A stretch of DNA of 64,000 bases from Aquimarina sp. Aq78 (GTDB lineage Bacteria > Bacteroidota > Bacteroidia > Flavobacteriales > Flavobacteriaceae): positions 1 to 64,000 of the forward strand of contig NZ_OMKA01000020.1 in NCBI RefSeq assembly GCF_900299525.1, in the 5' to 3' direction. This document shows, piece after piece, positions 1 to 64,000 of the stretch. Numbering within the stretch: the stretch's first letter is position 1; every line of letters begins with the position of its first letter. The notes beneath the pieces were generated by a model that saw only the letters and a program-made list of their open reading frames with translations, did not search any database and had not been told where the DNA came from. Both the position numbers and the translations under genes were made by a program.

Positions 1-2486
1 TTGATTAGAACCTAAGTTTAAAACCTTTAATGCCCCCATACTACCAATAGATGTGGGAATAGTACCCGTCATGGCATTACGCTCAACAGTAAATGTTTCT
101 ACATTCACTAAATTGCCAACTGAATCTGGTAAAGGTCCTGATAATTTATTTATAGCAAAGTTAACGAAAGTTAGATGTACCAAGTCTCCAAAAGATATTG
201 GAATTCCTCCCGTCAATCCATTATATGATAAACTCAATTTTGTTACTTTTCCATTCTCAACAGTAACACCTGCCCAATCACAAACAGAAGAGTTAGGATC
301 ATTAACCAACCATGGTCTGTTATTGGCCTGTGTATTGGTCCAATTAGCGCCATCAGTACTATTGTATAAATCTACCAGAGCCTGTCTTTCTGCTGCAGAA
401 ACTCCACATGTTTCAGCTGGGCCTATCGATAGAGTTATTGGATTACGAATTAATGTTAAATCTGTAATTATGCTATTAGTAGCAGTGAAATGGTATACTC
501 CGGCATCAACATCTGTAGCATTAGAGATGACTAAATCTTTGCTTGTTGCTCCTGTAATAGCTACATCATTTTTATACCATTGGTAGCTATTGTTGATACT
601 TGTTAATGCTGTAGTTGTTAATGTAATTGATTGTCCTGTCGGTACTGATCTTGTTTCAGCCTGATCTATTTTACCTTGAGGTGTATATCGATATCTTGTT
701 AGGTTAGTCTGATAATTTGCATGTTCGGTTTCAAAATCATTGAACACAAAATTATTCCCTTCAAGTTCTAAAGTGTTTAAGATATCAGATGATGCAATTG
801 TTGATAATCCTGATGGTATTTTTCCAGAAAAACTATTGTTTGCAACAGACAGTGTACTTAACTTGGTTAAATCACCCAACTGGCTTGGCAATTGGCCTTC
901 TAATTTATTCCCTGTTAGGTATAAAAATGTTAAGTTAGAAAGGTTACCAAAATTACCAGGAATTGTTCCTGTAAAATTATTGAAGGCTAAATGAATAACT
1001 TTTAAATTCAAAAGAGTACCTAATCCTGTTGGGATATCACCACTCATTTTGTTTAAAAATAAAGATATCGTACTTAGGTTTGATAAATTAGAGATCGATG
1101 CAGGTAGTGTTCCTGTTAGTTTATTACGAGACAAGGATATATTTGTTAGATTAACCAAATCACCAATAGTAGTAGGAATGCTCCCAGAAAGTGTATTTCT
1201 GGTTAAGGATAATGATTCTAATCCCGATATGTTGGATATAGAATTCGGAATCGTACCCACCAAATTATTATTATCTAATTTTAAGGCTGTTACCTTATCT
1301 GCTACAACAGTAATCCCATACCAATCACTCACCAAAGAATTTGGATCATTAATCAACCATGGCTGATTATTAGCTTGTGTATTAGTCCAATTAGTCCCAT
1401 CTGTACTGGTATAAAAATCTATCAAAGCCTGACGTTCTGCGGCAGTGACTCGCCCAACTTCAGCATCAGAAATTGATACTGTAATTTCATTTCGGGTTAG
1501 TGTTAAGTCTGTAATTATGCTATTGGCAGCAGTGAAATGGTATACTCCGGCATCTGTGCCTGTAGCATTAGTGATCACTAAATCTTTACTCGTTGCTCCT
1601 GTAATAGCTATATTATCTTTGTACCACTGGTAACTATTATTTGTACTTATTAATGCTGCACCTGTTAATGTAATTGATTGCCCTGTAGATACTGATCTTG
1701 TTTCAGCTTGATCTATTTTGCCTTGAGGTGTATATCGATATCTTGTTAGATTGGCCTGATAATTTGCATGTTCAGTTTCAAAATCACTGAATACAAAATT
1801 ATTCCCTTCAAGTTCTAAAGTGTTTAAGATATCGGATGATGCAATTGTTGATAATCCTGATGGTATTTTTCCAGAAAAACTATTGTTTGCAACAGACAGT
1901 GTACTTAACTTGGTTAAATCACCCAACTGGCTTGGCAATTGGCCTTCTAATTTATTCCCTGTTAGGTATAAAAATGTTAAGTTAGAAAGGTTACCAAAAT
2001 TACCAGGAATTGTTCCTGTAAAATTATTGAAGGCTAAATGAATAACTTTTAAATTCAAAAGAGTACCTAATCCTGTTGGGATATCACCACTCATTTTGTT
2101 TAAAAATAAAGATATCGTACTTAGGTTTGATAAATTAGAGATCGATGCAGGTAGTGTTCCTGTTAGTTTATTACGAGACAAGGATATATTTGTTAGATTA
2201 ACCAGATCACCAATAGTAGTAGGAATGCTCCCAGAAAGTGTATTTCTGGTTAAGGATAATGATTCTAACCCTGATATGTTGGATATAGAATTCGGAATCG
2301 TACCTACCAAATTATTATTATCTAATTTTAAGGCTGTTACCTTATCTGCAACAAGTGTAACCCCATACCAATCACTCACCAAAGAATTTGGATCATTAAT
2401 CAACCATGGCTGGTTATTAGCCTGTGTATTGGTCCAATTAGCCCCATCAGTACTATTATAAAAATCTACCAAAGCCTGGCGTTCCT
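1..2486 (-). repeat. Tandem 1,047-bp coding repeats within the LRR protein
   Basis: The sequence repeats with a period of 1,047 bases (349 codons, in frame). Positions 773-1320 and 1820-2367 differ at only a few bases, including the LRR part. The third visible copy, at 1-392, is clearly more diverged. This points to recent duplication or gene conversion between the two 5'-proximal modules. Confidence 0.9.
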
Positions 2487-2589
2487 GAGAAGAGACTTGT
2501 GCTATTACAGATAGACTATTAAAAACAACTATTAGTACTAATAAAGAATACTTCGTGAGCTTTGATTGTATATAAGTTAGATTTTTCAT
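1..2589 (-). CDS. Secreted leucine-rich-repeat / Ig-like modular protein, 3' end outside window
   Basis: The minus-strand frame is open for 863 codons from ATG at 2589 to the window edge, so the C-terminus is missing. It starts with a signal peptide (about residues 1-31, ending VIAQ). It then repeats a 349-residue module: an N-cap (ERQALVDFY...DGANWTNT, near residues 36, 385 and 734), about eight plant-type LRRs of the L-x-N-x-L-x-G-x-IP kind, and an Ig-like domain (about 291-375, with WY and DAGVYHF). Such proteins are normally exported, and in this phylum often by type IX secretion, but the tail that would carry a sorting signal is not visible. It starts 47 bases after the RHS-like gene and is probably the last gene read from the promoter near 10200. 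Function is unknown; surface adhesion or recognition is an inference. Confidence 0.85.
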   Translation of the reverse strand, partial: MKNLTYIQSKLTKYSLLVLIVVFNSLSVIAQVSSQERQALVDFYNSTDGANWTNTQANNQPWLINDPNSLVSDWYGVTLVADKVTALKLDNNNLVGTIPNSISNISGLESLSLTRNTLSGSIPTTIGDLVNLTNISLSRNKLTGTLPASISNLSNLSTISLFLNKMSGDIPTGLGTLLNLKVIHLAFNNFTGTIPGNFGNLSNLTFLYLTGNKLEGQLPSQLGDLTKLSTLSVANNSFSGKIPSGLSTIASSDILNTLELEGNNFVFSDFETEHANYQANLTRYRYTPQGKIDQAETRSVSTGQSITLTGAALISTNNSYQWYKDNIAITGATSKDLVITNATGTDAGVYHFTAANSIITDLTLTRNEITVSISDAEVGRVTAAERQALIDFYTSTDGTNWTNTQANNQPWLINDPNSLVSDWYGITVVADKVTALKLDNNNLVGTIPNSISNISGLESLSLTRNTLSGSIPTTIGDLVNLTNISLSRNKLTGTLPASISNLSNLSTISLFLNKMSGDIPTGLGTLLNLKVIHLAFNNFTGTIPGNFGNLSNLTFLYLTGNKLEGQLPSQLGDLTKLSTLSVANNSFSGKIPSGLSTIASSDILNTLELEGNNFVFNDFETEHANYQTNLTRYRYTPQGKIDQAETRSVPTGQSITLTTTALTSINNSYQWYKNDVAITGATSKDLVISNATDVDAGVYHFTATNSIITDLTLIRNPITLSIGPAETCGVSAAERQALVDLYNSTDGANWTNTQANNRPWLVNDPNSSVCDWAGVTVENGKVTKLSLSYNGLTGGIPISFGDLVHLTFVNFAINKLSGPLPDSVGNLVNVETFTVERNAMTGTIPTSIGSMGALKVLNLGSNQ

Positions 2590-2636
2590 GTATCTAATTT
2601 GGTTTTCTTTTTTTGATGAATCAATTATTTATTATT

Positions 2637-5600
2637 TTATAATCTACATGGAGTGACACAAGTCAATCTATAATCACTATAATCAATAAAATTAACTGGG
2701 ACATTTCTAGGGCATTTTTTCAAATTGGCCATTACATCAATTGTAATTTCTGAATATTTGCCATTTATCAATTTTGATCCATTATTTCTATTTAATAAAA
2801 AGAATTCTGCTTTTGAATAATTATTTCGTTTACCACTTCTTCTATTTCTTGCTGCAATATCAAATTTCACAACAGCTCTTCCTCTTATATCCAACTGTAT
2901 TTCGGACTCGAAGTAAGTTTTATTATTAGCATTTGTAACTGCTATTTCTCCATTTATAAATGCTGCACAACCTCTATCTTCATTATGTAATAAAGTAACT
3001 GCAAAAGGCACTACTGCATTGGGTTTGCCCTGTATTGTTATTTCTGATCTTTTTGCCAAACAATATTCATAAGCACCATCTCCATTATGAGTATTCCTGT
3101 AATCAACTCCAACACGATCATCTGTTATTCTTGCATTAGAAATACTAGGAATTTCGGCATCATCACATTCACTCCCTATTCCATCTCCATCATAATCGTA
3201 ATTATTACTAGGTGTAAAAGGGCATAAATCTTCATCATCCTTAATTCCATCATTATCATAGTCTGTATCTTCAGGTAACTCACCAATAAGGTTACGTTCT
3301 AAAATTGCATTTTCATTTGCCGGGATTAATAAACTATTTCTACCGGTATGAGATACCTGATCTGTTATCCGTATCCCTTCAAACCCATCTTTGTCTGCCG
3401 AATTTTTAAAATTAAAATGGGCGCTATCAGATTTCATAAAGACATAATCTTCAAAACCATCCATCCCCATATCACGATATCTACTATTAGAACTTACTGC
3501 TGTTGGCAACGTATAATTATATCCGTATTGCGCAGCAGAATACCTCCCTAAAGCGTCTTTATTTTCTAATTCTGTTCCAAAAGGACTATACTGCGTAACT
3601 TCACTAGCAAATGTCCAGGCATCATTAGCTGTCCCAGATTTTCCCCAGGTTTTATCTTGCATCAGAGCATAATACGGCGTAAACTCTTTAAAATACCCTT
3701 CTCTACGAGTATTTACCTTAGAAGTTGTACCTTGATTAACATGGGAACGTTCTGTTAAATATGCATAGGAACGCTTTGCCCTCCATTCTCCCTTTGCGTT
3801 ATACACATAAGGGTTAAAAGGATTTTCAAAAGGGTAATCATCTTGTGAGATATCTTCAAGCTTCCCTCCATTTAAGGATTCTGGTGCAAATTTTAATTCA
3901 CTTTCACACTGGCAATTCCAGAAGTCATTATATTCTACTGCACTGGCGTTTACAATTCTTAAATTATCTACAGTTGGTGTATTTATATTTAGTGTGAATG
4001 TATTGGTATCTATTTGATTCAAATTTGCTCCAGTACTCCCTTTGATTGGGTTTTTCATCATTGTAATGGATCCCATATTGGCCATTTGTTGATTTCTACG
4101 TCCTGATCTTACAATTTTGAAGTCAATCTCCTCACTAATATCTGCTCCTTCAGAAGTATTAATAACACTTCCGTTTCTTTTCATTAACATCACTCCATCA
4201 CCCGCAGGATTAAACCCTACAATCCAAAGTCGATCGCTCTTCTTTGCTCTGCCATAGGTAGCTATTATTTCATCTCCTAGCGTAAAATATTTCTTAGCAT
4301 CAGGAATAGTAAAGAAGCTTCCCGATCTTTTCAAAGTTCCAGTAATACCTATATTACGAGATGCCTGCCCCATATTATCATAGGCCCAGTATGCAGGAAA
4401 ATTAAAATTGTAGTATTCATCATCAAATTCATTAACAGTTCGGGTTAATAATACTTGTCCCGTTTCTGCATCCCAGGCTTCATTTATAGTTGATACCTTA
4501 GATCCGAGATCTGTAGCTATTTTTTCTTTTAGTACTGCCGTTGTATGAATTACTTTGGTAGTGATAGTTGAATGGGCTATATTTTCCATCTTGGTCATAG
4601 AAGGGACCACCATAGGAACTGGAACTGGAAATACACCTATTATTAAAATAACTATGTTTCCTTTAAATCCTTTATTTTCGGATTTAGAATAACTTTCTCT
4701 AAAATCTGTAACCATATCATAATCTACTCCAATTTCTCTATCATAAAGTACTTTACCATCTTTTGAGATTATTGGTAGTTTATTATCTAATTTTGTTATA
4801 TCATTTTGTTGGGTACTATATTTATATTCTACAGATGATATGGCTTTATCCTGATGCTCTGCATATACTTTCTGAAAACGCATCTTTCCATTCATATCAT
4901 TGGTATGCACCATAAAACCCTGAGAAAGCGTAAATTCGTTTTTCATCGCGATGGGTGCCCCAAAAATTCCTTTTAACATATTCTTTAAAAAATCATTTTG
5001 GTTTGTTACCATACCAGCATCAATATCTGTGTAATCAACAACAGTTGGATAATCTTTGGATGTAAAATATTCGGTTACGACCTTACCTGTTGCGTGTTTT
5101 GATATTCCTTCTCGTGCAAGATTACTTACTGTTACTTTACTATAGGTAATTACTGAAGAAGGGAAGAAAGATTCTCCAAATGGTTTCTCTATATAATTTA
5201 CTTCACGAGGAGCTACCAGACGATCCGAATGATTATAAAATGGTTCTACAAATGGATTTTCCTTACTCTGATTAGGCTCATAAGTAGCAACACCACTAGA
5301 ACTCCCGTCATCTAAAGTATATTCATAAGTTTGCCCATACTCTTTATTATACTTTTCATTAGTATCAGGAATTGTGGCATCCACCATTTTATTCCACTGA
5401 TCTCTCATCACCAATTTCTTTATCCTTACACCGCCTCCTAACTTATATTTTCCAGGAGCTGACAAGCGTATCCAGGACTTTTCTGGTATAAAACGCTGTG
5501 CACATAAAAATTCATTACTTCTTAACTTAGCATTAGGGCCTGTGACAAGATCTTTGATTGCAGCAACACTACTAATCAATTTCTTTGCTATACTCTCTAA

Positions 5601-8600
5601 ATTTTCAGATCTATAATCCATGTTAATTCCATACACCAATCCATTTAGGTATTGTCTTCCAAAATACCATCCTGCTTTAGAGATCGGATTGACTTGTTTA
5701 GTACCTAAAACTCCGCCTTCGATATCCGTCATTTTCATGGGAATGGCCGCATACACTTCTCCATTTGTTTTTTTAAATACATTGATCTGTTTATTTTTGG
5801 AGATTTCAAAATATCCGGTTACATAGTCATAATCATTACTAGTATCAGATAATGCCCCGGCTTTAGTCATATTCATTAAGAATCTAAAATAAATCGGTTT
5901 ATTCTCAATCCCTTTTAAATATTTTGATCTAAAATCAGCATCTGTTGTAGCTGTTTCTCCTGACTGAAGTTTTACATACAAATAATCTGCATCTCCATCA
6001 AAAACATTTAATGCTCCTGACTTATATAGTTTTTTATTTCCCTCAGGATTAGAAGGGTTCGGTTTTTCACCTGTTCCTACCACTTTAAACATTTGCAACG
6101 CATCACGATCCTGAACATATTGATAGTCATCACTTTCATATGTCAAGTCGATTTTTCCACCTGATGGTAAATCAATAGATGTTAATGACCAAGCTGAAGA
6201 GAAAGAATCCTGTAGCTTACGATCATCCTGTTGTATAAAGGCAAATTCTGGTGCTGTAATAGCATCTCCTGTATTACAAAAGCCCGTATTGCCCCCTTCA
6301 AAATTAGGATTCATTTGAGGTACATCTACCCCGCTTTCATTCTTAATATATACTACGTTACCATTCTGGTCGTATTGTAATGCGTCTTTAACAATCGGCT
6401 TATATCCACCCCAAACATCATAGGATTTTAGGTTATAATCTGGATTAAATCCATCATAATTAAAAGTATACGGAGTATACTTACCCATTTTAGAATCTCG
6501 ATAGGTAAAATATACTTTTTTTAATGTTAATTTTCCACCTTCATTACGTAACTCATTCCCATTAGGAGCTTCTCCTTTATTATTATCTACTTTTTTACAC
6601 TGAGAATAATCATAGACAAAATGTGCTGTTTTGATAGCACTTATTGGCAAATCATTAGTAGCATCATCATCTAATATTTTTGCCTTAAGAGCTTCTGGTT
6701 TTGAATACAGCCTAACCTTATCTATTTTGTACATTTGTTGTCCAGAAGATGGGGCTCCTCCATTCTCTCCTGCAACTCCACGTGCATCTTTACGAGGAGA
6801 AAGGTCAAATATCGCTACATGAGTTTTGGTGACAATTTTATCAATATATTTTATCTCTTTCTCTCCATAGATATAACTTCCTTTTTGATCCGCTTTATTG
6901 GTATTTAAACCAGCATTATAGGAAGCTTGCATTGCTCCATAAGGGATTCTCCATTTGTATGTATCTTCTTTATTGGTATACACAAAATTGGTATACGCTC
7001 CTAGATCATCATCTGTAGGGCCATCTCCTTTCAAATCCTCATAATCTGAAGACAATACAGAAGATAATAAGTACGTATGTGCATAAGAAGGTGTGTTTAC
7101 AGCATTAAAATAATGATCTATTCCACTTCTATTTCCTGTAGAATTTTCACCCCCTTGATATGTAACAAGTCCTGTAGCACAGTTATAAGCATTACTATTT
7201 GTGGTAAATGCAACTTCTCTTTTAACATTATTATAAGCTGTTTCTCCAAAAACATATGTAGAACCATCAGCTTTTTGTACTCTTACTTCTGCAGTGTGGT
7301 GAGGCTCTGCTTCCTTATTTATGCGAGAGTCTACGTAGTTCTTATTATTGTAAAATCTAGGTAGTTCTTCTGCACTTATTTTTTGTATGTTTTGATTACG
7401 AACATCTCTATTGCTTCGTTTAAATTTCTTTTTAAATTCAGCCCCACCCAAATCTTTATATTCGGGAGTGAAGTTATCAGTATACGTTTTTATTCTAAAA
7501 CGGTTATTTGCATATCTATCAAAACTACTTCTGCTTCCTCCAATTTTTAATGTTACTGGAGCATATCCTCCTAAATCTTCAAATAATTCCTGATCCTTAT
7601 CTATCCTTGGCTCTCCTATATATTTGTAATACACCGGTTCATAGTCTAATGAATCTCCTGCTTCTTTAATATCTTCTTTCTCTTGTTTAAAATGTTGCAA
7701 TGCTTTAGTATTCCATATCCCGGTATGACTCTCGGATGGTGCATATGTAAAGTTAACTCCTGCGTGCATCCCTGTCCCTGGCTCTATTTCTACTCCTAAA
7801 CTAAAACTATCATTTTCATCCTCAACAAATACATCGTTTATTTGCCCTATCTGACTTCGAAATGGCCTAAACATTCCTCCTATCCCTTGTCCTTGAACAG
7901 TATATAAATCATAAGTGTAATTTGTAGTAGGAAGCGCTAAAGTTGTTTTACTAATAAGTTGTTCTTTTTCTCTATTATAATCCAGTATATCATTAGGGTT
8001 GGCAAAACCTGTAAACTCATACCCATATGCTTTTTCTAATTTAAATGGGTCTTTTATTTTTTGTACCGCACCCATAGCAGAAACTTCAAACTCCCCATCT
8101 ATTCCCCATATATCTCCACCTACAGAAATTGCTACTGTACCACTGATATCTGTAAAAGCAGTACGTTTACGTGGAGTCCATGTTGGAGTACTAAAAGAAT
8201 AAGAACCCGAACCAGAGGAAAGAGATTTTTCTATTTTCATCTCATCAAACACTCCTTTAGAGAGATTAACTGAAGCTCCCATATTAAATGAACTTAATCC
8301 TCTATTAGAATTATAGGATACTCCTGCATTTAAACTCCCTCCTACCGCACTATCAAACAAAGATCCATTTCCAATTTTAGCATTAACACTTGGCGATATG
8401 GTAGCACCATCTGTAACTGAACTACTACCCTGAATTCCCACAGAAACTCCTTCTGCTAAACCAAATTGTATACCGTAAGACGGCTTAAAAGAGGTACCTG
8501 TGTAATTATTATACTTTACATCCATCCCAAAAGAAACCTTTACTCCATCCGGTGCCTCAAGTCCAAAAAGTTGAATATCCAAACCTGTATATACTCCTAC

Positions 8601-8996
8601 AGTAACATTATTCTTCATGTTATTTTCATAGGTCATTTCATCCCCTTTAAAATCATCAGGAATTCCTCGTACTTGTCGATTGATTTGCCCTACATTAAGA
8701 TTCCATCCTAGCCCAACCCAGGAAGATTCCTGATCCATGGTTACTCCAGAATCATAAGCCAGGTTTAACGGATATCCTCCAACATCCATAACAGGTATAT
8801 TGTAGTTAAAGTTTCCCGAGGATAAATTCACCATATCTGAAGTTCCGATAGGTGTAAATGACTTAAACTCTGGTTGTGATGGACCGCTGGTTAATGCCCA
8901 CAATTGCATAGGCTGCATCATTTGTACAATCAATTGTATTGCCAAATAGCTTGCAATTACTTTTGTAACTTTACTCTTTCGTATTGTATTGATCAT
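2637..8996 (-). CDS. Giant secreted RHS/SpvB-like protein with thrombospondin type 3 repeats
   Basis: The protein has 2,119 residues. An N-terminal hydrophobic stretch (about 12-36) looks like a signal peptide. Residues about 45-110 (SSGNFNYNIPVMDVGGYPLN..., SSWVGLGWNLN) match the characteristic start of Bacteroidetes RHS/SpvB-like giants. The middle is a long beta-rich region. Near residues 1902-1945 there are two D-x-D-x-DG-x-x-D motifs (DYDNDGIKDDEDLC, DYDGDGIGSECDD) typical of calcium-binding thrombospondin type 3 repeats, followed by a C-terminal domain of about 170 residues. I see no RHS core motif (RHSAAE-like) and no recognisable toxin tip. It lies 21 bases after the lipoprotein gene and 47 before the LRR gene. 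It is probably exported and surface-exposed; its function is unknown. Confidence 0.7.
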   Translation of the reverse strand: MINTIRKSKVTKVIASYLAIQLIVQMMQPMQLWALTSGPSQPEFKSFTPIGTSDMVNLSSGNFNYNIPVMDVGGYPLNLAYDSGVTMDQESSWVGLGWNLNVGQINRQVRGIPDDFKGDEMTYENNMKNNVTVGVYTGLDIQLFGLEAPDGVKVSFGMDVKYNNYTGTSFKPSYGIQFGLAEGVSVGIQGSSSVTDGATISPSVNAKIGNGSLFDSAVGGSLNAGVSYNSNRGLSSFNMGASVNLSKGVFDEMKIEKSLSSGSGSYSFSTPTWTPRKRTAFTDISGTVAISVGGDIWGIDGEFEVSAMGAVQKIKDPFKLEKAYGYEFTGFANPNDILDYNREKEQLISKTTLALPTTNYTYDLYTVQGQGIGGMFRPFRSQIGQINDVFVEDENDSFSLGVEIEPGTGMHAGVNFTYAPSESHTGIWNTKALQHFKQEKEDIKEAGDSLDYEPVYYKYIGEPRIDKDQELFEDLGGYAPVTLKIGGSRSSFDRYANNRFRIKTYTDNFTPEYKDLGGAEFKKKFKRSNRDVRNQNIQKISAEELPRFYNNKNYVDSRINKEAEPHHTAEVRVQKADGSTYVFGETAYNNVKREVAFTTNSNAYNCATGLVTYQGGENSTGNRSGIDHYFNAVNTPSYAHTYLLSSVLSSDYEDLKGDGPTDDDLGAYTNFVYTNKEDTYKWRIPYGAMQASYNAGLNTNKADQKGSYIYGEKEIKYIDKIVTKTHVAIFDLSPRKDARGVAGENGGAPSSGQQMYKIDKVRLYSKPEALKAKILDDDATNDLPISAIKTAHFVYDYSQCKKVDNNKGEAPNGNELRNEGGKLTLKKVYFTYRDSKMGKYTPYTFNYDGFNPDYNLKSYDVWGGYKPIVKDALQYDQNGNVVYIKNESGVDVPQMNPNFEGGNTGFCNTGDAITAPEFAFIQQDDRKLQDSFSSAWSLTSIDLPSGGKIDLTYESDDYQYVQDRDALQMFKVVGTGEKPNPSNPEGNKKLYKSGALNVFDGDADYLYVKLQSGETATTDADFRSKYLKGIENKPIYFRFLMNMTKAGALSDTSNDYDYVTGYFEISKNKQINVFKKTNGEVYAAIPMKMTDIEGGVLGTKQVNPISKAGWYFGRQYLNGLVYGINMDYRSENLESIAKKLISSVAAIKDLVTGPNAKLRSNEFLCAQRFIPEKSWIRLSAPGKYKLGGGVRIKKLVMRDQWNKMVDATIPDTNEKYNKEYGQTYEYTLDDGSSSGVATYEPNQSKENPFVEPFYNHSDRLVAPREVNYIEKPFGESFFPSSVITYSKVTVSNLAREGISKHATGKVVTEYFTSKDYPTVVDYTDIDAGMVTNQNDFLKNMLKGIFGAPIAMKNEFTLSQGFMVHTNDMNGKMRFQKVYAEHQDKAISSVEYKYSTQQNDITKLDNKLPIISKDGKVLYDREIGVDYDMVTDFRESYSKSENKGFKGNIVILIIGVFPVPVPMVVPSMTKMENIAHSTITTKVIHTTAVLKEKIATDLGSKVSTINEAWDAETGQVLLTRTVNEFDDEYYNFNFPAYWAYDNMGQASRNIGITGTLKRSGSFFTIPDAKKYFTLGDEIIATYGRAKKSDRLWIVGFNPAGDGVMLMKRNGSVINTSEGADISEEIDFKIVRSGRRNQQMANMGSITMMKNPIKGSTGANLNQIDTNTFTLNINTPTVDNLRIVNASAVEYNDFWNCQCESELKFAPESLNGGKLEDISQDDYPFENPFNPYVYNAKGEWRAKRSYAYLTERSHVNQGTTSKVNTRREGYFKEFTPYYALMQDKTWGKSGTANDAWTFASEVTQYSPFGTELENKDALGRYSAAQYGYNYTLPTAVSSNSRYRDMGMDGFEDYVFMKSDSAHFNFKNSADKDGFEGIRITDQVSHTGRNSLLIPANENAILERNLIGELPEDTDYDNDGIKDDEDLCPFTPSNNYDYDGDGIGSECDDAEIPSISNARITDDRVGVDYRNTHNGDGAYEYCLAKRSEITIQGKPNAVVPFAVTLLHNEDRGCAAFINGEIAVTNANNKTYFESEIQLDIRGRAVVKFDIAARNRRSGKRNNYSKAEFFLLNRNNGSKLINGKYSEITIDVMANLKKCPRNVPVNFIDYSDYRLTCVTPCRL

Positions 8997-9017
8997 ATAA
9001 CTAGGTGTGTTATAATA

Positions 9018-9629
9018 TTATAACTTAATAGGTGTTTCTGTAAACTTAAATTTTAGTATCCCGTTTCCAAACAAGTGGTCCTCATATATAAGCTTAATGT
9101 TTTCCTCTGGTAAAATGTTACCAAAATGCAATAGCAATCTTTTAAAAGGAGCTACTTTAAAATTTCTTTCGAATGTGGTACCTAAACAAGGAATAGTATC
9201 TCCCGATTGTGTGACAATTTTGAAATCATTTTCTATTGTAAAAGACATATACTTAACAGCCGATTCATAATCACGATTGGTATATTCTGATTTTAATACA
9301 TCATCTTCCTGCTCTTGTTTAAATTCTATTTCGATTACTCGTTCATTTTTAAGAGATTCATATATAGAATCTACTTTTTGAAGATCTTGATTTCCTTCAT
9401 TTTTCAGAATATAATATTGTAAAGGAACTAGTGTAGCTTTGTACTCTATGTCAGACAAAAAATGAGAAACAGATTTAGATTTCCAACCAGAATTCTCTAA
9501 ATTGAAGAGTTTATATTCTATTTTCGAATCTTGAGTTTTCTTTTCTTTTACACAAGAAGAAAACAACAATAACATACACCCAAAAACAAACAACATATTT
9601 TTCTTACGCATATAAAAATTCGGTGTCAT
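9018..9629 (-). CDS. Lipoprotein of unknown function
   Basis: The product has a short basic start, a hydrophobic segment and a lipobox (LLLFSSC) followed by a charged linker, so it should be a lipid-anchored periplasmic or outer-membrane protein. The frame is open further upstream, to 9662. I chose ATG at 9629 because an AAGGA-like sequence lies about ten bases before it and the start then falls just after the stop of the preceding gene. ATG at 9611 (MRKKNM) is the other good option. I recognise no family. It lies between the OmpH-like gene and the RHS-like giant and probably works with them. Confidence 0.6.
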   Translation of the reverse strand: MTPNFYMRKKNMLFVFGCMLLLFSSCVKEKKTQDSKIEYKLFNLENSGWKSKSVSHFLSDIEYKATLVPLQYYILKNEGNQDLQKVDSIYESLKNERVIEIEFKQEQEDDVLKSEYTNRDYESAVKYMSFTIENDFKIVTQSGDTIPCLGTTFERNFKVAPFKRLLLHFGNILPEENIKLIYEDHLFGNGILKFKFTETPIKL

Positions 9630-9633
9630 AATT

Positions 9634-10140
9634 TTAGTTTCCTTCATATTTGGTATTTGCATATTCTAATACTTTTGTTGTTATATCGATTTCTTCCTGA
9701 GCATACATAACATTGCCTACACCCTGTGTTCCCAATATAATCTTGCATTGATTTGCAATGCCATATTCTTTTATATATTGATCTAATCTATTCCAAACTT
9801 TTTGGCGTATATCTTTAGAGAGATAATCATTCATTTTTTTTAACTCCTGATCTTCTGTTCTTAATTGCACTTCTAATTCCTGAGTTTTTTCTTTATTCTC
9901 TTGTTCTCTAAAAATAGAATAGATTGTATATAAGCTGTCTAGTTTCTTTTTTTGTTTTGTAATTTTTTCAGTATTAATTTTCCCTAAATCCTGAGACATA
10001 TTAAAGCCATTAAAAAGTTTAATATTATCTACATAAACAATATCAGCACTAGAAGGTTTAGGAAAATAAAATGTTATAAAAATTACTATCAATAACAAGA
10101 CGTTACATATCAATAGAAAAGTTGTGTGATTCTTTTTCAA
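9634..10140 (-). CDS. OmpH/Skp-like membrane-anchored protein
   Basis: The protein has 168 residues, with one N-terminal hydrophobic segment (about 8-26) that may stay uncleaved as an anchor. It then has IVYVDNIKLFNGF, a long charged helix-rich middle (about 50-125) and a C-terminal motif (YGIANQCKIILGTQG...DITTKVLEYAN). This is the pattern of OmpH/Skp family periplasmic chaperones, where the helices form tentacles and the start and end form the core. It is the first gene after the promoter near 10200. A chaperone role for the giant secreted protein downstream is an inference from gene order. Confidence 0.65.
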   Translation of the reverse strand: MKKNHTTFLLICNVLLLIVIFITFYFPKPSSADIVYVDNIKLFNGFNMSQDLGKINTEKITKQKKKLDSLYTIYSIFREQENKEKTQELEVQLRTEDQELKKMNDYLSKDIRQKVWNRLDQYIKEYGIANQCKIILGTQGVGNVMYAQEEIDITTKVLEYANTKYEGN

Positions 10141-10192
10141 TATTGTAAATTTTTATTTTTTAAAGTATTAAGTCTATTTTTTCAAAAAGTGC

Positions 10193-10223
10193 CAAAACTA
10201 CTACATATATAGTAATCTGTCAA
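10193..10223 (-). promoter_or_regulatory. Bacteroidetes-type promoter for the OmpH-like/RHS/LRR operon
   Basis: Read on the minus strand there is a -7 box TAGTTTTG (10193-10200), a perfect match to TAnnTTTG. A TTG at 10221-10223 lies 20 bases upstream of it, the normal -33 spacing. It sits about 50 bases before the OmpH-like start codon. Confidence 0.6.
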
Positions 10224-10744
10224 CATCTATAACCAGAGATTATATCTTTTGTATTTTTCAAAAACTTGTGTTCTAATATGATAATTCTTATCATGATCAT
10301 ATGAGATCGTAACTAAAAATCTACATATCAAATCTTTATGATTCAGCCTGAAAATATTTATCAAATAAAAAAATAATTCACCTTTTCTTTTTACTCCAAT
10401 ATTTTTCTTAGACTTTACATAATGGTTTACATTTAATACTACTTAATCTCTATTTTGAGTACAATATTAATAGTTACCAGTTCCATTTTTCGGGACTGGG
10501 TAAAAAAAAATAAAAATAATTTTGAAAAAAAAAGAAGAGTGTCTTTTCTAAGGTGTTTTTACAGGTAATAAAAGATTTGTAATTAAGTTTCTGTTTCTTC
10601 AAAAGCGTGAAAACTTAAAAAAACTATCAATATGAAACTAAATTCTCTTTATCAATTACATTCTATGTTTTCGATGTATTCATTTAAAAAAAATTAATAG
10701 ATACTATAAAAAATAGTTTACTAATCTATTGTTGCTGTATTTTA
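10224..10744. other. Intergenic stretch without recognisable gene
   Basis: About 520 AT-rich bases. The only open frame with an ATG that drew attention (10632, 20 codons) has no support. It contains poly-A/T tracts but no clear hairpin or repeat. Confidence 0.5.
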
Positions 10745-11245
10745 TCATGCCACAGAATTTAAAGTGCTTTTCATGAAGAAGTATAGCTCTTTCATCTCTT
10801 TTTTACCCGCTTGTCTCCCCAATCGGCCCGCAAAGTAGAGTACAAACCAAGTAATGAGAAGAAAAAACATGATGATTATAGAAAATAGATACGATTTATC
10901 CAGGCGTATATTTACATACATCCAAACTACTGCTGCTATAAATGATGTAGCAACGATAAAGTGAAGGAACATAAAAAGAGTCCATACTGTAGGACTAGGA
11001 CCAAAAAGGCCCTTTAGTTGTGGTTGTTTTTCATCAATATCATAAATCTCGAGATGAAGTTGTGGTGACCAGAAATGCTGGTCTTTTTTAGGAATACGTA
11101 TAAAAATGTGGTGGTCTACCCGGCTCACTTTAAAATCCTGACAAGTTTTACCTGCTTTTTCAAAAGCTTCGAGTGCTTTTTCTGACGGTACATCTAAATC
11201 CTGAAAAAACCGAGGGCGTAAAACAATATCATTTGAGATTTCCAT
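10745..11245 (-). CDS. Small membrane protein of unknown family
   Basis: The protein has 166 residues: a soluble N-terminal half (about 1-85), then two hydrophobic helices (about 88-110 and 117-138) and a basic C-terminal tail (GRLGRQAGKKEMKEL). The helices are separated by a short loop, so both ends are probably on the same side of the inner membrane. No motif lets me assign a function. It stands alone between two intergenic gaps and is on the same strand as the small-export-family gene upstream of it. Confidence 0.6.
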   Translation of the reverse strand: MEISNDIVLRPRFFQDLDVPSEKALEAFEKAGKTCQDFKVSRVDHHIFIRIPKKDQHFWSPQLHLEIYDIDEKQPQLKGLFGPSPTVWTLFMFLHFIVATSFIAAVVWMYVNIRLDKSYLFSIIIMFFLLITWFVLYFAGRLGRQAGKKEMKELYFFMKSTLNSVA

Positions 11246-11378
11246 AAATGCATTTAAGCATCAATGTTACTATATATTTTAATTCTTATTACTGATTTTT
11301 ATCAGTTTTAGGAAACTCAATATGAATCTATTAGAAATGTAATGTAAAATCTATATCGTATGATTATAGTATAACCGT

Positions 11379-11843
11379 TTAGGCAATTCCTTTCATAGTA
11401 AGTAATGTGGTTACCCAAACAATTACAGAAGAGAAAAATATACCCACGCTATTAGCTATAAAAGCTTTTCGTTTTTTAACCTTGAATAAATATGTAGCGA
11501 TACTCCCTGCATACACACCAGTACCAGGAATTGGAATCATAACAAATAAAAGAAGTCCCCAAAATTCATGTTTTTGAATTTTAGTCCCCGAGCCTAATTT
11601 TGCTCTTCGGGCTACATATATTGCAGCTTTTTTATAAAATTTCCATCGAAGTAAATATGTATTCATCTTTTCCAAAAAAAACATCATCATGGGAAACACC
11701 AATACATTAGATAAAAAACATAAAACAAATACCAAATAGATATTTAATCCACTTAGCATACCAAAAGGAATCCCAACCTTAGCTTCACCAAAAGGAGAAA
11801 TACTCCACAAAACAGCAATAATAATATCCTTAATCACAAACAA
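11379..11843 (-). CDS. Small multi-drug export family protein (COG2426-like)
   Basis: This 154-residue polytopic membrane protein has a start (SPFGEAKVGIPFGML) and centre (PIPGTGVYAGSIATYLF) that match the small multi-drug export family. The E-A-x-x-G-IPFG and PIPGTG-x-Y motifs of the family are both present, and length is normal. Hydrophobic segments lie near 2-20, 32-55, 95-118 and 128-150. The family name is historical, and transport has not been firmly shown for most members. A -7 promoter box lies close upstream. Confidence 0.75.
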   Translation of the reverse strand: MFVIKDIIIAVLWSISPFGEAKVGIPFGMLSGLNIYLVFVLCFLSNVLVFPMMMFFLEKMNTYLLRWKFYKKAAIYVARRAKLGSGTKIQKHEFWGLLLFVMIPIPGTGVYAGSIATYLFKVKKRKAFIANSVGIFFSSVIVWVTTLLTMKGIA

Positions 11844-11859
11844 TTTTTCTTACAGCCTG

Positions 11860-11867
11860 CAAAGTTA
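11860..11867 (-). promoter_or_regulatory. -7 promoter box before the small multi-drug export gene
   Basis: The minus strand reads TAACTTTG followed by C, a perfect TAnnTTTG. It lies 16 bases before the ATG at 11843, which implies a very short leader. I see no clear TTTG at -33. Confidence 0.45.
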
Positions 11868-11955
11868 ACGTTCTAAATGGTTTGTACCATACTTTTAAAT
11901 CTTAAAAAAGGTCTAAATTAGTTTTATAACTCTAATTTTAACAATAAAACTCTTT

Positions 11956-13719
11956 TTATGGCTTCAATAGCTTGGGTTCCAGCCATAAATATCCTGTACA
12001 GAATAAAAACAGAAGATAAAAACTTAAAAGTGGTATTGGTCGTACGGTATGATTTTGGATTGCTTCTTTCTTCAATGATTTTTTATAATACCTCTTATTT
12101 TCTTCAATTGTTTTATACAATGTTTGTGATCGCCAATGAGATGTATCTGCTACAAAATACTCGAATATTTTTGTTGTATCCTGTTCTAAAAACTGGGTAT
12201 TCCATCCAAAATCCCGTGGATGAGTAACTCCTTTCCATAGATTTAACAAATCAATATCCTTACGTATCGAAACGTTATATTTTTTATTGGTTTTAATTAT
12301 TGGTTTTGATATTGATGTTCTTACATCAAACTTAAAAGGGTGATCTTTATATGCAATTATTGATGCTACTCCCCATTCTACCGACAAAGTTTCTTTACTA
12401 CTTATACTATTAATGAGTTTAGACCATATTTGTTGATAAGCATCAGTATTGCCTTCCAATACTAGTTCATATGTATTTTCTAACACAGTAGTCCCGATTC
12501 TACCTTTTCCGATATGTTTGTATCCAGATATGATTTTGGTATTAGATTTAGTATGAATATGCTGTAATTGAAATTTATCTTTTAAAACAAAAGCGTATTT
12601 AGAAAGTTTAATTTTTTCCGGATCATCCAATCTTATTTCTGTCTTTTTTTCTGAAATAAAATCAAATGCTCCAAAACCTTTTGAAGATCTAAAAAAATTA
12701 GGATCTGGTTGGATAAAAACACCCAGCCCATTTTCTTTTACAGAATTCTCTAAAGCGCTACGTGATTTTCTTCCTAAATTTTTAAATGAATTGGCATCAA
12801 TGATAACTAAATCGAAAGATTCTAAGTTTTTTTTAGAAAAAGCCCCCATAGGTGTTCTTTCCATATTAAAATATTCGAACTTGTATCTTCCTTTGGTGAT
12901 CTGGCTCCTAACCAGTACTTGATGTCCCATTTCTGCCAGATAGTTTTTAAGGTACTTGGTTTCAAAAGTCGGAAAACCATTTACCACTACTATTTTTAAA
13001 GGAGTAGGATCCTTTACAACCAAAGGAATAGGATCTGTAGATAGAGTTTTTCCTAAAGAATCTTTTTCGACTAGTGAAAAAAGATAGTTTCCTTTGACAT
13101 TAAGATTAGTTGTCAATTGAAATTTTTGTTGTTCTTCTGCTACTAAAGAAACAGAATCTAAACCTGCTCCCCCTGGCCCTTCTAATACAAGTTTATTTCC
13201 ATTTTGAGGCTTGGCATATAATCCTGTGAATATCTGGTGTTCCCCTACAGTATTTTTATAATTATATTTAAATCTAACTACCCCAGTAGGTGTGTTTCTC
13301 CCCAGATAATTAACATTATGATCATCTAATTGCCAGAGATCATAGGGTTTCACACCATACCCAAGGATAAAAACAGAATCCGGAGTGTTTATATTATCAA
13401 AAATAGGATGATTAGCTTTGTACTTATACTTTTTTAGTTTTTTATGAATTTTCCTCAAGCTATCTAATTGTTCTTTATTATAGCCCTCGGTTAGCAAAAC
13501 CATTTTGGTAGCAGTATTGTTGGTAGCAGAAATTGCAGGTTTTAATGCTATAATAGCAAGTGAAGAAATTGCAAAAAAGGCGATTGCTATTTTTACCCAA
13601 AACCTACGTTTCCCAAATTGGGGCCATTCTTTCCATCCAAAAACAAACCATAGCACTACCGCTCCAATACCGATTTGCCATATCCAACTCTCATTTAAAA
13701 AAGTTATTTGATCAATCAT
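11956..13719 (-). CDS. Membrane protein with glutamine-amidotransferase-like domain, MoxR/BatA cluster
   Basis: The protein has 587 residues. Two hydrophobic segments lie at the N-terminus (about 13-30 and 42-62) and one at the C-terminus (about 560-580). The middle contains VVVNGFPTFETKYLKNYL, the start of a class I glutamine-amidotransferase-like fold common in the big membrane proteins beside BatA genes. I cannot point to a complete catalytic triad, so it is probably a non-enzymatic fold. Its start overlaps the end of the DUF4175 gene by 8 bases, so the two are translationally coupled. It is the last gene of the operon. The role of these clusters is thought to be in cell-envelope maintenance; that is family knowledge, not visible here. 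Confidence 0.65.
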   Translation of the reverse strand: MIDQITFLNESWIWQIGIGAVVLWFVFGWKEWPQFGKRRFWVKIAIAFFAISSLAIIALKPAISATNNTATKMVLLTEGYNKEQLDSLRKIHKKLKKYKYKANHPIFDNINTPDSVFILGYGVKPYDLWQLDDHNVNYLGRNTPTGVVRFKYNYKNTVGEHQIFTGLYAKPQNGNKLVLEGPGGAGLDSVSLVAEEQQKFQLTTNLNVKGNYLFSLVEKDSLGKTLSTDPIPLVVKDPTPLKIVVVNGFPTFETKYLKNYLAEMGHQVLVRSQITKGRYKFEYFNMERTPMGAFSKKNLESFDLVIIDANSFKNLGRKSRSALENSVKENGLGVFIQPDPNFFRSSKGFGAFDFISEKKTEIRLDDPEKIKLSKYAFVLKDKFQLQHIHTKSNTKIISGYKHIGKGRIGTTVLENTYELVLEGNTDAYQQIWSKLINSISSKETLSVEWGVASIIAYKDHPFKFDVRTSISKPIIKTNKKYNVSIRKDIDLLNLWKGVTHPRDFGWNTQFLEQDTTKIFEYFVADTSHWRSQTLYKTIEENKRYYKKSLKKEAIQNHTVRPIPLLSFYLLFLFCTGYLWLEPKLLKP

Positions 13720-15958
13720 GAATTTGAAGCTCTTTTAGTAATAATTCATTAATCTCACTCGTTAACACTTTCTTTTTAAATGGATTAGATTTTAACTCGG
13801 GAAGCGCATAAAACAAACCTCTCTGCACTTCGGTCAAAATTGATGATGATATTACTCTATCTTCTGTAATACGTTTTAATTGCTGTAAGGTCTTTAAATA
13901 TTTCCCAGGATCTTCAATAGCTTTAGTGGCCAATTCATTTCCCGCCTTTTCAAAAATGAGTTTATCTTCAGCAGTAATTAAAGTTTTATTAGATATCAAT
14001 TGTTCAAGTCTTAAAATAGTTTTATATATAGAAGGATATATTTCTGGGAGTTGTAGCTCTTCTATTTTTCTAAAATTAGACACTTCGTCAATTTTGCCTG
14101 TTAATCTCTTATCTTCCTTAATTGGTGGAGGATCAAAACCAATACGATGTACATAGACTCGGGCACTATTTTTAATTTCCTGAATCAATTTAAGTGCTTT
14201 ATATTGATATGGTAAAGATTTTTCTGGTGTATACAATCGTAAATATAACTCAGCATCCCACATTTCATTAAGTGCTTGTCTTAATTTACTTTTTAAAGAT
14301 TGTGTAAACAATGTTGACTCTTCTGGATCGTCATGATTATGCAAGTATTCATGTAAGGGATCATTACTTTTTTCACCATCCTTTTCTTCTTTATGATCTA
14401 CCAGGTTATGTTCATTTTCATTATCGTGATCATGAGTATATGCTGCCAAAGGATCTTTTTCTTCATGATCTTCATCCTCATGTTCATCTTCATGTTCATC
14501 TGTTTCTGCCAAAACTTCTGTATTCTCATGAGTAGCTGGTCCAAACTCTGATTCATCACCCATAAATTCGCCATACTTAAGACGAAGAACTTTTTGATCA
14601 AACCCCAGTTCATTACTCTTAAAATTAAACTCTTTTTTCGATAGTTTTGACTTGTCTTTAATGAGTTTTTCTGTATCAATAATCAATTGACGTTGGCTTC
14701 TAAAATAATCTGGCATTTGATCAACTCCCATAGTTCCTTCTACGGCAAATTCATCAGAAATTGTATCTTTTATAACCGCAAAAAAGGTTTCACTTCTAGA
14801 GATATTGGGTTTGGGTCGCTTAAGATCCAGTGCTTCGATATAAAAATAAAGCTCATCTCCCGGTTCCATATTCATTTGATCCAGATCTATGTTTTTTGAT
14901 AAGTTTAGATTTTTACGTCCTCTAAGCACTTTGCTGTCAAAGTTTAATTTTTCCTCTCTAAACTTAACAGACTCACCAGATCCTTTACTAACTGTTGCTA
15001 TGATATATGCTTCTGCAATACCAAAATCATCAGTAACAGAGGTTGTAAATGTTATTCTTTTACTTTCATCATAAGAAAAGGTAGTAAACTGTTTTAAATC
15101 AGTAACTTTTATATCGGGACTCTTATCTTTTACAACTTCAATCGAATATAAATCAGATGCATATGAAGTACCCTTCATGTCTGTAAACTTGAAATTATAA
15201 AATCCCGATGCATTTAAAATTGAGGTTCTTATATATCCATTATCAGTCAACTTCATAGGATAGCTATTTCCCATACTTTCCATAGTTGCACTTTTAATTT
15301 TGGTATCAAACTTTATTTTCCATGACAATCGCGACCCTTCTACTGCTTTTACTTCCATTTTAGAAGTTTTAAGTGAAGGTTTATTTGTATAAGCAGGATA
15401 TTGTATGGTTAATAACTGACTTTCTAACTTAGGTCGTTGGGTTGTAGTTGTTGAATCTTTGGATTTAAAAATGATCTTCTCTGGTTGTACTTCTAGATGT
15501 TGAGACCATTGTATATAATCAACAATATGAAACTGATGTATTAGAAAACCAATACTTATAAATAGCATCATTATAACACTTCCTCTTAGTAAATGACTTG
15601 GAGGCTTTATAGTATTTATCTTTTCAACAAGCTGTTTTGTTACTTTGTGTTGTTGCAGTTTTGCCAAACCAGAAAGCTGATTTTCGGGTAATAACAAAAG
15701 ACCCGTACTATACTCAGCTACATCAAGATGTTGATCGATATAACTGCTTACTTTTTTCAAACCCGGTTTCCATGGTTTAATAAAAACAGTAAGTAGTACA
15801 ATCCCTAATATCAGGGTAATAATTGAAAATATTAACTTGAAAAACAGGAAATAAATAAAAATAGCGAGTCCTAATGCGTACAACAAAATCTCTATCCATA
15901 ACATTAATTGCCAACGCTTTTTAAACCGAACTAATATTTTCCCTCCCGACTCCATCAT
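13712..15958 (-). CDS. DUF4175 family membrane protein with acidic His-rich insert
   Basis: The protein has 748 residues. Three hydrophobic segments near the N-terminus (about 18-38, 40-60 and 138-158) fit DUF4175, a large protein regularly found in Bacteroidetes MoxR/BatA operons. The long periplasmic part contains Ig-like beta regions (about 190-390) and a helical C-terminal part. Residues about 470-550 form a low-complexity stretch very rich in His, Asp and Glu, with several H-D-H-D and E-D-E-H-E-D runs, which may bind divalent metal. It overlaps the BatA-like gene by four bases (ATGA) and the downstream gene by eight. Confidence 0.75.
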   Translation of the reverse strand: MMESGGKILVRFKKRWQLMLWIEILLYALGLAIFIYFLFFKLIFSIITLILGIVLLTVFIKPWKPGLKKVSSYIDQHLDVAEYSTGLLLLPENQLSGLAKLQQHKVTKQLVEKINTIKPPSHLLRGSVIMMLFISIGFLIHQFHIVDYIQWSQHLEVQPEKIIFKSKDSTTTTQRPKLESQLLTIQYPAYTNKPSLKTSKMEVKAVEGSRLSWKIKFDTKIKSATMESMGNSYPMKLTDNGYIRTSILNASGFYNFKFTDMKGTSYASDLYSIEVVKDKSPDIKVTDLKQFTTFSYDESKRITFTTSVTDDFGIAEAYIIATVSKGSGESVKFREEKLNFDSKVLRGRKNLNLSKNIDLDQMNMEPGDELYFYIEALDLKRPKPNISRSETFFAVIKDTISDEFAVEGTMGVDQMPDYFRSQRQLIIDTEKLIKDKSKLSKKEFNFKSNELGFDQKVLRLKYGEFMGDESEFGPATHENTEVLAETDEHEDEHEDEDHEEKDPLAAYTHDHDNENEHNLVDHKEEKDGEKSNDPLHEYLHNHDDPEESTLFTQSLKSKLRQALNEMWDAELYLRLYTPEKSLPYQYKALKLIQEIKNSARVYVHRIGFDPPPIKEDKRLTGKIDEVSNFRKIEELQLPEIYPSIYKTILRLEQLISNKTLITAEDKLIFEKAGNELATKAIEDPGKYLKTLQQLKRITEDRVISSSILTEVQRGLFYALPELKSNPFKKKVLTSEINELLLKELQIHD

Positions 15959-17253
15959 TGTTTTCTATATTTTGCTACGATACGCTCAGTTATCAGTAAT
16001 AATATCAATAAAATCCATAGCCATCTAGAAATATCTAAAATAGTAGAACTCTCTTTATTTTGCTTAAAATCCGCAACTATCGGAAGTAATTCTCCTGTAT
16101 GTAAAACTCGTCTATCGTACTGTTTAATTTTTTCTTCCAGATTTTCATTAAGATTGAGCATCGCCAGTAAATGTTCTGCAAAATATTCATTTACAACATG
16201 TTCTGCATTAAGAGATTTTGTAAGATAGAAAATTTCTTTTGAAGGTCCTTTTTCTATGATGTTATGGGATAAATCATCTGGTTTATAAAGGAGTACTGTT
16301 GAAGAAGTTTTCGGAAGTACATCTTTGCTTAACCATATTACCGTCTTGAAAGAGTCAAGATTTATAGTATCAATATTCTGTACTGTACGTATATCAATAG
16401 GTCTGTCAAGATATTTTGATATTGCGTTATAGGAAGCTTCAACATATCTCTTTTCATTAGACAAATTATCTTCATAAAATACTAGTATTGTAAGAGGTGA
16501 TTCTGTAATAAGGGGATGTTGTTCTTGTTTTCCGTTTACCGGAAAAATTACACTATCCATCTCCTTATTAAGCTCGAGTTGATTACTATTCATAGCAACA
16601 AGCTCTTTCTCAAAAAATAAATGTTGATCAGTATTTGATACAGAAAGTAACTGTATTGCATTCTCTTTTTTAACAGCACTAAGAGTATTCTTACTTGGTT
16701 TTCCAGGATCCAGAATTACCCATGAAATATTTTTATGGACCTGTGGCCTCTTCCCTTTTATACCTAATGTGAATGCATTGGTAAAAACTACAATACTATC
16801 AGTTTCTAATGCTTCCATTTCCTTGGCTAATTGCCAATACTTAGGAGTCATGGTAGCAGTTTTATGTAATCCATCGTTTTGATACTCAGGGAAACCAGAT
16901 TGCAAAAGTCGTATTGATTCTTCTGCTTGTATGGTATCTAAAATCGATTTTACCTCTTCATATTGTAGTAGAGAAGGTTCTACAATATATGTAATAGGTA
17001 CTTTAGTAATTTTTCTCCTTATCTGTGGCTCTGCAATAAGAACCACGAGTAGACTAATCAATACTATTCGTAGTAATAAAAGCCACAGTTCATTGATTTG
17101 GATACTACTCGTTTGTTTAGAATCTGACTCATCAAGTAGTTGAATGCTTCCTATTTTAATTGTTTTTCCTTCTTTTTTACTCCACAGATGTATAGCTATC
17201 GGTACAACAAGTCCCAATAAAGCCCATAAATATGTGGGGTTAAGAAAAAACAT
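15955..17253 (-). CDS. BatA N-terminal domain membrane protein
   Basis: The protein has 432 residues. The start (FLNPTYLWALLGLVVPIAIHLW), the K-x-x-IKIGSIQLL motif and the second hydrophobic helix (LLLLRIVLISLLVVLIAEP) are the BatA N-terminal domain (about 1-80). A soluble region follows, and a last membrane helix lies near the C-terminus (about 408-426). It lacks the VWA domain of full BatA proteins, as is usual for this version in Bacteroidetes. It starts one base after the stop of the DUF58 gene and overlaps the DUF4175 gene by four bases. Confidence 0.8.
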   Translation of the reverse strand: MFFLNPTYLWALLGLVVPIAIHLWSKKEGKTIKIGSIQLLDESDSKQTSSIQINELWLLLLRIVLISLLVVLIAEPQIRRKITKVPITYIVEPSLLQYEEVKSILDTIQAEESIRLLQSGFPEYQNDGLHKTATMTPKYWQLAKEMEALETDSIVVFTNAFTLGIKGKRPQVHKNISWVILDPGKPSKNTLSAVKKENAIQLLSVSNTDQHLFFEKELVAMNSNQLELNKEMDSVIFPVNGKQEQHPLITESPLTILVFYEDNLSNEKRYVEASYNAISKYLDRPIDIRTVQNIDTINLDSFKTVIWLSKDVLPKTSSTVLLYKPDDLSHNIIEKGPSKEIFYLTKSLNAEHVVNEYFAEHLLAMLNLNENLEEKIKQYDRRVLHTGELLPIVADFKQNKESSTILDISRWLWILLILLLITERIVAKYRKQ

Positions 17254-17254
17254 A

Positions 17255-18151
17255 TCAAATTAGTTTATTTCGTTTCTTCAGAAATACTTGTAAAGCCTCT
17301 CCTATATTTTCATCCAACTTAAACAAATGATAACCTATATCATTGGCTAACAGACTGTTTTTTGTATTTTTCATCATTTCTTCTAATGCAATAAGGTATT
17401 GTTTTTTTGCTGTCTTAGCATCTACCTTACGCCTTGCTCCTGTCTCCAGGTCTTCAAATGTGACCATCCCTTTATAATCAAATTCCAACTCATTTTTACC
17501 CATTAAGTGTAATACTACCACTTCATTTTTAGGTGTTTTTAAGCGTTTGACAAAGGAGGTTAATTCTTCACTATGTTCATATAAATCAGTAATAAAAAAG
17601 ATCAACTCTTTGTGACTTCGATCATGAAGGTTTTTTGATGTATTGGGATCTTCTGGCCATTTCCCTTCGTTCTCAATATTAATCAATTCTAGCATTAAGC
17701 GATTAAAATGTTGTTTTTGAACCTTAGGGTAAAGACTATATAAACGATGATCATTAAGTGCAAAAAGCCCTACAGCGTCTCCCTGGTTTTGAGACAGATA
17801 TGCTAATGAAGCTACTAAAATTTTAGCGTAATCCATTTTAGTCAGTCCTTCTTCCTTATGAAGCATAGATGTACTGGCGTCTAAAATAAATTTTACGGCA
17901 ATATTACTTTTTATCTCTGATTGCCTAATATAGTATCTTCCTGATCTGGCTAACATCTTCCAATCCAGCAATCGCAAATCATCACCTGGTTCATAATTAC
18001 GAAATTGACTAAACTCCATTCCCGGACCTACACTTCTACTATGATTATGCCCAGACAGATATCCATCAACTATTACACGAGCAATAAGTGCTAGTCCAGA
18101 TACACTTTTTATAAGTTCTGGTTTTAATAATTGATGATAATCCTGTTTCAC
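17255..18151 (-). CDS. DUF58 family protein (MoxR partner)
   Basis: The protein has 298 residues. The DUF58 signature is clear: RSVGPGMEFSQFRNYEPGDD then LRLLDWKMLARSGRYYIRQ (about 39-80). A VWA-like beginning follows (FILDASTSM, about 88-96), with D-x-S-x-S as a possible metal site. DUF58 proteins are encoded next to MoxR ATPases and are thought to be their clients or adaptors. The gene overlaps the moxR stop by four bases (ATGA), so the two are co-translated. Confidence 0.9.
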   Translation of the reverse strand: MKQDYHQLLKPELIKSVSGLALIARVIVDGYLSGHNHSRSVGPGMEFSQFRNYEPGDDLRLLDWKMLARSGRYYIRQSEIKSNIAVKFILDASTSMLHKEEGLTKMDYAKILVASLAYLSQNQGDAVGLFALNDHRLYSLYPKVQKQHFNRLMLELINIENEGKWPEDPNTSKNLHDRSHKELIFFITDLYEHSEELTSFVKRLKTPKNEVVVLHLMGKNELEFDYKGMVTFEDLETGARRKVDAKTAKKQYLIALEEMMKNTKNSLLANDIGYHLFKLDENIGEALQVFLKKRNKLI

Positions 18152-19164
18152 TTATTTTTTCCATTTGTAGCTACCGGAATAGCTTTTAATAGTTGATGAG
18201 TAACTTCATCTGATGTTATCCCTTCAGATTCTGCTCTAAAATTTACAATAACTCTATGACGTAATACAGGGATAGCTACATGCTCTATATCTTCTAATGT
18301 AACCGATAAACGTCCCTTCATCAAAGCACGAGCTTTGGCTGTTAATATCATTGCCTGACCTGCTCTCGGGCCTGCTCCCCAATTCACCCACTCTTTTACG
18401 TATGCATTTGTAGTGGTTTCTGGTCTTGTTGCCCGTATTAGCTTACTAACAAATGTGATTAAATCATCACTAATAGGTACTTCTCTTACCAGGTCTTGTA
18501 ATCTTAATATATCCTCTCCTGTAATTACTTTATTAAGTGTTTCTTTTTTGGTGCCTGTAGTATTTTTTAAAATAGTAGTTTCCTCTAACTCACTGGGGTA
18601 TCCAATTTTTATATATAACAGAAAACGATCTTGTTGTGCTTCTGGAAGCATAAATGTCCCTGATTGTTCTATAGGATTTTGAGTAGCGAGAATAAAAAAT
18701 GGTTTGTCTAATACATAGGTTTTACCAGAATAAGTTACTTCAAATTCCTGCATCGCTTCTAATAGAGCTGCCTGAGTCTTTGGTGGGGTTCGGTTAATCT
18801 CATCCGCCAGTATAATATTAGCAAAGATGGGTCCCTTATTAAATTTAAAAAACTTCTTTCCTGTACTATAGTCTTCTTCGAGTATTTCTGTACCTATGAT
18901 ATCAGATGGCATTAAATCTGGAGTGAATTGTATTCTTTTAAATTTTAAATCAATAGCCTGCGCCAATGTTCTAATCATCAACGTTTTTGCTAATCCAGGA
19001 ACTCCTTCTAACAGTGCGTGTCCTCCTGCCAGAAAAGTAATAAGCAATTGTTCTACGGTTTCCTCCTGCCCAGTAATCACCTTACCAATTTCTTTTTTTA
19101 AACTAGTAAGTTTTTCTGTAAGTACATTCACCTCTTGTTCAATACTTGCTAAATTTTTATCCAT
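18148..19164 (-). CDS. moxR: MoxR family AAA+ ATPase
   Basis: The protein has 338 residues, normal for the MoxR family. Walker A is the EGVPGLAKT stretch (about 55-63), Walker B is ILADEINR (about 117-124), followed by TPPKTQAALLEAMQE, and sensor-1 is ATQNPIEQ. It is a cytoplasmic ATPase chaperone for VWA/DUF58 proteins, a role known for the family. The gene lies ten bases after the DUF4159 gene and overlaps the DUF58 gene. Confidence 0.93.
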   Translation of the reverse strand: MDKNLASIEQEVNVLTEKLTSLKKEIGKVITGQEETVEQLLITFLAGGHALLEGVPGLAKTLMIRTLAQAIDLKFKRIQFTPDLMPSDIIGTEILEEDYSTGKKFFKFNKGPIFANIILADEINRTPPKTQAALLEAMQEFEVTYSGKTYVLDKPFFILATQNPIEQSGTFMLPEAQQDRFLLYIKIGYPSELEETTILKNTTGTKKETLNKVITGEDILRLQDLVREVPISDDLITFVSKLIRATRPETTTNAYVKEWVNWGAGPRAGQAMILTAKARALMKGRLSVTLEDIEHVAIPVLRHRVIVNFRAESEGITSDEVTHQLLKAIPVATNGKNK

Positions 19165-19174
19165 ACATCTTCTT

Positions 19175-19795
19175 TTATGATGTCAATGCATACATCACTA
19201 TATTTACTCCAAAACGGGTATTATCAATTTTATACCATCGTTTATTTCTAAAATCATAATCCCATTCGCAACCATAATCTTTATTACTGAACAGGACCCC
19301 TATCCTACCATTAATTTCAATGGCTTTTAAATAATCATGTACAATATCATCTCCCCACCCGTTAAGTTCCTGTGAAGTAGTAGGCGGGCCATCTTCAAAT
19401 TCGAAGAATACATTATATATTTCATGATCATTAGGGATTTTTTTTAATTGCCGAGGGCCAAAAATATCTTCCATTTGACGTTCAAATGATTTAGAAAATA
19501 AACCATCGATATCGTGATTACAATCATCAGCAAATACGAACCCCCCATTATTCACATACTTCTCAAAATTCTCTCTTTCTTTCTTAGTAAACTGTACAAG
19601 TTTATGCCCTGATATATAGCAAAATGGGCTCTTGAATATCTCATCACTGCTTAAAGTGATGATTCTTTCTTGTGTATCTACTTTCAGGGTAGTATATTCC
19701 ACCAGGGAGTTTAAAAGGTTAGAAGGCATTCTTTGATCTACATCCCAATCTCCTGACTCATATTGTAATCGTGTAAAGAAAAACTTGTTACTCAA
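19175..19795 (-). CDS. DUF4159 family protein
   Basis: The protein has 206 residues. It starts with FFFTRLQYESGDWDVDQRMP and continues with GGFVFADDCNHDIDGLF and YLKAIEINGRIGVLFSNKDYGCEWDYD, all typical of DUF4159, a glutamine-amidotransferase-like fold found upstream of MoxR in this phylum. No signal peptide is visible in this form. It is the first gene of the moxR operon: a terminator separates it from tldE upstream, and a palindrome lies about 41 bases before its start. Biochemical role is unknown. Confidence 0.8.
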   Translation of the reverse strand: MSNKFFFTRLQYESGDWDVDQRMPSNLLNSLVEYTTLKVDTQERIITLSSDEIFKSPFCYISGHKLVQFTKKERENFEKYVNNGGFVFADDCNHDIDGLFSKSFERQMEDIFGPRQLKKIPNDHEIYNVFFEFEDGPPTTSQELNGWGDDIVHDYLKAIEINGRIGVLFSNKDYGCEWDYDFRNKRWYKIDNTRFGVNIVMYALTS

Positions 19796-19835
19796 TGCAG
19801 TTTATTATTTTAACTTTCAGAAATATATTAATCCT

Positions 19836-19853
19836 TTGTAATACAAATTACAA
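19836..19853. promoter_or_regulatory. Perfect palindrome upstream of the moxR operon
   Basis: TTGTAAT-ACAA-ATTACAA is a perfect 7+4+7 inverted repeat. Its core GTAAT-N4-ATTAC has the same layout as the GTAAC-N4-GTTAC sites of the sulfur region. A possible -7 box (TATATTTC, minus strand, 19820-19827) lies only 21 bases downstream centre to centre, so a bound protein would cover the -33 region. Confidence 0.45.
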
Positions 19854-19881
19854 TTAAAGATTAAGATCGTTAAGAAAGAAA

Positions 19882-19919
19882 AAACTGGTCAAAATGAAGC
19901 TAATCAAAATGACCAGTTT
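19882..19919 (-). terminator. Rho-independent terminator after tldE
   Basis: Ten-base arms (19882-19891 and 19910-19919; core ACTGGTCA/TGACCAGT) pair perfectly around an 18-base loop. On the minus strand they are followed by a run of T. It lies 16 bases after the tldE stop and separates tldDE from the moxR operon. Confidence 0.8.
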
Positions 19920-19935
19920 ATGTTATGAATTAAAG

Positions 19936-21252
19936 TTATACCGCATCAGACAAGCTGGTAAATGTGAAATCTCTTATTTTCATATAAGGCACTAAATTAC
20001 CATCTATCCTAACTTGCTTACCGAGTGTCTCAAGATTATTAAGCATAATGATCGGACTCTCATTGAATCTAAAATTCTTTATCGGATGCTTTATTTTTCC
20101 ATTCTCGATATAGAACGTTCCATCCCTTGTAAGACCAGTATATAAAAGAGTTTGAGGATCTACATTTCTAATGTACCATAATCTGGTAACCAAAATCCCC
20201 TTTTTCGTATTCTTGATAAGATCTTCTAGAGAAGCATCGCCTCCCTGCATAATAAAATTAGAAGGAAAAGGCACAGGTTTCACTCCTTTTTGTTCTGCCC
20301 AATATCGACTATATGCAAGGTTTTTCACTGCTCCTTTTTCTATCCAGCTAGTTTTTTTCAATGGCTGCCCTTGCCCATTCCAGGTACTGGTAGGAACTTC
20401 AGGATCTAAAGGATTTGACCATATATTTACTCGTTCGTCTACGATTTTTTCTCCTAACTTAGTTCCTCCACCTTCTTTAGACATAAAACTTCGTCCTTCA
20501 TCTGCTCTACGGGCATTTAAAGATCTTCCCATATTACCCAATAGGCCAATTGATGCTGCTGGTTCAAGTATTACAGTGTATTTACCTGGTTCTATTGCTT
20601 TAGCTTCTCTAGACATCAACGCTTTATCTATCGCTATTTTTGAAGCTTCACCAGCGTTAAATTTACTAATATCATTGTAATCTCTCGATACCCAACCTGA
20701 TCCGGTACCATCATTACTTCTCATAGTAACGGTAAAATTAGAATCTGTGGATTTATTATAAGCAAACAACCCTTTAGAGTTTAGCATTGCACTAAATCTT
20801 GAGGAGTCATCAAAAAACCCGGCAGCTGTAACTTTCTTGGCTGCAGCAGGTTCAATACTACTGTTTGCTACATTAGCACGATACTCTGGTGTAATGTTTG
20901 CAGTTGCTTCACTAAAAGTAATAGACTCATCATAGGTTTGCGGACCTAGAGGTTCCATAAACTCTGGGTTTTCTGGAGAAAGTTTCGCCAGCTCTTCTGC
21001 TCTTTTTACTACTTTCTTTAAAGATTCATCATCAAATTCGTCAATCGTCGCTGTGCCAGATTTTTTACCAAAATTTGATTGTACTACCAAGGTTTGATTA
21101 GATCTGTGACCAGCGGTAGATACCGTATTTCGCGCATAGCGGATATTACCGCTTTCACTTCCGTTTAAATTAATTTCGCAAGCATCTGCTGTAGAAAAGC
21201 TTAATGCTTTTTCCATAATTTGCTTTGCTTCTTCTTTTGTATATATTGCCAT
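19936..21252 (-). CDS. tldE: TldE/PmbA-like metalloprotease subunit
   Basis: The protein has 438 residues, normal for TldE/PmbA. It contains the family layout (ADACEINLNGSESGNIRYARN near the start, EPAASIGLLGNMGRSLNARR in the middle) but lacks the HExxxH zinc motif. That is expected, because in TldD/TldE heterodimers only TldD carries the metal. No signal peptide is visible at the chosen ATG (MAIYTKEEAKQ). It lies 32 bases after tldD in the same transcription unit and is closed by a terminator. The complex unfolds and cleaves peptides in the families studied; the substrate here is unknown. Confidence 0.88.
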   Translation of the reverse strand: MAIYTKEEAKQIMEKALSFSTADACEINLNGSESGNIRYARNTVSTAGHRSNQTLVVQSNFGKKSGTATIDEFDDESLKKVVKRAEELAKLSPENPEFMEPLGPQTYDESITFSEATANITPEYRANVANSSIEPAAAKKVTAAGFFDDSSRFSAMLNSKGLFAYNKSTDSNFTVTMRSNDGTGSGWVSRDYNDISKFNAGEASKIAIDKALMSREAKAIEPGKYTVILEPAASIGLLGNMGRSLNARRADEGRSFMSKEGGGTKLGEKIVDERVNIWSNPLDPEVPTSTWNGQGQPLKKTSWIEKGAVKNLAYSRYWAEQKGVKPVPFPSNFIMQGGDASLEDLIKNTKKGILVTRLWYIRNVDPQTLLYTGLTRDGTFYIENGKIKHPIKNFRFNESPIIMLNNLETLGKQVRIDGNLVPYMKIRDFTFTSLSDAV

Positions 21253-21284
21253 GATGTTTTTTGTATTTATTGTAAAACAATGTT

Positions 21285-22925
21285 TTAAATAGTTCTACCC
21301 GTATTGATCACATTTACATTATTAAACCTGGTAGTAGAGCTACCATGTGATACAGCACTTATCTGAGAAGGCTGGCCCTTACCATCAAAAAATGAACCGA
21401 ACATGCGATAATCACTCTTATCACATATTTTGGCACAAGAATTCCAAAACTCCTGTGTATTAGATTGATAGGCAACGTCATCTAACATTCCTACAATCTC
21501 TCCATTCTTAATTTCGTAAAATGCAGTTCCTCCAAATTGAAAGTTATATCGTTGCTGATCAATAGAGTATGACCCTCTACCAGCAATATAAATACCTTTT
21601 TCTACATCTTTAATCATGTCAGAAACACCATATTTCTCTTTGCCAGCCTCTAATGAGACATTAGGCATACGCTGAAATTGTACATCATTCCAACTCTGAG
21701 AATAACAGCAACCATGCGATTCGTTCTGATCAATCATATGTACTTGATCACGAATAGCTTGATAGTTGGTTAATATACCATTACGTACCAGATCCCACTG
21801 CTTAGTTTTCACTCCTTCATCATCATATCCAACAGCTCCAAGAGATCCTACTTGTGTTTTATCTGCTACCAGATTTACAATATCACTTCCATATTTAAAG
21901 TTCTTTGATTTCCATTTATCCAGTGTAGCAAAACTTGTACCTGCATAATTGGCTTCGTATCCAAGAACACGATCCAATTCTAATGGGTGACCTACAGACT
22001 CATGAATTGTTAACCCTAAATGATTAGGTTCTAAAACAAGATCATATTTACCAGCTTCAACAGATTTGGCAGTAAGTCTTTCTTTTGCTTGCTTGGCTGC
22101 CAGAGTAGCATCCTCTATCATATCATAGCTACCTCTATATAGTCTTAGTCCAGCAGGGCCTTCTAATTTTTCAGAATCCAAACCATCCATATATTCATAC
22201 CCCATTCCCATAGGTGCACTCATTGCCTGACGTGATTTAAATTTATTAGATGCTCGATCTATAGCTGTTACTGTAAAAGTTGGCCATATACGGTGTACGT
22301 CCTGATCAATATAAGATCCTTCTGTAGAAGCAAAATACTTCTGTTCATTTACCATAAAAAGACCTGAATTAACAAAGTTTGCACCATTTTTCAACGCTGC
22401 TGCATTAGCACTAAGTAAAAGATCTACTTTTTCTGAAACTGGTACATTTTTAAAGTCTTTTTTAATTGGAGTTTTCCAGGATACTTCTCCATATGACTGC
22501 ACCGGCGCTAATTTCACAGGAACTTTCTGAATCTTTGAATTAGCTTTAGCAATAGCGATAGCTTGTTCGGTTGCTTTTTTGATACCTGCATCCGAAACAT
22601 TATTCGTAGAAGCAAAGCCCCATGTACCATTTGCTACCACTCGAATCCCTATACCAAAAGATTCTGTATTTACCACATTCTGTACTTTATCTTCTCTGGT
22701 AAACACATATTGATTTAAATACCTTCCTATTCTGGCATCTGCATATGATGCTCCCATGGATTTTGCGGTGTTTAACGCTACATCCGCTAATTTCTTTTTG
22801 ATTGCTACATCCATACCAGGATTTAGCAATGCTTCTACCGGAATATTATTCCCCATCATCAGGGAAGGCATCATTAAAGCGCCTGATCCTATTCCTGCAT
22901 ATTTAACAAAGTCTCTTCGTTTCAT
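21285..22925 (-). CDS. tldD: TldD-like zinc metalloprotease with twin-arginine-type signal
   Basis: The protein has 546 residues. The N-terminus (MKRRDFVKYAGIGSGALMM) has an RR motif and hydrophobic core resembling a twin-arginine signal, so it may be exported folded. The zinc motif HESVGH followed by LELDRVLGYEANYAG (about residues 317-337) is the TldD signature. It pairs with the TldE-like protein encoded 32 bases downstream. Start choice is supported by an unusually perfect AGGAGG seven bases upstream. If it is exported, TldE, which lacks a visible signal, would need to be carried along or act elsewhere; that is an open question. Confidence 0.88.
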   Translation of the reverse strand: MKRRDFVKYAGIGSGALMMPSLMMGNNIPVEALLNPGMDVAIKKKLADVALNTAKSMGASYADARIGRYLNQYVFTREDKVQNVVNTESFGIGIRVVANGTWGFASTNNVSDAGIKKATEQAIAIAKANSKIQKVPVKLAPVQSYGEVSWKTPIKKDFKNVPVSEKVDLLLSANAAALKNGANFVNSGLFMVNEQKYFASTEGSYIDQDVHRIWPTFTVTAIDRASNKFKSRQAMSAPMGMGYEYMDGLDSEKLEGPAGLRLYRGSYDMIEDATLAAKQAKERLTAKSVEAGKYDLVLEPNHLGLTIHESVGHPLELDRVLGYEANYAGTSFATLDKWKSKNFKYGSDIVNLVADKTQVGSLGAVGYDDEGVKTKQWDLVRNGILTNYQAIRDQVHMIDQNESHGCCYSQSWNDVQFQRMPNVSLEAGKEKYGVSDMIKDVEKGIYIAGRGSYSIDQQRYNFQFGGTAFYEIKNGEIVGMLDDVAYQSNTQEFWNSCAKICDKSDYRMFGSFFDGKGQPSQISAVSHGSSTTRFNNVNVINTGRTI

Positions 22926-22932
22926 ATATAAA

Positions 22933-22938
22933 CCTCCT
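22933..22938 (-). promoter_or_regulatory. Strong Shine-Dalgarno (AGGAGG) before tldD
   Basis: The minus strand reads AGGAGG with seven bases before the ATG at 22925. Bacteroidetes genes, including most here, rarely have this motif. It fixes the tldD start. Confidence 0.7.
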
Positions 22939-23015
22939 TTTTTGATTGAATGAATATTTAATTAATTATTAGTTGCGATTTTTTTCTTTTTTAATTAATT
23001 CAATAGGTACTAATC

Positions 23016-23045
23016 TAAATTTATAGACATAAATCATTAAAGCAA
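23016..23045 (-). promoter_or_regulatory. Probable tldD promoter
   Basis: The minus strand has TAAATTTA (23016-23023), seven of eight matches to TAnnTTTG. A TTG at 23043-23045 lies 19 bases upstream. The leader to tldD would be about 85 bases. Confidence 0.45.
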
Positions 23046-23563
23046 TGTCTATTTTTATGAAGAAATACATTTTTTATTTTTTTAGAAATAGTCAAAAACT
23101 AATACTAGTTTCTTTACTCTTGAATAGTATCCCCCATACTAAAAACCATATCATACTAAAAAGAAGTCAATAAGGTCAGTTTTTTATTTTTAGCACAGCA
23201 TTAAAAGTAGAAAATTTATGTCAAATAACAATAGTGCCTTAAAATGTTAAAAAAGGAGTAAGAATTTTCGTATCTAAAAATCACCTTATTCACCAAAAAC
23301 ACATAACCACCTAATTATCAATATTTTAAATCAAAAAAAGTCATTTAATATATTATCAAAAAATCCCCAACAAAATACCCGAATCACCGAATCTGAGTAT
23401 ATTTAAAATTTTGTTAAACTTTTACATTTTTAACTTAATAGTTATCAAAATCTTAAATCGTATCCATGATGATTACCTATTTATAACACTAAGTATCATT
23501 TACATGAATGAACTGAAAGCGTTGTAACACCCTTACCTAAACTTAAAAACATCTTTTTTATAT
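23046..23563. other. Divergent intergenic region between tldD and the sulfur cluster
   Basis: AT-rich, with no convincing open frame. A second imperfect GTAAC-like element (GTAACACCCTTAC) lies at about 23524-23536, just upstream of the perfect operator. Otherwise I see nothing structured. Confidence 0.4.
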
Positions 23564-23607
23564 GTAACCTTTGTTACTGATATTATTTTTATGATGCTTT
23601 ACTTTTA
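23564..23607 (+). promoter_or_regulatory. Crp/Fnr-type operator plus -7 box for DUF983-crp
   Basis: A perfect GTAAC-CTTT-GTTAC lies at 23564-23577 and TACTTTTA at 23600-23607, with 33 bases between their centres. The same geometry recurs at three other promoters of this region. Because the -7 box lies inside the longer open frame from 23591, the DUF983 protein must start at 23624. Confidence 0.75.
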
Positions 23608-23623
23608 TCCAAAATTCATCAAC

Positions 23624-24022
23624 ATGTTTGGTAAAGGTTCAAAGTTATATAGCATATTGTCTTTAAAATGCCCACGATGCCATAATGGGTCATTTCTAGA
23701 AGCTAATCCATATCATTTGGGGCGTTTCAATAAGGTAAAAAAGAGATGTCCTTCCTGTCAGTTAAAATATAGTATAGAACCAAGTTTTTATTATGGTTCA
23801 ATGTACGTCTCTTATGCAGTTGGTATAGCCATAAGTGTAGCTGTTTTCATCCTCATACAACTGTTTGGATTAGATCTGGCTCCAACGTATATTTTTATCA
23901 CTATTGTTGTAGCCCTTATACTTTTAATGCCATACATCGGAGCTATTTCAAAATTAATTTGGGCTAATTTTTTCTTTACCTATGATGCATCTATAGCCAA
24001 AGCCAAACAAGATTCCAAATGA
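23624..24022 (+). CDS. DUF983 membrane protein with two CxxC motifs
   Basis: About 132 residues from ATG 23624 (MFGKGSKLYSILSLKC). CPRC near residue 14 and CPSC near residue 39 form a zinc-ribbon-like pair. Then come the family motif EPSFYYGSMYVSYAVG and two membrane helices (about 60-80 and 85-108). This is the DUF983 layout, whose function is not established. An upstream ATG at 23591 is in frame, but it precedes the inferred transcription start. The stop overlaps the ATG of the Crp/Fnr gene (ATGA), so the two are co-translated and share one operator-controlled promoter. Confidence 0.85.
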   Translation: MFGKGSKLYSILSLKCPRCHNGSFLEANPYHLGRFNKVKKRCPSCQLKYSIEPSFYYGSMYVSYAVGIAISVAVFILIQLFGLDLAPTYIFITIVVALILLMPYIGAISKLIWANFFFTYDASIAKAKQDSK

Positions 24023-24654
24023 TTCAAGAATTGAAAAACAGCTACGGACGCCAGTTTGAAAACGCTTTGATAAATGACATACTACAAGTCGGGACTTTTA
24101 GAGAAGTTCCTGAAGGATACAAATTGATCGAGATTGGAGATTACATTAAAGGGATGCCATTGCTTGTGTCTGGCGTAGTAAAAGTACTTAGAGAAGACAA
24201 AGAAGGAGACGAATTGCTGTTATATTACCTGGAACAAGGTGATACTTGTTCGATGACAATGACCTGTTGCATTGGTCAAACCCAAAGTGAAATAAGGGCA
24301 ATAGCAGAAGTAGATACCAAACTCATTATGATTCCTATTAGAAAAATGGAAGAATGGACAGCCAAATACAAATCCTGGAGGAATTTTGTTTTTGAAAGTT
24401 ATCATAATCGATTAAACGAACTCCTTATAACTTTAGATAGTATTGCATTTGATAGAATGGATGAACGTCTGGTTAATTATCTTAAGGAAAAATCACGAGT
24501 TAATAAAGAGTATATTATTCGTAATACACATCAGGAAATTGCACAGGAGCTACATAGTTCGAGGGTGGTAATATCTCGTTTATTAAAAAAACTAGAACAA
24601 ATAGATAAAATAGAATTACATAGAAATTATATCAAAATTCTTGATTTATCATAG
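24019..24654 (+). CDS. Crp/Fnr family transcription regulator of the sulfur cluster
   Basis: The protein has 211 residues. The N-terminal cyclic-nucleotide-binding-like barrel (about 20-115) is followed by a long dimer helix and a C-terminal winged helix (about 150-210), with the recognition part HSSRVVISRLLKKLE. Inside the barrel there is a cysteine cluster, Cys77, Cys83 and Cys84 (GDTCSMTMTCCIG), which could sense thiols, persulfides or metal; that is an inference. The gene is co-translated with DUF983, and the unit is preceded by the same palindrome found before the SulP, persulfide dioxygenase and SQR genes. It is therefore the obvious candidate activator of all of these, including itself. 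Confidence 0.9.
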   Translation: MIQELKNSYGRQFENALINDILQVGTFREVPEGYKLIEIGDYIKGMPLLVSGVVKVLREDKEGDELLLYYLEQGDTCSMTMTCCIGQTQSEIRAIAEVDTKLIMIPIRKMEEWTAKYKSWRNFVFESYHNRLNELLITLDSIAFDRMDERLVNYLKEKSRVNKEYIIRNTHQEIAQELHSSRVVISRLLKKLEQIDKIELHRNYIKILDLS

Positions 24655-24658
24655 CTAT

Positions 24659-24702
24659 GTAACCAATGTTACTGATCATATATTACTATTCAATTACTTT
24701 TA
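24659..24702 (+). promoter_or_regulatory. Crp/Fnr-type operator plus -7 box for sulP
   Basis: GTAAC-CAAT-GTTAC at 24659-24672, perfect inverted repeat, and TACTTTTA at 24695-24702, 33 bases centre to centre. The SulP start codon is 19 bases after the -7 box. Confidence 0.78.
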
Positions 24703-24721
24703 GTTATAAATCTGCACATAC

Positions 24722-26461
24722 ATGTTAAAACGATATCTTCCTGTTTTTCAATGGCTTCCTGATTATAAAAAAAAGTTTTTATCAGGAGATATTGCAGCAG
24801 GTGTAACTGTTGGTATAATGCTTATCCCACAAGGAATGGCATATGCCATGATTGCAGGTCTGCCCCCTGTATTTGGATTATACGCTGCGCTAATTCCGCA
24901 AGTGGTCTATGCTATAATGGGCACCTCTCGACAATTGGCAGTAGGGCCCGTAGCAATGGATTCCCTTCTTGTAGCGTCTGGATTGGGTGCACTCTCGCTT
25001 TCAGGTATTGACGAATATATAACTATGGCAATTTTTCTCTCTCTTTTTATGGGTAGTATTCAGTTTATCCTGGGAGTATTAAAAATGGGGTTTTTGGTAA
25101 ACTTTTTATCCAAACCAGTCATAAGTGGCTTTACCTCTGCTGCTGCAATTATTATTGGACTTAGCCAATTAAAACATGTATTAGGAACAGAAATTGAGCG
25201 TAGCAACCAAGTGCATATTTTGTTACATAACGCATTCAAAACCTTAGATCAAACTAATTTTTTGACCTTGGGTATTGGTATTCTTGCAATTGTGCTCATC
25301 AAGATTATAAAAAAAATAAACCGAAAAATCCCTGCGGCATTAATTGTAGTTATTCTTGGAATCGTTGGTGTTTATACCTCGGGTATAGATGATCTGGGCG
25401 TAAAAATTGTTGGTGCAATACCAAAGGGATTGCCAGAATTTGGGATACCTTCTGTTGATTATTCCAGAATTTCAGAACTTGTGCCCATAGCTTTTACTTT
25501 GGCTCTTATTGCGTTTATGGAAGCTATTTCTGTAGCCAAAGCAGTAGAAGAAAAACATACAGAATATGAAGTCGATCCGAATCAGGAACTAATTGCTCTT
25601 GGAACATCTAATATTATCGGCTCCTTATTTCAATCTTATCCAACAACAGGTGGTTTTTCCAGAACAGCAGTTAATGATCAAGCTGGCGCAAAAACAGGTA
25701 TAGCACCAATTATAAGCGCTGTTGTAGTTGGATTAACTTTATTATTTCTAACTCCTCTTTTTTATTTTTTACCCAACGCGATTCTTGCAGCTATAATTAT
25801 GGTAGCAGTATTTGGGTTAATCGATCTAAAATATCCTATTGTACTTTTTAAAAACAGAAAAGATGAATTTGGCCTTCTCCTTCTCACCTTTTTGATTACT
25901 CTTATCATTGGTATTAAAGAAGGAATACTATCTGGTGTACTATTCTCTTTATTGATATTAGTCTACCGAACTTCAAAACCTCACATTGCAGTTTTGGGGA
26001 AAATAAAAGGAACCAATTACTTCAAAAACATTAATCGTTTTAGTAATGATATTGAAACGCAACAGTATATTCTGATTATTCGTTTTGATGCTCAGTTGTA
26101 TTTCGGAAATAAAGATTATTTCAAAAAAGAGCTCTATAAGCAGGTTGATTTAAAAGGAAAAGAGCTAAACACCATTATTCTTAATGCAGAAGCCATAAAT
26201 TATATCGACAGCAGTGCTGTACATGTACTCAAACAGATTGTCAAAGATCTCAAAAGTAAAGATATTCAGTTTATCATTGCCGGGGCAATAGGACCAACAA
26301 GGGATATTATATTTAGCAGTGGTCTTATAGAGTGTATAGGTAAAGAAAATCTTTTTGTAAAAGTTTATGAAGCATATGATCACTGCAATAATGCAAGTAA
26401 AAAGACTGCTATACAAGAAAAAATTTCTCTCCAAACAAAAAAAGCACCTTCTGTAACATAA
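24722..26461 (+). CDS. SulP family anion transporter with STAS domain
   Basis: The protein has 579 residues. The hallmark start of the SulP family is visible (DIAAGVTVGIMLIPQGMAYAMIAGLPPVFGLYAALIPQ), as is the conserved QSYPTTGGFSRTAVNDQAGAKT region (about 305-327). About ten to twelve membrane segments cover residues 20-430. A C-terminal STAS domain (about 440-560) contains LNAEAINYIDSSAVHVL. Family members move sulfate, bicarbonate or other anions. Its place between a sulfur-linked regulator and persulfide dioxygenase, under the same operator, suggests sulfate or sulfite handling. The transport direction cannot be read from sequence. Confidence 0.9.
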   Translation: MLKRYLPVFQWLPDYKKKFLSGDIAAGVTVGIMLIPQGMAYAMIAGLPPVFGLYAALIPQVVYAIMGTSRQLAVGPVAMDSLLVASGLGALSLSGIDEYITMAIFLSLFMGSIQFILGVLKMGFLVNFLSKPVISGFTSAAAIIIGLSQLKHVLGTEIERSNQVHILLHNAFKTLDQTNFLTLGIGILAIVLIKIIKKINRKIPAALIVVILGIVGVYTSGIDDLGVKIVGAIPKGLPEFGIPSVDYSRISELVPIAFTLALIAFMEAISVAKAVEEKHTEYEVDPNQELIALGTSNIIGSLFQSYPTTGGFSRTAVNDQAGAKTGIAPIISAVVVGLTLLFLTPLFYFLPNAILAAIIMVAVFGLIDLKYPIVLFKNRKDEFGLLLLTFLITLIIGIKEGILSGVLFSLLILVYRTSKPHIAVLGKIKGTNYFKNINRFSNDIETQQYILIIRFDAQLYFGNKDYFKKELYKQVDLKGKELNTIILNAEAINYIDSSAVHVLKQIVKDLKSKDIQFIIAGAIGPTRDIIFSSGLIECIGKENLFVKVYEAYDHCNNASKKTAIQEKISLQTKKAPSVT

Positions 26462-26496
26462 GTAACTGTATAAGAATAGCATCCATACTACCTTTA
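26453..26496 (+). promoter_or_regulatory. Degenerate Crp/Fnr-type operator plus -7 box for the persulfide dioxygenase gene
   Basis: GTAAC-ATAA-GTAAC at 26453-26466 has one mismatch in the second arm and overlaps the sulP stop codon. TACCTTTA lies at 26489-26496. The centres are again exactly 33 bases apart, which argues that the site is real despite the mismatch. Confidence 0.65.
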
Positions 26497-26526
26497 TACT
26501 ATTAAACCTTTTAAAAGTAAATACTT

Positions 26527-27942
26527 ATGAAAATAGAACAGATTTATACGGGCTGCTTAGCCCACGCTGCTTACTATATAGAGAATAATGGAGAAGCTGC
26601 AGTTTTTGATCCCCTTAGAGAAGTACAGCCTTATATTGATCGCGCAAAAGAAGATAATGCAAAAATAAAATATGTATTCGAAACTCATTTTCATGCAGAT
26701 TTTGTGAGTGGGCATCTTGACTTAAGAAAAAAAGCAGGAGCAGAAATTGTTTTTGGCCCTAGTGCTAAACCAGGATATAATGCAACGATTGCAGAAGATG
26801 GCCAGGTTTTTAAAATTGGAGAGTATAAAATAAAAGCAATTCATACTCCGGGTCATACCATGGAGAGTACCACATACTTACTCATAGATGATAAAGGAAC
26901 AGAACATGGGATTATTACCGGAGACACATTATTTATAGGTGATGTAGGCCGCCCAGATCTCGCTCAACATGTCGTATCTGAGTTAACTGAAGAAAAATTA
27001 GCAAGTCATTTATACGACTCTCTTCGCAATAAAATAATGCCTCTAAGTGACGATCTGATAGTATATCCTAATCATGGGGCTGGTTCTGCTTGTGGTAAAA
27101 TGATGAGCAAAGAAACTACTGATACTCTTGGGCATCAGAAAAAAGTAAATTATGCTTTACGCGAAGACATGACAAAAGAAGAATTTATCGATGCACTACT
27201 TACTGGATTAACTGCTCCTCCAGGGTATTTTCCTCAAAATGTCTTAATGAACATCAAAGGATACGATAGTCTTGATGAAGTAATGGATCGAGCAATAAAA
27301 CCATTACTTCCAGACGCTTTTGAAGTGATAGCCACTGAAACGGATGCATTAATGCTTGATACCCGAAATGCTGAAGATTTTACTAAAGGATTCATTCCTA
27401 ACAGTATTAATATTGGTTTGGAAGGAAGTTTTGCTCAATGGGTGGGAGAAATGATTCCCGATGTGAAACAAAAAATATTGCTTATCACCTACCCTGGAAA
27501 GGAAAAAGAAGCAATTACCAGGTTATCAAGAGTAGGATATGATTATACCATAGGATATCTTAATAATGGTTTTGATTCATGGAAAGATGCGAAAAAAGAA
27601 TTCGAAACTTCAAAAAGAATCACTGCAGAAGAATTTGAAAACTCCTATATCAAAGAAAAACCTTTAGTTTTTGATATCCGTAAAAAAAGCGAATACGATT
27701 CAGAACACATCATTGATGCTATAAATACTCCATTAAATGAGATTAATAAACATTTAGCAAAGTTTCCTAAAGACAAGCCCTTTGTATTATACTGTGCAGG
27801 GGGATACAGAAGCATGATAGCCTCTTCTATTTTAAAACAAAGAGGGTGGAATCAGTTTGTTGATATAATTGGTGGATTTGCAGAAATTGCAAAGACTAAT
27901 ATTCCGAAATCAGAATATATCTGTCCGACTACACTATTATAA
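26527..27942 (+). CDS. Persulfide dioxygenase (MBL fold) fused to two rhodanese domains
   Basis: The protein has 471 residues. The metallo-beta-lactamase part (about 1-240) shows THFHADFVSGH (about 53-63), HTPGHT and GDTLFIGDVGRPD, the iron-binding motifs of ETHE1/persulfide dioxygenases, which oxidise glutathione or similar persulfide to sulfite. Two rhodanese-like domains follow. The first (about 260-355) has no catalytic cysteine (LLITYPGKE). The second (about 365-465) has YCAGGYRS, with Cys near 425, and should transfer sulfane sulfur. It has its own operator and promoter and is closed by a terminator. Together with SQR it makes a sulfide oxidation route. Confidence 0.92.
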   Translation: MKIEQIYTGCLAHAAYYIENNGEAAVFDPLREVQPYIDRAKEDNAKIKYVFETHFHADFVSGHLDLRKKAGAEIVFGPSAKPGYNATIAEDGQVFKIGEYKIKAIHTPGHTMESTTYLLIDDKGTEHGIITGDTLFIGDVGRPDLAQHVVSELTEEKLASHLYDSLRNKIMPLSDDLIVYPNHGAGSACGKMMSKETTDTLGHQKKVNYALREDMTKEEFIDALLTGLTAPPGYFPQNVLMNIKGYDSLDEVMDRAIKPLLPDAFEVIATETDALMLDTRNAEDFTKGFIPNSINIGLEGSFAQWVGEMIPDVKQKILLITYPGKEKEAITRLSRVGYDYTIGYLNNGFDSWKDAKKEFETSKRITAEEFENSYIKEKPLVFDIRKKSEYDSEHIIDAINTPLNEINKHLAKFPKDKPFVLYCAGGYRSMIASSILKQRGWNQFVDIIGGFAEIAKTNIPKSEYICPTTLL

Positions 27943-27961
27943 TGTATAGAAATTAGAAGTA

Positions 27962-27998
27962 AAACACCTGAATTTAAAATGAACAGATTCGGGTGTTT
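27962..27998 (+). terminator. Terminator after the persulfide dioxygenase gene
   Basis: Twelve-base arms (27962-27973 and 27987-27998) pair with one G-T and a 13-base loop, followed by ATTTTT. It lies 20 bases after the stop codon. Confidence 0.8.
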
Positions 27999-28084
27999 AT
28001 TTTTAAATGTATTATGCGAATTTAAGTTACTACCCGTATAAAACAAAAGTTATTGTAAAATAGTTACTTTAATATAACCCAGCT

Positions 28085-28447
28085 ATGATGTCAATTTTTA
28101 AGACTCTTTTTAGAATACAAAATCGACAAACCGATGCCATTACCAAAATTGATGTTCCTGCATTCAAAGAAGCCATTTCAGGGAAAAAAGATCTACAATT
28201 AGTAGATGTAAGAACACCATATGAATATAATACCGATCATATTGATAATGCTTTAAATATCGATTTTTTTAAACAAACAGCATTTAAATCTTCATTCAAT
28301 GAATTTGATAAAAATGAGCCTTTGTATGTATACTGTAGAAGTGGAAATCGAAGTAAGAAAGCAGCAGTAATATTAGCAGAAATAGGATTTAAAAATATTA
28401 TAGATCTAAAAGGCGGATATATTGCTTGGGAAAAGCATAAAGACTAA
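28085..28447 (+). CDS. Single-domain rhodanese
   Basis: The protein has 120 residues. One rhodanese domain has VDVRTPYEYNTDHIDNALNI (about 40-59) and the active-site loop YCRSGNRS (Cys near 83), so it should be an active sulfurtransferase. It is cytoplasmic, with no signal visible. Starts at 28085 and 28088 are both possible. It lies between the persulfide dioxygenase terminator and the SQR operator. I do not find the phased operator in front of it, although a TACTTTAA lies just upstream. Confidence 0.88.
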   Translation: MMSIFKTLFRIQNRQTDAITKIDVPAFKEAISGKKDLQLVDVRTPYEYNTDHIDNALNIDFFKQTAFKSSFNEFDKNEPLYVYCRSGNRSKKAAVILAEIGFKNIIDLKGGYIAWEKHKD

Positions 28448-28476
28448 CACGCCAGAACATTGATTTTTTATTTTGT

Positions 28477-28520
28477 GTAACCAAAGTTACCATAATAATA
28501 AATTATTGAAAGTACTTTTA
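28477..28520 (+). promoter_or_regulatory. Crp/Fnr-type operator plus -7 box for the SQR gene
   Basis: GTAAC-CAAA-GTTAC at 28477-28490, perfect inverted repeat, and TACTTTTA at 28513-28520, with 33 bases between centres. Confidence 0.78.
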
Positions 28521-28545
28521 ATATCCTAACACAAAGAAGGCATAA

Positions 28546-29808
28546 ATGAAATCACATTATCAAATTCTCATTATAGGAGGCGGTACTGCAGGAATTATGA
28601 CAGCTGCTCGTTTACTTAAAAAAGATAGTCGTTTAGATATTGCAATTATAGAGCCCGCAGACACACATTACTATCAACCAGCCTGGACTTTGGTAGGTGC
28701 TGGAGCGTACAAGTATAAAAAAACTGCAAAGTCTATGGCATCTGTAATGCCTAAAAAAGTAAACTGGATTAAGGATTTCGCTTCTTCTTTTGATCCAGAA
28801 AACAATTCTGTATATACAAAATCCAACGGAAATATAACATATGATTATTTGGTAGTTGCTCCTGGATTAGTAATGGAGCCATCGATGATAGAAGGACTTC
28901 AGGAAGCATTAGACAAAGGTGTTGTTTGCAGTAATTATACGAATCCAAAACATACATGGGAAGTTCTTAAAAATTTTAAAGGAGGTAATGCTATTTTCAC
29001 GCAACCAACAACCCCTATAAAGTGTGGAGGGGCTCCTCAAAAAATTGCTTACCTGGCCGCAGATTATTTCAAGAAAAAAGGTATTGAAACTACATCTAAC
29101 GTTATTTTTGCAACTCCTGGTTCTGTTATTTTTGGAGTTAAGCCTATTCGAGAGACCTTAATGAAGGTCATTGGTAGATATGGTATTCATTTCAAACCTT
29201 TCTATGCTCCTCATAAAATAGATGCTGAAAATAAGCTTATATATTTTAGACATGTAGCTCCCGAAGAAAACAAATGTGTTATTAATGAAGATGCTACAAT
29301 CGGTGAGGTTTCTACAGAAGATAATATTATTAAACTTCCGTTTGATATGTTACACATTGCTCCCCCACAAGCTGCACCTAAATTTATAAGAACCTCTTCT
29401 TTGGTTAATGATGCTGGTTGGCTTAATGTAAATCACCATTCACTACAACATAATAAATACCCCAACATATTTGGATTAGGAGATGTTGCTGCACTTCCTA
29501 CAGCAAAAACTGGTGCTGCAATACGAAAACAAGCACCGGTTATAGCTGATAATATTTTAAAATTAATTAAAAATCAAGAAGCTAGCAATAAAGAGTATAA
29601 CGGATATTCCTCTTGTCCTCTGGTTACCGGATATGGAAAAATGACACTAGCAGAATTTGATTACAAAGGAAATTTCACTCCAGACCCAAAACTAAAACGA
29701 ATGTTAGTCTTTACTAGTGCTAAAGAACATTGGAGGTTATACATGTTTAAAAAATTCATGTTACCTTATCTATATTGGAATAAAATGCTAAAAGGAAAAG
29801 ATGTATAA
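28546..29808 (+). CDS. sqr: Sulfide:quinone oxidoreductase, type II-like
   Basis: The protein has 420 residues. The FAD-binding Rossmann motif GGGTAG lies near residues 11-16, with E near 35 following the second strand. Redox cysteines fit type II (SQRDL-like) enzymes: PIKCGGAPQK (Cys about 159) and SSCPLVTGYG (Cys about 357). The second flavin site is GLGDVAALPTAKTGAAIRKQAP. The C-terminal helix region (about 385-412) is amphipathic, fitting membrane and quinone association. It oxidises sulfide to sulfane sulfur, which the persulfide dioxygenase-rhodanese and SulP would process and export. It converges on the ion channel gene with only six bases between stops. Confidence 0.92.
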   Translation: MKSHYQILIIGGGTAGIMTAARLLKKDSRLDIAIIEPADTHYYQPAWTLVGAGAYKYKKTAKSMASVMPKKVNWIKDFASSFDPENNSVYTKSNGNITYDYLVVAPGLVMEPSMIEGLQEALDKGVVCSNYTNPKHTWEVLKNFKGGNAIFTQPTTPIKCGGAPQKIAYLAADYFKKKGIETTSNVIFATPGSVIFGVKPIRETLMKVIGRYGIHFKPFYAPHKIDAENKLIYFRHVAPEENKCVINEDATIGEVSTEDNIIKLPFDMLHIAPPQAAPKFIRTSSLVNDAGWLNVNHHSLQHNKYPNIFGLGDVAALPTAKTGAAIRKQAPVIADNILKLIKNQEASNKEYNGYSSCPLVTGYGKMTLAEFDYKGNFTPDPKLKRMLVFTSAKEHWRLYMFKKFMLPYLYWNKMLKGKDV

Positions 29809-29814
29809 TCTGTA

Positions 29815-30492
29815 TCAACTATTTTTTTCATTGTGTAACTGATTGATATATTTTCCAACAACAATAGCGGTAACAATCACCAAGTAAAACTGCCCAATTA
29901 ACCCAATAAGTATAGCGGCTTTTTTAGATAAAACCGTTACCGGAACTATATCTCCGTACCCAATAGTTAACATTGTGATATAACTGTAATACATTAGTTC
30001 TTCTGTTATCATCTCGGGGTTAGAGCTACTAACAATCAAACCTTTAAACGAACCATGATCTGCCATTTCTATACTTATGCAAATAAAAAAACCTATAAGC
30101 CCCAATGAGACATAACCGCTTATCAGGCCTAAGATTACATTTTTATTGACAAATTCGGCTTTCCAAACTTGTTTTATAATCTCAAAGGTAACCACCACAT
30201 AAAACAAAAAATAGGTAATCATTCTTATAAAATTAAAAAACCTCTCATTTCTATTTTCCAACAAGCTTGAGCCAAAAACAACACCAGAAACAAGGAGTAA
30301 TACAATAAAAAACCACATTAGGTTTTTCTTTTTCGACAGTAGTAAAATCCCTGCCAAAAGATTAATTTGAAACAAAATAGGAGATACAATATTCTCGAAT
30401 ATAACCGATGGAACGATTAATGATCCAAAAAGAATTGTGACTTGACTAAAAAAGAAAATCTCGAAACGATATGGATATAGCTTTTCTATCAT
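29815..30492 (-). CDS. Two-pore-type potassium channel-like membrane protein
   Basis: The protein has 225 residues with about six hydrophobic segments. The C-terminal pore loop has the potassium selectivity filter TIGYGD (about residues 178-183) flanked by two helices (about 125-150 and 190-212), as in Ion_trans_2 proteins. Four more helices precede the pore (about 12-30, 38-52, 58-75 and 88-108). No cytoplasmic regulatory domain is present. It starts three bases after the PsiE-like gene, so the two form a unit, possibly an extension of the efflux operon. Confidence 0.82.
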   Translation of the reverse strand: MIEKLYPYRFEIFFFSQVTILFGSLIVPSVIFENIVSPILFQINLLAGILLLSKKKNLMWFFIVLLLVSGVVFGSSLLENRNERFFNFIRMITYFLFYVVVTFEIIKQVWKAEFVNKNVILGLISGYVSLGLIGFFICISIEMADHGSFKGLIVSSSNPEMITEELMYYSYITMLTIGYGDIVPVTVLSKKAAILIGLIGQFYLVIVTAIVVGKYINQLHNEKNS

Positions 30493-30495
30493 ACT

Positions 30496-30933
30496 CTAAT
30501 TACTCTTGATTCCCATTCCTTTTTTTATTAAATAATATCCAACAGACAAAACTAAAATAAGGGCGCTTATTCCTATAATAGTTAAAGGTTCTAAATGTTT
30601 AAAATCTAGATCAATCACATGTCTTGAAATTCCTATTAATGCAACTAATAAAACAATTTCTACATGTACCACATCTTCCTTGAGATACATTTTTACCGTA
30701 TGTACTAACTCTATCCCAATAAGTACCAGCATAAAACCTCCAAATATTTTATGTAGATGAATGAGAATATTATTCTCAGAAAATGAATTATGAATATCAG
30801 ACAATATCCCATTAAACAATAATCCTAAAAATACTATTGTAGAGTACAATACCACCAATAATAGAGAGAACAGCAATACCAAAATAATAACTCGTTCTAT
30901 TTTCTCTACTATATTTAAAACTTTAGAATTCAT
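30496..30933 (-). CDS. PsiE-like membrane protein
   Basis: The protein has 145 residues with four hydrophobic segments (about 15-38, 58-80, 88-105 and 115-138). The stretch GIELVHTVKMYLKEDVVHVE followed by LLVALIGISRHVIDLD matches the PsiE (phosphate-starvation-inducible E) family. Function in the family is unclear. It lies 62 bases after the RND pump gene and three before the channel gene. Confidence 0.75.
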   Translation of the reverse strand: MNSKVLNIVEKIERVIILVLLFSLLLVVLYSTIVFLGLLFNGILSDIHNSFSENNILIHLHKIFGGFMLVLIGIELVHTVKMYLKEDVVHVEIVLLVALIGISRHVIDLDFKHLEPLTIIGISALILVLSVGYYLIKKGMGIKSN

Positions 30934-30995
30934 AGTGTATTTTGTTTTTAGGCTATTTAAAAATGAAATAGTCTTTGAAAATTTTATTCTGAAAT

Positions 30996-33900
30996 TTATT
31001 TTAGTAATTCTTCATTAAACGTATATTCCCTATAATCTATCTTATACAAAACACTATAAAACGCAGGAATAAATAACAGTGTAATTATTGTACCAAATAA
31101 CAATCCTATCATAATAGTAACTGCCATGGGTTCCCACATCTCTCCTCCTCCCAGGTATAATGGTATTAGCCCTAATACTGTTGTAAATGTTGCCAGTAAA
31201 ATAGGCCTAAAACGCTGTAAACATGCTGCTATGATAGCATCTTGTGGTTTTCGATGAAGTTCACTTTCCTCAATCTCTATTCTATCAATCAATACAATTG
31301 CATTATTAATTACAATCCCAGCCAATGATATTACACCCAGAAATGCCATAAATCCAAAAGGAACGCCAAATATCAATAACCCTATTACCATACCAATCAC
31401 CCCTAAAGGAATTGTTGTAACAACCATTGTCATTTTCCTAAAGGAATTGAATTGTATAATTAACAACATTACAATAATGAATGCAGATAGTGGTAAATAA
31501 TTGGCAACAGCCCCCATATTCTCTGCACTGTTCTCTGCATCACCACCTAGTTTATAGGTATACTCCTCTCCCCATTTTAATTTTTGAGTGGCAAGCCAGG
31601 GTTTAATTACTTTAGTAATCTCAGAAGCATTTCCATCTTCTGTTAATTCACTAGATACATTAATAGTACGGGTGAGATCTAATCTCTTGATTTTAGAATA
31701 TTGCCACTGCGGAATAATATTAGCGACCTGTAATAACGGAACACTTTTTCCAGAATTTTGACCATATATATTTAACGTTTCTAAAGAAGCCAGCGATTGC
31801 TGTTTTCCTTGATTACTGGTCATTACTATTGGAATCGATTTGTCTTTCTCTCTAAACTCTCCTGCCCTAAAACCATCCAAAACAGTTTGTAAAGATACTG
31901 CTACATCCTGGTTTGTAATCCCCGCCGATTGTGCCTTATTTTGATCGATATCAATTACAAATTTCTTTCCCTTTGGACCCCAATCGTCTTTGATATTTTT
32001 GGTTCCTGTGACACTAAACAGCTTAGCTTTTATTTCTTCTGCAATACTGGCCAGTTTATCCGGGTTATCACCAGATACTTTTATTTCAATTGGAGTACCT
32101 CCCCCTCCTGATCCTAGAAATCCTACTTTAATATCGGCATTAGGAAAGGTGTCGAAACAAAATGCATCTATTTGTTTTACCATATCAGAATTTACTAAAA
32201 AGGATGAGGTGTTAACCAGAATATGAGCATAATTAGAATTAGGTTCATCTGCATTATATCCAAGATCGTAGGATGATGGGCCTTCGCCAATATAGGATGA
32301 CCAATCAACGATTCCGTTTGGTCTTTCAGAAGTTACTTTTAATGTTTTGGTTATATAATTCTCGATTGCCAATACTGTTGCTGTAGTACTTTCGATTTTA
32401 GTTCCTTGAGGTAAATTGATATCAATAGTGATCATATTGCGATCACTATCAGGGAAAAATACGAATGCCAACTTTGTAAACCCATAGATTGATAAAAAGA
32501 ATAAGGCTACTATGCCTATTAAAACGGATCTTTTCCAGGATAATGCTAATAAAATAAGATCTTTATATTTAGATTTCAAACTATTAATCATTCTATCCAA
32601 AAACCCAACTTTTCCATCTTCTCTCTTTTTGATTTTAAGAAAGAACACACAAAATAAAGTAATGATACTTAAGGAAATTATCCATGAGGACAATAGTGCG
32701 ATGGTAATGACTACAAAAATAGGCCCCATAATATCTCCCATTACAGATTCTGCCATAAAGAAAGCAAGGAATGCCGCCGATGTTGTTAATGTAGAAATTA
32801 GTAGTGGCATAAATAACTCTGCACAAGAATCAATAGCCGCCTTTTTTACATCAATACCATCTTCCATTTTTACCATAATAGATTCTGCAACTACAATAGC
32901 ATTATCAACCATCATTCCTAATGCCATGATCAAGGCTGCCAAGGTGATTTGATTTAATCCTACATCTATAAGTCCCATAACCATTAATGTGGTAATGGTC
33001 ACTATAGGAATCAAACTGGCAATCACCATCCCCGTACGGAAACCTAAAAAGATTAACATTACCGCCAGTACTATTGCTATAGATTGTAACAAATTACCCA
33101 GGAAATCATTGATCTTAAGATCGATGTACTGGTCTATAGATGCTAATCTGGCTACTTCTAAACCTACAGGAAGTTTTTCTTGCCATTTGGCTAACATGAT
33201 ATCTATTTCTTCTCCTAGTTTGATGATATTTCTTCCTTCTTTTAAAGATATATGAAGAGAAACTGCATCTTTACCATTAATACGCACCTTTTGTTTTGGA
33301 GGATTGATATATCCTTTTTCTATAGTGGTAATATCTCCTAGTGCGACAACCTGGCCATTTTGCCCAATTGGGATTAACATATTTTTGATATCGGTAATAG
33401 TATTAAAATTACCTGTGGGTTCTAATATAATACGCTCTTCTTCAATATTAACTTCTCCTCCAGAATTCAAGATATTAGTGCTACCTATAATACCTTGTAA
33501 ACTACTTGAGGTTAGTCCATATGTTTTAAGTTTTGCATTATCAAATTTTACAAAAACACGCTCTTCCTGGGCTCCATTAATTTCTACTTTTGCAGCATCT
33601 TCGAGTTTGATCAGGTCATCCCGTAAATCATCAGCTTTTTCTTTCATTGCTGCATACGAATACCCATCACTGGTAATCCCAACTGCAATCCCAAATACTT
33701 CTCCTATTCCATCATCATTGAGTTGTGGAGTTACATTATTAGGTAATCCTTCAATGGAGTTTAATTTTCGACGCAGTCTATCCCAAACTGGTTGTAACTC
33801 TTCTGGGGTAACTTCCATTTTTAATTCTACATTCACTACAGATAATCCTGTACGAGAAGTACTTGTCACCTTTTTTAGTTCTGGCAATTCCTGAGCTATT

Positions 33901-34106
33901 TTTTCAACTTTATCGGTGACCAATTCTTCTACTCGCTCGGGACTCGCCCCGGGAAATGAAGAAACAATAGAAGCAATCCGTATGGTATAAGGAGGCATAC
34001 TATCTCTAGAAAGAGAAGCATAAAATACCATCCCCATAATCATCACTACCGCAAGAATACTTAGTGCAACCCGGTTTTTTTCTATAGAAAATTTAGCAAA
34101 ATTCAT
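30996..34106 (-). CDS. RND family efflux pump, inner-membrane component
   Basis: The protein has 1,036 residues, normal for AcrB/HAE1-type pumps. It has the N-terminal helix, two large periplasmic loops (about 35-335 and 560-840) and two bundles of membrane helices. FPGASPERVEELVTDKVE is the typical start of the first porter loop, and LGMMVDNAIVVAESI (near 395-409) is the proton-relay helix, with D-N where many pumps have D-D. It pumps substrates out with the fusion protein and TolC-like protein encoded just upstream (gaps 21 and 35 bases). The substrate is not evident; there is no heavy-metal signature. Confidence 0.92.
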   Translation of the reverse strand: MNFAKFSIEKNRVALSILAVVMIMGMVFYASLSRDSMPPYTIRIASIVSSFPGASPERVEELVTDKVEKIAQELPELKKVTSTSRTGLSVVNVELKMEVTPEELQPVWDRLRRKLNSIEGLPNNVTPQLNDDGIGEVFGIAVGITSDGYSYAAMKEKADDLRDDLIKLEDAAKVEINGAQEERVFVKFDNAKLKTYGLTSSSLQGIIGSTNILNSGGEVNIEEERIILEPTGNFNTITDIKNMLIPIGQNGQVVALGDITTIEKGYINPPKQKVRINGKDAVSLHISLKEGRNIIKLGEEIDIMLAKWQEKLPVGLEVARLASIDQYIDLKINDFLGNLLQSIAIVLAVMLIFLGFRTGMVIASLIPIVTITTLMVMGLIDVGLNQITLAALIMALGMMVDNAIVVAESIMVKMEDGIDVKKAAIDSCAELFMPLLISTLTTSAAFLAFFMAESVMGDIMGPIFVVITIALLSSWIISLSIITLFCVFFLKIKKREDGKVGFLDRMINSLKSKYKDLILLALSWKRSVLIGIVALFFLSIYGFTKLAFVFFPDSDRNMITIDINLPQGTKIESTTATVLAIENYITKTLKVTSERPNGIVDWSSYIGEGPSSYDLGYNADEPNSNYAHILVNTSSFLVNSDMVKQIDAFCFDTFPNADIKVGFLGSGGGGTPIEIKVSGDNPDKLASIAEEIKAKLFSVTGTKNIKDDWGPKGKKFVIDIDQNKAQSAGITNQDVAVSLQTVLDGFRAGEFREKDKSIPIVMTSNQGKQQSLASLETLNIYGQNSGKSVPLLQVANIIPQWQYSKIKRLDLTRTINVSSELTEDGNASEITKVIKPWLATQKLKWGEEYTYKLGGDAENSAENMGAVANYLPLSAFIIVMLLIIQFNSFRKMTMVVTTIPLGVIGMVIGLLIFGVPFGFMAFLGVISLAGIVINNAIVLIDRIEIEESELHRKPQDAIIAACLQRFRPILLATFTTVLGLIPLYLGGGEMWEPMAVTIMIGLLFGTIITLLFIPAFYSVLYKIDYREYTFNEELLK

Positions 34107-34127
34107 AGTTGATTCTTTTGATATCGA

Positions 34128-35219
34128 TTATTGTAATTTTACTTTTTGACCATCCAACAAGGTTTGTAGTCCTGCTGTAGCAATTTTTTGTCCTTCTGTA
34201 AGTCCGCTCTTGATTTTAAAACCACCTGTTGTAAGCTCTCCTATTTCTATACGATGTTTCTTTGCAATTCCTGTGGTTCCATCTTCAGATTCGATAAGAA
34301 ATACAAAATTACCGTCGCCATCTTCGCCTACAGATTTTACAGGAATAACAAGTGCTGTATCATTTTTGGTTTGAGTATCTACAAAATTAAAAGTCACATT
34401 TGCTGTCATCCCAGGTTTAATATCTTCCGTTGCATCAGCAATATCTATTTTCACAGGATATGTTGCAGAGCCTTCATTTACAATAGGTGAAATTTCGATA
34501 ATATTTCCTTTAAATTTTTTTCCTGTTAAAGCAGAGAAAGAAATTTCTGGATTCATTCCTAATTTCACCTTATTAATTACATTTTCGGGTAACCCAACTT
34601 CTATATTGGTTTGATCTCCTGCATTTAATATGGCGATCACCTGCCCTGCACTTACATTTTCATTAAGTTGACTATTCTTTGCTGCAATAATTCCTGCTTT
34701 AGGAGCTTTGATATATCCGTAACTGATCTGTGATTGCTGTATACTTTTATTACGTTTTGCAGACTCGTATTGATCCAATGCGTTTTGATATGAATTTTTT
34801 GCTGCTTCATAATCACTCAAAGAATTACTTCCTTTTTCATATAAAGATTTAATACGGTCCAAACTAGATTTTGCCGTATTCATTGCAGATTTAGCACTGT
34901 TTAGTGCAGAAACCGATTGTTCATATGCCAGATTAGCCTGTACATTATCTAATTTAGCAATAAGATCTCCTTTATTTACCTTCTGCCCAACTTTGATATT
35001 TAGCGCAGTAATTATTCCGTTACTTCTAAAACTTAATTCAATCTCATCACCGGCTTTGGCAATGCCACTAAAAGTTCTAATTTTTTGAGCATCAGAGCTT
35101 CCTACGACTTGAAATTGTACAGGGCGTAGTATTTCTTTTTTTACTACTTCTTTCTCTTTACAAGCATTTAGCACCAAAAATGTAAGTGCTGTTAGTATTA
35201 TGTATTTAGTGAGTTTCAT
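34128..35219 (-). CDS. RND efflux periplasmic adaptor lipoprotein
   Basis: The protein has 363 residues. The signal ends in a lipobox (LVLNAC, Cys about 20), so it is lipid-anchored. The hairpin between the two half-lipoyl motifs is visible: GIITALNIKVGQKVNKGDLIAKLDN (about 60-84), a coiled coil rich in A, S and K (about 95-155) and SYGYIKAPKAGIIAAKN. The beta-barrel follows (about 205-280). It bridges the RND pump and the TolC-like channel encoded on either side. Confidence 0.92.
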   Translation of the reverse strand: MKLTKYIILTALTFLVLNACKEKEVVKKEILRPVQFQVVGSSDAQKIRTFSGIAKAGDEIELSFRSNGIITALNIKVGQKVNKGDLIAKLDNVQANLAYEQSVSALNSAKSAMNTAKSSLDRIKSLYEKGSNSLSDYEAAKNSYQNALDQYESAKRNKSIQQSQISYGYIKAPKAGIIAAKNSQLNENVSAGQVIAILNAGDQTNIEVGLPENVINKVKLGMNPEISFSALTGKKFKGNIIEISPIVNEGSATYPVKIDIADATEDIKPGMTANVTFNFVDTQTKNDTALVIPVKSVGEDGDGNFVFLIESEDGTTGIAKKHRIEIGELTTGGFKIKSGLTEGQKIATAGLQTLLDGQKVKLQ

Positions 35220-35254
35220 TCTTGATGGTGTATTAGTCAGTTATCGTTTTATAA

Positions 35255-37597
35255 TTAGTCCCTACTTAATATAAATTCATTTACTCTTCGAATAAAATCC
35301 TGATTACTCGCCTCTGTATTCATTAAAAAGAAATAACCAATGGCTCTTTCTAACTGCATAGAAGTTAATAAATAATTATAATTGGCGGTTGCGCTAGCCA
35401 ATTGTGTTTGTAAATAATTGGTTTGTGCATCAATTAATTGAATAAGCGGTACAGCACCTTCTGCATATGCATTTTGTGTAAGATCTAAACTCTCTCTTGC
35501 AGTTTCTTCTGACACTTTAGATATTTCGATATTGGCAATTTGATTGATCATATCTAATAGAATATCATTTACATTTTTTTCAATAGTCAACTCTACATTT
35601 CCTTTTTGTATCATTAACTGATCTTCTTGAATTTTTGCAGTTTGTCTATTGATATTTCGTTGATTTTGCTTAAAAATAGGCAGCGATACATTTACTCCCA
35701 CATTGTATGTTCCATCTGGTACAGTAGGGATTCCTGCAGGTACTGTAGACCCCTTACCTGATTCTGAAATAGCAAGGCTGTATTTACCTTGTAATGCTAC
35801 TGTAGGAATAAATCGTCCTGTATTGTTTAATCTATAGTTTCTCTGGGTAGCTTCAACATTATAATTTATGTTTTTTAATTCGGGAGCGTTCTTCTTTGCT
35901 TCTTCAACCAAAAAATCAATCAATGCGGGCCTTAGTTTTGGATCATCGAGAATCTCCAAAAAGTCCTCATATTTATAATTCTTAAATAATCCCTGCGATA
36001 TTTCTGCGTCATCAATATCAATTTCTGTTGAAATGGAATTATTCATTAATTGGTTGATCGTATTAAATCCTTGTTGCATTTGATTACCTGCATCAATTAA
36101 ACTCTGAGTGTTTTGTGCCAACTGACTTCTAAAGCGTAATACATCTGATTTTCCGGATTCTCCGGCAGTAAAATTTTGATCTGCCAGCTCCAAATTCTTT
36201 TTGGTGACTTGTAAGTTTTGATTCTGAATCTGTAAATTAGTTTTCAGAATTAAGGCATTAAAATATGCAACCGAAGCATTCAATATTGCATCTAATTCGG
36301 CTGCATTATATGTTTCTTGTTGTGCTTTTTGTAAATTTTCCTGAATAGTAATATTCGCTCCTGCGCTTTCAGAATAAATCACTTGCTCCAGCGCTATATT
36401 TCCCGAGGTTGAAAATTCTGGATTCGAACCATTAGAAATTTCTGCTACTTTAGGATCGAGATATACACCAGTAGCATTGGCTGTCACATTTGGTAAATAG
36501 CTACTTTTTGCCGTTTTTACATCCTGCGTACTCAACTCTATATTTTTTCGTTCTGCATCAAGTGAAAGGTTTTTCTCTACCACCCCATTCATGATATCAA
36601 GAATAGAATAGGAAATATCTGATGTTATTCCGTTCTCTTCTCCAATAAAATCAGCTTTTGCAATAAGACTATAACGCAATGGAAATCCAATCTGTTTTGC
36701 GGTATTGGTATTTATAGAAAGTTTATTTTTGTACTCTACATACATCGGTAGTTTAGATGGGTTTGTACCATTAACTATTGCTTCTACATTAAGAGCAATA
36801 CGTCTAAAAAACTGATCTATATTCGTTTCTGGTTGGTTAGAAGCTAGAACTCCTTTCTCTACATCTTCTTTACTATAAGCAGAAAAGGATGGTATTTTTT
36901 TTGAATTAATAGTAGTAACTAGTTTAGAAAACTCACTATCACTTAAATAAAACCCTGCTGCTATATACACAGCATCTACACCAATTAAATCAGCCTCTAT
37001 ATTCCCTTTATCTTTAAGCGGAATCAATGTATAAGATGATTCTTTTTTAGAAAAATAATCATCAAATAATGCTTTAACCGGCAATACATTAGTGATAACA
37101 TCATCGATTACAATACCCACTTTTTTATACTCATAAAGGGATTGAAAGATCTCTAAATCTTTGGTATAAGAAAAAGGAGTAATGAGATAGGTTATATTAT
37201 CGATCTCAGAGGTTTGCTGCCCTTCGGGTAAGTCATAAAAATCACCATTTACAGATCCAAAAACAATAGTAGGTTTTGGATAGTTTTTTTCCTGATATAC
37301 CACAATAGTATTAACAACTCCAAAAGCCAGAATAATATCGGTATCAGTATCCAAGAGTGTTTGATAGTTTGTTTTTGCTGTAGCAACATTAAATCCATTT
37401 TCTAACACCTCTTTGAAAACAACAGTTGCATCACGCCCCACTACTGATTTAATTTCACTCTGTAGTTTTGCTAATAAAGGTTGGGTCTCTTCTGACGATT
37501 TATCGGCAAGAATACCAATAGATATTGTTTTCGAAGTTTGTGAATACCCCAATATGTTTATGAAAACAAGTAGGAATACTAACTTTAATTTTTTCAT
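35255..37597 (-). CDS. TolC family outer-membrane protein fused to an ABC substrate-binding-like domain
   Basis: The protein has 780 residues, about 330 longer than usual TolC proteins. After a signal peptide (ends GYSQ, about 20), residues about 22-325 read as a TrpX-type (ABC_sub_bind) periplasmic binding domain: SIGILADKSSEETQPLLAKL, TDIILAFG, PTIVFGSVNGDF and KKVGIVIDD. Residues about 330-775 are a TolC efflux protein with the usual long helices (ELSTQDVKTAKSSYLPNVTA, NLELADQNFTAGESGKSDVLR, AYAEGAVPLIQLIDAQTNYL). It is the first component of the pump operon. The extra domain would lie in the periplasm and could present a substrate or sense it; that is an inference. Confidence 0.85.
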   Translation of the reverse strand: MKKLKLVFLLVFINILGYSQTSKTISIGILADKSSEETQPLLAKLQSEIKSVVGRDATVVFKEVLENGFNVATAKTNYQTLLDTDTDIILAFGVVNTIVVYQEKNYPKPTIVFGSVNGDFYDLPEGQQTSEIDNITYLITPFSYTKDLEIFQSLYEYKKVGIVIDDVITNVLPVKALFDDYFSKKESSYTLIPLKDKGNIEADLIGVDAVYIAAGFYLSDSEFSKLVTTINSKKIPSFSAYSKEDVEKGVLASNQPETNIDQFFRRIALNVEAIVNGTNPSKLPMYVEYKNKLSINTNTAKQIGFPLRYSLIAKADFIGEENGITSDISYSILDIMNGVVEKNLSLDAERKNIELSTQDVKTAKSSYLPNVTANATGVYLDPKVAEISNGSNPEFSTSGNIALEQVIYSESAGANITIQENLQKAQQETYNAAELDAILNASVAYFNALILKTNLQIQNQNLQVTKKNLELADQNFTAGESGKSDVLRFRSQLAQNTQSLIDAGNQMQQGFNTINQLMNNSISTEIDIDDAEISQGLFKNYKYEDFLEILDDPKLRPALIDFLVEEAKKNAPELKNINYNVEATQRNYRLNNTGRFIPTVALQGKYSLAISESGKGSTVPAGIPTVPDGTYNVGVNVSLPIFKQNQRNINRQTAKIQEDQLMIQKGNVELTIEKNVNDILLDMINQIANIEISKVSEETARESLDLTQNAYAEGAVPLIQLIDAQTNYLQTQLASATANYNYLLTSMQLERAIGYFFLMNTEASNQDFIRRVNEFILSRD

Positions 37598-37659
37598 ATA
37601 AATAAGATGATATGTAATTATAATTGATGTGAGTTCATATTCACAAACCTAGTTTATTC

Positions 37660-38070
37660 TTATTTCCAGCCTTTTCTGTTATATACACTAGTAATGATTT
37701 TGCCGAAACTTTCTTTATGTATTTGGTATTGCTCCTTGGTCAGAATTTCTTTAGTCTCATCATTTAGCTGGATTACCATAGCATCAAGTTTTGTTTTTTT
37801 CTCTGCTTCGGTATATCCTTTATCTTTATTTCCTATACGCCCCATTTTATTAGAGTAATACAGGATAATACCATAATAGTCATCTCTTAAATCTTCAGAA
37901 AGCTTCATTTTATCTACCTGTTCTTTAAAAAAGAATTGCAGATTATCTTTTTCACCAGAGGTAAATATTTGTGTTTTATTTTTTTCTCCTTCTTGTTTTT
38001 TCTCTTCTTGTGTTTGTCCGAAGGCAGAAACAGCCACAAGTAGCAGTATTCCAGTGATGGTAATTCTCAT
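37660..38070 (-). CDS. Small secreted protein of unknown family
   Basis: The protein has 136 residues. A clear signal peptide ends VSAFGQ (about 19). The mature part is charged and mostly helical, with KDNLQFFFKEQVDKMKLSEDLRDDYYGIILYYSNKMGRI and ILTKEQYQIHKESFGKII. The alternating K/E helices and the late TKEQY-x-x-H motif resemble small periplasmic Spy/CpxP-like stress proteins seen in Bacteroidetes, but I cannot assign it firmly. It lies 62 bases before the TolC gene and may be co-transcribed with it. Confidence 0.6.
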   Translation of the reverse strand: MRITITGILLLVAVSAFGQTQEEKKQEGEKNKTQIFTSGEKDNLQFFFKEQVDKMKLSEDLRDDYYGIILYYSNKMGRIGNKDKGYTEAEKKTKLDAMVIQLNDETKEILTKEQYQIHKESFGKIITSVYNRKGWK

Positions 38071-38225
38071 GATTTGTGTTTTATTGGTTAGTGTTATATT
38101 CTCTGATAAAAGATTTCAGATTTATAAATTTAGTTTTTTTTAAGGACTATTCTAGTGAATAAAACAATGTTTTAGTTTTAAAAGATTTCCTGATTTTATC
38201 CTTTGTAAAGTAGTTAAGATAAAAC

Positions 38226-38987
38226 TTATGAGTTTACCCATTTCTTAAACTCTGTTGCTTTTGCTTTACTTACTACTATGCGTTCTTTTGATACCGGGTT
38301 TATATTTACAATCAACTTACCATTGAAATAATGTTTAATATTAGAGATTGCATTTTTTTGAATTATAAATTGACGATTAACTCTATTAAAATTTTCAGGG
38401 TTTAATTCCTCTTCTATATCCTCAAGTTTCTTGTCTATAATATACATCTTATTTTCGGTAGTGACTGCTTTAACTACTCCTGTATCGATATATAAATAAG
38501 CTATCCCTTCGGTATTAACAGGTATTAATTCATCTCTTTGATGTACCAAATATGTAGTTTTATACGATTTCGTTTTTGCTTGAAGTAGTTGTAACATTCC
38601 GCTCATTTGGGCATTCATAGAGCCATCTTCTCTGGATTTAGTTTTAAATTTTTTCAAAGCTTCTGCCAATTCATCCTCATCTATAGGCTTAAGTAAGTAA
38701 TCTATACTATTCACTTTAAATGCTTTGATAGCATATTGATCATAAGCTGTTGTAAAAATGATTGGTATTTTAATATCTATTTCATCAAAAATTTCAAAAG
38801 AAATTCCATCTGCTAAATGAATATCCATAAAAACTAATTCTGCCTGGTTGGGATCAGAAAAATACTCGATTGCAGATTTCACAGAATCTAAAACTTTTAA
38901 AATCTCAATACCAGGATTGATAGAATTGAGTAAAAAAGTAAGATGATCACTTGCTGCTATTTCGTCTTCTACTAGTACTACTTTCAT
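38226..38987 (-). CDS. LytTR family response regulator
   Basis: The protein has 253 residues. The receiver domain (about 1-120) has the acidic pocket VEDE (about 6-9), phosphoacceptor Asp55 (LVFMDIHLADG) and switch lysine in LLKPIDEDE (about 101-104). The C-terminal LytTR DNA-binding domain (about 150-250) contains EDIEEELNPENFNRVNRQFII. LytTR regulators bind direct repeats spaced by about two helical turns; exactly such repeats lie before three nearby transcription units. It starts five bases after the kinase gene. Confidence 0.93.
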   Translation of the reverse strand: MKVVLVEDEIAASDHLTFLLNSINPGIEILKVLDSVKSAIEYFSDPNQAELVFMDIHLADGISFEIFDEIDIKIPIIFTTAYDQYAIKAFKVNSIDYLLKPIDEDELAEALKKFKTKSREDGSMNAQMSGMLQLLQAKTKSYKTTYLVHQRDELIPVNTEGIAYLYIDTGVVKAVTTENKMYIIDKKLEDIEEELNPENFNRVNRQFIIQKNAISNIKHYFNGKLIVNINPVSKERIVVSKAKATEFKKWVNS

Positions 38988-38992
38988 ATGGT

Positions 38993-40099
38993 TTAACTTA
39001 AAGGTAGTGTTACTCTAAATGCATTATTAGCATTACTAATACTAATGTGTTGTTTTTTTAGCAAAAAATATCGCTTATCCAAGTTCATTAATCCATTACC
39101 GGTACTATCTACAAAAGAGGTTCTTGGTCTAATTATATTCTCTATACAAATAGTTTCTCCTTCAGAAAAAACTTTGACTTTCAAAGGATTATCTTCTGAA
39201 ATCTCATTATGTTTTACCGCATTTTCAACCAATAATTGTAGTGCTAATGGAGGCACCTCTTTTTGTAAATGCATATCCTCTATAGCAATTTCAATCATAA
39301 ACCGATCCCTATATCTGGTTTTTATCAAATGAATATAACTGTCTAAAAATTTAAGTTCTTCTTTCAAGGAAACCAAATCCTTATCTCCACTTTGCAAAAT
39401 ATATCGGTACATAAAAGACAACTTGTTTACAAATGTAGTAGCTTCTTTATTATCGCGAATAATTGAGTTTAAGGAATTCAAAGAGTTAAAAAGGAAATGA
39501 GGGTTAATTTGATTTTTTAATGCTGTTAATTCTTTTTGAAGATTTTGTTGTTTTAGTCTTTCATTTTCTAAAAGATCTTCTTGATGAAGAATCTGATATC
39601 TAAGAATTCTGGCAATAAAAAGAGTTATTAATAAAACAACAAAATAAATAAAATAGATCAATCCTTTCTCGGGCTCAGATAGCGATTCTCCTACGAATAA
39701 AGAATATACATTAATAAATAATTGAACAATTCCTAAAAAAACGATCGCATTAAGAACTATTGTTATACTACTTCTCAATATAATAGAATACCCAGCATAC
39801 TTATTTTTCCAGTTGGCATTTAATTGAAGTATTAAAAATGAAAGTATAAAAATGAAAAGAACACGTATCATGATATCTTTTATAGATACCTGGGTAAAAG
39901 ATTCTATCAATTTATCTGTCAACTCAAATAATGACAACGTCCTTGGCAAGTTAACGAGTACAGAGACAAGCAATGCTATCTTTAAAATTACAGTGTGTTT
40001 AACTTTTTTTAAGCCCAAGATAAATAGTAAAGTTCCTAATTTTTGATTTTTAAATTTACGGAAAATTAAGCTGAAAGAATATTCTAATTTCTGAAACAT
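38993..40099 (-). CDS. LytS/YehU-type sensor histidine kinase
   Basis: The protein has 368 residues. About four membrane helices lie in residues 35-165, then a short coiled coil, then the His_kinase domain with the phosphorylated His near 200 in NQINPHFLFNSLNSLNS. The ATP-binding part has LQLLVENAVKHNEI (N box), with GNGLMNLDKRYFLL as the G box. No extra sensor domain is present, so the signal is probably read within the membrane. It is the partner of the LytTR regulator encoded five bases downstream. Confidence 0.92.
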   Translation of the reverse strand: MFQKLEYSFSLIFRKFKNQKLGTLLFILGLKKVKHTVILKIALLVSVLVNLPRTLSLFELTDKLIESFTQVSIKDIMIRVLFIFILSFLILQLNANWKNKYAGYSIILRSSITIVLNAIVFLGIVQLFINVYSLFVGESLSEPEKGLIYFIYFVVLLITLFIARILRYQILHQEDLLENERLKQQNLQKELTALKNQINPHFLFNSLNSLNSIIRDNKEATTFVNKLSFMYRYILQSGDKDLVSLKEELKFLDSYIHLIKTRYRDRFMIEIAIEDMHLQKEVPPLALQLLVENAVKHNEISEDNPLKVKVFSEGETICIENIIRPRTSFVDSTGNGLMNLDKRYFLLKKQHISISNANNAFRVTLPLS

Positions 40100-40123
40100 A
40101 ATATTTAGTTCTCATTAGTTAAA

Positions 40124-40158
40124 GAAGAAGCCTCTGTATGGGGATTAGAGGCTTCTTC
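40124..40158 (-). terminator. Terminator between the small-exported-protein operon and the kinase gene
   Basis: Perfect 12-base arms (40124-40135 and 40147-40158; GAAGCCTCT/AGAGGCTTC core) around an 11-base loop. It lies 24 bases after the 40183 gene, so the kinase must have its own promoter or depend on read-through. Confidence 0.75.
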
Positions 40159-40182
40159 AAACAAAGTGAAGGTTTGGGGTGA

Positions 40183-40512
40183 TTAACTACTATACGGATC
40201 AAAACCCTGAGGTATATATGCCTTCACTTCTACATCATACATAATCTCTTCTTCTTCTCCTACATCATGTATATCAATGGGTTCTATTAGCTTTTCTTTA
40301 ACTGTTCCAAACACATCTTCAAAACTCATCTCAGGTTCTAGCTCTTTTTTTACTAATTCATCGATTTCTTTGTTTAATTCCTCTTTCTGGATAGTTTCTG
40401 TTTTAATTTCTTTACTAAAAGATGTATCGTTTTCTACTTTTTCTTTACCAGAGGTTAATATCATTAATCCTCCTATAAGCATGGCTATTGTTATTATGTT
40501 GGATACTTTCAT
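40183..40512 (-). CDS. Small exported acidic protein of unknown function
   Basis: The protein has 109 residues. One N-terminal hydrophobic segment (about 5-21) is followed by a strongly acidic region (ELNKEIDELVKKELEPEMSFED) and an unusual short tail (YIPQGFDPYSS). The segment lacks a lipobox, so it may be a signal or an anchor. It is the last gene of the unit that starts at 41590, 22 bases after the lipoprotein gene. Confidence 0.6.
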   Translation of the reverse strand: MKVSNIITIAMLIGGLMILTSGKEKVENDTSFSKEIKTETIQKEELNKEIDELVKKELEPEMSFEDVFGTVKEKLIEPIDIHDVGEEEEIMYDVEVKAYIPQGFDPYSS

Positions 40513-40534
40513 TTCTATTGTTTTTAATTATTAC

Positions 40535-41191
40535 TTATTGAATAAGCTCTTTTACTATTTTTTTAGAAAAATCTTTGGATGTAGTACTTAAGGTTTCTGG
40601 GTTATCCAAGACTGTGGTAATCACAGAAAGCAATTGTTTTTCTTCGGGTAGAGAAAGATCGTATACGACTGTCTCTAGTATATACTTTTTTCCTAAAGAG
40701 GTCACTGTTGTAATTGGATCTGATTGTACATATACGGTACCATAATATCTATAGAATCCTCCGTAATATCCTCGTCTATAAAATGTTGGATAAGCACTTA
40801 ATTGATATGTAGTGCCTGTTGTGGTAGTTTCTGTATATTCCTGGCAATCTCTTAATACGGTCATTATTACTACATCTATTCCGCTTTTCTTTAGCTTTTC
40901 TTTTATTTCTTTTACTTCATCATCATTCATTTCTTTTGTAGATATTGACTCAGGAAAAATGACAAAGCTTTCTACAGATTGATATCCTTTATAATTAAGA
41001 GTTGATACCATATCTTTTTCAAATCTTGTTCTTGCAACTTCATTGTCTGTTTTACTAACAACCATAATATTTTTTTCTTTGATATCTGTTGTTTTTACAT
41101 CTTTCCAGGAATCTGTAACTTTTACAGCAGAACAACTAAACAAGAGTGTCATTCCCATGGTGATGCCTAATATTTTATTAATTGTTTTCAT
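40535..41191 (-). CDS. Lipoprotein, DUF4136-like
   Basis: The protein has 218 residues. The signal ends in a lipobox (TLLFSC, Cys about 20). SAVKVTDSWKDVKTTDIKEKNIMVV and a later region with GGFYRYYGTVY fit the DUF4136-like lipoproteins of Bacteroidetes, which are linked to the outer membrane. Glycine/tyrosine-rich stretch near 140-155. It lies in an operon of small exported proteins whose promoter carries the 21-base direct repeats. Confidence 0.65.
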   Translation of the reverse strand: MKTINKILGITMGMTLLFSCSAVKVTDSWKDVKTTDIKEKNIMVVSKTDNEVARTRFEKDMVSTLNYKGYQSVESFVIFPESISTKEMNDDEVKEIKEKLKKSGIDVVIMTVLRDCQEYTETTTTGTTYQLSAYPTFYRRGYYGGFYRYYGTVYVQSDPITTVTSLGKKYILETVVYDLSLPEEKQLLSVITTVLDNPETLSTTSKDFSKKIVKELIQ

Positions 41192-41219
41192 GATTTCTAA
41201 ATTTTATGTTTCTATTTTA

Positions 41220-41357
41220 TTAAATGAATAAAAAGGTGCTTTCATCATTCTCATAGCTGGAGATAAAATCTTTATGATTTTTATACCCTTCATTTTGTAA
41301 AATGCTATTCCAAATCTTTTTTGAAATGTTTCCTAAAATTGATTGTATTGTTTTCAT
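41220..41357 (-). CDS. 45-residue small protein, uncertain
   Basis: An ORF from ATG 41357 to TAA at 41220-41222 starts MKTIQSILGNISKK and ends ENDESTFLFI. It fits neatly between its neighbours (28 and 44 bases), shares the MKTI start of other genes here, and has no signal peptide. I recognise no family. Confidence 0.45.
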   Translation of the reverse strand: MKTIQSILGNISKKIWNSILQNEGYKNHKDFISSYENDESTFLFI

Positions 41358-41401
41358 CTTTTATATTTTATTATTCTATTATTAATCTTTTTCTGGTTTG
41401 T

Positions 41402-41590
41402 TTAATTTCTAATTGCCATACCTGCGGCAGTACCATATTCTTCTAGTGTATTATACATACTCTTTACCCATACTTTATATCTCTTGGCAAGTACAATCAA
41501 AAAATGAATGGTTCTATTCCTATTTGTTATTGTGTTTGCTGTATATCCACTTCTATGATTGTATACTACTCTTAAATTTGTTGTCTCCAT
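41402..41590 (-). CDS. 62-residue small basic protein, uncertain
   Basis: METTNLRVVYNHRSGYTAN followed by a short hydrophobic stretch (IHFLIVLAKRYKVWV). It is basic and lacks a signal peptide. It is the first open frame after a perfect TACATTTG promoter box with three direct repeats, and its start lies about 50 bases after that box, which supports its being translated. Function is unknown. Confidence 0.5.
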   Translation of the reverse strand: METTNLRVVYNHRSGYTANTITNRNRTIHFLIVLAKRYKVWVKSMYNTLEEYGTAAGMAIRN

Positions 41591-41642
41591 GATTATCTTT
41601 TTTATTTTGTTTATAATTAGAGTTTTTCTTTATTTTCTTATA

Positions 41643-41731
41643 CAAATGTACCTCGGGATCAGAGCAGAATTATTGACTTTTTAGGTGAAGCATCCAAAAT
41701 CGAAAGTGAAATAACCCAATAGTACAGTGAG
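41643..41731 (-). promoter_or_regulatory. Promoter A with three 21-base-spaced direct repeats (putative LytTR site)
   Basis: The -7 box TACATTTG is on the minus strand (41643-41650). The forward strand shows TGAA at 41686 and 41707 and TGAG at 41728, exactly 21 bases apart. The nearest repeat lies 35 bases from the -7 box. It drives the 41590-40183 unit. Confidence 0.72.
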
Positions 41732-41800
41732 GTGTTTTTAAGTTGAAGACAAGGTTATTGCGTTTCTTTTTACCATATGATTTCATCATATCAATCCAAT

Positions 41801-41837
41801 AAAAAAGATCCTTAACTGCCAGTTAAGGATCTTTTTT
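41801..41837. terminator. Bidirectional terminator
   Basis: Perfect 17-base arms (41801-41817 and 41821-41837, core AGATCCTTAACT/AGTTAAGGATCT) around a three-base loop, with A and T runs on both sides. It lies 19 bases after the 41857 gene. Confidence 0.88.
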
Positions 41838-41856
41838 ATAAGTAATATTCTTTTTA

Positions 41857-42078
41857 CTACTCATCGGTTTTAAAATCACTTTCATTAGCAATTAATGATA
41901 TTTGGATATCTATATTTGGTTCTGCATAAATATCATTATTCGTATCATTTACTATCTCTTCATATGCATCAGTTGTTACTTCAAAATGAGTATACATTTC
42001 TAAATCATCTTTTATACTTGTTCTTAAAAAAAAGCTTATCAAAATACCGGTTATAATGTATGCGCTTATTGTTCTCAT
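41857..42078 (-). CDS. 73-residue small exported/anchored acidic protein
   Basis: The N-terminal hydrophobic stretch (about 5-18) is followed by an acidic sequence (YEEIVNDTNNDIYAEPNIDI). It forms a one-gene unit: promoter C with three direct repeats upstream and a strong terminator downstream. The clear flanking signals make it likely to be a real gene. No family is recognised. Confidence 0.6.
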   Translation of the reverse strand: MRTISAYIITGILISFFLRTSIKDDLEMYTHFEVTTDAYEEIVNDTNNDIYAEPNIDIQISLIANESDFKTDE

Positions 42079-42117
42079 ATTTTCTAAGTTTTAGATTATC
42101 ATTTCTGATTATAGGAT

Positions 42118-42206
42118 CAAAACTAGTATCCATTTCAAGTCTTTACTCACTGTTTATGAATGAAGTAACCAAAATTAAGAATGAAACATCTATACCCCAA
42201 CCTGAA
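42118..42206 (-). promoter_or_regulatory. Promoter C with three 21-base-spaced direct repeats (putative LytTR site)
   Basis: -7 box TAGTTTTG on the minus strand (42118-42125). TGAA occurs on the forward strand at 42161, 42182 and 42203, each 21 bases apart. The first is 35 bases from the -7 box, as in promoters A and B. Confidence 0.75.
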
Positions 42207-42356
42207 GTGTTTATGGAAATGAGAGTTATTTAAAACCTATGGTTTCTATTTGTGATCAAAAACTACTTTTTTAACCTAAATATGGTTAAGAGATCATCGA
42301 ATGATAATAGAATTAAAATATATATATATTATATCAGTATATAATACATGCCATAC

Positions 42357-42393
42357 AAAAAGCCCCTTGTCTAAATCAACAAAGGGCTTTTTT
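42357..42393 (-). terminator. Terminator after the 42447 gene
   Basis: Fourteen-base arms with one mismatch (AAAAAGCCC.../...GGGCTTTTT) around a short loop. It is followed by T-run on both strands and is probably bidirectional. Confidence 0.8.
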
Positions 42394-42446
42394 AATAAAA
42401 AAACTACATATAAACACCTTACCTCAATCGTCTTTTCTTACTAAAA

Positions 42447-43142
42447 TCATATTTTTCTATCATCATGTCGTTCTCTTCTATCTTCGTGTCTTTCACGATT
42501 GTCTTCTGCCAGTTCTCTTTTTGTGGCTATAATATCCTCATTAAGAGAGTGTACAAATTCTTGAATCAATTTTTTGTTCGCAATTGATTTTTCTATCATT
42601 TCGGGATCAAATGAAAAATTAAATATTTTCAGTTTTCTCAATATGAATGCTTGGCGTTCTGCTCGCGAAATTTGTGCTTTAAAATCTCGGATATCATCTC
42701 TCCTGTCTCTTTTATCATCCCGTTTATTGGCTTGATCCCTTGCCAAATCTCTTTGATCATCATGTCGATCATATCTACCTTTATTACTGTCATTTTTATC
42801 CCTTCGAATCTCTCTTCTATCTGATCTAACTTCTGCCGAGCTTTGAGCAATCTCTATTCTAGCTTGTTTTGCTTTAATCTCACTCTGCTTTACTTCCCTT
42901 ATCATATCGGTAATAATATCTTGTTTCAACTTATTAGCTATTGATGGATCATGGATATCAAAAGCTTTTTTAAAAGCTACTATTTTTAATTGTAAAGCTC
43001 CTAATTCTTTAATATCTCTTTCCAGATTTCTTTTTCCTTCAGCAATTTGCTTTGTGTTTTGAATGGCTTCTTTTGCATTTTGTGCATTAATACTACCACT
43101 TACAAGTAATAGAATTAGCATCAGGTTGTTAATCGTTTTCAT
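42447..43142 (-). CDS. Secreted highly charged (Arg/Asp-rich) protein
   Basis: The protein has 231 residues. The signal peptide ends SGSINAQ (about 21). Residues about 100-150 are almost only D, R, K, H and N (RRDKNDSNKGRYDRHDDQRD), and the C-terminus is again RERHEDRRERHDDRK. The rest is predicted helical. The composition suggests binding to polyanion or a flexible linker; this is an inference. It lies 27 bases after the DUF6515 gene in the same unit from promoter B. No family is recognised. Confidence 0.7.
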   Translation of the reverse strand: MKTINNLMLILLLVSGSINAQNAKEAIQNTKQIAEGKRNLERDIKELGALQLKIVAFKKAFDIHDPSIANKLKQDIITDMIREVKQSEIKAKQARIEIAQSSAEVRSDRREIRRDKNDSNKGRYDRHDDQRDLARDQANKRDDKRDRRDDIRDFKAQISRAERQAFILRKLKIFNFSFDPEMIEKSIANKKLIQEFVHSLNEDIIATKRELAEDNRERHEDRRERHDDRKI

Positions 43143-43169
43143 CGGTTTTATAAGATTTAAAAGTTGTGT

Positions 43170-43823
43170 TTATTTATTTTCGTTATGTACATGAACTACT
43201 TCATAAGCAGTATTACCATCAAAAGTGGATACTCGTTTGTACAATATATCATTGTAGTCATAGAATATTTTACCATCGATTACTACTTCTTCTGCATCTT
43301 CATGAATAGTTCTCAAAAGTGTTCCTACGGGAGGTTGGGTCACTTCATATTTTTGATCATCAGAAGCAGATTCACTAGTATCTGCATAATATACTCCAGA
43401 GTGGTAGTAATATATCGATGGCCCTACAATCACTCGTGTATACCCTACTGGTAAAACGGTTATTCTAAATCCAACCGGAGGTAATACTGTTGCATATACA
43501 TCATTATAAATTGTATAGTAGACCCCTGCATGATAGAAATATGGTAAACCGCGATATACTACACGTACATGATGTCTTGGTAATGTTCTGATAACTCTAT
43601 GATGTCTTGGATATCTGTAATGTGGATTCCTGTGAATAGGTTGTGTTCTGTATCGATCCCCCCTGTAATGATTAGTTCTTACAGATCGCTTGGTATCATA
43701 ATCACGATGAGTACTAGTTCCTCTGTTTCTCTTACCTTCATTTCTTTGTGCCTGAATCGTATCTGTACCTAGAAATGAAACTAGGATCAAAATAATTCCT
43801 GTAATTCTGTATATAGTTTTCAT
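43170..43823 (-). CDS. DUF6515 family secreted protein
   Basis: About 217 residues from ATG 43823 (MKTIYRITGIILIL). The frame is open upstream to 43892, but that part overlaps the promoter. Signal peptide ends DTIQAQ (about 26). An Arg/His/Tyr-rich region follows (RYRTQPIHRNPHYRYPRHH), then the family core with PYFYHAGVYYTIYNDVYATVLPP and YYYHSGVYYADTS. This composition and repeats fit DUF6515, small exported proteins of Bacteroidetes and other groups with unknown function. First gene of the unit from promoter B. Confidence 0.75.
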   Translation of the reverse strand: MKTIYRITGIILILVSFLGTDTIQAQRNEGKRNRGTSTHRDYDTKRSVRTNHYRGDRYRTQPIHRNPHYRYPRHHRVIRTLPRHHVRVVYRGLPYFYHAGVYYTIYNDVYATVLPPVGFRITVLPVGYTRVIVGPSIYYYHSGVYYADTSESASDDQKYEVTQPPVGTLLRTIHEDAEEVVIDGKIFYDYNDILYKRVSTFDGNTAYEVVHVHNENK

Positions 43824-43872
43824 ATGGTCTGTTTTTATAGTAAATGATCTAAATCTCTTGAATATCTTTGTA

Positions 43873-43961
43873 CAAATGTATCTGCAATCCATACGGTTTT
43901 ATGCCAATTATATATTGAAACGGATAAATTTGAAGGTGAACCGAACTAATCTCGAAGTGAA
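43873..43961 (-). promoter_or_regulatory. Promoter B with three 21-base-spaced direct repeats (putative LytTR site)
   Basis: -7 box TACATTTG on the minus strand (43873-43880), about 50 bases before the 43823 start. TGAA on the forward strand at 43916, 43937 and 43958, each 21 bases apart, the first exactly 35 bases from the -7 box. It also sits between this unit and the divergent cyclase gene. Confidence 0.75.
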
Positions 43962-44028
43962 CTTTATAGTGCTAAAAATTATACCTAATCTTTTTGTATT
44001 TTCGTGATACTATCAAAATAGTATATGA

Positions 44029-45081
44029 ATGAATCCTAAATGGCTAAGCACAGTTTCTACATTTACATTAGGATGGATTATTTCTTCACTTATTTGGGAA
44101 ATCATAAGAGGATTTAGTATTAAATCTCATCTCAGGTTATTAGATATAGAGTTTCCTATATTAACAATACTTCCTGTACTATTATTCATTTCATTATTTG
44201 CAGGAATTACTTTTGGTAGTGTACAATATATTAATGAGCATTCTTTTAGGAAAAAAATGTCTTTTCGCGGAATACTTTTTAGAACTTTGATTATTCATAT
44301 TCTAATAATGTTGGTTATTTATTTATTGGTATATATATCTTTAAGAATAACAGGGTTGGATCCTAATCTATTATTCATTGATTTTTTAAAAAACCCTCTT
44401 ATCATTATTAATCTATTTTACTCAATATTAACCAATAGTATTATTGTAATTACTATACAGATCAATACAATATTAGGAAATGGAAATCTACTAAAATTAG
44501 TTACTGGTAAATTCCATAAACCACGAGAAGAGTTTAGGGTTTTTATGTTTCTGGATCTAAAATCATCTACATCTATTGCCGAAAAATTAGGGCATATCAA
44601 ATACAGTAGATTTATACAAGATTGTTTTTTTGATTTATCAGTTATCGAAAAGTATGAAGCCGAAGTATACCAATATGTAGGTGATGAGGTTGTCTTAACC
44701 TGGAAAGTAAAAAAGAATTATTCTATTGATCACTGTCTGGATGCTTTCTTCGTATTTACTAATCAATTAAAAATAAGATCTGATTACTATCATTCTACCT
44801 ATGGCCGTATTCCTTTTTTTAAAGCAGGAATGGATCTCGGTATGGTAACCGTGGTCGAAGTTGGTTCATTAAAAAGGGAAATAGCATATCATGGGGATAC
44901 GTTAAATATTGCTGCCAGAATCCAGGAGCAATGCAAAGTTTTTGATAAAGCAATCTTAGTCTCTGGTGCTATTTATGAATATGTACATCAAGTGCCAAAG
45001 TACGAATATGAAAAGATGAGAGAAACAACATTAAGAGGTAAAAAAAATTCGACTTCTATTTTTAGTGTCTCAAAAAAGTAA
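44029..45081 (+). CDS. Membrane-bound class III adenylate/guanylate cyclase-like protein
   Basis: The protein has 350 residues. Four membrane helices (about 7-27, 43-65, 85-105 and 122-145) precede the catalytic domain (about 165-345). Metal-binding Asp is in VFMFLDLKSSTSIAE (about 175), the second in YVGDEVVLTW, and YHGDTLNIAARIQ matches the G-D-x-x-N-x-A-A-R-x-Q signature that binds substrate and transition state. Whether it makes cAMP or cGMP I cannot tell. It is divergent from the DUF6515 unit. Confidence 0.85.
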   Translation: MNPKWLSTVSTFTLGWIISSLIWEIIRGFSIKSHLRLLDIEFPILTILPVLLFISLFAGITFGSVQYINEHSFRKKMSFRGILFRTLIIHILIMLVIYLLVYISLRITGLDPNLLFIDFLKNPLIIINLFYSILTNSIIVITIQINTILGNGNLLKLVTGKFHKPREEFRVFMFLDLKSSTSIAEKLGHIKYSRFIQDCFFDLSVIEKYEAEVYQYVGDEVVLTWKVKKNYSIDHCLDAFFVFTNQLKIRSDYYHSTYGRIPFFKAGMDLGMVTVVEVGSLKREIAYHGDTLNIAARIQEQCKVFDKAILVSGAIYEYVHQVPKYEYEKMRETTLRGKKNSTSIFSVSKK

Positions 45082-45184
45082 ATTCAAATTGTAACTGGCA
45101 TTATCTATTTTGATCTTATAATCTCGTTATTGATCATTAGTATCACTAGTTCTTTTACAAATATTTTTATGGAAGATTTATAGC

Positions 45185-45215
45185 TTTGGTTACTATCTTA
45201 GCCTTCATAATATTG
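45185..45215 (+). promoter_or_regulatory. Probable promoter of the HtrA-like gene
   Basis: TTTG (45185-45188), a 19-base spacer, then TAATATTG (45208-45215), seven of eight matches to TAnnTTTG. The start codon at 45241 is 25 bases later. Confidence 0.5.
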
Positions 45216-45240
45216 TTATATTTACTTATAAAACAATATT

Positions 45241-46251
45241 ATGAAACCTCTTATAACCACCATCCTATTTTTCTTTACAATCATAAGTAATGCACAAGAT
45301 TTATCTAAACTTTATGAAAAAGTAAACCCCGCCGTAGTTGTCATTTTTACTCAAGAAGCAAAATTAGAATCAATCGGTAGTATCACCAAAACTGTTACCT
45401 CAGAGGGGTTAGGTTCTGGCTTTATGATTTCTGAAACTGATATCATCACTGCAGCACATGTGGTTGATGCTGCAGAACAATTACGAGTTCGATTTTTGGA
45501 TGGCGAAATTAGATCTGCAAAGGTGATCTCTACATTCAAATCGGCAGATGTGGCATTAATTAGATTAGATATACCCAAACAAAACGCCATTACCGTTGGT
45601 TTTGGAGATTCTGATCAAATAAAAATAGGAGAACAGGTATTTATCGTAGGAGCCCCTTTCGGATACAGTCATTCTCTTTCTTCTGGCTATATTAGTGGGA
45701 TTATAAAAAATAAATTAGGTACTAATCCATTTACTAGTTCAGAATTTATTCAAACCGATGCTGCTATTAACACAGGTAATTCTGGTGGTCCTATGTTTAA
45801 TATGAAAGGTGAAGTTATTGGTGTTGTAAGTCAGATACTAACCAAATCTGGAGGTTTCGAAGGTATTGGGTTTGCATCTACCGCCAATATTACCAAAAAC
45901 CTGATGATGAATAACAGAGCTCCCTGGTTAGGTTTAGATGCACAACCTTTGACAGGAAAGACCAAACGATTACTAAATGTTCCCCAAAACAGTGGGTTGC
46001 TGGTACAACGGGTGGTGTATGGGTCTATTTTATATAAAATGGGTTTGCTGGGTGGTGATACTGAAGTTATTGTAGATGGTCAAAAATTAATCATAGGTGG
46101 TGATATCATTCTAGCATTCGATACTATTGAATTTGACCTTACCGATGAAGCGTTGGTTAAGCTTGGAGAGTTTGGTAAAAACCTAAAACCTGACAGCTCT
46201 TTTACACTAAAAGTATTACGAAACGGAAAGATTATAGAATTAAAAAGATAA
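45241..46251 (+). CDS. HtrA/DegP-like serine protease with PDZ domain
   Basis: The protein has 336 residues. The signal peptide ends ISNAQ (about 19). The catalytic triad is visible: His in TAAHVVDAAE (about 73), Asp in SADVALIRLD (about 104) and Ser in NTGNSGGPMF (about 182). One PDZ domain follows (about 235-335: GSILYKMGLLGGD, GGDIILAFD). It is an envelope quality-control protease of the HtrA family, one PDZ short of classical DegP. It has its own promoter. Confidence 0.88.
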   Translation: MKPLITTILFFFTIISNAQDLSKLYEKVNPAVVVIFTQEAKLESIGSITKTVTSEGLGSGFMISETDIITAAHVVDAAEQLRVRFLDGEIRSAKVISTFKSADVALIRLDIPKQNAITVGFGDSDQIKIGEQVFIVGAPFGYSHSLSSGYISGIIKNKLGTNPFTSSEFIQTDAAINTGNSGGPMFNMKGEVIGVVSQILTKSGGFEGIGFASTANITKNLMMNNRAPWLGLDAQPLTGKTKRLLNVPQNSGLLVQRVVYGSILYKMGLLGGDTEVIVDGQKLIIGGDIILAFDTIEFDLTDEALVKLGEFGKNLKPDSSFTLKVLRNGKIIELKR

Positions 46252-46426
46252 TTATACTCATTAATGATTATTTAAAACATCAAACAACACTTCTGCCATT
46301 TAGGATGTTATTAAACGTCCTAATTTCGTTAATTCGCTAAAAAATCTTGTCATCCAACACTTTATCATTTTTTAAACATCAAACAAAACTACTTTTGGAT
46401 TACTCACGAAAGGACGTTAACTGCAA

Positions 46427-47707
46427 ATGAAAAATAAAATGAAAAAAGTAAAACAGATCTCTCTTATAATTTTAGCTATTATAATTTGGACAGCATTTAT
46501 CAGCTATGGGTTTATCGATGGTTTTTTATTAAGACCTATTACTTCCAAAAACACTCCGGAGGCGTTTATTGAGGCTACCAAAAACAAAATAGATAATGAG
46601 TTTGTTGGAAATTTTGCAATGACATTAATCGAAGATGGAAAAGTATCAGAAGACTTCTTTTACGCTATTGATCAACCTGTAAATGAGCGCACTATTTTCC
46701 CAGTTGCTTCAGTTAGCAAATGGATTACCTCATTTGGGGTTTTAAAATTGGTAGAGCAAGGTAAATTGGATTTGGATAAACCCATTGACGATTACCTTAC
46801 AAGGTGGCATCTTCCTAAAAGTGAATTTGATAATAAAAAAGTAACCGTTAGAAAATTACTTTCTCATTCATCAGGTTTAGTTGACGACCTCGGCTATAAC
46901 GGTTTTACATCTAATGAAACTATACAAACCATTGAAGAATCATTAACCAAAGCGTCTGATGCACCTTATTCTGAAGGAGTTGCAAAAGTAGGTTATGAAC
47001 CTGGCAGTAAGTATATGTACTCGGGAGCTGGTTATACCATATTACAGTTATTAATTGAAGAAATTACAGATCAATCTTTTCAGGATTATATGACACAAGA
47101 AGTGTTTGAACCTCTGAAAATGGATAATTCTACTTTTGTCCTATCTGAAAAACCAAACCTACAATTAACTCAAATCTTTAAAGAAGACGGTACAAAAAGA
47201 GAATTCAACAAATTTACGGCACTTGCAGCAGCAGCATTAGTCACCTGTACAGAAGATTTATCAAAGTTTTTGTTAGCAAATATTTCTAATAATAATGTTC
47301 TTTCTAAAGAAACCATTACAAAAATGAGTACAGCCGAAACGTTTATAAATGATATTGGTGTTTATGGATTAGGCCCACATCTTTATAGTCAAAATGACCA
47401 GAACTCTAAAATAATAGGACACGATGGAAGTGGAAATAATGCTATTAATACGGCAGCAAGAATTGATCTCAAATCGAAAAATGGAATCATAATTTTAGAA
47501 ACGGGTAATTATAGTTTAGCTTCATCAATAGCAGATGAATGGATTTTTTGGAAATCAGGAATTGCTGACTATGTAGTAATGCAACGTAATAAGTCTTATG
47601 TATTAATCTTATTAATAATGGGTTATATAATTATCATTGTTTTATCAATATTCATAATCCGAAAAAACAATAAACAAAGAAAAGTAGCTGAAGGGAACAA
47701 CACGTAA
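46427..47707 (+). CDS. Serine hydrolase, class C beta-lactamase-like
   Basis: The protein has 426 residues. It has one N-terminal membrane segment (about 8-30) and one at the C-terminus (about 390-415). The beta-lactamase/penicillin-binding fold has SVSK as the S-x-x-K motif (about 94-97), MYSGAGY as the Y-x-x position (about 196-202), and GHDGSG near 331 in place of the third motif. Such proteins act on peptide or ester bonds; resistance cannot be inferred. ATG 46439 (MKKVKQ) is an alternative start. It begins a small plus-strand stretch with a different neighbourhood (DJ-1, GNAT). Confidence 0.82.
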   Translation: MKNKMKKVKQISLIILAIIIWTAFISYGFIDGFLLRPITSKNTPEAFIEATKNKIDNEFVGNFAMTLIEDGKVSEDFFYAIDQPVNERTIFPVASVSKWITSFGVLKLVEQGKLDLDKPIDDYLTRWHLPKSEFDNKKVTVRKLLSHSSGLVDDLGYNGFTSNETIQTIEESLTKASDAPYSEGVAKVGYEPGSKYMYSGAGYTILQLLIEEITDQSFQDYMTQEVFEPLKMDNSTFVLSEKPNLQLTQIFKEDGTKREFNKFTALAAAALVTCTEDLSKFLLANISNNNVLSKETITKMSTAETFINDIGVYGLGPHLYSQNDQNSKIIGHDGSGNNAINTAARIDLKSKNGIIILETGNYSLASSIADEWIFWKSGIADYVVMQRNKSYVLILLIMGYIIIIVLSIFIIRKNNKQRKVAEGNNT

Positions 47708-48118
47708 AAAACATAGCTATTAAAATGAAAAAAATTGGTTCTGTTTTAATCCTAAAAACTAGTGCTTTTTTATATACTACGCTTCATACACAAAGTCATT
47801 GCCTACAATAAAAAATCACTTAGTACATGAGAATCCAAATTTGGTAAATACATTAAACGTTATACAAAAGTTTCAGGAATTGAAATTAATCTATTTCAAT
47901 CTTATTTATACTCCTAAAAATTAAAGAAAAACGAAAATAACTCAATTTCTTAATCTTGATTAAGAAATATCTACTAGTGTCCATATACCTTTGTTTTAAA
48001 TTAGTTTTAACTGGGGAAATAATATAACCTACCATTGATCTAATAAGTTTTAATTATACAAAGCAAAGAAGAAGTAATAAATAATAATCTGCCAACACTA
48101 CAAGAAAAACCGAGATAA
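47708..48118 (+). other. Intergenic region with a possible gene remnant
   Basis: The only open frame is 47725-47811 (28 codons): MKKIGSVLILKTSAFLYTT, like a signal peptide, then HTQSHCLQ and a stop. This could be the start of a broken gene. The rest is AT-rich with nothing recognisable. Confidence 0.4.
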
Positions 48119-48874
48119 ATGAAAAAATTTGGAATTGTAACAACAATAATTCTTGTGACTATACTGATGAGTTGCAATACGGATAAACCAAAACCAAAGG
48201 CCGAAAATCAAGAAACGAATTACACCGAAAAAAAAACAGATCCCCAGGCCAAATACTTAAAACCTTTCAAAGCGGATTTGCCAACAATTGGGCTTTTAAT
48301 GTATGACGGAGTACTTCAAGGTGAAGTCATTGCAACATCTGATGTTTTTGCAAAACCGACCGTAGATGGACAACAAATTTTCAATGTCATTACAATAGCC
48401 GAAACTGAAAATCCAATACTAACAGAAGAAGGAATTAGAATTGTACCTGATTACTCTTTCCAGAATTGTCCGAAACTAACGGCCCTGTTTATACCAAGCG
48501 CCTATGACATGTACGCACAGGTTCATAATAATAAAATTGTGGATTTTATAAAAGAGAAAAATAACGAAACTAAATATATTGTGAGCAATTGCGCTGGAGC
48601 TCAACTAGTCGGTAAGTCTGGAATTGCAGACGGACACAAAATCGTGACATGGATTGGTGGTGGCAAACAATTACAAAAAGATTATCCGAATTTAAAAGTA
48701 CAGAATGATAGTTTAGTAACTTTTGTCGAAGACGGAAAATTCAGCTCCTCAAACGGTAATTTGGCTAGTTATGTTTCTGCATTGAACTTATTAGAAAAAA
48801 TGACCAGTCTCGAACATAGAGAATTCGTCATAAGCTATTTATATCTTGACCGGCTTCAAAATTGGAACAAATAG
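48119..48874 (+). CDS. DJ-1/PfpI family lipoprotein
   Basis: The protein has 251 residues. The N-terminus ends in a lipobox (TILMSC, Cys about 18). The DJ-1/PfpI fold follows: IGLLMYDGVLQGEV near 57-70, and the nucleophile elbow SNCAGAQLVGKSGIADGHKIVTW (Cys about 158), the layout of AraC-type GATase1-like domains. An exported lipid-anchored member is not common. Substrate is unknown. Confidence 0.78.
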   Translation: MKKFGIVTTIILVTILMSCNTDKPKPKAENQETNYTEKKTDPQAKYLKPFKADLPTIGLLMYDGVLQGEVIATSDVFAKPTVDGQQIFNVITIAETENPILTEEGIRIVPDYSFQNCPKLTALFIPSAYDMYAQVHNNKIVDFIKEKNNETKYIVSNCAGAQLVGKSGIADGHKIVTWIGGGKQLQKDYPNLKVQNDSLVTFVEDGKFSSSNGNLASYVSALNLLEKMTSLEHREFVISYLYLDRLQNWNK

Positions 48875-48988
48875 GTACTGCAGACAACAAGAGTGTTTGA
48901 AACGCCCGTTAGTAAGTGCTTAACCAAAAATGTAGTATCTTTTTACACGCTACGTTCCATACACAAACCGCTAGCAACAAATCACGCA

Positions 48989-49513
48989 ATGAACCAAATA
49001 AGACTTGAAAATATTTCAGATGATTATTTTCATCAAACCTGGGAACTCTATGAGAATTCATTTCCTGTAGAAGAGCGAAGAATATTGGATGCTCAGGCTC
49101 GTGTGATGAAGAAATCAAATTATCATTTTGATATCGTGGTTGATGAAAATAAATTGATAGGATTTCTCTTATGGTGGGATTTTGAAACACTTAGATACAT
49201 AGATCATTTTGCAACATCTACAGAACAAAGAAATAAGGGATTCGGAAAATTAATCCTTGAAAACTTTATGAATAGTAATGACAAACCAATTCTGTTAGAG
49301 GTTGAATTGCCTAATACTACTATCAACCAACGTAGAATAAAATTTTATCAAAGAATCGGGTTTAAACTTAATCAACATTATTATGAAGTACCGCCTTCGA
49401 TAGAAGGTCAAAAACCTTTACAATTACTGTTAATGTCGTACCCGACTCTCCTTACGGCAAAAGATGTTGAACAATTTACAAATGTATGTCATCCTGTTAT
49501 TTTCAAGGATTAA
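48989..49513 (+). CDS. GNAT family N-acetyltransferase
   Basis: About 174 residues from ATG 48989 (MNQIRLENISDDYFHQTWEL). The frame is open upstream to 48893, but those 32 codons look non-coding. The acetyl-CoA-binding motif is FATSTEQRNKGFGKLILENF (R-x-x-G-x-G), and YQRIGFKLNQHYYEVP ends the fold. The acceptor substrate is unknown. It follows the DJ-1 gene. Confidence 0.82.
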   Translation: MNQIRLENISDDYFHQTWELYENSFPVEERRILDAQARVMKKSNYHFDIVVDENKLIGFLLWWDFETLRYIDHFATSTEQRNKGFGKLILENFMNSNDKPILLEVELPNTTINQRRIKFYQRIGFKLNQHYYEVPPSIEGQKPLQLLLMSYPTLLTAKDVEQFTNVCHPVIFKD

Positions 49514-49728
49514 AAACAAATTCACTAGGAATTCTGATGAAAATATTATGGTAAAATTAAAGATTTAGACTCAGGCCTGTAGGTTAAAAATTAAGGAAAA
49601 ACGTTAAGTAATTTAATAGTCATAATTCTAGGTTCGAGACTTTACCACAGAAAAGAGATTATTAAAAAATAAAGTACTAAAAGCAACAATATATAGTACT
49701 ATATTAATTTGCTTTCATTCATTGTAAC
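49514..49728. other. Intergenic, nothing recognised
   Basis: AT-rich without a convincing open frame or hairpin. The promoter of the imelysin operon begins just beyond it. Confidence 0.4.
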
Positions 49729-49785
49729 TTATTTAAATTTAATCTAAATAAAATTTGTTTACTTAATTTCTAACATTTAGATTTG
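49729..49785 (+). promoter_or_regulatory. Promoter of the imelysin operon with candidate Fur-like palindrome
   Basis: TTTG at 49754-49757, a 20-base spacer and TAGATTTG at 49778-49785 make a perfect Bacteroidetes promoter. A 23-base imperfect palindrome (TTATTTA at one end, TAAATAA at the other, 49729-49751) lies directly before the -33 box. Also AATCTAAAT (49741-49749) and ATTTAGATT (49775-49783) form a perfect inverted repeat across the promoter. An iron-linked repressor is an inference from the genes. Confidence 0.6.
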
Positions 49786-49819
49786 CTTTCTATTTATAAC
49801 TAGTCTAAATTAATGTGAA

Positions 49820-51019
49820 ATGAAATTTAATGTTCAAGTGATAGCTTTAATGACAGGTGCTATCCTAAGTATTGTAAGTTGTAGCAGCGATGATGATGCT
49901 CCAACTAACGAAACTGTATCAAAATCTTCTGTAATAAAAAACTATGCAAATATTGTATATCAATCCTATAAAGATTCATACGATCGAGCTTTAGAAATGC
50001 AAACTGCTATTAATGCTTTTGCAGATAACCCCACGGAGAATGGGTTTCAGACTGCCAAAAACGCCTGGCTTGCAGCTAGAGAACCTTATGGTCAAACTGA
50101 AGCATATCGAGAATCTAACGGGCCAATAGATGAAGGGAAAACTGAAGGACAACTTAATGCGTGGCCATTAGATGAAAATTATATAGATTATGTTCGTGAT
50201 AATTCTGGAGGTGTTACCTCAGAGGGGCTTATCAACAATACTTCTATTACAATAGATGAAACTGCGCTAATTGGTTTAAATGAAGGAACTGGAGGTAATG
50301 GTGTAATTGATAAAAATATCAGTACTGGTTATCATGCTATTGAATTTTTACTTTGGGGTCAAGATTTTGCAGATCCATCAAATGGGTTATCAGGACAAAG
50401 AGCCTATACAGATTATGTAACAGGTAGTTCTGGAACTAATCAAAATCAAGGTCGAAGAGGTACCTACCTTAAAGTAGTAGCAAGTATTTTGGTTAAAGAT
50501 CTTAAATCTCTTGTCGATACATGGGTAGAAGGAGGCACATATAGAAATACGTTCCTCGCTCTACCGGAAGACGAAGCATTAAAAAACATGATGGCTGGTA
50601 TCTTTTTTATGACAGGAGAAGAATTATCTACAGAAAGAATGGCCGTAGCTGTAGAACAAAATCAAGAAGATGAACACTCTTGTTTTTCAGACAATACACA
50701 TAGAGATATTTATACCAATGCCAAAGGTGTAAATAATGTGTTGTTTGGTGAATATGGAAACATTAGTGGTCCATCCCTATATGACCTAGTAAAACAAGCT
50801 GATTCGGCTCAAGCAGAAAAACTTAAAGTTGCTGCTGCATTATCGATATCAAAAATAAATACAATTCTTGGTAATATTAATGATACCAAAAAGTTTGATC
50901 AACTTATAGAAGAAGAGACATTAACTTCTGGTGGTATTATTATTCAAGCTGTTCTTGCATTAAGAGATCAGGCTAAAGAAATAAGTGCTTCGGCATCAAA
51001 ATTAAACATTACATTATAA
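49820..51019 (+). CDS. Imelysin-family lipoprotein (iron-uptake linked)
   Basis: The protein has 399 residues. Signal with lipobox (SIVSC, Cys about 21). Imelysin/ICMP fold with the G-x-H-x-x-E motif in STGYHAIEFLLWG (about 169-181), an early helix with WLAAREPYGQTEAYR, and late KINTILGNI. Imelysins occur in iron-regulated loci and are thought to bind iron or haem. First gene of the operon imelysin / dihaem oxidoreductase-like / imelysin. Confidence 0.88.
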   Translation: MKFNVQVIALMTGAILSIVSCSSDDDAPTNETVSKSSVIKNYANIVYQSYKDSYDRALEMQTAINAFADNPTENGFQTAKNAWLAAREPYGQTEAYRESNGPIDEGKTEGQLNAWPLDENYIDYVRDNSGGVTSEGLINNTSITIDETALIGLNEGTGGNGVIDKNISTGYHAIEFLLWGQDFADPSNGLSGQRAYTDYVTGSSGTNQNQGRRGTYLKVVASILVKDLKSLVDTWVEGGTYRNTFLALPEDEALKNMMAGIFFMTGEELSTERMAVAVEQNQEDEHSCFSDNTHRDIYTNAKGVNNVLFGEYGNISGPSLYDLVKQADSAQAEKLKVAAALSISKINTILGNINDTKKFDQLIEEETLTSGGIIIQAVLALRDQAKEISASASKLNITL

Positions 51020-51056
51020 GAGCCACTCAATATTAATGCTATTGTTTTGAAAAGTG

Positions 51057-51090
51057 GAAAAGTCCCTCATGCGTATGCATGGGGCTTTTC
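51057..51090 (+). terminator. Terminator-like hairpin after the first imelysin gene
   Basis: Arms GAAAAG-CCC... and ...GGG-CTTTTC with a mismatch or two, followed by TTG. It overlaps the leader of the next gene, so it may cut rather than stop transcription. Confidence 0.5.
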
Positions 51091-51117
51091 TTGTTAAAAA
51101 AACCACACCACTACTTT

Positions 51118-52539
51118 ATGAAAAAAAAGTTTTTATATTATACTCTTTTGAGTTTTTCTCTACTATCTATGTTTGGATGTAATAATGATGATGAATATAC
51201 CGACCCCACTCCAACCAATCGAGCCGTTTATGAGGAAGGAGAAGAGCTTTCGGCAGGTAGACTTACTATTAACTCACAAACCGGTAATGCTTTCGGAAGA
51301 GTAATCCCTGGCCTGTCTGACGAAGAACAAATCGCTTTTGGTATAGGAAATTCCTTATTTAATCAAGCATGGGTATCTTCTCCTGCATCTACTACAGGTA
51401 GAGATGGTTTAGGGCCAACATTTAATAGTAGAGCATGTACCAGTTGTCACAGTAAAGATGGTCGAGGACTCCCTATTACTGAGAATATTTTAGGATCAAA
51501 TGGTTTTTTAATGCGAATAAGTATGCCTGGAGTAGATGAAAATGGAGGGCCAAATCCTGTTATTAACTATGGAACTCAAATACAGGACAAGGCCAATAGT
51601 GGTATTTTACATGAGGCAAAAATACGAGCAACCTATGAGATTATAGAAGGCACATACCCAGATGGAGAAACGTACACACTTCAAAAACCTATATATGAAA
51701 TCTATGATGAGCAGTTTGGATCATTACAAGGCGTATTAACCTCTCCAAGAGTAGGTACTCAAACTATCGGAATGGGATTAATTGATGCTTTATCAGAAGC
51801 CTCAATTTTAGCACATGCCGATGAAAATGATACCAACAATGACGGAATCTCTGGTAAACCTAATTACGTATGGGATGTAAAAGAAAATCAATTAAAACTT
51901 GGCAAATATGGTTGGAAGGCAAATCAACCCTCTTTAGAACAACAAGTTTTTAGTGCGTTTCATGGGGATATGGGCCTTACAACTTCTTTTATTCCAGAAA
52001 ATAATTGCCCAGATACTCAAGTAGATTGTGTAGATGCAGCCAATGGTGGAGAACCAGAAGTAACAGATCTACAATTAGAAAGGGTTGTATTTTATCAAAG
52101 AACTCTAGGTGTTCCGATACGTCGAAATTTTGAAGATGAGAATGTCTTAAAAGGTAAAGTACTTTTTAATGATTTGCAATGTATATCATGCCATCAAACC
52201 AAATTCACAGCAGATAATTCGCCTTCTACCTCATTAATTAAAGGTGTTGTATTCAATCCGTATTCAGATTTTTTATTACATGACATGGGAGAAGCTTTGG
52301 CAGACAACAGATCAGATTTTAAAGCCGACGGAAGAGAATGGAGAACACAGCCTCTTTGGGGTATCGGTCTGATAGAAACTATAAATAACCACACCTTTTT
52401 TCTCCACGATGGTCGTGCAAGAAACGTTGAAGAAGCCATTTTATGGCATGGTGGAGAAGCAGAAAATAGTCTGAATAAATTTAAAAAATTACCTAAGTCA
52501 GAAAGACAAGATCTTATTGCATTTATAAACTCACTATAA
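51118..52539 (+). CDS. Dihaem oxidoreductase-like lipoprotein (DHOR family)
   Basis: About 473 residues from ATG 51118 (MKKKFLYYTLLSFSLL). The longer frame from 51079 overlaps the hairpin and is less likely. Lipobox SMFGC. Two haem-binding C-x-x-C-H motifs: CTSCH (about 106) and CISCH (about 355). GDMGLTTSFIPENNCPDTQ and LWGIGLIETIN fit the thiol-oxidoreductase-like di-haem protein regularly found beside imelysin. Its stop is two bases before the next gene. Confidence 0.87.
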   Translation: MKKKFLYYTLLSFSLLSMFGCNNDDEYTDPTPTNRAVYEEGEELSAGRLTINSQTGNAFGRVIPGLSDEEQIAFGIGNSLFNQAWVSSPASTTGRDGLGPTFNSRACTSCHSKDGRGLPITENILGSNGFLMRISMPGVDENGGPNPVINYGTQIQDKANSGILHEAKIRATYEIIEGTYPDGETYTLQKPIYEIYDEQFGSLQGVLTSPRVGTQTIGMGLIDALSEASILAHADENDTNNDGISGKPNYVWDVKENQLKLGKYGWKANQPSLEQQVFSAFHGDMGLTTSFIPENNCPDTQVDCVDAANGGEPEVTDLQLERVVFYQRTLGVPIRRNFEDENVLKGKVLFNDLQCISCHQTKFTADNSPSTSLIKGVVFNPYSDFLLHDMGEALADNRSDFKADGREWRTQPLWGIGLIETINNHTFFLHDGRARNVEEAILWHGGEAENSLNKFKKLPKSERQDLIAFINSL

Positions 52540-52541
52540 CA

Positions 52542-53648
52542 ATGAAAATATATTTAAAAGTAGCCAGCACTATCATTATTATTCTTTCTGTTCTTGTTAT
52601 CTACTCTTGTAATAGTGATGACAAAAACGCTAATGAGAATCCAGATAGTAAATTTAATACTCCACAAATGTTATCCGATATCACCTCGGATATTATCCTA
52701 CCGTCAATATCATTATTTAAAGATAAAGTAATAGAACTAGAAGAAAGTGTGACCAATTTTACTTCTGATCAATCTGAAGAAAAACTATTAATCGCACAAA
52801 ATAAATGGAAAGAAGCTGCAAAATCTTATGCAAATATATATGTCTTTAATATCGGAAGACCCAAAGAATTATTTATGCATGAATTACTATTTAACTGGCC
52901 TACTTTTACAGAAGCTATAGATAATTCAATCACACAAAATACTGAAATAATTGCAGAATCAATTAGTACCAGAGCAAAAGGACTTACGGGGATTGAATAT
53001 TTATTATTTGCAAATACAGGCACATCTAATGTTGACATATTATCTCTTTTCTCTTCTAACCCAAGAAGAATCGAATACCTAACAAGTATTACAACAAATC
53101 TTAAAGAAAAAGCAATTTTACTTTCAGAAATATGGAATGAAAATGGAGAAAATTATTCGAATACTTTTATAACAAATACTGAAACTGGATTAAATGGTTC
53201 ACTAAATATGATATTTAATGGCATGTTTAATGTTGCAGAAACTATTAAAAAAGCTAAATTAGGAAAGCCTGCAGGTTTAGAAAACACAACAAGTACCAAT
53301 TCTCAGATTCTACAAGCATTTAGAAGTAAAATTTCCCTTGATCTAATTGAAAACAACATTAAAACGATCGAAAGTGTATACTTTATTTCTTCTGGTTTAG
53401 GGATTTCTGATAATGTAGAATTTATTACCAAAAATTCGACTATTAATGATCGTATCAAAACTCAGTTTGGTCTAATTTATACTGCGATAAACAAAATCAC
53501 AGTCCCTTTGCATCTTGCTATAGACCAACAAAAACAACCAGTAGAAGAAGTTTATAACGAAATTAAAACCCTGGTTGTATTGTTAAATAATGATGTCGGA
53601 AGTACATTATCTATTATCATTACCCCTACAGATAATGATGGAGATTAA
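52542..53648 (+). CDS. Second imelysin-family lipoprotein
   Basis: The protein has 368 residues. Lipobox VIYSC (Cys about 23). The fold contains GLTGIEYLLFANTGT (about 145-160), in which the histidine of the G-x-H-x-x-E motif is replaced, plus WKEAAKSYANIYVFN. It lies two bases after the dihaem gene and is closed by a hairpin. The missing His suggests a different metal site from the first imelysin. Confidence 0.8.
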   Translation: MKIYLKVASTIIIILSVLVIYSCNSDDKNANENPDSKFNTPQMLSDITSDIILPSISLFKDKVIELEESVTNFTSDQSEEKLLIAQNKWKEAAKSYANIYVFNIGRPKELFMHELLFNWPTFTEAIDNSITQNTEIIAESISTRAKGLTGIEYLLFANTGTSNVDILSLFSSNPRRIEYLTSITTNLKEKAILLSEIWNENGENYSNTFITNTETGLNGSLNMIFNGMFNVAETIKKAKLGKPAGLENTTSTNSQILQAFRSKISLDLIENNIKTIESVYFISSGLGISDNVEFITKNSTINDRIKTQFGLIYTAINKITVPLHLAIDQQKQPVEEVYNEIKTLVVLLNNDVGSTLSIIITPTDNDGD

Positions 53649-53668
53649 TTCACATCAATATCCAAATA

Positions 53669-53704
53669 AGCAGGCCTCATTCTACGTATAGAATAAGGCC
53701 TGCT
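53669..53704. terminator. Terminator-like hairpin after the imelysin operon
   Basis: AGCAGGCCT...AGGCCTGCT arms, with ATTCTA/TAGAAT pairing inside and a short loop. There is no T-run on the plus strand, so termination is likely but not proven. It is also downstream of the convergent 53746 gene. Confidence 0.6.
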
Positions 53705-53745
53705 AAACTCAACCCACTAACTAAACTAATAAATAACTAAACTTG

Positions 53746-54156
53746 TTATTGCATCATTTTTTTGGACAGTTCTTGTAACTGTGCAGATTTTTTCTGCATA
53801 TAATCGCTTAGTTTTTTTACATCATCTGCAGAAAGATTCCCCATTACTTCCTGAGCTTGTGTTCCTAATTTTTGTCCTTGTTCTCCAAGAGAAGCGAAAG
53901 CTGTCATATCCTTACTTTCTACTGCTTTTTTATACTCTTCGATATAAGCTTCATAAGAGTTCACATACTCCTGAACTTTTTTGTCACTAAAATTAGGCAC
54001 TCCGTTAGCAGATTGTGAGGAAGTATTCTCTTCTGTTTTTTCTTCAACTTTTTCTACTTCGTCTTTAGAAACTGATGTATCTGATTTAGTTTCACTCTTA
54101 CATGATACTGCTAGTATCGCTATTACTAATGAAAGATTTAAGATTACTTTTTTCAT
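53746..54156 (-). CDS. Small lipoprotein of unknown function
   Basis: The protein has 136 residues. Lipobox LAVSC (Cys about 19) is followed by an acidic linker rich in E, K and S (20-55), then a helical domain with YVNSYEAYIEEYKKAVESKD and LGTQAQEVMGNLSADDVKKL. No family is assigned. A palindrome overlaps its probable promoter. Confidence 0.7.
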   Translation of the reverse strand: MKKVILNLSLVIAILAVSCKSETKSDTSVSKDEVEKVEEKTEENTSSQSANGVPNFSDKKVQEYVNSYEAYIEEYKKAVESKDMTAFASLGEQGQKLGTQAQEVMGNLSADDVKKLSDYMQKKSAQLQELSKKMMQ

Positions 54157-54219
54157 GATTTATTTATGTGTTAATTATTTATGATTTTTTATTCATATTG
54201 ATAACACAAATTTGATGTA

Positions 54220-54237
54220 TTTGGCAGGGTTGCCAAA
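54220..54237. promoter_or_regulatory. Perfect palindrome upstream of the 54156 lipoprotein gene
   Basis: TTTGGCA-GGGT-TGCCAAA is a perfect 7+4+7 inverted repeat. On the minus strand its TTTG lies 19 bases before CAAATTTG, seven of eight matches to TAnnTTTG. A bound protein would cover the -33 box. A short ACCCTG-AAAA-CAGGGT hairpin lies at 54262-54277. Confidence 0.5.
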
Positions 54238-54408
54238 CACCCTTTTCAGTGAAAAAAGAACACCCTGAAAACAGGGTATTCAAATAGTAATCATAAATAG
54301 ATTCTGAGATAAGAAGAAACAGAACTTTTAATCTCTTCTTTTATATTAACTGTATATATTATACATTTATAATCTTACAACATAACACCTCTCTATAAAT
54401 TAAGATTT

Positions 54409-54912
54409 ATGACAATACAAGACATCATCAATTGGTTTGCAAATAATCCAAATCTTATACTTGGTTACTTTGCAGTTATTATTGCTATATCTTTACTAGG
54501 CTTAATGTTTGTAAATCAAAGAAATTTTCGATCTCCTGTAAATTATTTTTATGGAGTCTTAGTATATGCAGTAACTATTCCTGGATTATTGGCTCTAATT
54601 ATTGTTTTGTATAGTTTTTTCTTCTTAAAAACTAATCTACTACAGGTAAATGTATTGGCTTATTTTGTTCCTGTTGTTTCTATGTTTGTCACCTTATTTA
54701 TTATTAATAAAACGGTACCTATGTCTAGAATTCCGGGTTTTGAAAAACTTTCTGGATTATTTATCATCGTTGCTATAACTTTTATCATTACGTATATATT
54801 GCAACGTATGTTTTTTGGAGTTTTCTTTGTTGGAAGATTTCAATATTTGCTATTATTCTTCCTTGCATTACTTCTTATTCTAAGAATCGCCTGGAAAAAA
54901 ATCATAAAATAA
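54409..54912 (+). CDS. Multi-pass membrane protein of unknown family
   Basis: The protein has 167 residues with about five hydrophobic helices (16-35, 48-70, 82-100, 110-130 and 140-160). The short loops carry few charges; NQRNFRSPVNYFYGV and PMSRIPGFEKLSG are the only polar stretches. It is too small and simple to assign. It is monocistronic as far as can be seen, and convergent with the ABC operon. Confidence 0.6.
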   Translation: MTIQDIINWFANNPNLILGYFAVIIAISLLGLMFVNQRNFRSPVNYFYGVLVYAVTIPGLLALIIVLYSFFFLKTNLLQVNVLAYFVPVVSMFVTLFIINKTVPMSRIPGFEKLSGLFIIVAITFIITYILQRMFFGVFFVGRFQYLLLFFLALLLILRIAWKKIIK

Positions 54913-55022
54913 TCAACCTGAGAGATAAGCCTACAGGCAAGCTTTGAGCTGTTTGATTTAAGATCCCTTTAGATAGTAAAACAAGTTCAACGCGCAGGGT
55001 TAGATGTTGATTAGCAAAATTA

Positions 55023-55850
55023 TTATGAGTTAAGCATAGTTGCCTTTATTTGTTTAACAATTTCAATATGATCCAGTCCAAAATCTTTCCAGGCAAGATT
55101 TAGCTCTTTCATATCAAAATGCTTGACAATAGTTCCATAATCAGTACGTTTTCCATCGATGGTAGGGTAACCAATTACATAAATACTATCTGCCAGTTCT
55201 ACGGCCAGTTCTATATCATGTGTCGAATAAATAATCGTATTAAATTCGTGTGTAGATGTAATCAGGTTAAATGCATTTTTAACATCTTCAATATTCCCAA
55301 CATCAAGACCCGAAAAAGGTTCGTCTAAAACCATATAATGACCAGAACATAGTATCTGTTCGATTATTGCTGTACGCTGTCTCTGTCCTCCTGATAGCTC
55401 ACAAGGATATTGGTCTTTTACTTTTTCTAAGCCCCAATCAGACAGGTAACTCATAATTTTAGTATGCTTTTCTTCTTTAGAAATATCCTTTTTACGAAGT
55501 GCAAACAGTAATGCCTGATACACCGTTTTGTTTCTAAACAAGGTATATTTTTGATCTACAAAACCAATATCTCCTTCATGTACTTCTTTGGCATCATTTT
55601 CTGAATCTGTTTCGGTATCGGCAATCAGTATTTTTCCTGTAGTTGGTTTGATCAAGCCTGTCATCGCTCTAAATAATGTAGATTTACCTCGACCAGAACG
55701 CCCTACAAAAGCAATAACCTGACCAGTAATATTGTTTTCCCGAACAACATCTTTTTCTACAAAATTAATATCCTTTATTACAGTTTTATCACCATAAGCG
55801 ACACTTAATTTTTCTACATACAATAATGTATTATGCGTACTATAGTTCAT
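55023..55850 (-). CDS. ABC transporter ATP-binding protein
   Basis: The protein has 275 residues. Walker A GRSGRGKST (about 50-58), Q-loop FVDQ, signature LSGGQRQR (about 153-160), Walker B YMVLDEPF and H-loop STHD are all intact. The NitT/TauT-type layout fits the permease encoded five bases upstream. Last gene of the cluster. The ATPase should be active. Confidence 0.92.
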   Translation of the reverse strand: MNYSTHNTLLYVEKLSVAYGDKTVIKDINFVEKDVVRENNITGQVIAFVGRSGRGKSTLFRAMTGLIKPTTGKILIADTETDSENDAKEVHEGDIGFVDQKYTLFRNKTVYQALLFALRKKDISKEEKHTKIMSYLSDWGLEKVKDQYPCELSGGQRQRTAIIEQILCSGHYMVLDEPFSGLDVGNIEDVKNAFNLITSTHEFNTIIYSTHDIELAVELADSIYVIGYPTIDGKRTDYGTIVKHFDMKELNLAWKDFGLDHIEIVKQIKATMLNS

Positions 55851-55855
55851 TCTAC

Positions 55856-56626
55856 TTATATTTTGGAGTATCTAAAAAAGGCTTTTCTCAAGTAATCTAA
55901 GACAAAGTCTATAGATAGACCTACTAATAATATTACTATTTGTAATGCTATGATTCTACCGTGATTCATGAATTTATCAGAATTTTTGATCAAAAATCCT
56001 AATCCACCAGCCGCTACAAGGATAGATTCTACGGTTACTAGCATCATCCAAACGATAGCCAGGTTTTGTCTGATTACTTCTATAACATGATCAATTCTTC
56101 CTTTTACAACAACTTCCCATAGTACTTCCCAGCGATTACATTGTAAAGAACGTGCGTGATCAAATTCCTCTTGTGGTATCGAGCTAATCATACTTAATAA
56201 TGATGTGGTAAGGTATGTAGTCATAAATACCACCAACACCCATACTTGCATGGTTCTGGCATCACTAATAAGGATAGCCAGATAAAAAGATATACCTGTA
56301 AGCGGAAGGTAACGAAGTTTACTTAATGTTTTTGCTATTGGTGTTATTACAGGAATTGTAGATAAATAGGTGACAATTAAAGAAATGATTACCGCTATAA
56401 GTATTGCTTTTATACATAGCAATAAAGAACTGCCAATATGTACCACCAATCCTTCATTATAAAGCTCTGTAAACCCTGTTAACACTTGTTTTGGAGAAGG
56501 AAACAAATGCCTCTCTCCCATACTGGAAACGAACCAAAAAATCAACACTAGCGCTACCCATACACCTATAATAAGTAACCTGCTATTTTTGCTAACTTTT
56601 TCGAACGGTTTGAATAAATACTTCAT
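55856..56626 (-). CDS. ABC transporter permease (NitT/TauT-like)
   Basis: The protein has 256 residues with about six membrane helices. The EAA-like loop that docks the ATPase is EEFDHARSLQCNRWEVLWEV (about 152-171). It lies five bases before the ATPase gene. A strong hairpin separates it from the binding-protein gene upstream. Confidence 0.88.
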   Translation of the reverse strand: MKYLFKPFEKVSKNSRLLIIGVWVALVLIFWFVSSMGERHLFPSPKQVLTGFTELYNEGLVVHIGSSLLLCIKAILIAVIISLIVTYLSTIPVITPIAKTLSKLRYLPLTGISFYLAILISDARTMQVWVLVVFMTTYLTTSLLSMISSIPQEEFDHARSLQCNRWEVLWEVVVKGRIDHVIEVIRQNLAIVWMMLVTVESILVAAGGLGFLIKNSDKFMNHGRIIALQIVILLVGLSIDFVLDYLRKAFFRYSKI

Positions 56627-56650
56627 AATACACTGGTTAATAAAAAAGAA

Positions 56651-56696
56651 AGCCGTCTAATATGTAAAATCAATATTTTACAAACATAAGACGGCT
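56651..56696 (-). terminator. Long hairpin between binding-protein and permease genes
   Basis: The outer arms AGCCGTCT/AGACGGCT (56651-56658 and 56689-56696) and inner arms TGTAAAAT/ATTTTACA (56663-56670 and 56675-56682) nest perfectly. On the minus strand a T-rich run follows. It could attenuate expression of the permease and ATPase genes. Confidence 0.78.
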
Positions 56697-56716
56697 CTTA
56701 TTAATTGGATGCCATG

Positions 56717-58531
56717 TTATTTCAATAATGTAATAACTACTCGTCTGTTCTTGGCTCTACCACTACCGGTAGTATTAGTTTCAATTGGTTCATCTTCACC
56801 TTTTCCGATTACAGATTGGAAACGTGATTGAGGGATCCCTTTACTTCTTAAAAAGTTAACTACAGATTGTGCACGTCTCTGTGATAAATCGTAATTAGCT
56901 TCTGAAGAACCGGTATCATCTGTATGCCCTTCTAATCTAAGTTTTGTATCCTCAGCCTGAATAAGAAGGTTATATATCGTTTCTAAAGTACTTGCAGATG
57001 ATCCTGAAATATTTGCACTTCCGGTATCAAAATTAATATTCCATTCTCCTGAAGCCAGGACTTCTTCTGCTTCTTTGGTATAATCTGGTTTGTAAGCCGA
57101 ACCTGCATCAATATCATTAATATTTTTGATAAAATAAAGATTAACTGCCTCATCATAAGGTACAATCCTTTTAACAGATTCATTAAAACCAAATGGATTA
57201 AGTTCACTTAGGTAAGAAGATACCTGATTGTATACTGCCTTATATCGATTGGTACCATCTGTAATACCATAATATTGCATAACATCTGCATAGTTGAATA
57301 CTCTTGATCCACCCATGTTGTAATCGATACCATTTTTATTTCCTTTTTGGCCTTTAAACATATCATACCAATATTTTGGAGTTTCTAAATCATATGTTTC
57401 AGCTATCGCTTCAGAAGCTCTTACTCTCCACTCATCATATTGCTTCATTTGATTAGAAGCTGTTAATGCTGATTTTAAAATATTACTAACGATTTCAGGA
57501 TGTTTTACCGACCATTCTTTAACAGCAATAACTGTAGTTGCCATTTGGTTGTTAAATTCTCGTGTAGATATGATATCAGTGAAACCATTTAACTCATCAA
57601 AAACCATTTTATCTCCTGGTGTCCAGGTAGCACATCCATCAACTTTTTTATTAATTGTTTTACCTGTTAGTTTTCCGTTTCTCACTTCTTTAAGAGGAAC
57701 TGTCCATCCTGCTTTTTGAGATTTAATAAGTTCTTCTGCAGATTTAATATAGTCATCATCTTGTGAAGGATAAAAATTCACAGCATCTGGATCATAAGTG
57801 GTAACATCAGGATTTACTTTTAAACCATTAGCAAAGGCATAGTTTAAAGCTGTTACCCAATCTCCATCACCTAATACTGCAGAGATCAAAGCACCTTTCA
57901 TGCTTTTTGGATCAACTTTCCAGCTTGGTGGGCCGATAAGTTTATCTTCACCATAACTAAGTCCTACTGCACCAACGACCTGTACATGGTACTTATCTTT
58001 ACCAAACTTATCGTCTAAAGCCTGTTGCATAGTACTAATATAGAAAGGAGCACCATCACCCATCATCATGATTGCAAATGCACTTTTATCTGCATCGGGA
58101 AATTCTTCTCCTCTATCAAATTCTTCAATGAATTTCATTTGCATATTCCTCAATTCAGAAAGCCAATCCTGACGGATTATCTCTAAATTCACTCCGTTTT
58201 GCTCCATCAAAGAACCTTTGGTTGTTTTTGGCCCTCCATTAGAAACAATAATACCAGATTGAGCATTCCAGGCATAAGCTGCCATTCTAACAAGAGGTTT
58301 ATCCTTAACACTTTTTGAAAGGCTATTGGAAGGCAATTCTAGTTTTTCTGATGTAGTAACATTATCTACTTCTTCTTTATTTATATTTAGCTCATCTAAT
58401 TGCTTTGCTTCTCCTACTCTTAACCCTGGAGCAAAATAGTACACCGCTCCTAAGATTGCTCCAAGTAAAATGATTACAATGATAAGCTCGGATAATGTAG
58501 TGAGTTTTTTTGTTCTTAAAATTTTACCCAT
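56717..58531 (-). CDS. Membrane-anchored substrate-binding protein fused to OmpA domain
   Basis: The protein has 604 residues. N-terminal membrane helix (about 14-34), a periplasmic NMT1/SBP-like domain (about 80-480; PLVRMAAYAWNAQSGIIVSNGG, AVGLSYGEDKLIGPPSWKVDP, MATTVIAVKEWSVKHPEIV) and a C-terminal OmpA peptidoglycan-binding domain (about 490-604: INFDTGSANISGSSASTLE, LEGHTDDTGSSEANYDLSQR, GKGEDEPIETNTTGSGRAKN). The protein would tie the inner membrane to peptidoglycan while presenting a ligand to the permease. This fusion is unusual. The ligand is unknown. Confidence 0.85.
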   Translation of the reverse strand: MGKILRTKKLTTLSELIIVIILLGAILGAVYYFAPGLRVGEAKQLDELNINKEEVDNVTTSEKLELPSNSLSKSVKDKPLVRMAAYAWNAQSGIIVSNGGPKTTKGSLMEQNGVNLEIIRQDWLSELRNMQMKFIEEFDRGEEFPDADKSAFAIMMMGDGAPFYISTMQQALDDKFGKDKYHVQVVGAVGLSYGEDKLIGPPSWKVDPKSMKGALISAVLGDGDWVTALNYAFANGLKVNPDVTTYDPDAVNFYPSQDDDYIKSAEELIKSQKAGWTVPLKEVRNGKLTGKTINKKVDGCATWTPGDKMVFDELNGFTDIISTREFNNQMATTVIAVKEWSVKHPEIVSNILKSALTASNQMKQYDEWRVRASEAIAETYDLETPKYWYDMFKGQKGNKNGIDYNMGGSRVFNYADVMQYYGITDGTNRYKAVYNQVSSYLSELNPFGFNESVKRIVPYDEAVNLYFIKNINDIDAGSAYKPDYTKEAEEVLASGEWNINFDTGSANISGSSASTLETIYNLLIQAEDTKLRLEGHTDDTGSSEANYDLSQRRAQSVVNFLRSKGIPQSRFQSVIGKGEDEPIETNTTGSGRAKNRRVVITLLK

Positions 58532-58565
58532 TTTTAATTTTTATTATAGTTTTTATTTCGGTTAG

Positions 58566-59684
58566 TTAGTCAAACATATTCCCAAAACCACCACTTGCTT
58601 CTTTATCCTCAGCTGTTAGTTTGTAGTTAGGGTTTTTATATTTTTCAGAATCAGGAATATAGTCTTTCCCTGTTTTAATATTATCTGCCAAAGTATCTAA
58701 TTGCGAGTATAGCTCATCACTATCCATATCATACTTAGATGTTAGCATATCGATATCTGTTAGATTTTCCTGAGTTTTAGCAATATCCATCGCAATAGTT
58801 TCTGTGATCACATCTAATGCATATTCTAGTTCCCAGTCTTTAGTAAATAACATAGCGGATTTTGCTCCATCTGTGGCCGCTTTTGCAGATTTTGCAAATT
58901 GATATTCTTTTTCCAGCATTTTGATTGTTACTTCAAAATCAGAAATCTTAATATCTATTGCTGTACCAGCAAGAGTTAGTTTTCTATCCAGTTTACCCAT
59001 TACATTAGCTCTACTACCATATTTTTGGATAAAACTTTTACTTTGCTTTAATTGATGAGCGACTTGCTGTGATTGTGATAATTTTTTTGCCAAAGCACTA
59101 TGCAGCTCTACATATTCATCGGTATCCTTACCTGCACTACCTTTTTCAGACACTATCGCTTGCATTTTATTTCTGATCTTCTCTGCCTGTTTTTGTAATG
59201 TCACTACATGATCCTGAAATTCTTTGGATTCTTTTTCTGCTTTAGAAGCTTCAAGCTCCATATTACTTTTTAATGCTCTTATTTTGGCTTTAGAATCTTT
59301 AAAAACCTTTCTATTCATTAGCATTTTTTGTTTTTGCTCCTGCAATTCTCCGAAAGGGTCATGTTTTATTAAGGACTTATGAATTCCTCTTGTAACTCTT
59401 CGTAAGAATTTTAATATTACTGGTAACATCATGATAAAAAATATCACGAACACGGCTACTCCTGCAAGTGCAATTACCTGTCCCAAAGCTGTAAACAAAG
59501 GAGGTAATACATACACCCATGCAGCGTATCCTAAACCTGCAAACAATGCTATTTTAAGAAAAGCATTTAGTCCCTTTTCACCATTTCTCCAATTATTAGG
59601 GTTTAAAGAAATTTCCCCTTTTTCATCATCAAAATGTTTTAAAATAGGTAAATCTAATAAGTGGCTTTTTGATTCTTGATCCAT
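58566..59684 (-). CDS. Coiled-coil membrane protein of the ABC-OmpA cluster
   Basis: The protein has 372 residues. Two adjoining hydrophobic segments (about 42-62 and 65-90) are followed by a long helical region (about 110-350) rich in K, E and A, probably coiled coil, with a conserved-looking MEKEYQFAKSAKAATDGAKSAM. A short glycine-containing tail (GGFGNMFD) ends it. It resembles PspA-like coiled-coil proteins in shape only. It lies 11 bases after the 60373 gene and 34 before the binding-protein gene. Confidence 0.7.
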   Translation of the reverse strand: MDQESKSHLLDLPILKHFDDEKGEISLNPNNWRNGEKGLNAFLKIALFAGLGYAAWVYVLPPLFTALGQVIALAGVAVFVIFFIMMLPVILKFLRRVTRGIHKSLIKHDPFGELQEQKQKMLMNRKVFKDSKAKIRALKSNMELEASKAEKESKEFQDHVVTLQKQAEKIRNKMQAIVSEKGSAGKDTDEYVELHSALAKKLSQSQQVAHQLKQSKSFIQKYGSRANVMGKLDRKLTLAGTAIDIKISDFEVTIKMLEKEYQFAKSAKAATDGAKSAMLFTKDWELEYALDVITETIAMDIAKTQENLTDIDMLTSKYDMDSDELYSQLDTLADNIKTGKDYIPDSEKYKNPNYKLTAEDKEASGGFGNMFD

Positions 59685-59695
59685 TAATGTATTGC

Positions 59696-60373
59696 TTATA
59701 TATTATTTTTAATGCCCTCTACAACGGCTACTATAGTTTCCAAAATTTTTGATCTTGCTTTATCATTAGCAACAATTTTTTGATCTATCTCTGATACTTC
59801 AACATCTGCATCAACCGACTGAAGTAAATTCTTTTTAACACTGATTTGATTCTGAATTTCAATTAATTTTTTTTCTAAGTCAGAAATTTCAGTATTTAAG
59901 GTGTCTTTTCTGTTTTTTTGAGAACTAAGAATCTTTGATTTCTTAGAGTTTCCTTGATTCTGATACTGCTTATGTACTTTCTCGATTTCTTTAATGTAAA
60001 AATCTGCTTGTGTAAGAAGTGTATTTTTGGATACGGTTGAATCTACCCCCTGGGCCATTGTAAAAGCCATTTTGTATACCGATGGATCATTAGACCCGAC
60101 TGCCTTTATTGCCTTAAAAAATTCGTAAAAATCATATCCCGGTTTGTTAAGAGATTCAAAACCGGACTCGTACATCTCTATAATTGTATTAAGTACACTA
60201 TCACTTACCAAAGTTGTTTTTGGAGGGTTTACTGGAAATTTCGAAACTGATTTACCTGATTCTGGAAAAGAATTAGAACTAGGTTGTACTGGAGTTGTTT
60301 CTCTAGGTTTTTCTCCTTCTGAAGTTTCGTCGTTAATAAAAAGACCTTTCCAGTTAAATTTTTCTTTAGCCAT
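59696..60373 (-). CDS. Coiled-coil soluble protein of the ABC-OmpA cluster
   Basis: The protein has 225 residues with no signal peptide. Starts MAKEKFNWKGLFINDE, then a low-complexity Pro/Ser linker (20-50), a helical domain (55-125) and a long coiled coil (about 130-215). First gene of the unit. Family unknown to me; similar small N-W-K-x-L-F proteins occur in other Bacteroidetes clusters, though I cannot name one. Confidence 0.65.
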   Translation of the reverse strand: MAKEKFNWKGLFINDETSEGEKPRETTPVQPSSNSFPESGKSVSKFPVNPPKTTLVSDSVLNTIIEMYESGFESLNKPGYDFYEFFKAIKAVGSNDPSVYKMAFTMAQGVDSTVSKNTLLTQADFYIKEIEKVHKQYQNQGNSKKSKILSSQKNRKDTLNTEISDLEKKLIEIQNQISVKKNLLQSVDADVEVSEIDQKIVANDKARSKILETIVAVVEGIKNNI

Positions 60374-61009
60374 TTAAAATGTTTTTGATGAGCTCATTAT
60401 TGCTAAAATACTGATCCAGGAGGTAAATTTATATAAATTCTTATAAATATTATTGTTTTTTTTAAACCTTACCAAGCCATGAATTAAAAGCATTTAACAA
60501 AACAAATGATTTTGTATGATTCTGTTATTGATTAATAGACTTCATTATATTAGTGTAATTAGAACACAATTTGTTACAACTCATATACAATACTCTTAAA
60601 ATTCTAAAATACGTCTTTTTACATTATTATAGCAATAAAAAGGATTACAAATGTCTTAATTCATTTTTACAAACATACTTCAAACAATACTATATTTATT
60701 CTAAAACAGACCAGAATTACATCTAACAAAACTCTGTTCTTTAAACACTTACCCAAACTTCTTGTTTATTTCATCTATTTAAAATTTGGACATTGACACT
60801 TGAAAAAATCTACATATTCTGATTCTTAAATTTTTCACTGTAAACCGTGAAAAATTAATATCATATTCTCTTTATTTTTATCATATGATGATACAATCAC
60901 TTCTTGATGATCCATTAAAAAAGTAATAAAAATATACCCATGAAACAAAAATTCATCTATAAAAACATCTTAAATTCTCGATTAAAATCAATTAAAGGTT
61001 TTAAAAAAA
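60374..61009. other. Divergent intergenic region with an inverted repeat
   Basis: About 636 AT-rich bases. AATTTTTCAC (60829-60838) and GTGAAAAATT (60847-60856) form a perfect ten-base inverted repeat with an eight-base spacer, about 155 bases before the DUF4132 gene. A short open frame at 60940 (ten codons) lacks support. Confidence 0.5.
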
Positions 61010-63199
61010 ATGAATGAAAATACAATTGAACTGGTTGCCAAAAGAAAAAAACAATGGGTTGATGTAGTTCATGATTTTCACAAAAAGATGTACAATGAGC
61101 GTGATATAGAAAGTCTTGAAAATATCTTAAAATTCATTTTTGGAGAATCTGATGAGTTACCACAAATAACTAAATCAAAAGTAAATACTTTTAATCATTT
61201 ATCTATTTTATTTAATCCAATACAAGAATGGAGGTTTATCGATCAACGTCTTCTTGTGTTTATATGTAATGATACTTTTTTCTATAAAAAAGACACCCAG
61301 TTTGATGGTTATTACGAAGTTTTTTTTAGAGAATGGTTTCTACCTCAACTAAGGACAGAAAAAGAAGGTGAAGATCTCTTTGGTCTAATTTTAAAAGAAT
61401 TAGACCATTTTAATATAGATATATGGACTGCTCTTTCTGCCTATTTAAAGGCAACCAAACAAACACCTTTCTTAAGAGAAAATAAGTCTGTTAATTCTGT
61501 AGGAGAAGTAATACTCAAACTCATCAAAGAAAATCAGACAAGAACTATACAATTATTAGAAAATGAAAATTACATAAAACCACTAATATCATTACTGGGT
61601 AACGCACAACAAAGTTTACTCGATACACTTTTAGAAAATCTTCCTCTATACTATACAGGAAAAGAAGCTCAGAAACATATTCGATTTAGTTGGCTAGAAG
61701 AATTATGCAAAATCAATCTAAAAAAAATTGAATCCTTTGTAATAGAAAAAATAGAGGGTTCTGATTGTATAATTTGCGTGATGGAATGCTACAGGATTCT
61801 ATTTACCAATGCTAGAAAAAAATACAGGAAACCGACTGTAATGCATATAAAAAAAATGTTACCCTATATTTCAGAACGAAAAAATTCAAGTGAAGATGGT
61901 TATACATTTAATTGGTCTTGTACTACAGAATTGTTTCGTGATGATACTCCTGTATTTATTGGTTGGGTATGTAAAAATTTTGGAAAAGAAATGAAAACCG
62001 AATTGTTTTCATATGTAAAAGAGACCAAACAGTTAAATCTTGAGATTGTTAGTCATATTGTTGGTTGTTACAAACAAGGCGCTATAGAAATTGCAATAGA
62101 AGTCATAATGAATATAACAGATTATACCACTATTGCACATTACAAAGAGGCTTTTGCATTAGAAAAGGTTATTCAACATTTTAATATGAAGCACCATAAT
62201 GTTCGTGGAGCCGCAGAAGAAGCATTTGAATCCATTGCAGAGCAATTGGGATTGACCTATTTTGAACTGAAAGATAAGATGATGCCAGATTTCGATTTTA
62301 TAAATAAAGAAAAAGTAATAAATAACAGGTATATCATATTTATAGGTCCACAGCTTAAGTTTAGTGTTAAAAATCTACAAGGAAAACAACTAAAATCAAT
62401 TACCAAAGTATCTAAAGATATCAAGAAAATGTTGGAAAATCTAAACACCACACTTAAGCAAACAATACAACATTTTAGGTATAGTTTAGAGAATTACCTA
62501 GTTATACAAAGGTTTTGGAAAGGAAAGGATTGGAAAAAATTCTTTCTAAACCACCCTATTGCTTTTGCTTGTGGTCAGACTCTGATTTGGCAACAGAATG
62601 ATGAGAGTACCTTTACTATAACAGCAAGTGGTGAGTTAAAAAACCATAAACAACAACTCCTGGACATTAGCTATAATGACCAAATACGGTTGGTACATCC
62701 TATTTTTATAGGTGCTAAAATAAAAATGAAATGGAAAGAATATTTCGAGAGTCAAAAAATAATTCCAGTTATCCAACAATTAGATAGGAATATAATCCAA
62801 CTTCCTAAAAAATTATATAAAGTAACATTATCCAGAAGTTTTGAAAACAGAACCTTACCTGCAGGAAAATTTAAAAACAGAGCACAAAAAAGAGGCTGGA
62901 AAAAAGGAAGTATTGGGGGCGGCGGAAGTATTTTATCCTATAAAAAAGCTTTTAAGGAAGGTAGAATAGAAGTTTTTATAGAAACTGATAATTTGCAAAT
63001 TCAAGGGATGTTTGATGAAGAAATGGTTTTAGGAAGGTGCTTTTTCACGCCATTGGGGTTTGTTCAAACCGATAGCTTTTGGTTTTCAGAACCCAGAAAT
63101 GAAACAGATAATCGTCTTATCACATTACGGGATGTTCCTAAAGTTATTTATTCTGAAGCAATGAATGACCTGAAAGAAATCATGAATGACGTTTCATGA
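61010..63199 (+). CDS. DUF4132 family protein (MolR-like)
   Basis: The protein has 729 residues, soluble with no signal. The first half is helical and repeat-like (HEAT-type appearance). The second half (about 415-720) shows the DUF4132 pattern: YFELKDKMMPDFDFINKEK, a long helix through LKQTIQHFRYSLENYLVIQRFW and HPIAFACGQTLIWQ, then GRIEVFIETDNLQIQ. DUF4132 proteins are often encoded near AAA+ ATPases; here one converges from the right edge. Biochemical role is unknown. A poly-A run precedes the start. Confidence 0.75.
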   Translation: MNENTIELVAKRKKQWVDVVHDFHKKMYNERDIESLENILKFIFGESDELPQITKSKVNTFNHLSILFNPIQEWRFIDQRLLVFICNDTFFYKKDTQFDGYYEVFFREWFLPQLRTEKEGEDLFGLILKELDHFNIDIWTALSAYLKATKQTPFLRENKSVNSVGEVILKLIKENQTRTIQLLENENYIKPLISLLGNAQQSLLDTLLENLPLYYTGKEAQKHIRFSWLEELCKINLKKIESFVIEKIEGSDCIICVMECYRILFTNARKKYRKPTVMHIKKMLPYISERKNSSEDGYTFNWSCTTELFRDDTPVFIGWVCKNFGKEMKTELFSYVKETKQLNLEIVSHIVGCYKQGAIEIAIEVIMNITDYTTIAHYKEAFALEKVIQHFNMKHHNVRGAAEEAFESIAEQLGLTYFELKDKMMPDFDFINKEKVINNRYIIFIGPQLKFSVKNLQGKQLKSITKVSKDIKKMLENLNTTLKQTIQHFRYSLENYLVIQRFWKGKDWKKFFLNHPIAFACGQTLIWQQNDESTFTITASGELKNHKQQLLDISYNDQIRLVHPIFIGAKIKMKWKEYFESQKIIPVIQQLDRNIIQLPKKLYKVTLSRSFENRTLPAGKFKNRAQKRGWKKGSIGGGGSILSYKKAFKEGRIEVFIETDNLQIQGMFDEEMVLGRCFFTPLGFVQTDSFWFSEPRNETDNRLITLRDVPKVIYSEAMNDLKEIMNDVS

Positions 63200-63329
63200 A
63201 TAAAAATCAAATTTACAAATAGAGATCAGAAAGCTTTTTGGAACTAAAATAACAAAGGAATAAGTATTTGGGATCATCAATTCTCACAACTTTTACTTAC
63301 AAATCCAATAGAAACCTATACATACACCG

Positions 63330-64000
63330 TTACTCTTCTTCTTCGAAAAGAATAATTTCTTTTACTGTTTTTAATATTTCTGGAATATCTTCTTCGGTCA
63401 AAGTCATCAATATTTCTTCAGTAATCGGAGTTATCGAAACAATTCTATTGGCTTGGCGTTCTATAATTTTTTCGAACAGATTTCGTATTGTTCTTGCATT
63501 TCCAAAACCTCTGTGTCTCTTTTCATATATTCTATCGAGGATTTCCATTAGTTTTTCTTCGGCATCTTCGGTAAGTATAAAATCGGCTTTTTTTGCAAAA
63601 AGCTTAAAAATGCTTAACAATGCTTCGGCAGTAAAATGATCAAACTCAAAATATCTATTAAATCGAGATTGAAGCCCTGGATTAGTTTGTATAAATTCCT
63701 GCATTTCATCTGGATACCCAGCTACAACAATGACTAAATCATCCCGCTGATCTTCCATTCGCTTTAGTAGAACTTCTATCGCTTCGCTTCCAAAATCATT
63801 AAACCCGCCAGAAGTAAGTGAATATGCCTCATCGATAAACAAAACACCACCAATAGCTGATTTTATAATTTCGTCTGCTTTGATTGCTGTCTGCCCTACA
63901 TAACCTGCTACCATACCTGCTCTATCTGTTTCTACCAAATGTCCTTTCTCTAGGTAACCAAGGTGTTTATATATTCTTCCCAGCATACGTGCAACTGTAG
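63330..64000 (-). CDS. CbbX/SpoVK-type AAA+ ATPase, 5' end outside window
   Basis: The frame continues to the edge without a stop, so the N-terminus is missing. It opens with TVARMLGRIYKHLGYLEKGH, just after where Walker A would be. GGVLFIDEAYSL is Walker B (D-E), and VIVVAGYPDEMQEFIQTNPG then RGFGNARTIRNLFE contain sensor-1 and sensor-2, typical of CbbX/SpoVK-like ATPases. It converges on the DUF4132 gene with about 130 bases between. Confidence 0.88.
   Translation of the reverse strand, partial: TVARMLGRIYKHLGYLEKGHLVETDRAGMVAGYVGQTAIKADEIIKSAIGGVLFIDEAYSLTSGGFNDFGSEAIEVLLKRMEDQRDDLVIVVAGYPDEMQEFIQTNPGLQSRFNRYFEFDHFTAEALLSIFKLFAKKADFILTEDAEEKLMEILDRIYEKRHRGFGNARTIRNLFEKIIERQANRIVSITPITEEILMTLTEEDIPEILKTVKEIILFEEEE

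Follow-up and report, generated by a model that had tools for sequence, protein, structure and literature searches.

AgrA of Staphylococcus aureus is a LytTR response regulator that drives RNAIII beside its own operon, and in enterobacteria CpxAR with CpxQ and the sigma-E sRNAs represent envelope-type regulons, which combine exported proteins with sRNAs, some in 3'-UTR position. RcoM and CoxC are CO-responsive one-component regulators that fuse a sensor domain, PAS in RcoM and MHYT in CoxC, to a LytTR domain and use sites that read TTCNNGCA or TTNNNGCN. Both use three direct repeats about two helical turns apart, and CoxC needs all three of them (PMC11347149). In E. coli, the LytS/LytTR pair YpdA/YpdB responds to pyruvate through two sites, and YpdB recognizes a direct repeat of GGCATTTCAT (PMC4847170). 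We analyzed a stretch of 64,000 nucleotides from Aquimarina sp. Aq78 (the window), which encodes on its minus strand a LytS-type membrane histidine kinase of 368 aa (38993..40099; PF06580, E 7e-26) and a LytTR response regulator of 253 aa (38226..38987), the proposed DNA-binding activator. The original prediction had named a LytTR regulator at this position, and both a receiver domain (PF00072, E 4e-12) and a LytTR domain (PF04397, E 1e-20) were detected there. This pairing with a PF06580 kinase is that of a LytS/LytTR two-component system, and the receiver domain stands where RcoM and CoxC carry their fused sensor.

Three promoters near this pair carry triple repeats on the minus strand, which is the coding strand of the target genes and on which the repeats read TTCA. 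Promoter A (41643..41731) contains CTCA, its outermost copy, at 41728-41731, TTCA at 41707-41710 and 41686-41689, and the box TACATTTG at 41643-41650. Promoter C (42118..42206) contains TTCA at 42203-42206, 42182-42185 and 42161-42164 and the box TAGTTTTG at 42118-42125, while promoter B (43873..43961) contains TTCA at 43958-43961, 43937-43940 and 43916-43919 and the box TACATTTG at 43873-43880. In all three, the repeat step is exactly 21 bp, and exactly 35 nt separate the nearest repeat from a perfect TAnnTTTG box. Repeats at 41686/41707/41728, 42161/42182/42203 and 43916/43937/43958 with this step and gap had been predicted, and re-reading of the sequence found each of them correct. The predicted repeat unit, TGAA, is present but forms merely the core of a longer half-site, for which comparison of 69 distinct promoters gave a consensus of roughly (A/G)GnCGTTTCACTT in the two inner copies; the same comparison found no conserved -33 element.

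With three evenly spaced half-sites set at about two helical turns, the promoters share the arrangement of RcoM and CoxC sites, and direct repeats stepped by about 20-22 bp in front of the promoters of target genes are also what LytS/LytTR systems show. Unlike RcoM and CoxC, the locus uses a two-component system, a half-site around CGTTTCACTT, a fixed distance of 34-36 nt to TAnnTTTG and different targets. The YpdB repeat matches GTCGTTTCAC at 7 of 10 letters by hand alignment, but the YpdA/YpdB system has two sites, whereas the present locus has three, at several promoters, and these are of Bacteroidota type. The original prediction had called the regulon undescribed. The open-licence literature, as far as its text was available and including PMC5395568, PMC11347149, PMC4847170 and PMC9723704, yielded no description of this motif, regulon or a corresponding sRNA in Bacteroidota, nor of the operator of any Bacteroidota LytTR regulator. 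Triple LytTR operators are already known from RcoM and CoxC, and the system is therefore a variant of a known design.

We propose that the kinase and regulator form one two-component system, which very probably acts through the triple repeats as activator of a regulon of three promoters that includes its own operon. The active regulator would bind the three head-to-tail half-sites, 21 bp or two helical turns apart, probably with one protomer per half-site on the same DNA face. From about -50, -71 and -92 it would recruit RNA polymerase to a promoter with the Bacteroidota -7 box TAnnTTTG, which in F. psychrophilum spans -12 to -5 (PMC9723704). Promoter B would drive a predicted exported DUF6515 protein (43170..43823; PF20125, E 8.5e-29) and an Arg/Asp-rich predicted exported protein of 231 aa (42447..43142), whose homologues were found in 15 of the 82 loci that were searched. 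We infer that the DUF6515 gene starts at the ATG at 43823, giving 217 aa, because the box of promoter B at 43873-43880 lies downstream of the longer ORF start at 43892. Promoter C would drive a 73-aa protein (41857..42078) that has a single hydrophobic segment at its N terminus and whose homologues, in 4 of the 82 loci, are all from Aquimarina. The promoter A unit would begin with a 62-aa protein (41402..41590; homologues in 14 of the 82 loci), followed by a 45-aa peptide that ends in -FLFI (41220..41357), a 218-aa lipoprotein (40535..41191) and a small predicted exported protein of 109 aa (40183..40512), all on the minus strand like the genes of promoters B and C. Transcription from promoter A would then read through a hairpin with only a weak T run, in the gap that separates the kinase gene from the 109-aa gene (40124..40158, minus strand; RNA fold of 40110-40170 at -20.5 kcal/mol, z -4.8), a possible partial terminator, into the kinase and regulator genes. 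Positive autoregulation is thus likely, and likely usual in relatives too. Terminator-like hairpins also follow the 73-aa gene (41799..41839; RNA fold of 41785-41845 at -23.1 kcal/mol, z -7.4) and the promoter B unit (42357..42392; RNA fold of 42345-42405 at -22.3 kcal/mol, z -4.8), and a terminator scan picked none of the three hairpins. The regulon appears broader than originally predicted, with autoregulation as a likely addition alongside the class of -LFI peptides and, in relatives, non-coding units behind the same promoter.

A genome-wide search had been suggested with the original prediction. The short words are weakly specific, since the exact pattern of three TTCA occurs at nine sites genome-wide, two of them in the region of promoters A-C, and two TTCA with TAnnTTTG at gaps of 31-39 occur at ten, three of them here, versus six for the reversed pattern. 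Because these counts were too weak as proof, a profile of the whole promoter was built. This profile, whose training set includes promoters A, B and C themselves, singled out the three promoters in the 6-Mb genome with 74.5 (A), 59.9 (B) and 51.9 (C) bits, versus 15.6 for the next best site among the 150 of 9173 first-look candidates that were scored. It is therefore well supported that the predicted regulon is confined to the kinase/regulator locus in this genome.

Independently of the profile, conservation beside orthologous kinases, the other check suggested with the original prediction, was borne out. Among 46 loci of kinase relatives, 43 carry a total of 71 promoter sites at a phase of 21, whereas phases of 15-20 and 22-27 give 0-5. 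Spacers of 34, 35 and 36 nt gave 11, 58 and 2 matches, and minor peaks at 14 nt (13 matches) and 56 nt (14 matches) are consistent with a one-repeat shift of these arrays. A site with 2 mismatches or fewer is missing from three loci (L028, which comprises only 6 kb, L036 and L055). At up to 3 mismatches, 41 of the 46 loci have a site no more than 2.2 kb upstream of the kinase and on its strand, with an opposite-strand ORF in between in two of them. Across 299 genomes of the family, of which 35 encode a kinase orthologue (E up to 1e-60), the profile matched 35 of 35 with the orthologue versus 8 of 264 without it (Fisher p 3e-38, which overstates the evidence because genomes drawn from a single family are not independent). 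Of the 35, 30 were checked against the loci used for training; six were near-identical to them, and the other 24 all had a site at no more than 2 mismatches. This survey scored at most 12 candidates per genome, which makes the site numbers per genome lower bounds; matches came from 37 of the 236 family genera sampled, in well-assembled genomes. Among the 8 kinase-less genomes that matched, four encode a divergent LytTR regulator (36-43% identical) no more than 3 kb from the site, three of these with a kinase as well. G032 and G248 have a good site without an adjoining LytS/LytTR pair, although G032 has a paralogous kinase some 4.6 kb away; the kinase of G057 is called as a fragment only, and the matches in G128 and G221 look like chance. 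It is thus well supported that the triple repeats behave as sites of the adjoining LytTR system.

The linkage could also reflect mere operon co-regulation if a regulator encoded elsewhere, either another LytTR protein or one of AraC type, bound the repeats. The genome encodes 65 LytTR domains, so that the other 64 could conceivably cross-bind; promoter A also covers the kinase/regulator operon, and the good sites of G032 and G248 point the same way. We consider this reading improbable, given the co-occurrence with the kinase, the divergent regulators beside sites in kinase-less genomes, and G177, another genome from this genus, which has neither the orthologous kinase nor the site. Moreover, 21-bp direct repeats are typical of LytTR sites (PMC4847170, PMC11347149).

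A regulator of this family could instead act as repressor, as CoxC does from its triple repeat (PMC11347149). The CoxC operator overlaps the -35 region, whereas here 35 nt separate the nearest repeat from the -7 box and a conserved -33 element is absent, from which activation is expected; repression is accordingly quite unlikely. That the repeats arose by chance or for structural reasons and have no specific binder, as through phased A/T composition or recent promoter duplication, is hardly credible. The three promoters do span no more than 2.3 kb and might have arisen by copying, but the repeats and their phase are conserved while much of the sequence between them is not, and the phase and spacer scans disfavor this explanation. 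The same design also occurs in other genera, including 11 of the 20 genomes matched in a phylum-wide sample of 395, which lie outside the family and score more weakly. The triple-repeat pattern is not chance, and activation by the adjoining regulator is the reading we prefer. Such a sharp, conserved promoter model makes one LytTR regulon predictable from sequence and ties it to genes of unknown function.

Most of the targets look exported by prediction and none has a known function, in agreement with the original prediction. No Pfam or NCBIfam family covers the 109-aa or the 231-aa Arg/Asp-rich protein. The 109-aa family, with 25 homologues in 25 of the 82 loci, is usually encoded directly before the kinase and ends in a (Y/L)xPxGFDPY element, which occurs up to five times in Arenibacter. 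The modeled fold of the 218-aa lipoprotein (AF2 mean pLDDT 79) resembles outer-membrane lipoproteins of PelC/GNA1162 type (Foldseek against PelC: E 1e-6, prob 1.00, TM 0.47 query and 0.63 target, rmsd 9.6). DegP-like and TolC/HlyD genes neighbor the locus, and these neighbors, together with the predicted export of the targets, point to a putative role in envelope homeostasis, as in the envelope-directed regulon of the original prediction. A nearby helical protein (37660-38070) was considered as a Spy/CpxP relative and rejected, as it gave two unrelated chance-level matches among sequences of solved structures (E ~0.2) and no Foldseek match to solved folds at E <=0.001. Unlike CpxAR/CpxQ and sigma-E, the locus has an unrelated regulator, a putative envelope role and no Spy/CpxP fold match.

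In Algibacter onchidii and three relatives, we found 5-11 copies each of a candidate sRNA, most preceded by a triple-repeat promoter; none was found in the Aq78 genome. The likeness to AgrA/RNAIII is limited to these relatives, which have several short copies rather than one RNAIII. No known Rfam RNA matched at gathering among 4227 models in seven loci and the window, and at E up to 1 two weak matches in three loci both fell outside the sRNAs. Long antisense targets were rejected, as the 26-nt complement, searched with a tolerance of 3 mismatches, matched 28 times in four of six genomes, by coordinates always at sRNA copies. By eye, the core was also rejected as a small ORF read from CATATG: several copies have CATATA instead, and the frames end differently. 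Among the translation starts that pair best, exported proteins were not enriched in one 400-kb sample (p 0.18) and weakly enriched in another (p 0.02), and with the upstream-pairing part of the core only, neither sample showed enrichment (p 0.32 and 0.18). We tentatively suggest a LytS/LytTR response across Flavobacteriaceae with three parts, namely exported proteins, short proteins with an invariant C-terminal -LFI and, restricted to some lineages, batteries of near-identical sRNAs that would pair through their core CAUAUGGUUAGUUUGGUUAG with translation starts of other mRNAs. If true, the Cpx/sigma-E sRNA response would have a counterpart in Bacteroidota that is built on a LytTR regulator, and should the sRNA copies and -LFI peptides prove to be real outputs, they would offer direct tests of RNA- and peptide-based regulation in this phylum. 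The -LFI end occurs in 29 of 165 short ORFs behind triple-repeat sites versus 9 of 5354 elsewhere, an enriched class to which the 45-aa peptide belongs, and the tail may mark these proteins for a PDZ protease or act as a degron or signal peptide.

The original prediction described three promoters with triple phased repeats, and its coordinates, 21-bp phase and 35-nt distance to the promoter box were all confirmed in the sequence; the promoters lie on the minus strand as A (41643-41731), C (42118-42206) and B (43873-43961). On the gene strand, each promoter features three TTCA-type half-sites (one of them CTCA) spaced exactly 21 bp from copy to copy, followed by 35 nt and then TAnnTTTG. The motif as first noted is not decisive alone, because the 5.97-Mb genome contains 9 exact TTCA triplets, and two TTCA copies with a box at gaps of 31-39 occur 10 times, versus 6 for the reversed pattern. 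Therefore, we compared relatives.

Using the LytS-type kinase (38993-40099, minus strand) as query, we found at least 80 loci, of which the first 46 (L020-L065) are closer relatives and the 34 distant ones (L066-L099) formed a contrast set. The closer loci include Aquimarina, Arenibacter, Winogradskyella, Maribacter, Algibacter and Tenacibaculum. A search for three TTCA half-sites with up to two mismatches, 34-36 nt before TAnnTTTG, yielded 71 sites in 43 of the 46 closer loci versus three sites in 3 of the 34 distant ones, which bears out the predicted conservation beside orthologous kinases; a few of the 71 (e.g., L056:4617 and L049:9707) resemble chance matches. Control spacers in groups of three returned 0, 1, 0, 1 and 3 sites, and the 18 sites found at 55-57 nt are a shift by one repeat. 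When the phase was scanned, 21 bp returned the 71 sites and each phase of 15-20 and 22-27 bp returned 0-5. The spacer is 35 nt in 58 sites, 34 nt in 11 and 36 nt in 2, and minor peaks at 14 nt (13 matches) and 56 nt (14 matches) suggest a fourth repeat copy in some arrays. Among 69 distinct sites, the inner unit has the consensus (A/G)GnCGTTTCACTT, and no -33 element is conserved. With up to three mismatches allowed, 41 of the 46 loci carry a site on the kinase's own strand and no more than 2.2 kb upstream of it, separated from the kinase mostly by one to four called genes (none called in 3 loci) and, in 2 of the 41, by an opposite-strand ORF.

We also built a sequence-only profile, R1, from 56 promoters that include the three of the window. 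Within the Aq78 genome, R1 was applied to 150 of 9173 first-look candidates and assigned 74.5, 59.9 and 51.9 bits to these promoters and 15.6 or lower to the next matches, so the proposed genome-wide search separates the three sites with R1 and not with the bare motif. That only three strong matches occur despite 65 LytTR domains above the Pfam cut-off across this genome indicates a site specific to a single locus. At E up to 1e-4, with no more than 12 candidates scored per genome, R1 matches were present in at least 43 of 299 family genomes. A kinase search of the same genomes returned orthologues with E up to 1e-60 in 35 and paralogues at E about 5e-55 and weaker; R1 matches occur in all 35 orthologue genomes versus at least 8 of the 264 others. 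Comparison of 30 orthologue genomes with the training loci showed 6 to be near-identical and 24 not (one of these 93% identical), and all 24 carry a site with up to two mismatches. Where R1 matched without an orthologue, a divergent LytS/LytTR pair lies within 3 kb of the site in three genomes (G049, G127, G143), and a divergent LytTR regulator lies within 3 kb in G057, with only a kinase fragment called. In G032 and G248, the site precedes a small exported protein or lipoprotein with no LytS/LytTR pair adjoining, and the matches in G128 and G221 look like chance. Phylum-wide, at least 20 of 395 genomes showed R1 matches, with 11 outside the family (E 4e-7 to 8e-5).

Direct repeats spaced by about two helical turns are the binding sites of LytTR regulators (PMC4847170, PMC11347149): YpdB recognizes two GGCATTTCAT copies (PMC4847170), and three repeats are required by CoxC and also described for RcoM1 (PMC11347149). 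The LytTR pair and the triple operators of RcoM and CoxC are of known kinds, but the half-site and fixed promoter geometry reported here were found in no description within the open-licence literature searched. The TAnnTTTG box of F. psychrophilum covers -12 to -5 (PMC9723704). By that numbering, the half-sites would begin near -51, -72 and -93 and so lie upstream of RNA polymerase; this position and the lack of a -33 element both favour activation as the probable mode of action at the triple site. Between the gene for a 109-aa protein and the kinase is a strong hairpin followed by a weak T run (RNA fold, z -4.8); a simple terminator scan of the window picked neither this hairpin nor two others. 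Because the hairpin is strong but the T run weak, partial read-through from promoter A into the kinase would be expected, and with it autoregulation.

The promoter A unit encodes a 62-aa protein, a 45-aa peptide ending in -LFI, a lipoprotein and the 109-aa exported protein; the promoter C unit encodes a 73-aa protein, and the promoter B unit a DUF6515 protein and an Arg/Asp-rich exported protein. The longest DUF6515 ORF starts at 43892, upstream of its own promoter box, and the true start is probably the ATG at 43823. Divergent from promoter B, 44029-45081 encodes a membrane protein with a class III adenylate/guanylate cyclase domain, and ORFs like it accompany promoter B in L020 and L022. The model of the lipoprotein, with a mean pLDDT of 79, resembles the outer-membrane lipoproteins PelC and GNA1162 by predicted fold (best E 1e-6, prob 1.00; best match TM 0.63 by target and 0.47 by query, rmsd 9.6). 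Proteins of the 109-aa family, which are candidate feedback ligands for the kinase, terminate in (Y/L)xPxGFDPY, and those of Arenibacter are built from as many as five copies of this element. Family members, which carry 1-5 copies of a repeat about 32 aa long containing YLPxGFxxY, are usually encoded just before the kinase (window 40183-40512; L043:9064-9783; L060:6665-7381). Neighbours in the window include a DegP-like protease (TIGR02037, E 1e-61, under that model's cut-off), a protein matching TolC and, weakly, a substrate-binding family, and an HlyD protein; a role of the targets in envelope homeostasis would fit. The 780-aa protein at 35255-37597 combines an ABC_sub_bind-like match (24.8 bits against a cut-off of 25.9) with a TolC-type outer membrane efflux domain; HlyD adjoins it, and L020 also has an RND-transporter-like ORF, identified by eye.

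We surveyed -LFI peptides in 83 sequences (the window and 82 loci, a few overlapping), using sites with up to two mismatches. In the 600 nt downstream of sites lie 165 short ORFs (25-80 aa), 29 of which (25 distinct) have an exact C-terminal LFI, compared with 9 of 5354 short ORFs elsewhere. Thirteen of the 25 are mutually homologous ORFs from the window and other Aquimarina; several others share little but an acidic stretch and the final three residues. Such ORFs lie at window 41220-41357 and among L020-L061, L175, L181, L186, L189 and L190.

LytTR-driven RNA is known from agr. Several genomes have sites with no ORF behind them, only a short stretch closing with a terminator, a candidate non-coding unit; 45 of 136 distinct sites lack a called ORF within 130 nt, part of them through ORF-calling errors, as at promoter B itself. 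A recurrent candidate sRNA type of about 125-150 nt is found in G017, G246, G145 (Algibacter onchidii by identity) and G169. Its core, ...CATAT(G/A)GTTAGTTTGGTTAG, hardly varies among 23 copies, and in its terminator stem 5 of 13 pairs have changed on both sides. Pattern search found 10 core copies in G246, 7 in G145, 6 in G017 and 5 in G169, and none in the Aq78 genome or G238. The covariance model R2 gave at least 30 matches scoring 65 bits or more in those four genomes (at most 11 candidates per genome; at least 11 in G246, with more possible) and none at E 0.001 in the Aq78 genome. Seven loci (L167, L168, L170, L173, L174, L179, L180) hold multi-copy candidates behind triple-repeat promoters; these matched no Rfam family. 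Further short candidate non-coding units of other sequence types lie in tandem in G109 and G237, behind four promoters (L177:6500-7620) and three promoters (L182:5690-6600), respectively, each set packed into about 1 kb. No description of the target set, the -LFI class or the multi-copy candidates was found either in the open-licence literature searched.

A triple repeat and box (deviating in no more than 3 of 18 letters; control positions deviate in at least 5) lie directly upstream of 26 of 29 R2 matches checked, one G246 match being left out, but this comparison is largely circular because 23 of the 29 are training sequences picked via the promoter. Among the six others, three have the promoter (one previously seen through it) and three do not: G145:C12:1631 lies 30 nt past an ORF in a 3'-UTR position, G169:C56:1302 directly follows another copy, and G169:C56:429 is the third. 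Weaker matches (54 and 53 bits, in G248 and G169:C70) start near the stop codon of a lipoprotein ORF, which in G248 has a triple site upstream. Because copies start close behind ORFs or lipoprotein stop codons, some may be 3'-UTR-derived.

The core is complementary to translation starts of the ACTAACC-AT-ATGAAAA type, which provides a lead to predicted sRNA pairing. In two 400-kb G145 samples, with 268 and 344 genes predicted by a simple ORF caller, the top ten duplexes at start regions were stronger than those of dinucleotide-shuffled cores, at -19.4 versus -17.3 (sd 0.7; 0 of 60 shuffles as low) in the first and -19.0 versus -17.9 (sd 0.7; 3 of 60) in the second. Enrichment of exported proteins among the best pairings was weak or absent in these samples, and the top predicted pairings, named by eye, include a SusC-like receptor, a glycosidase and uronate isomerase.
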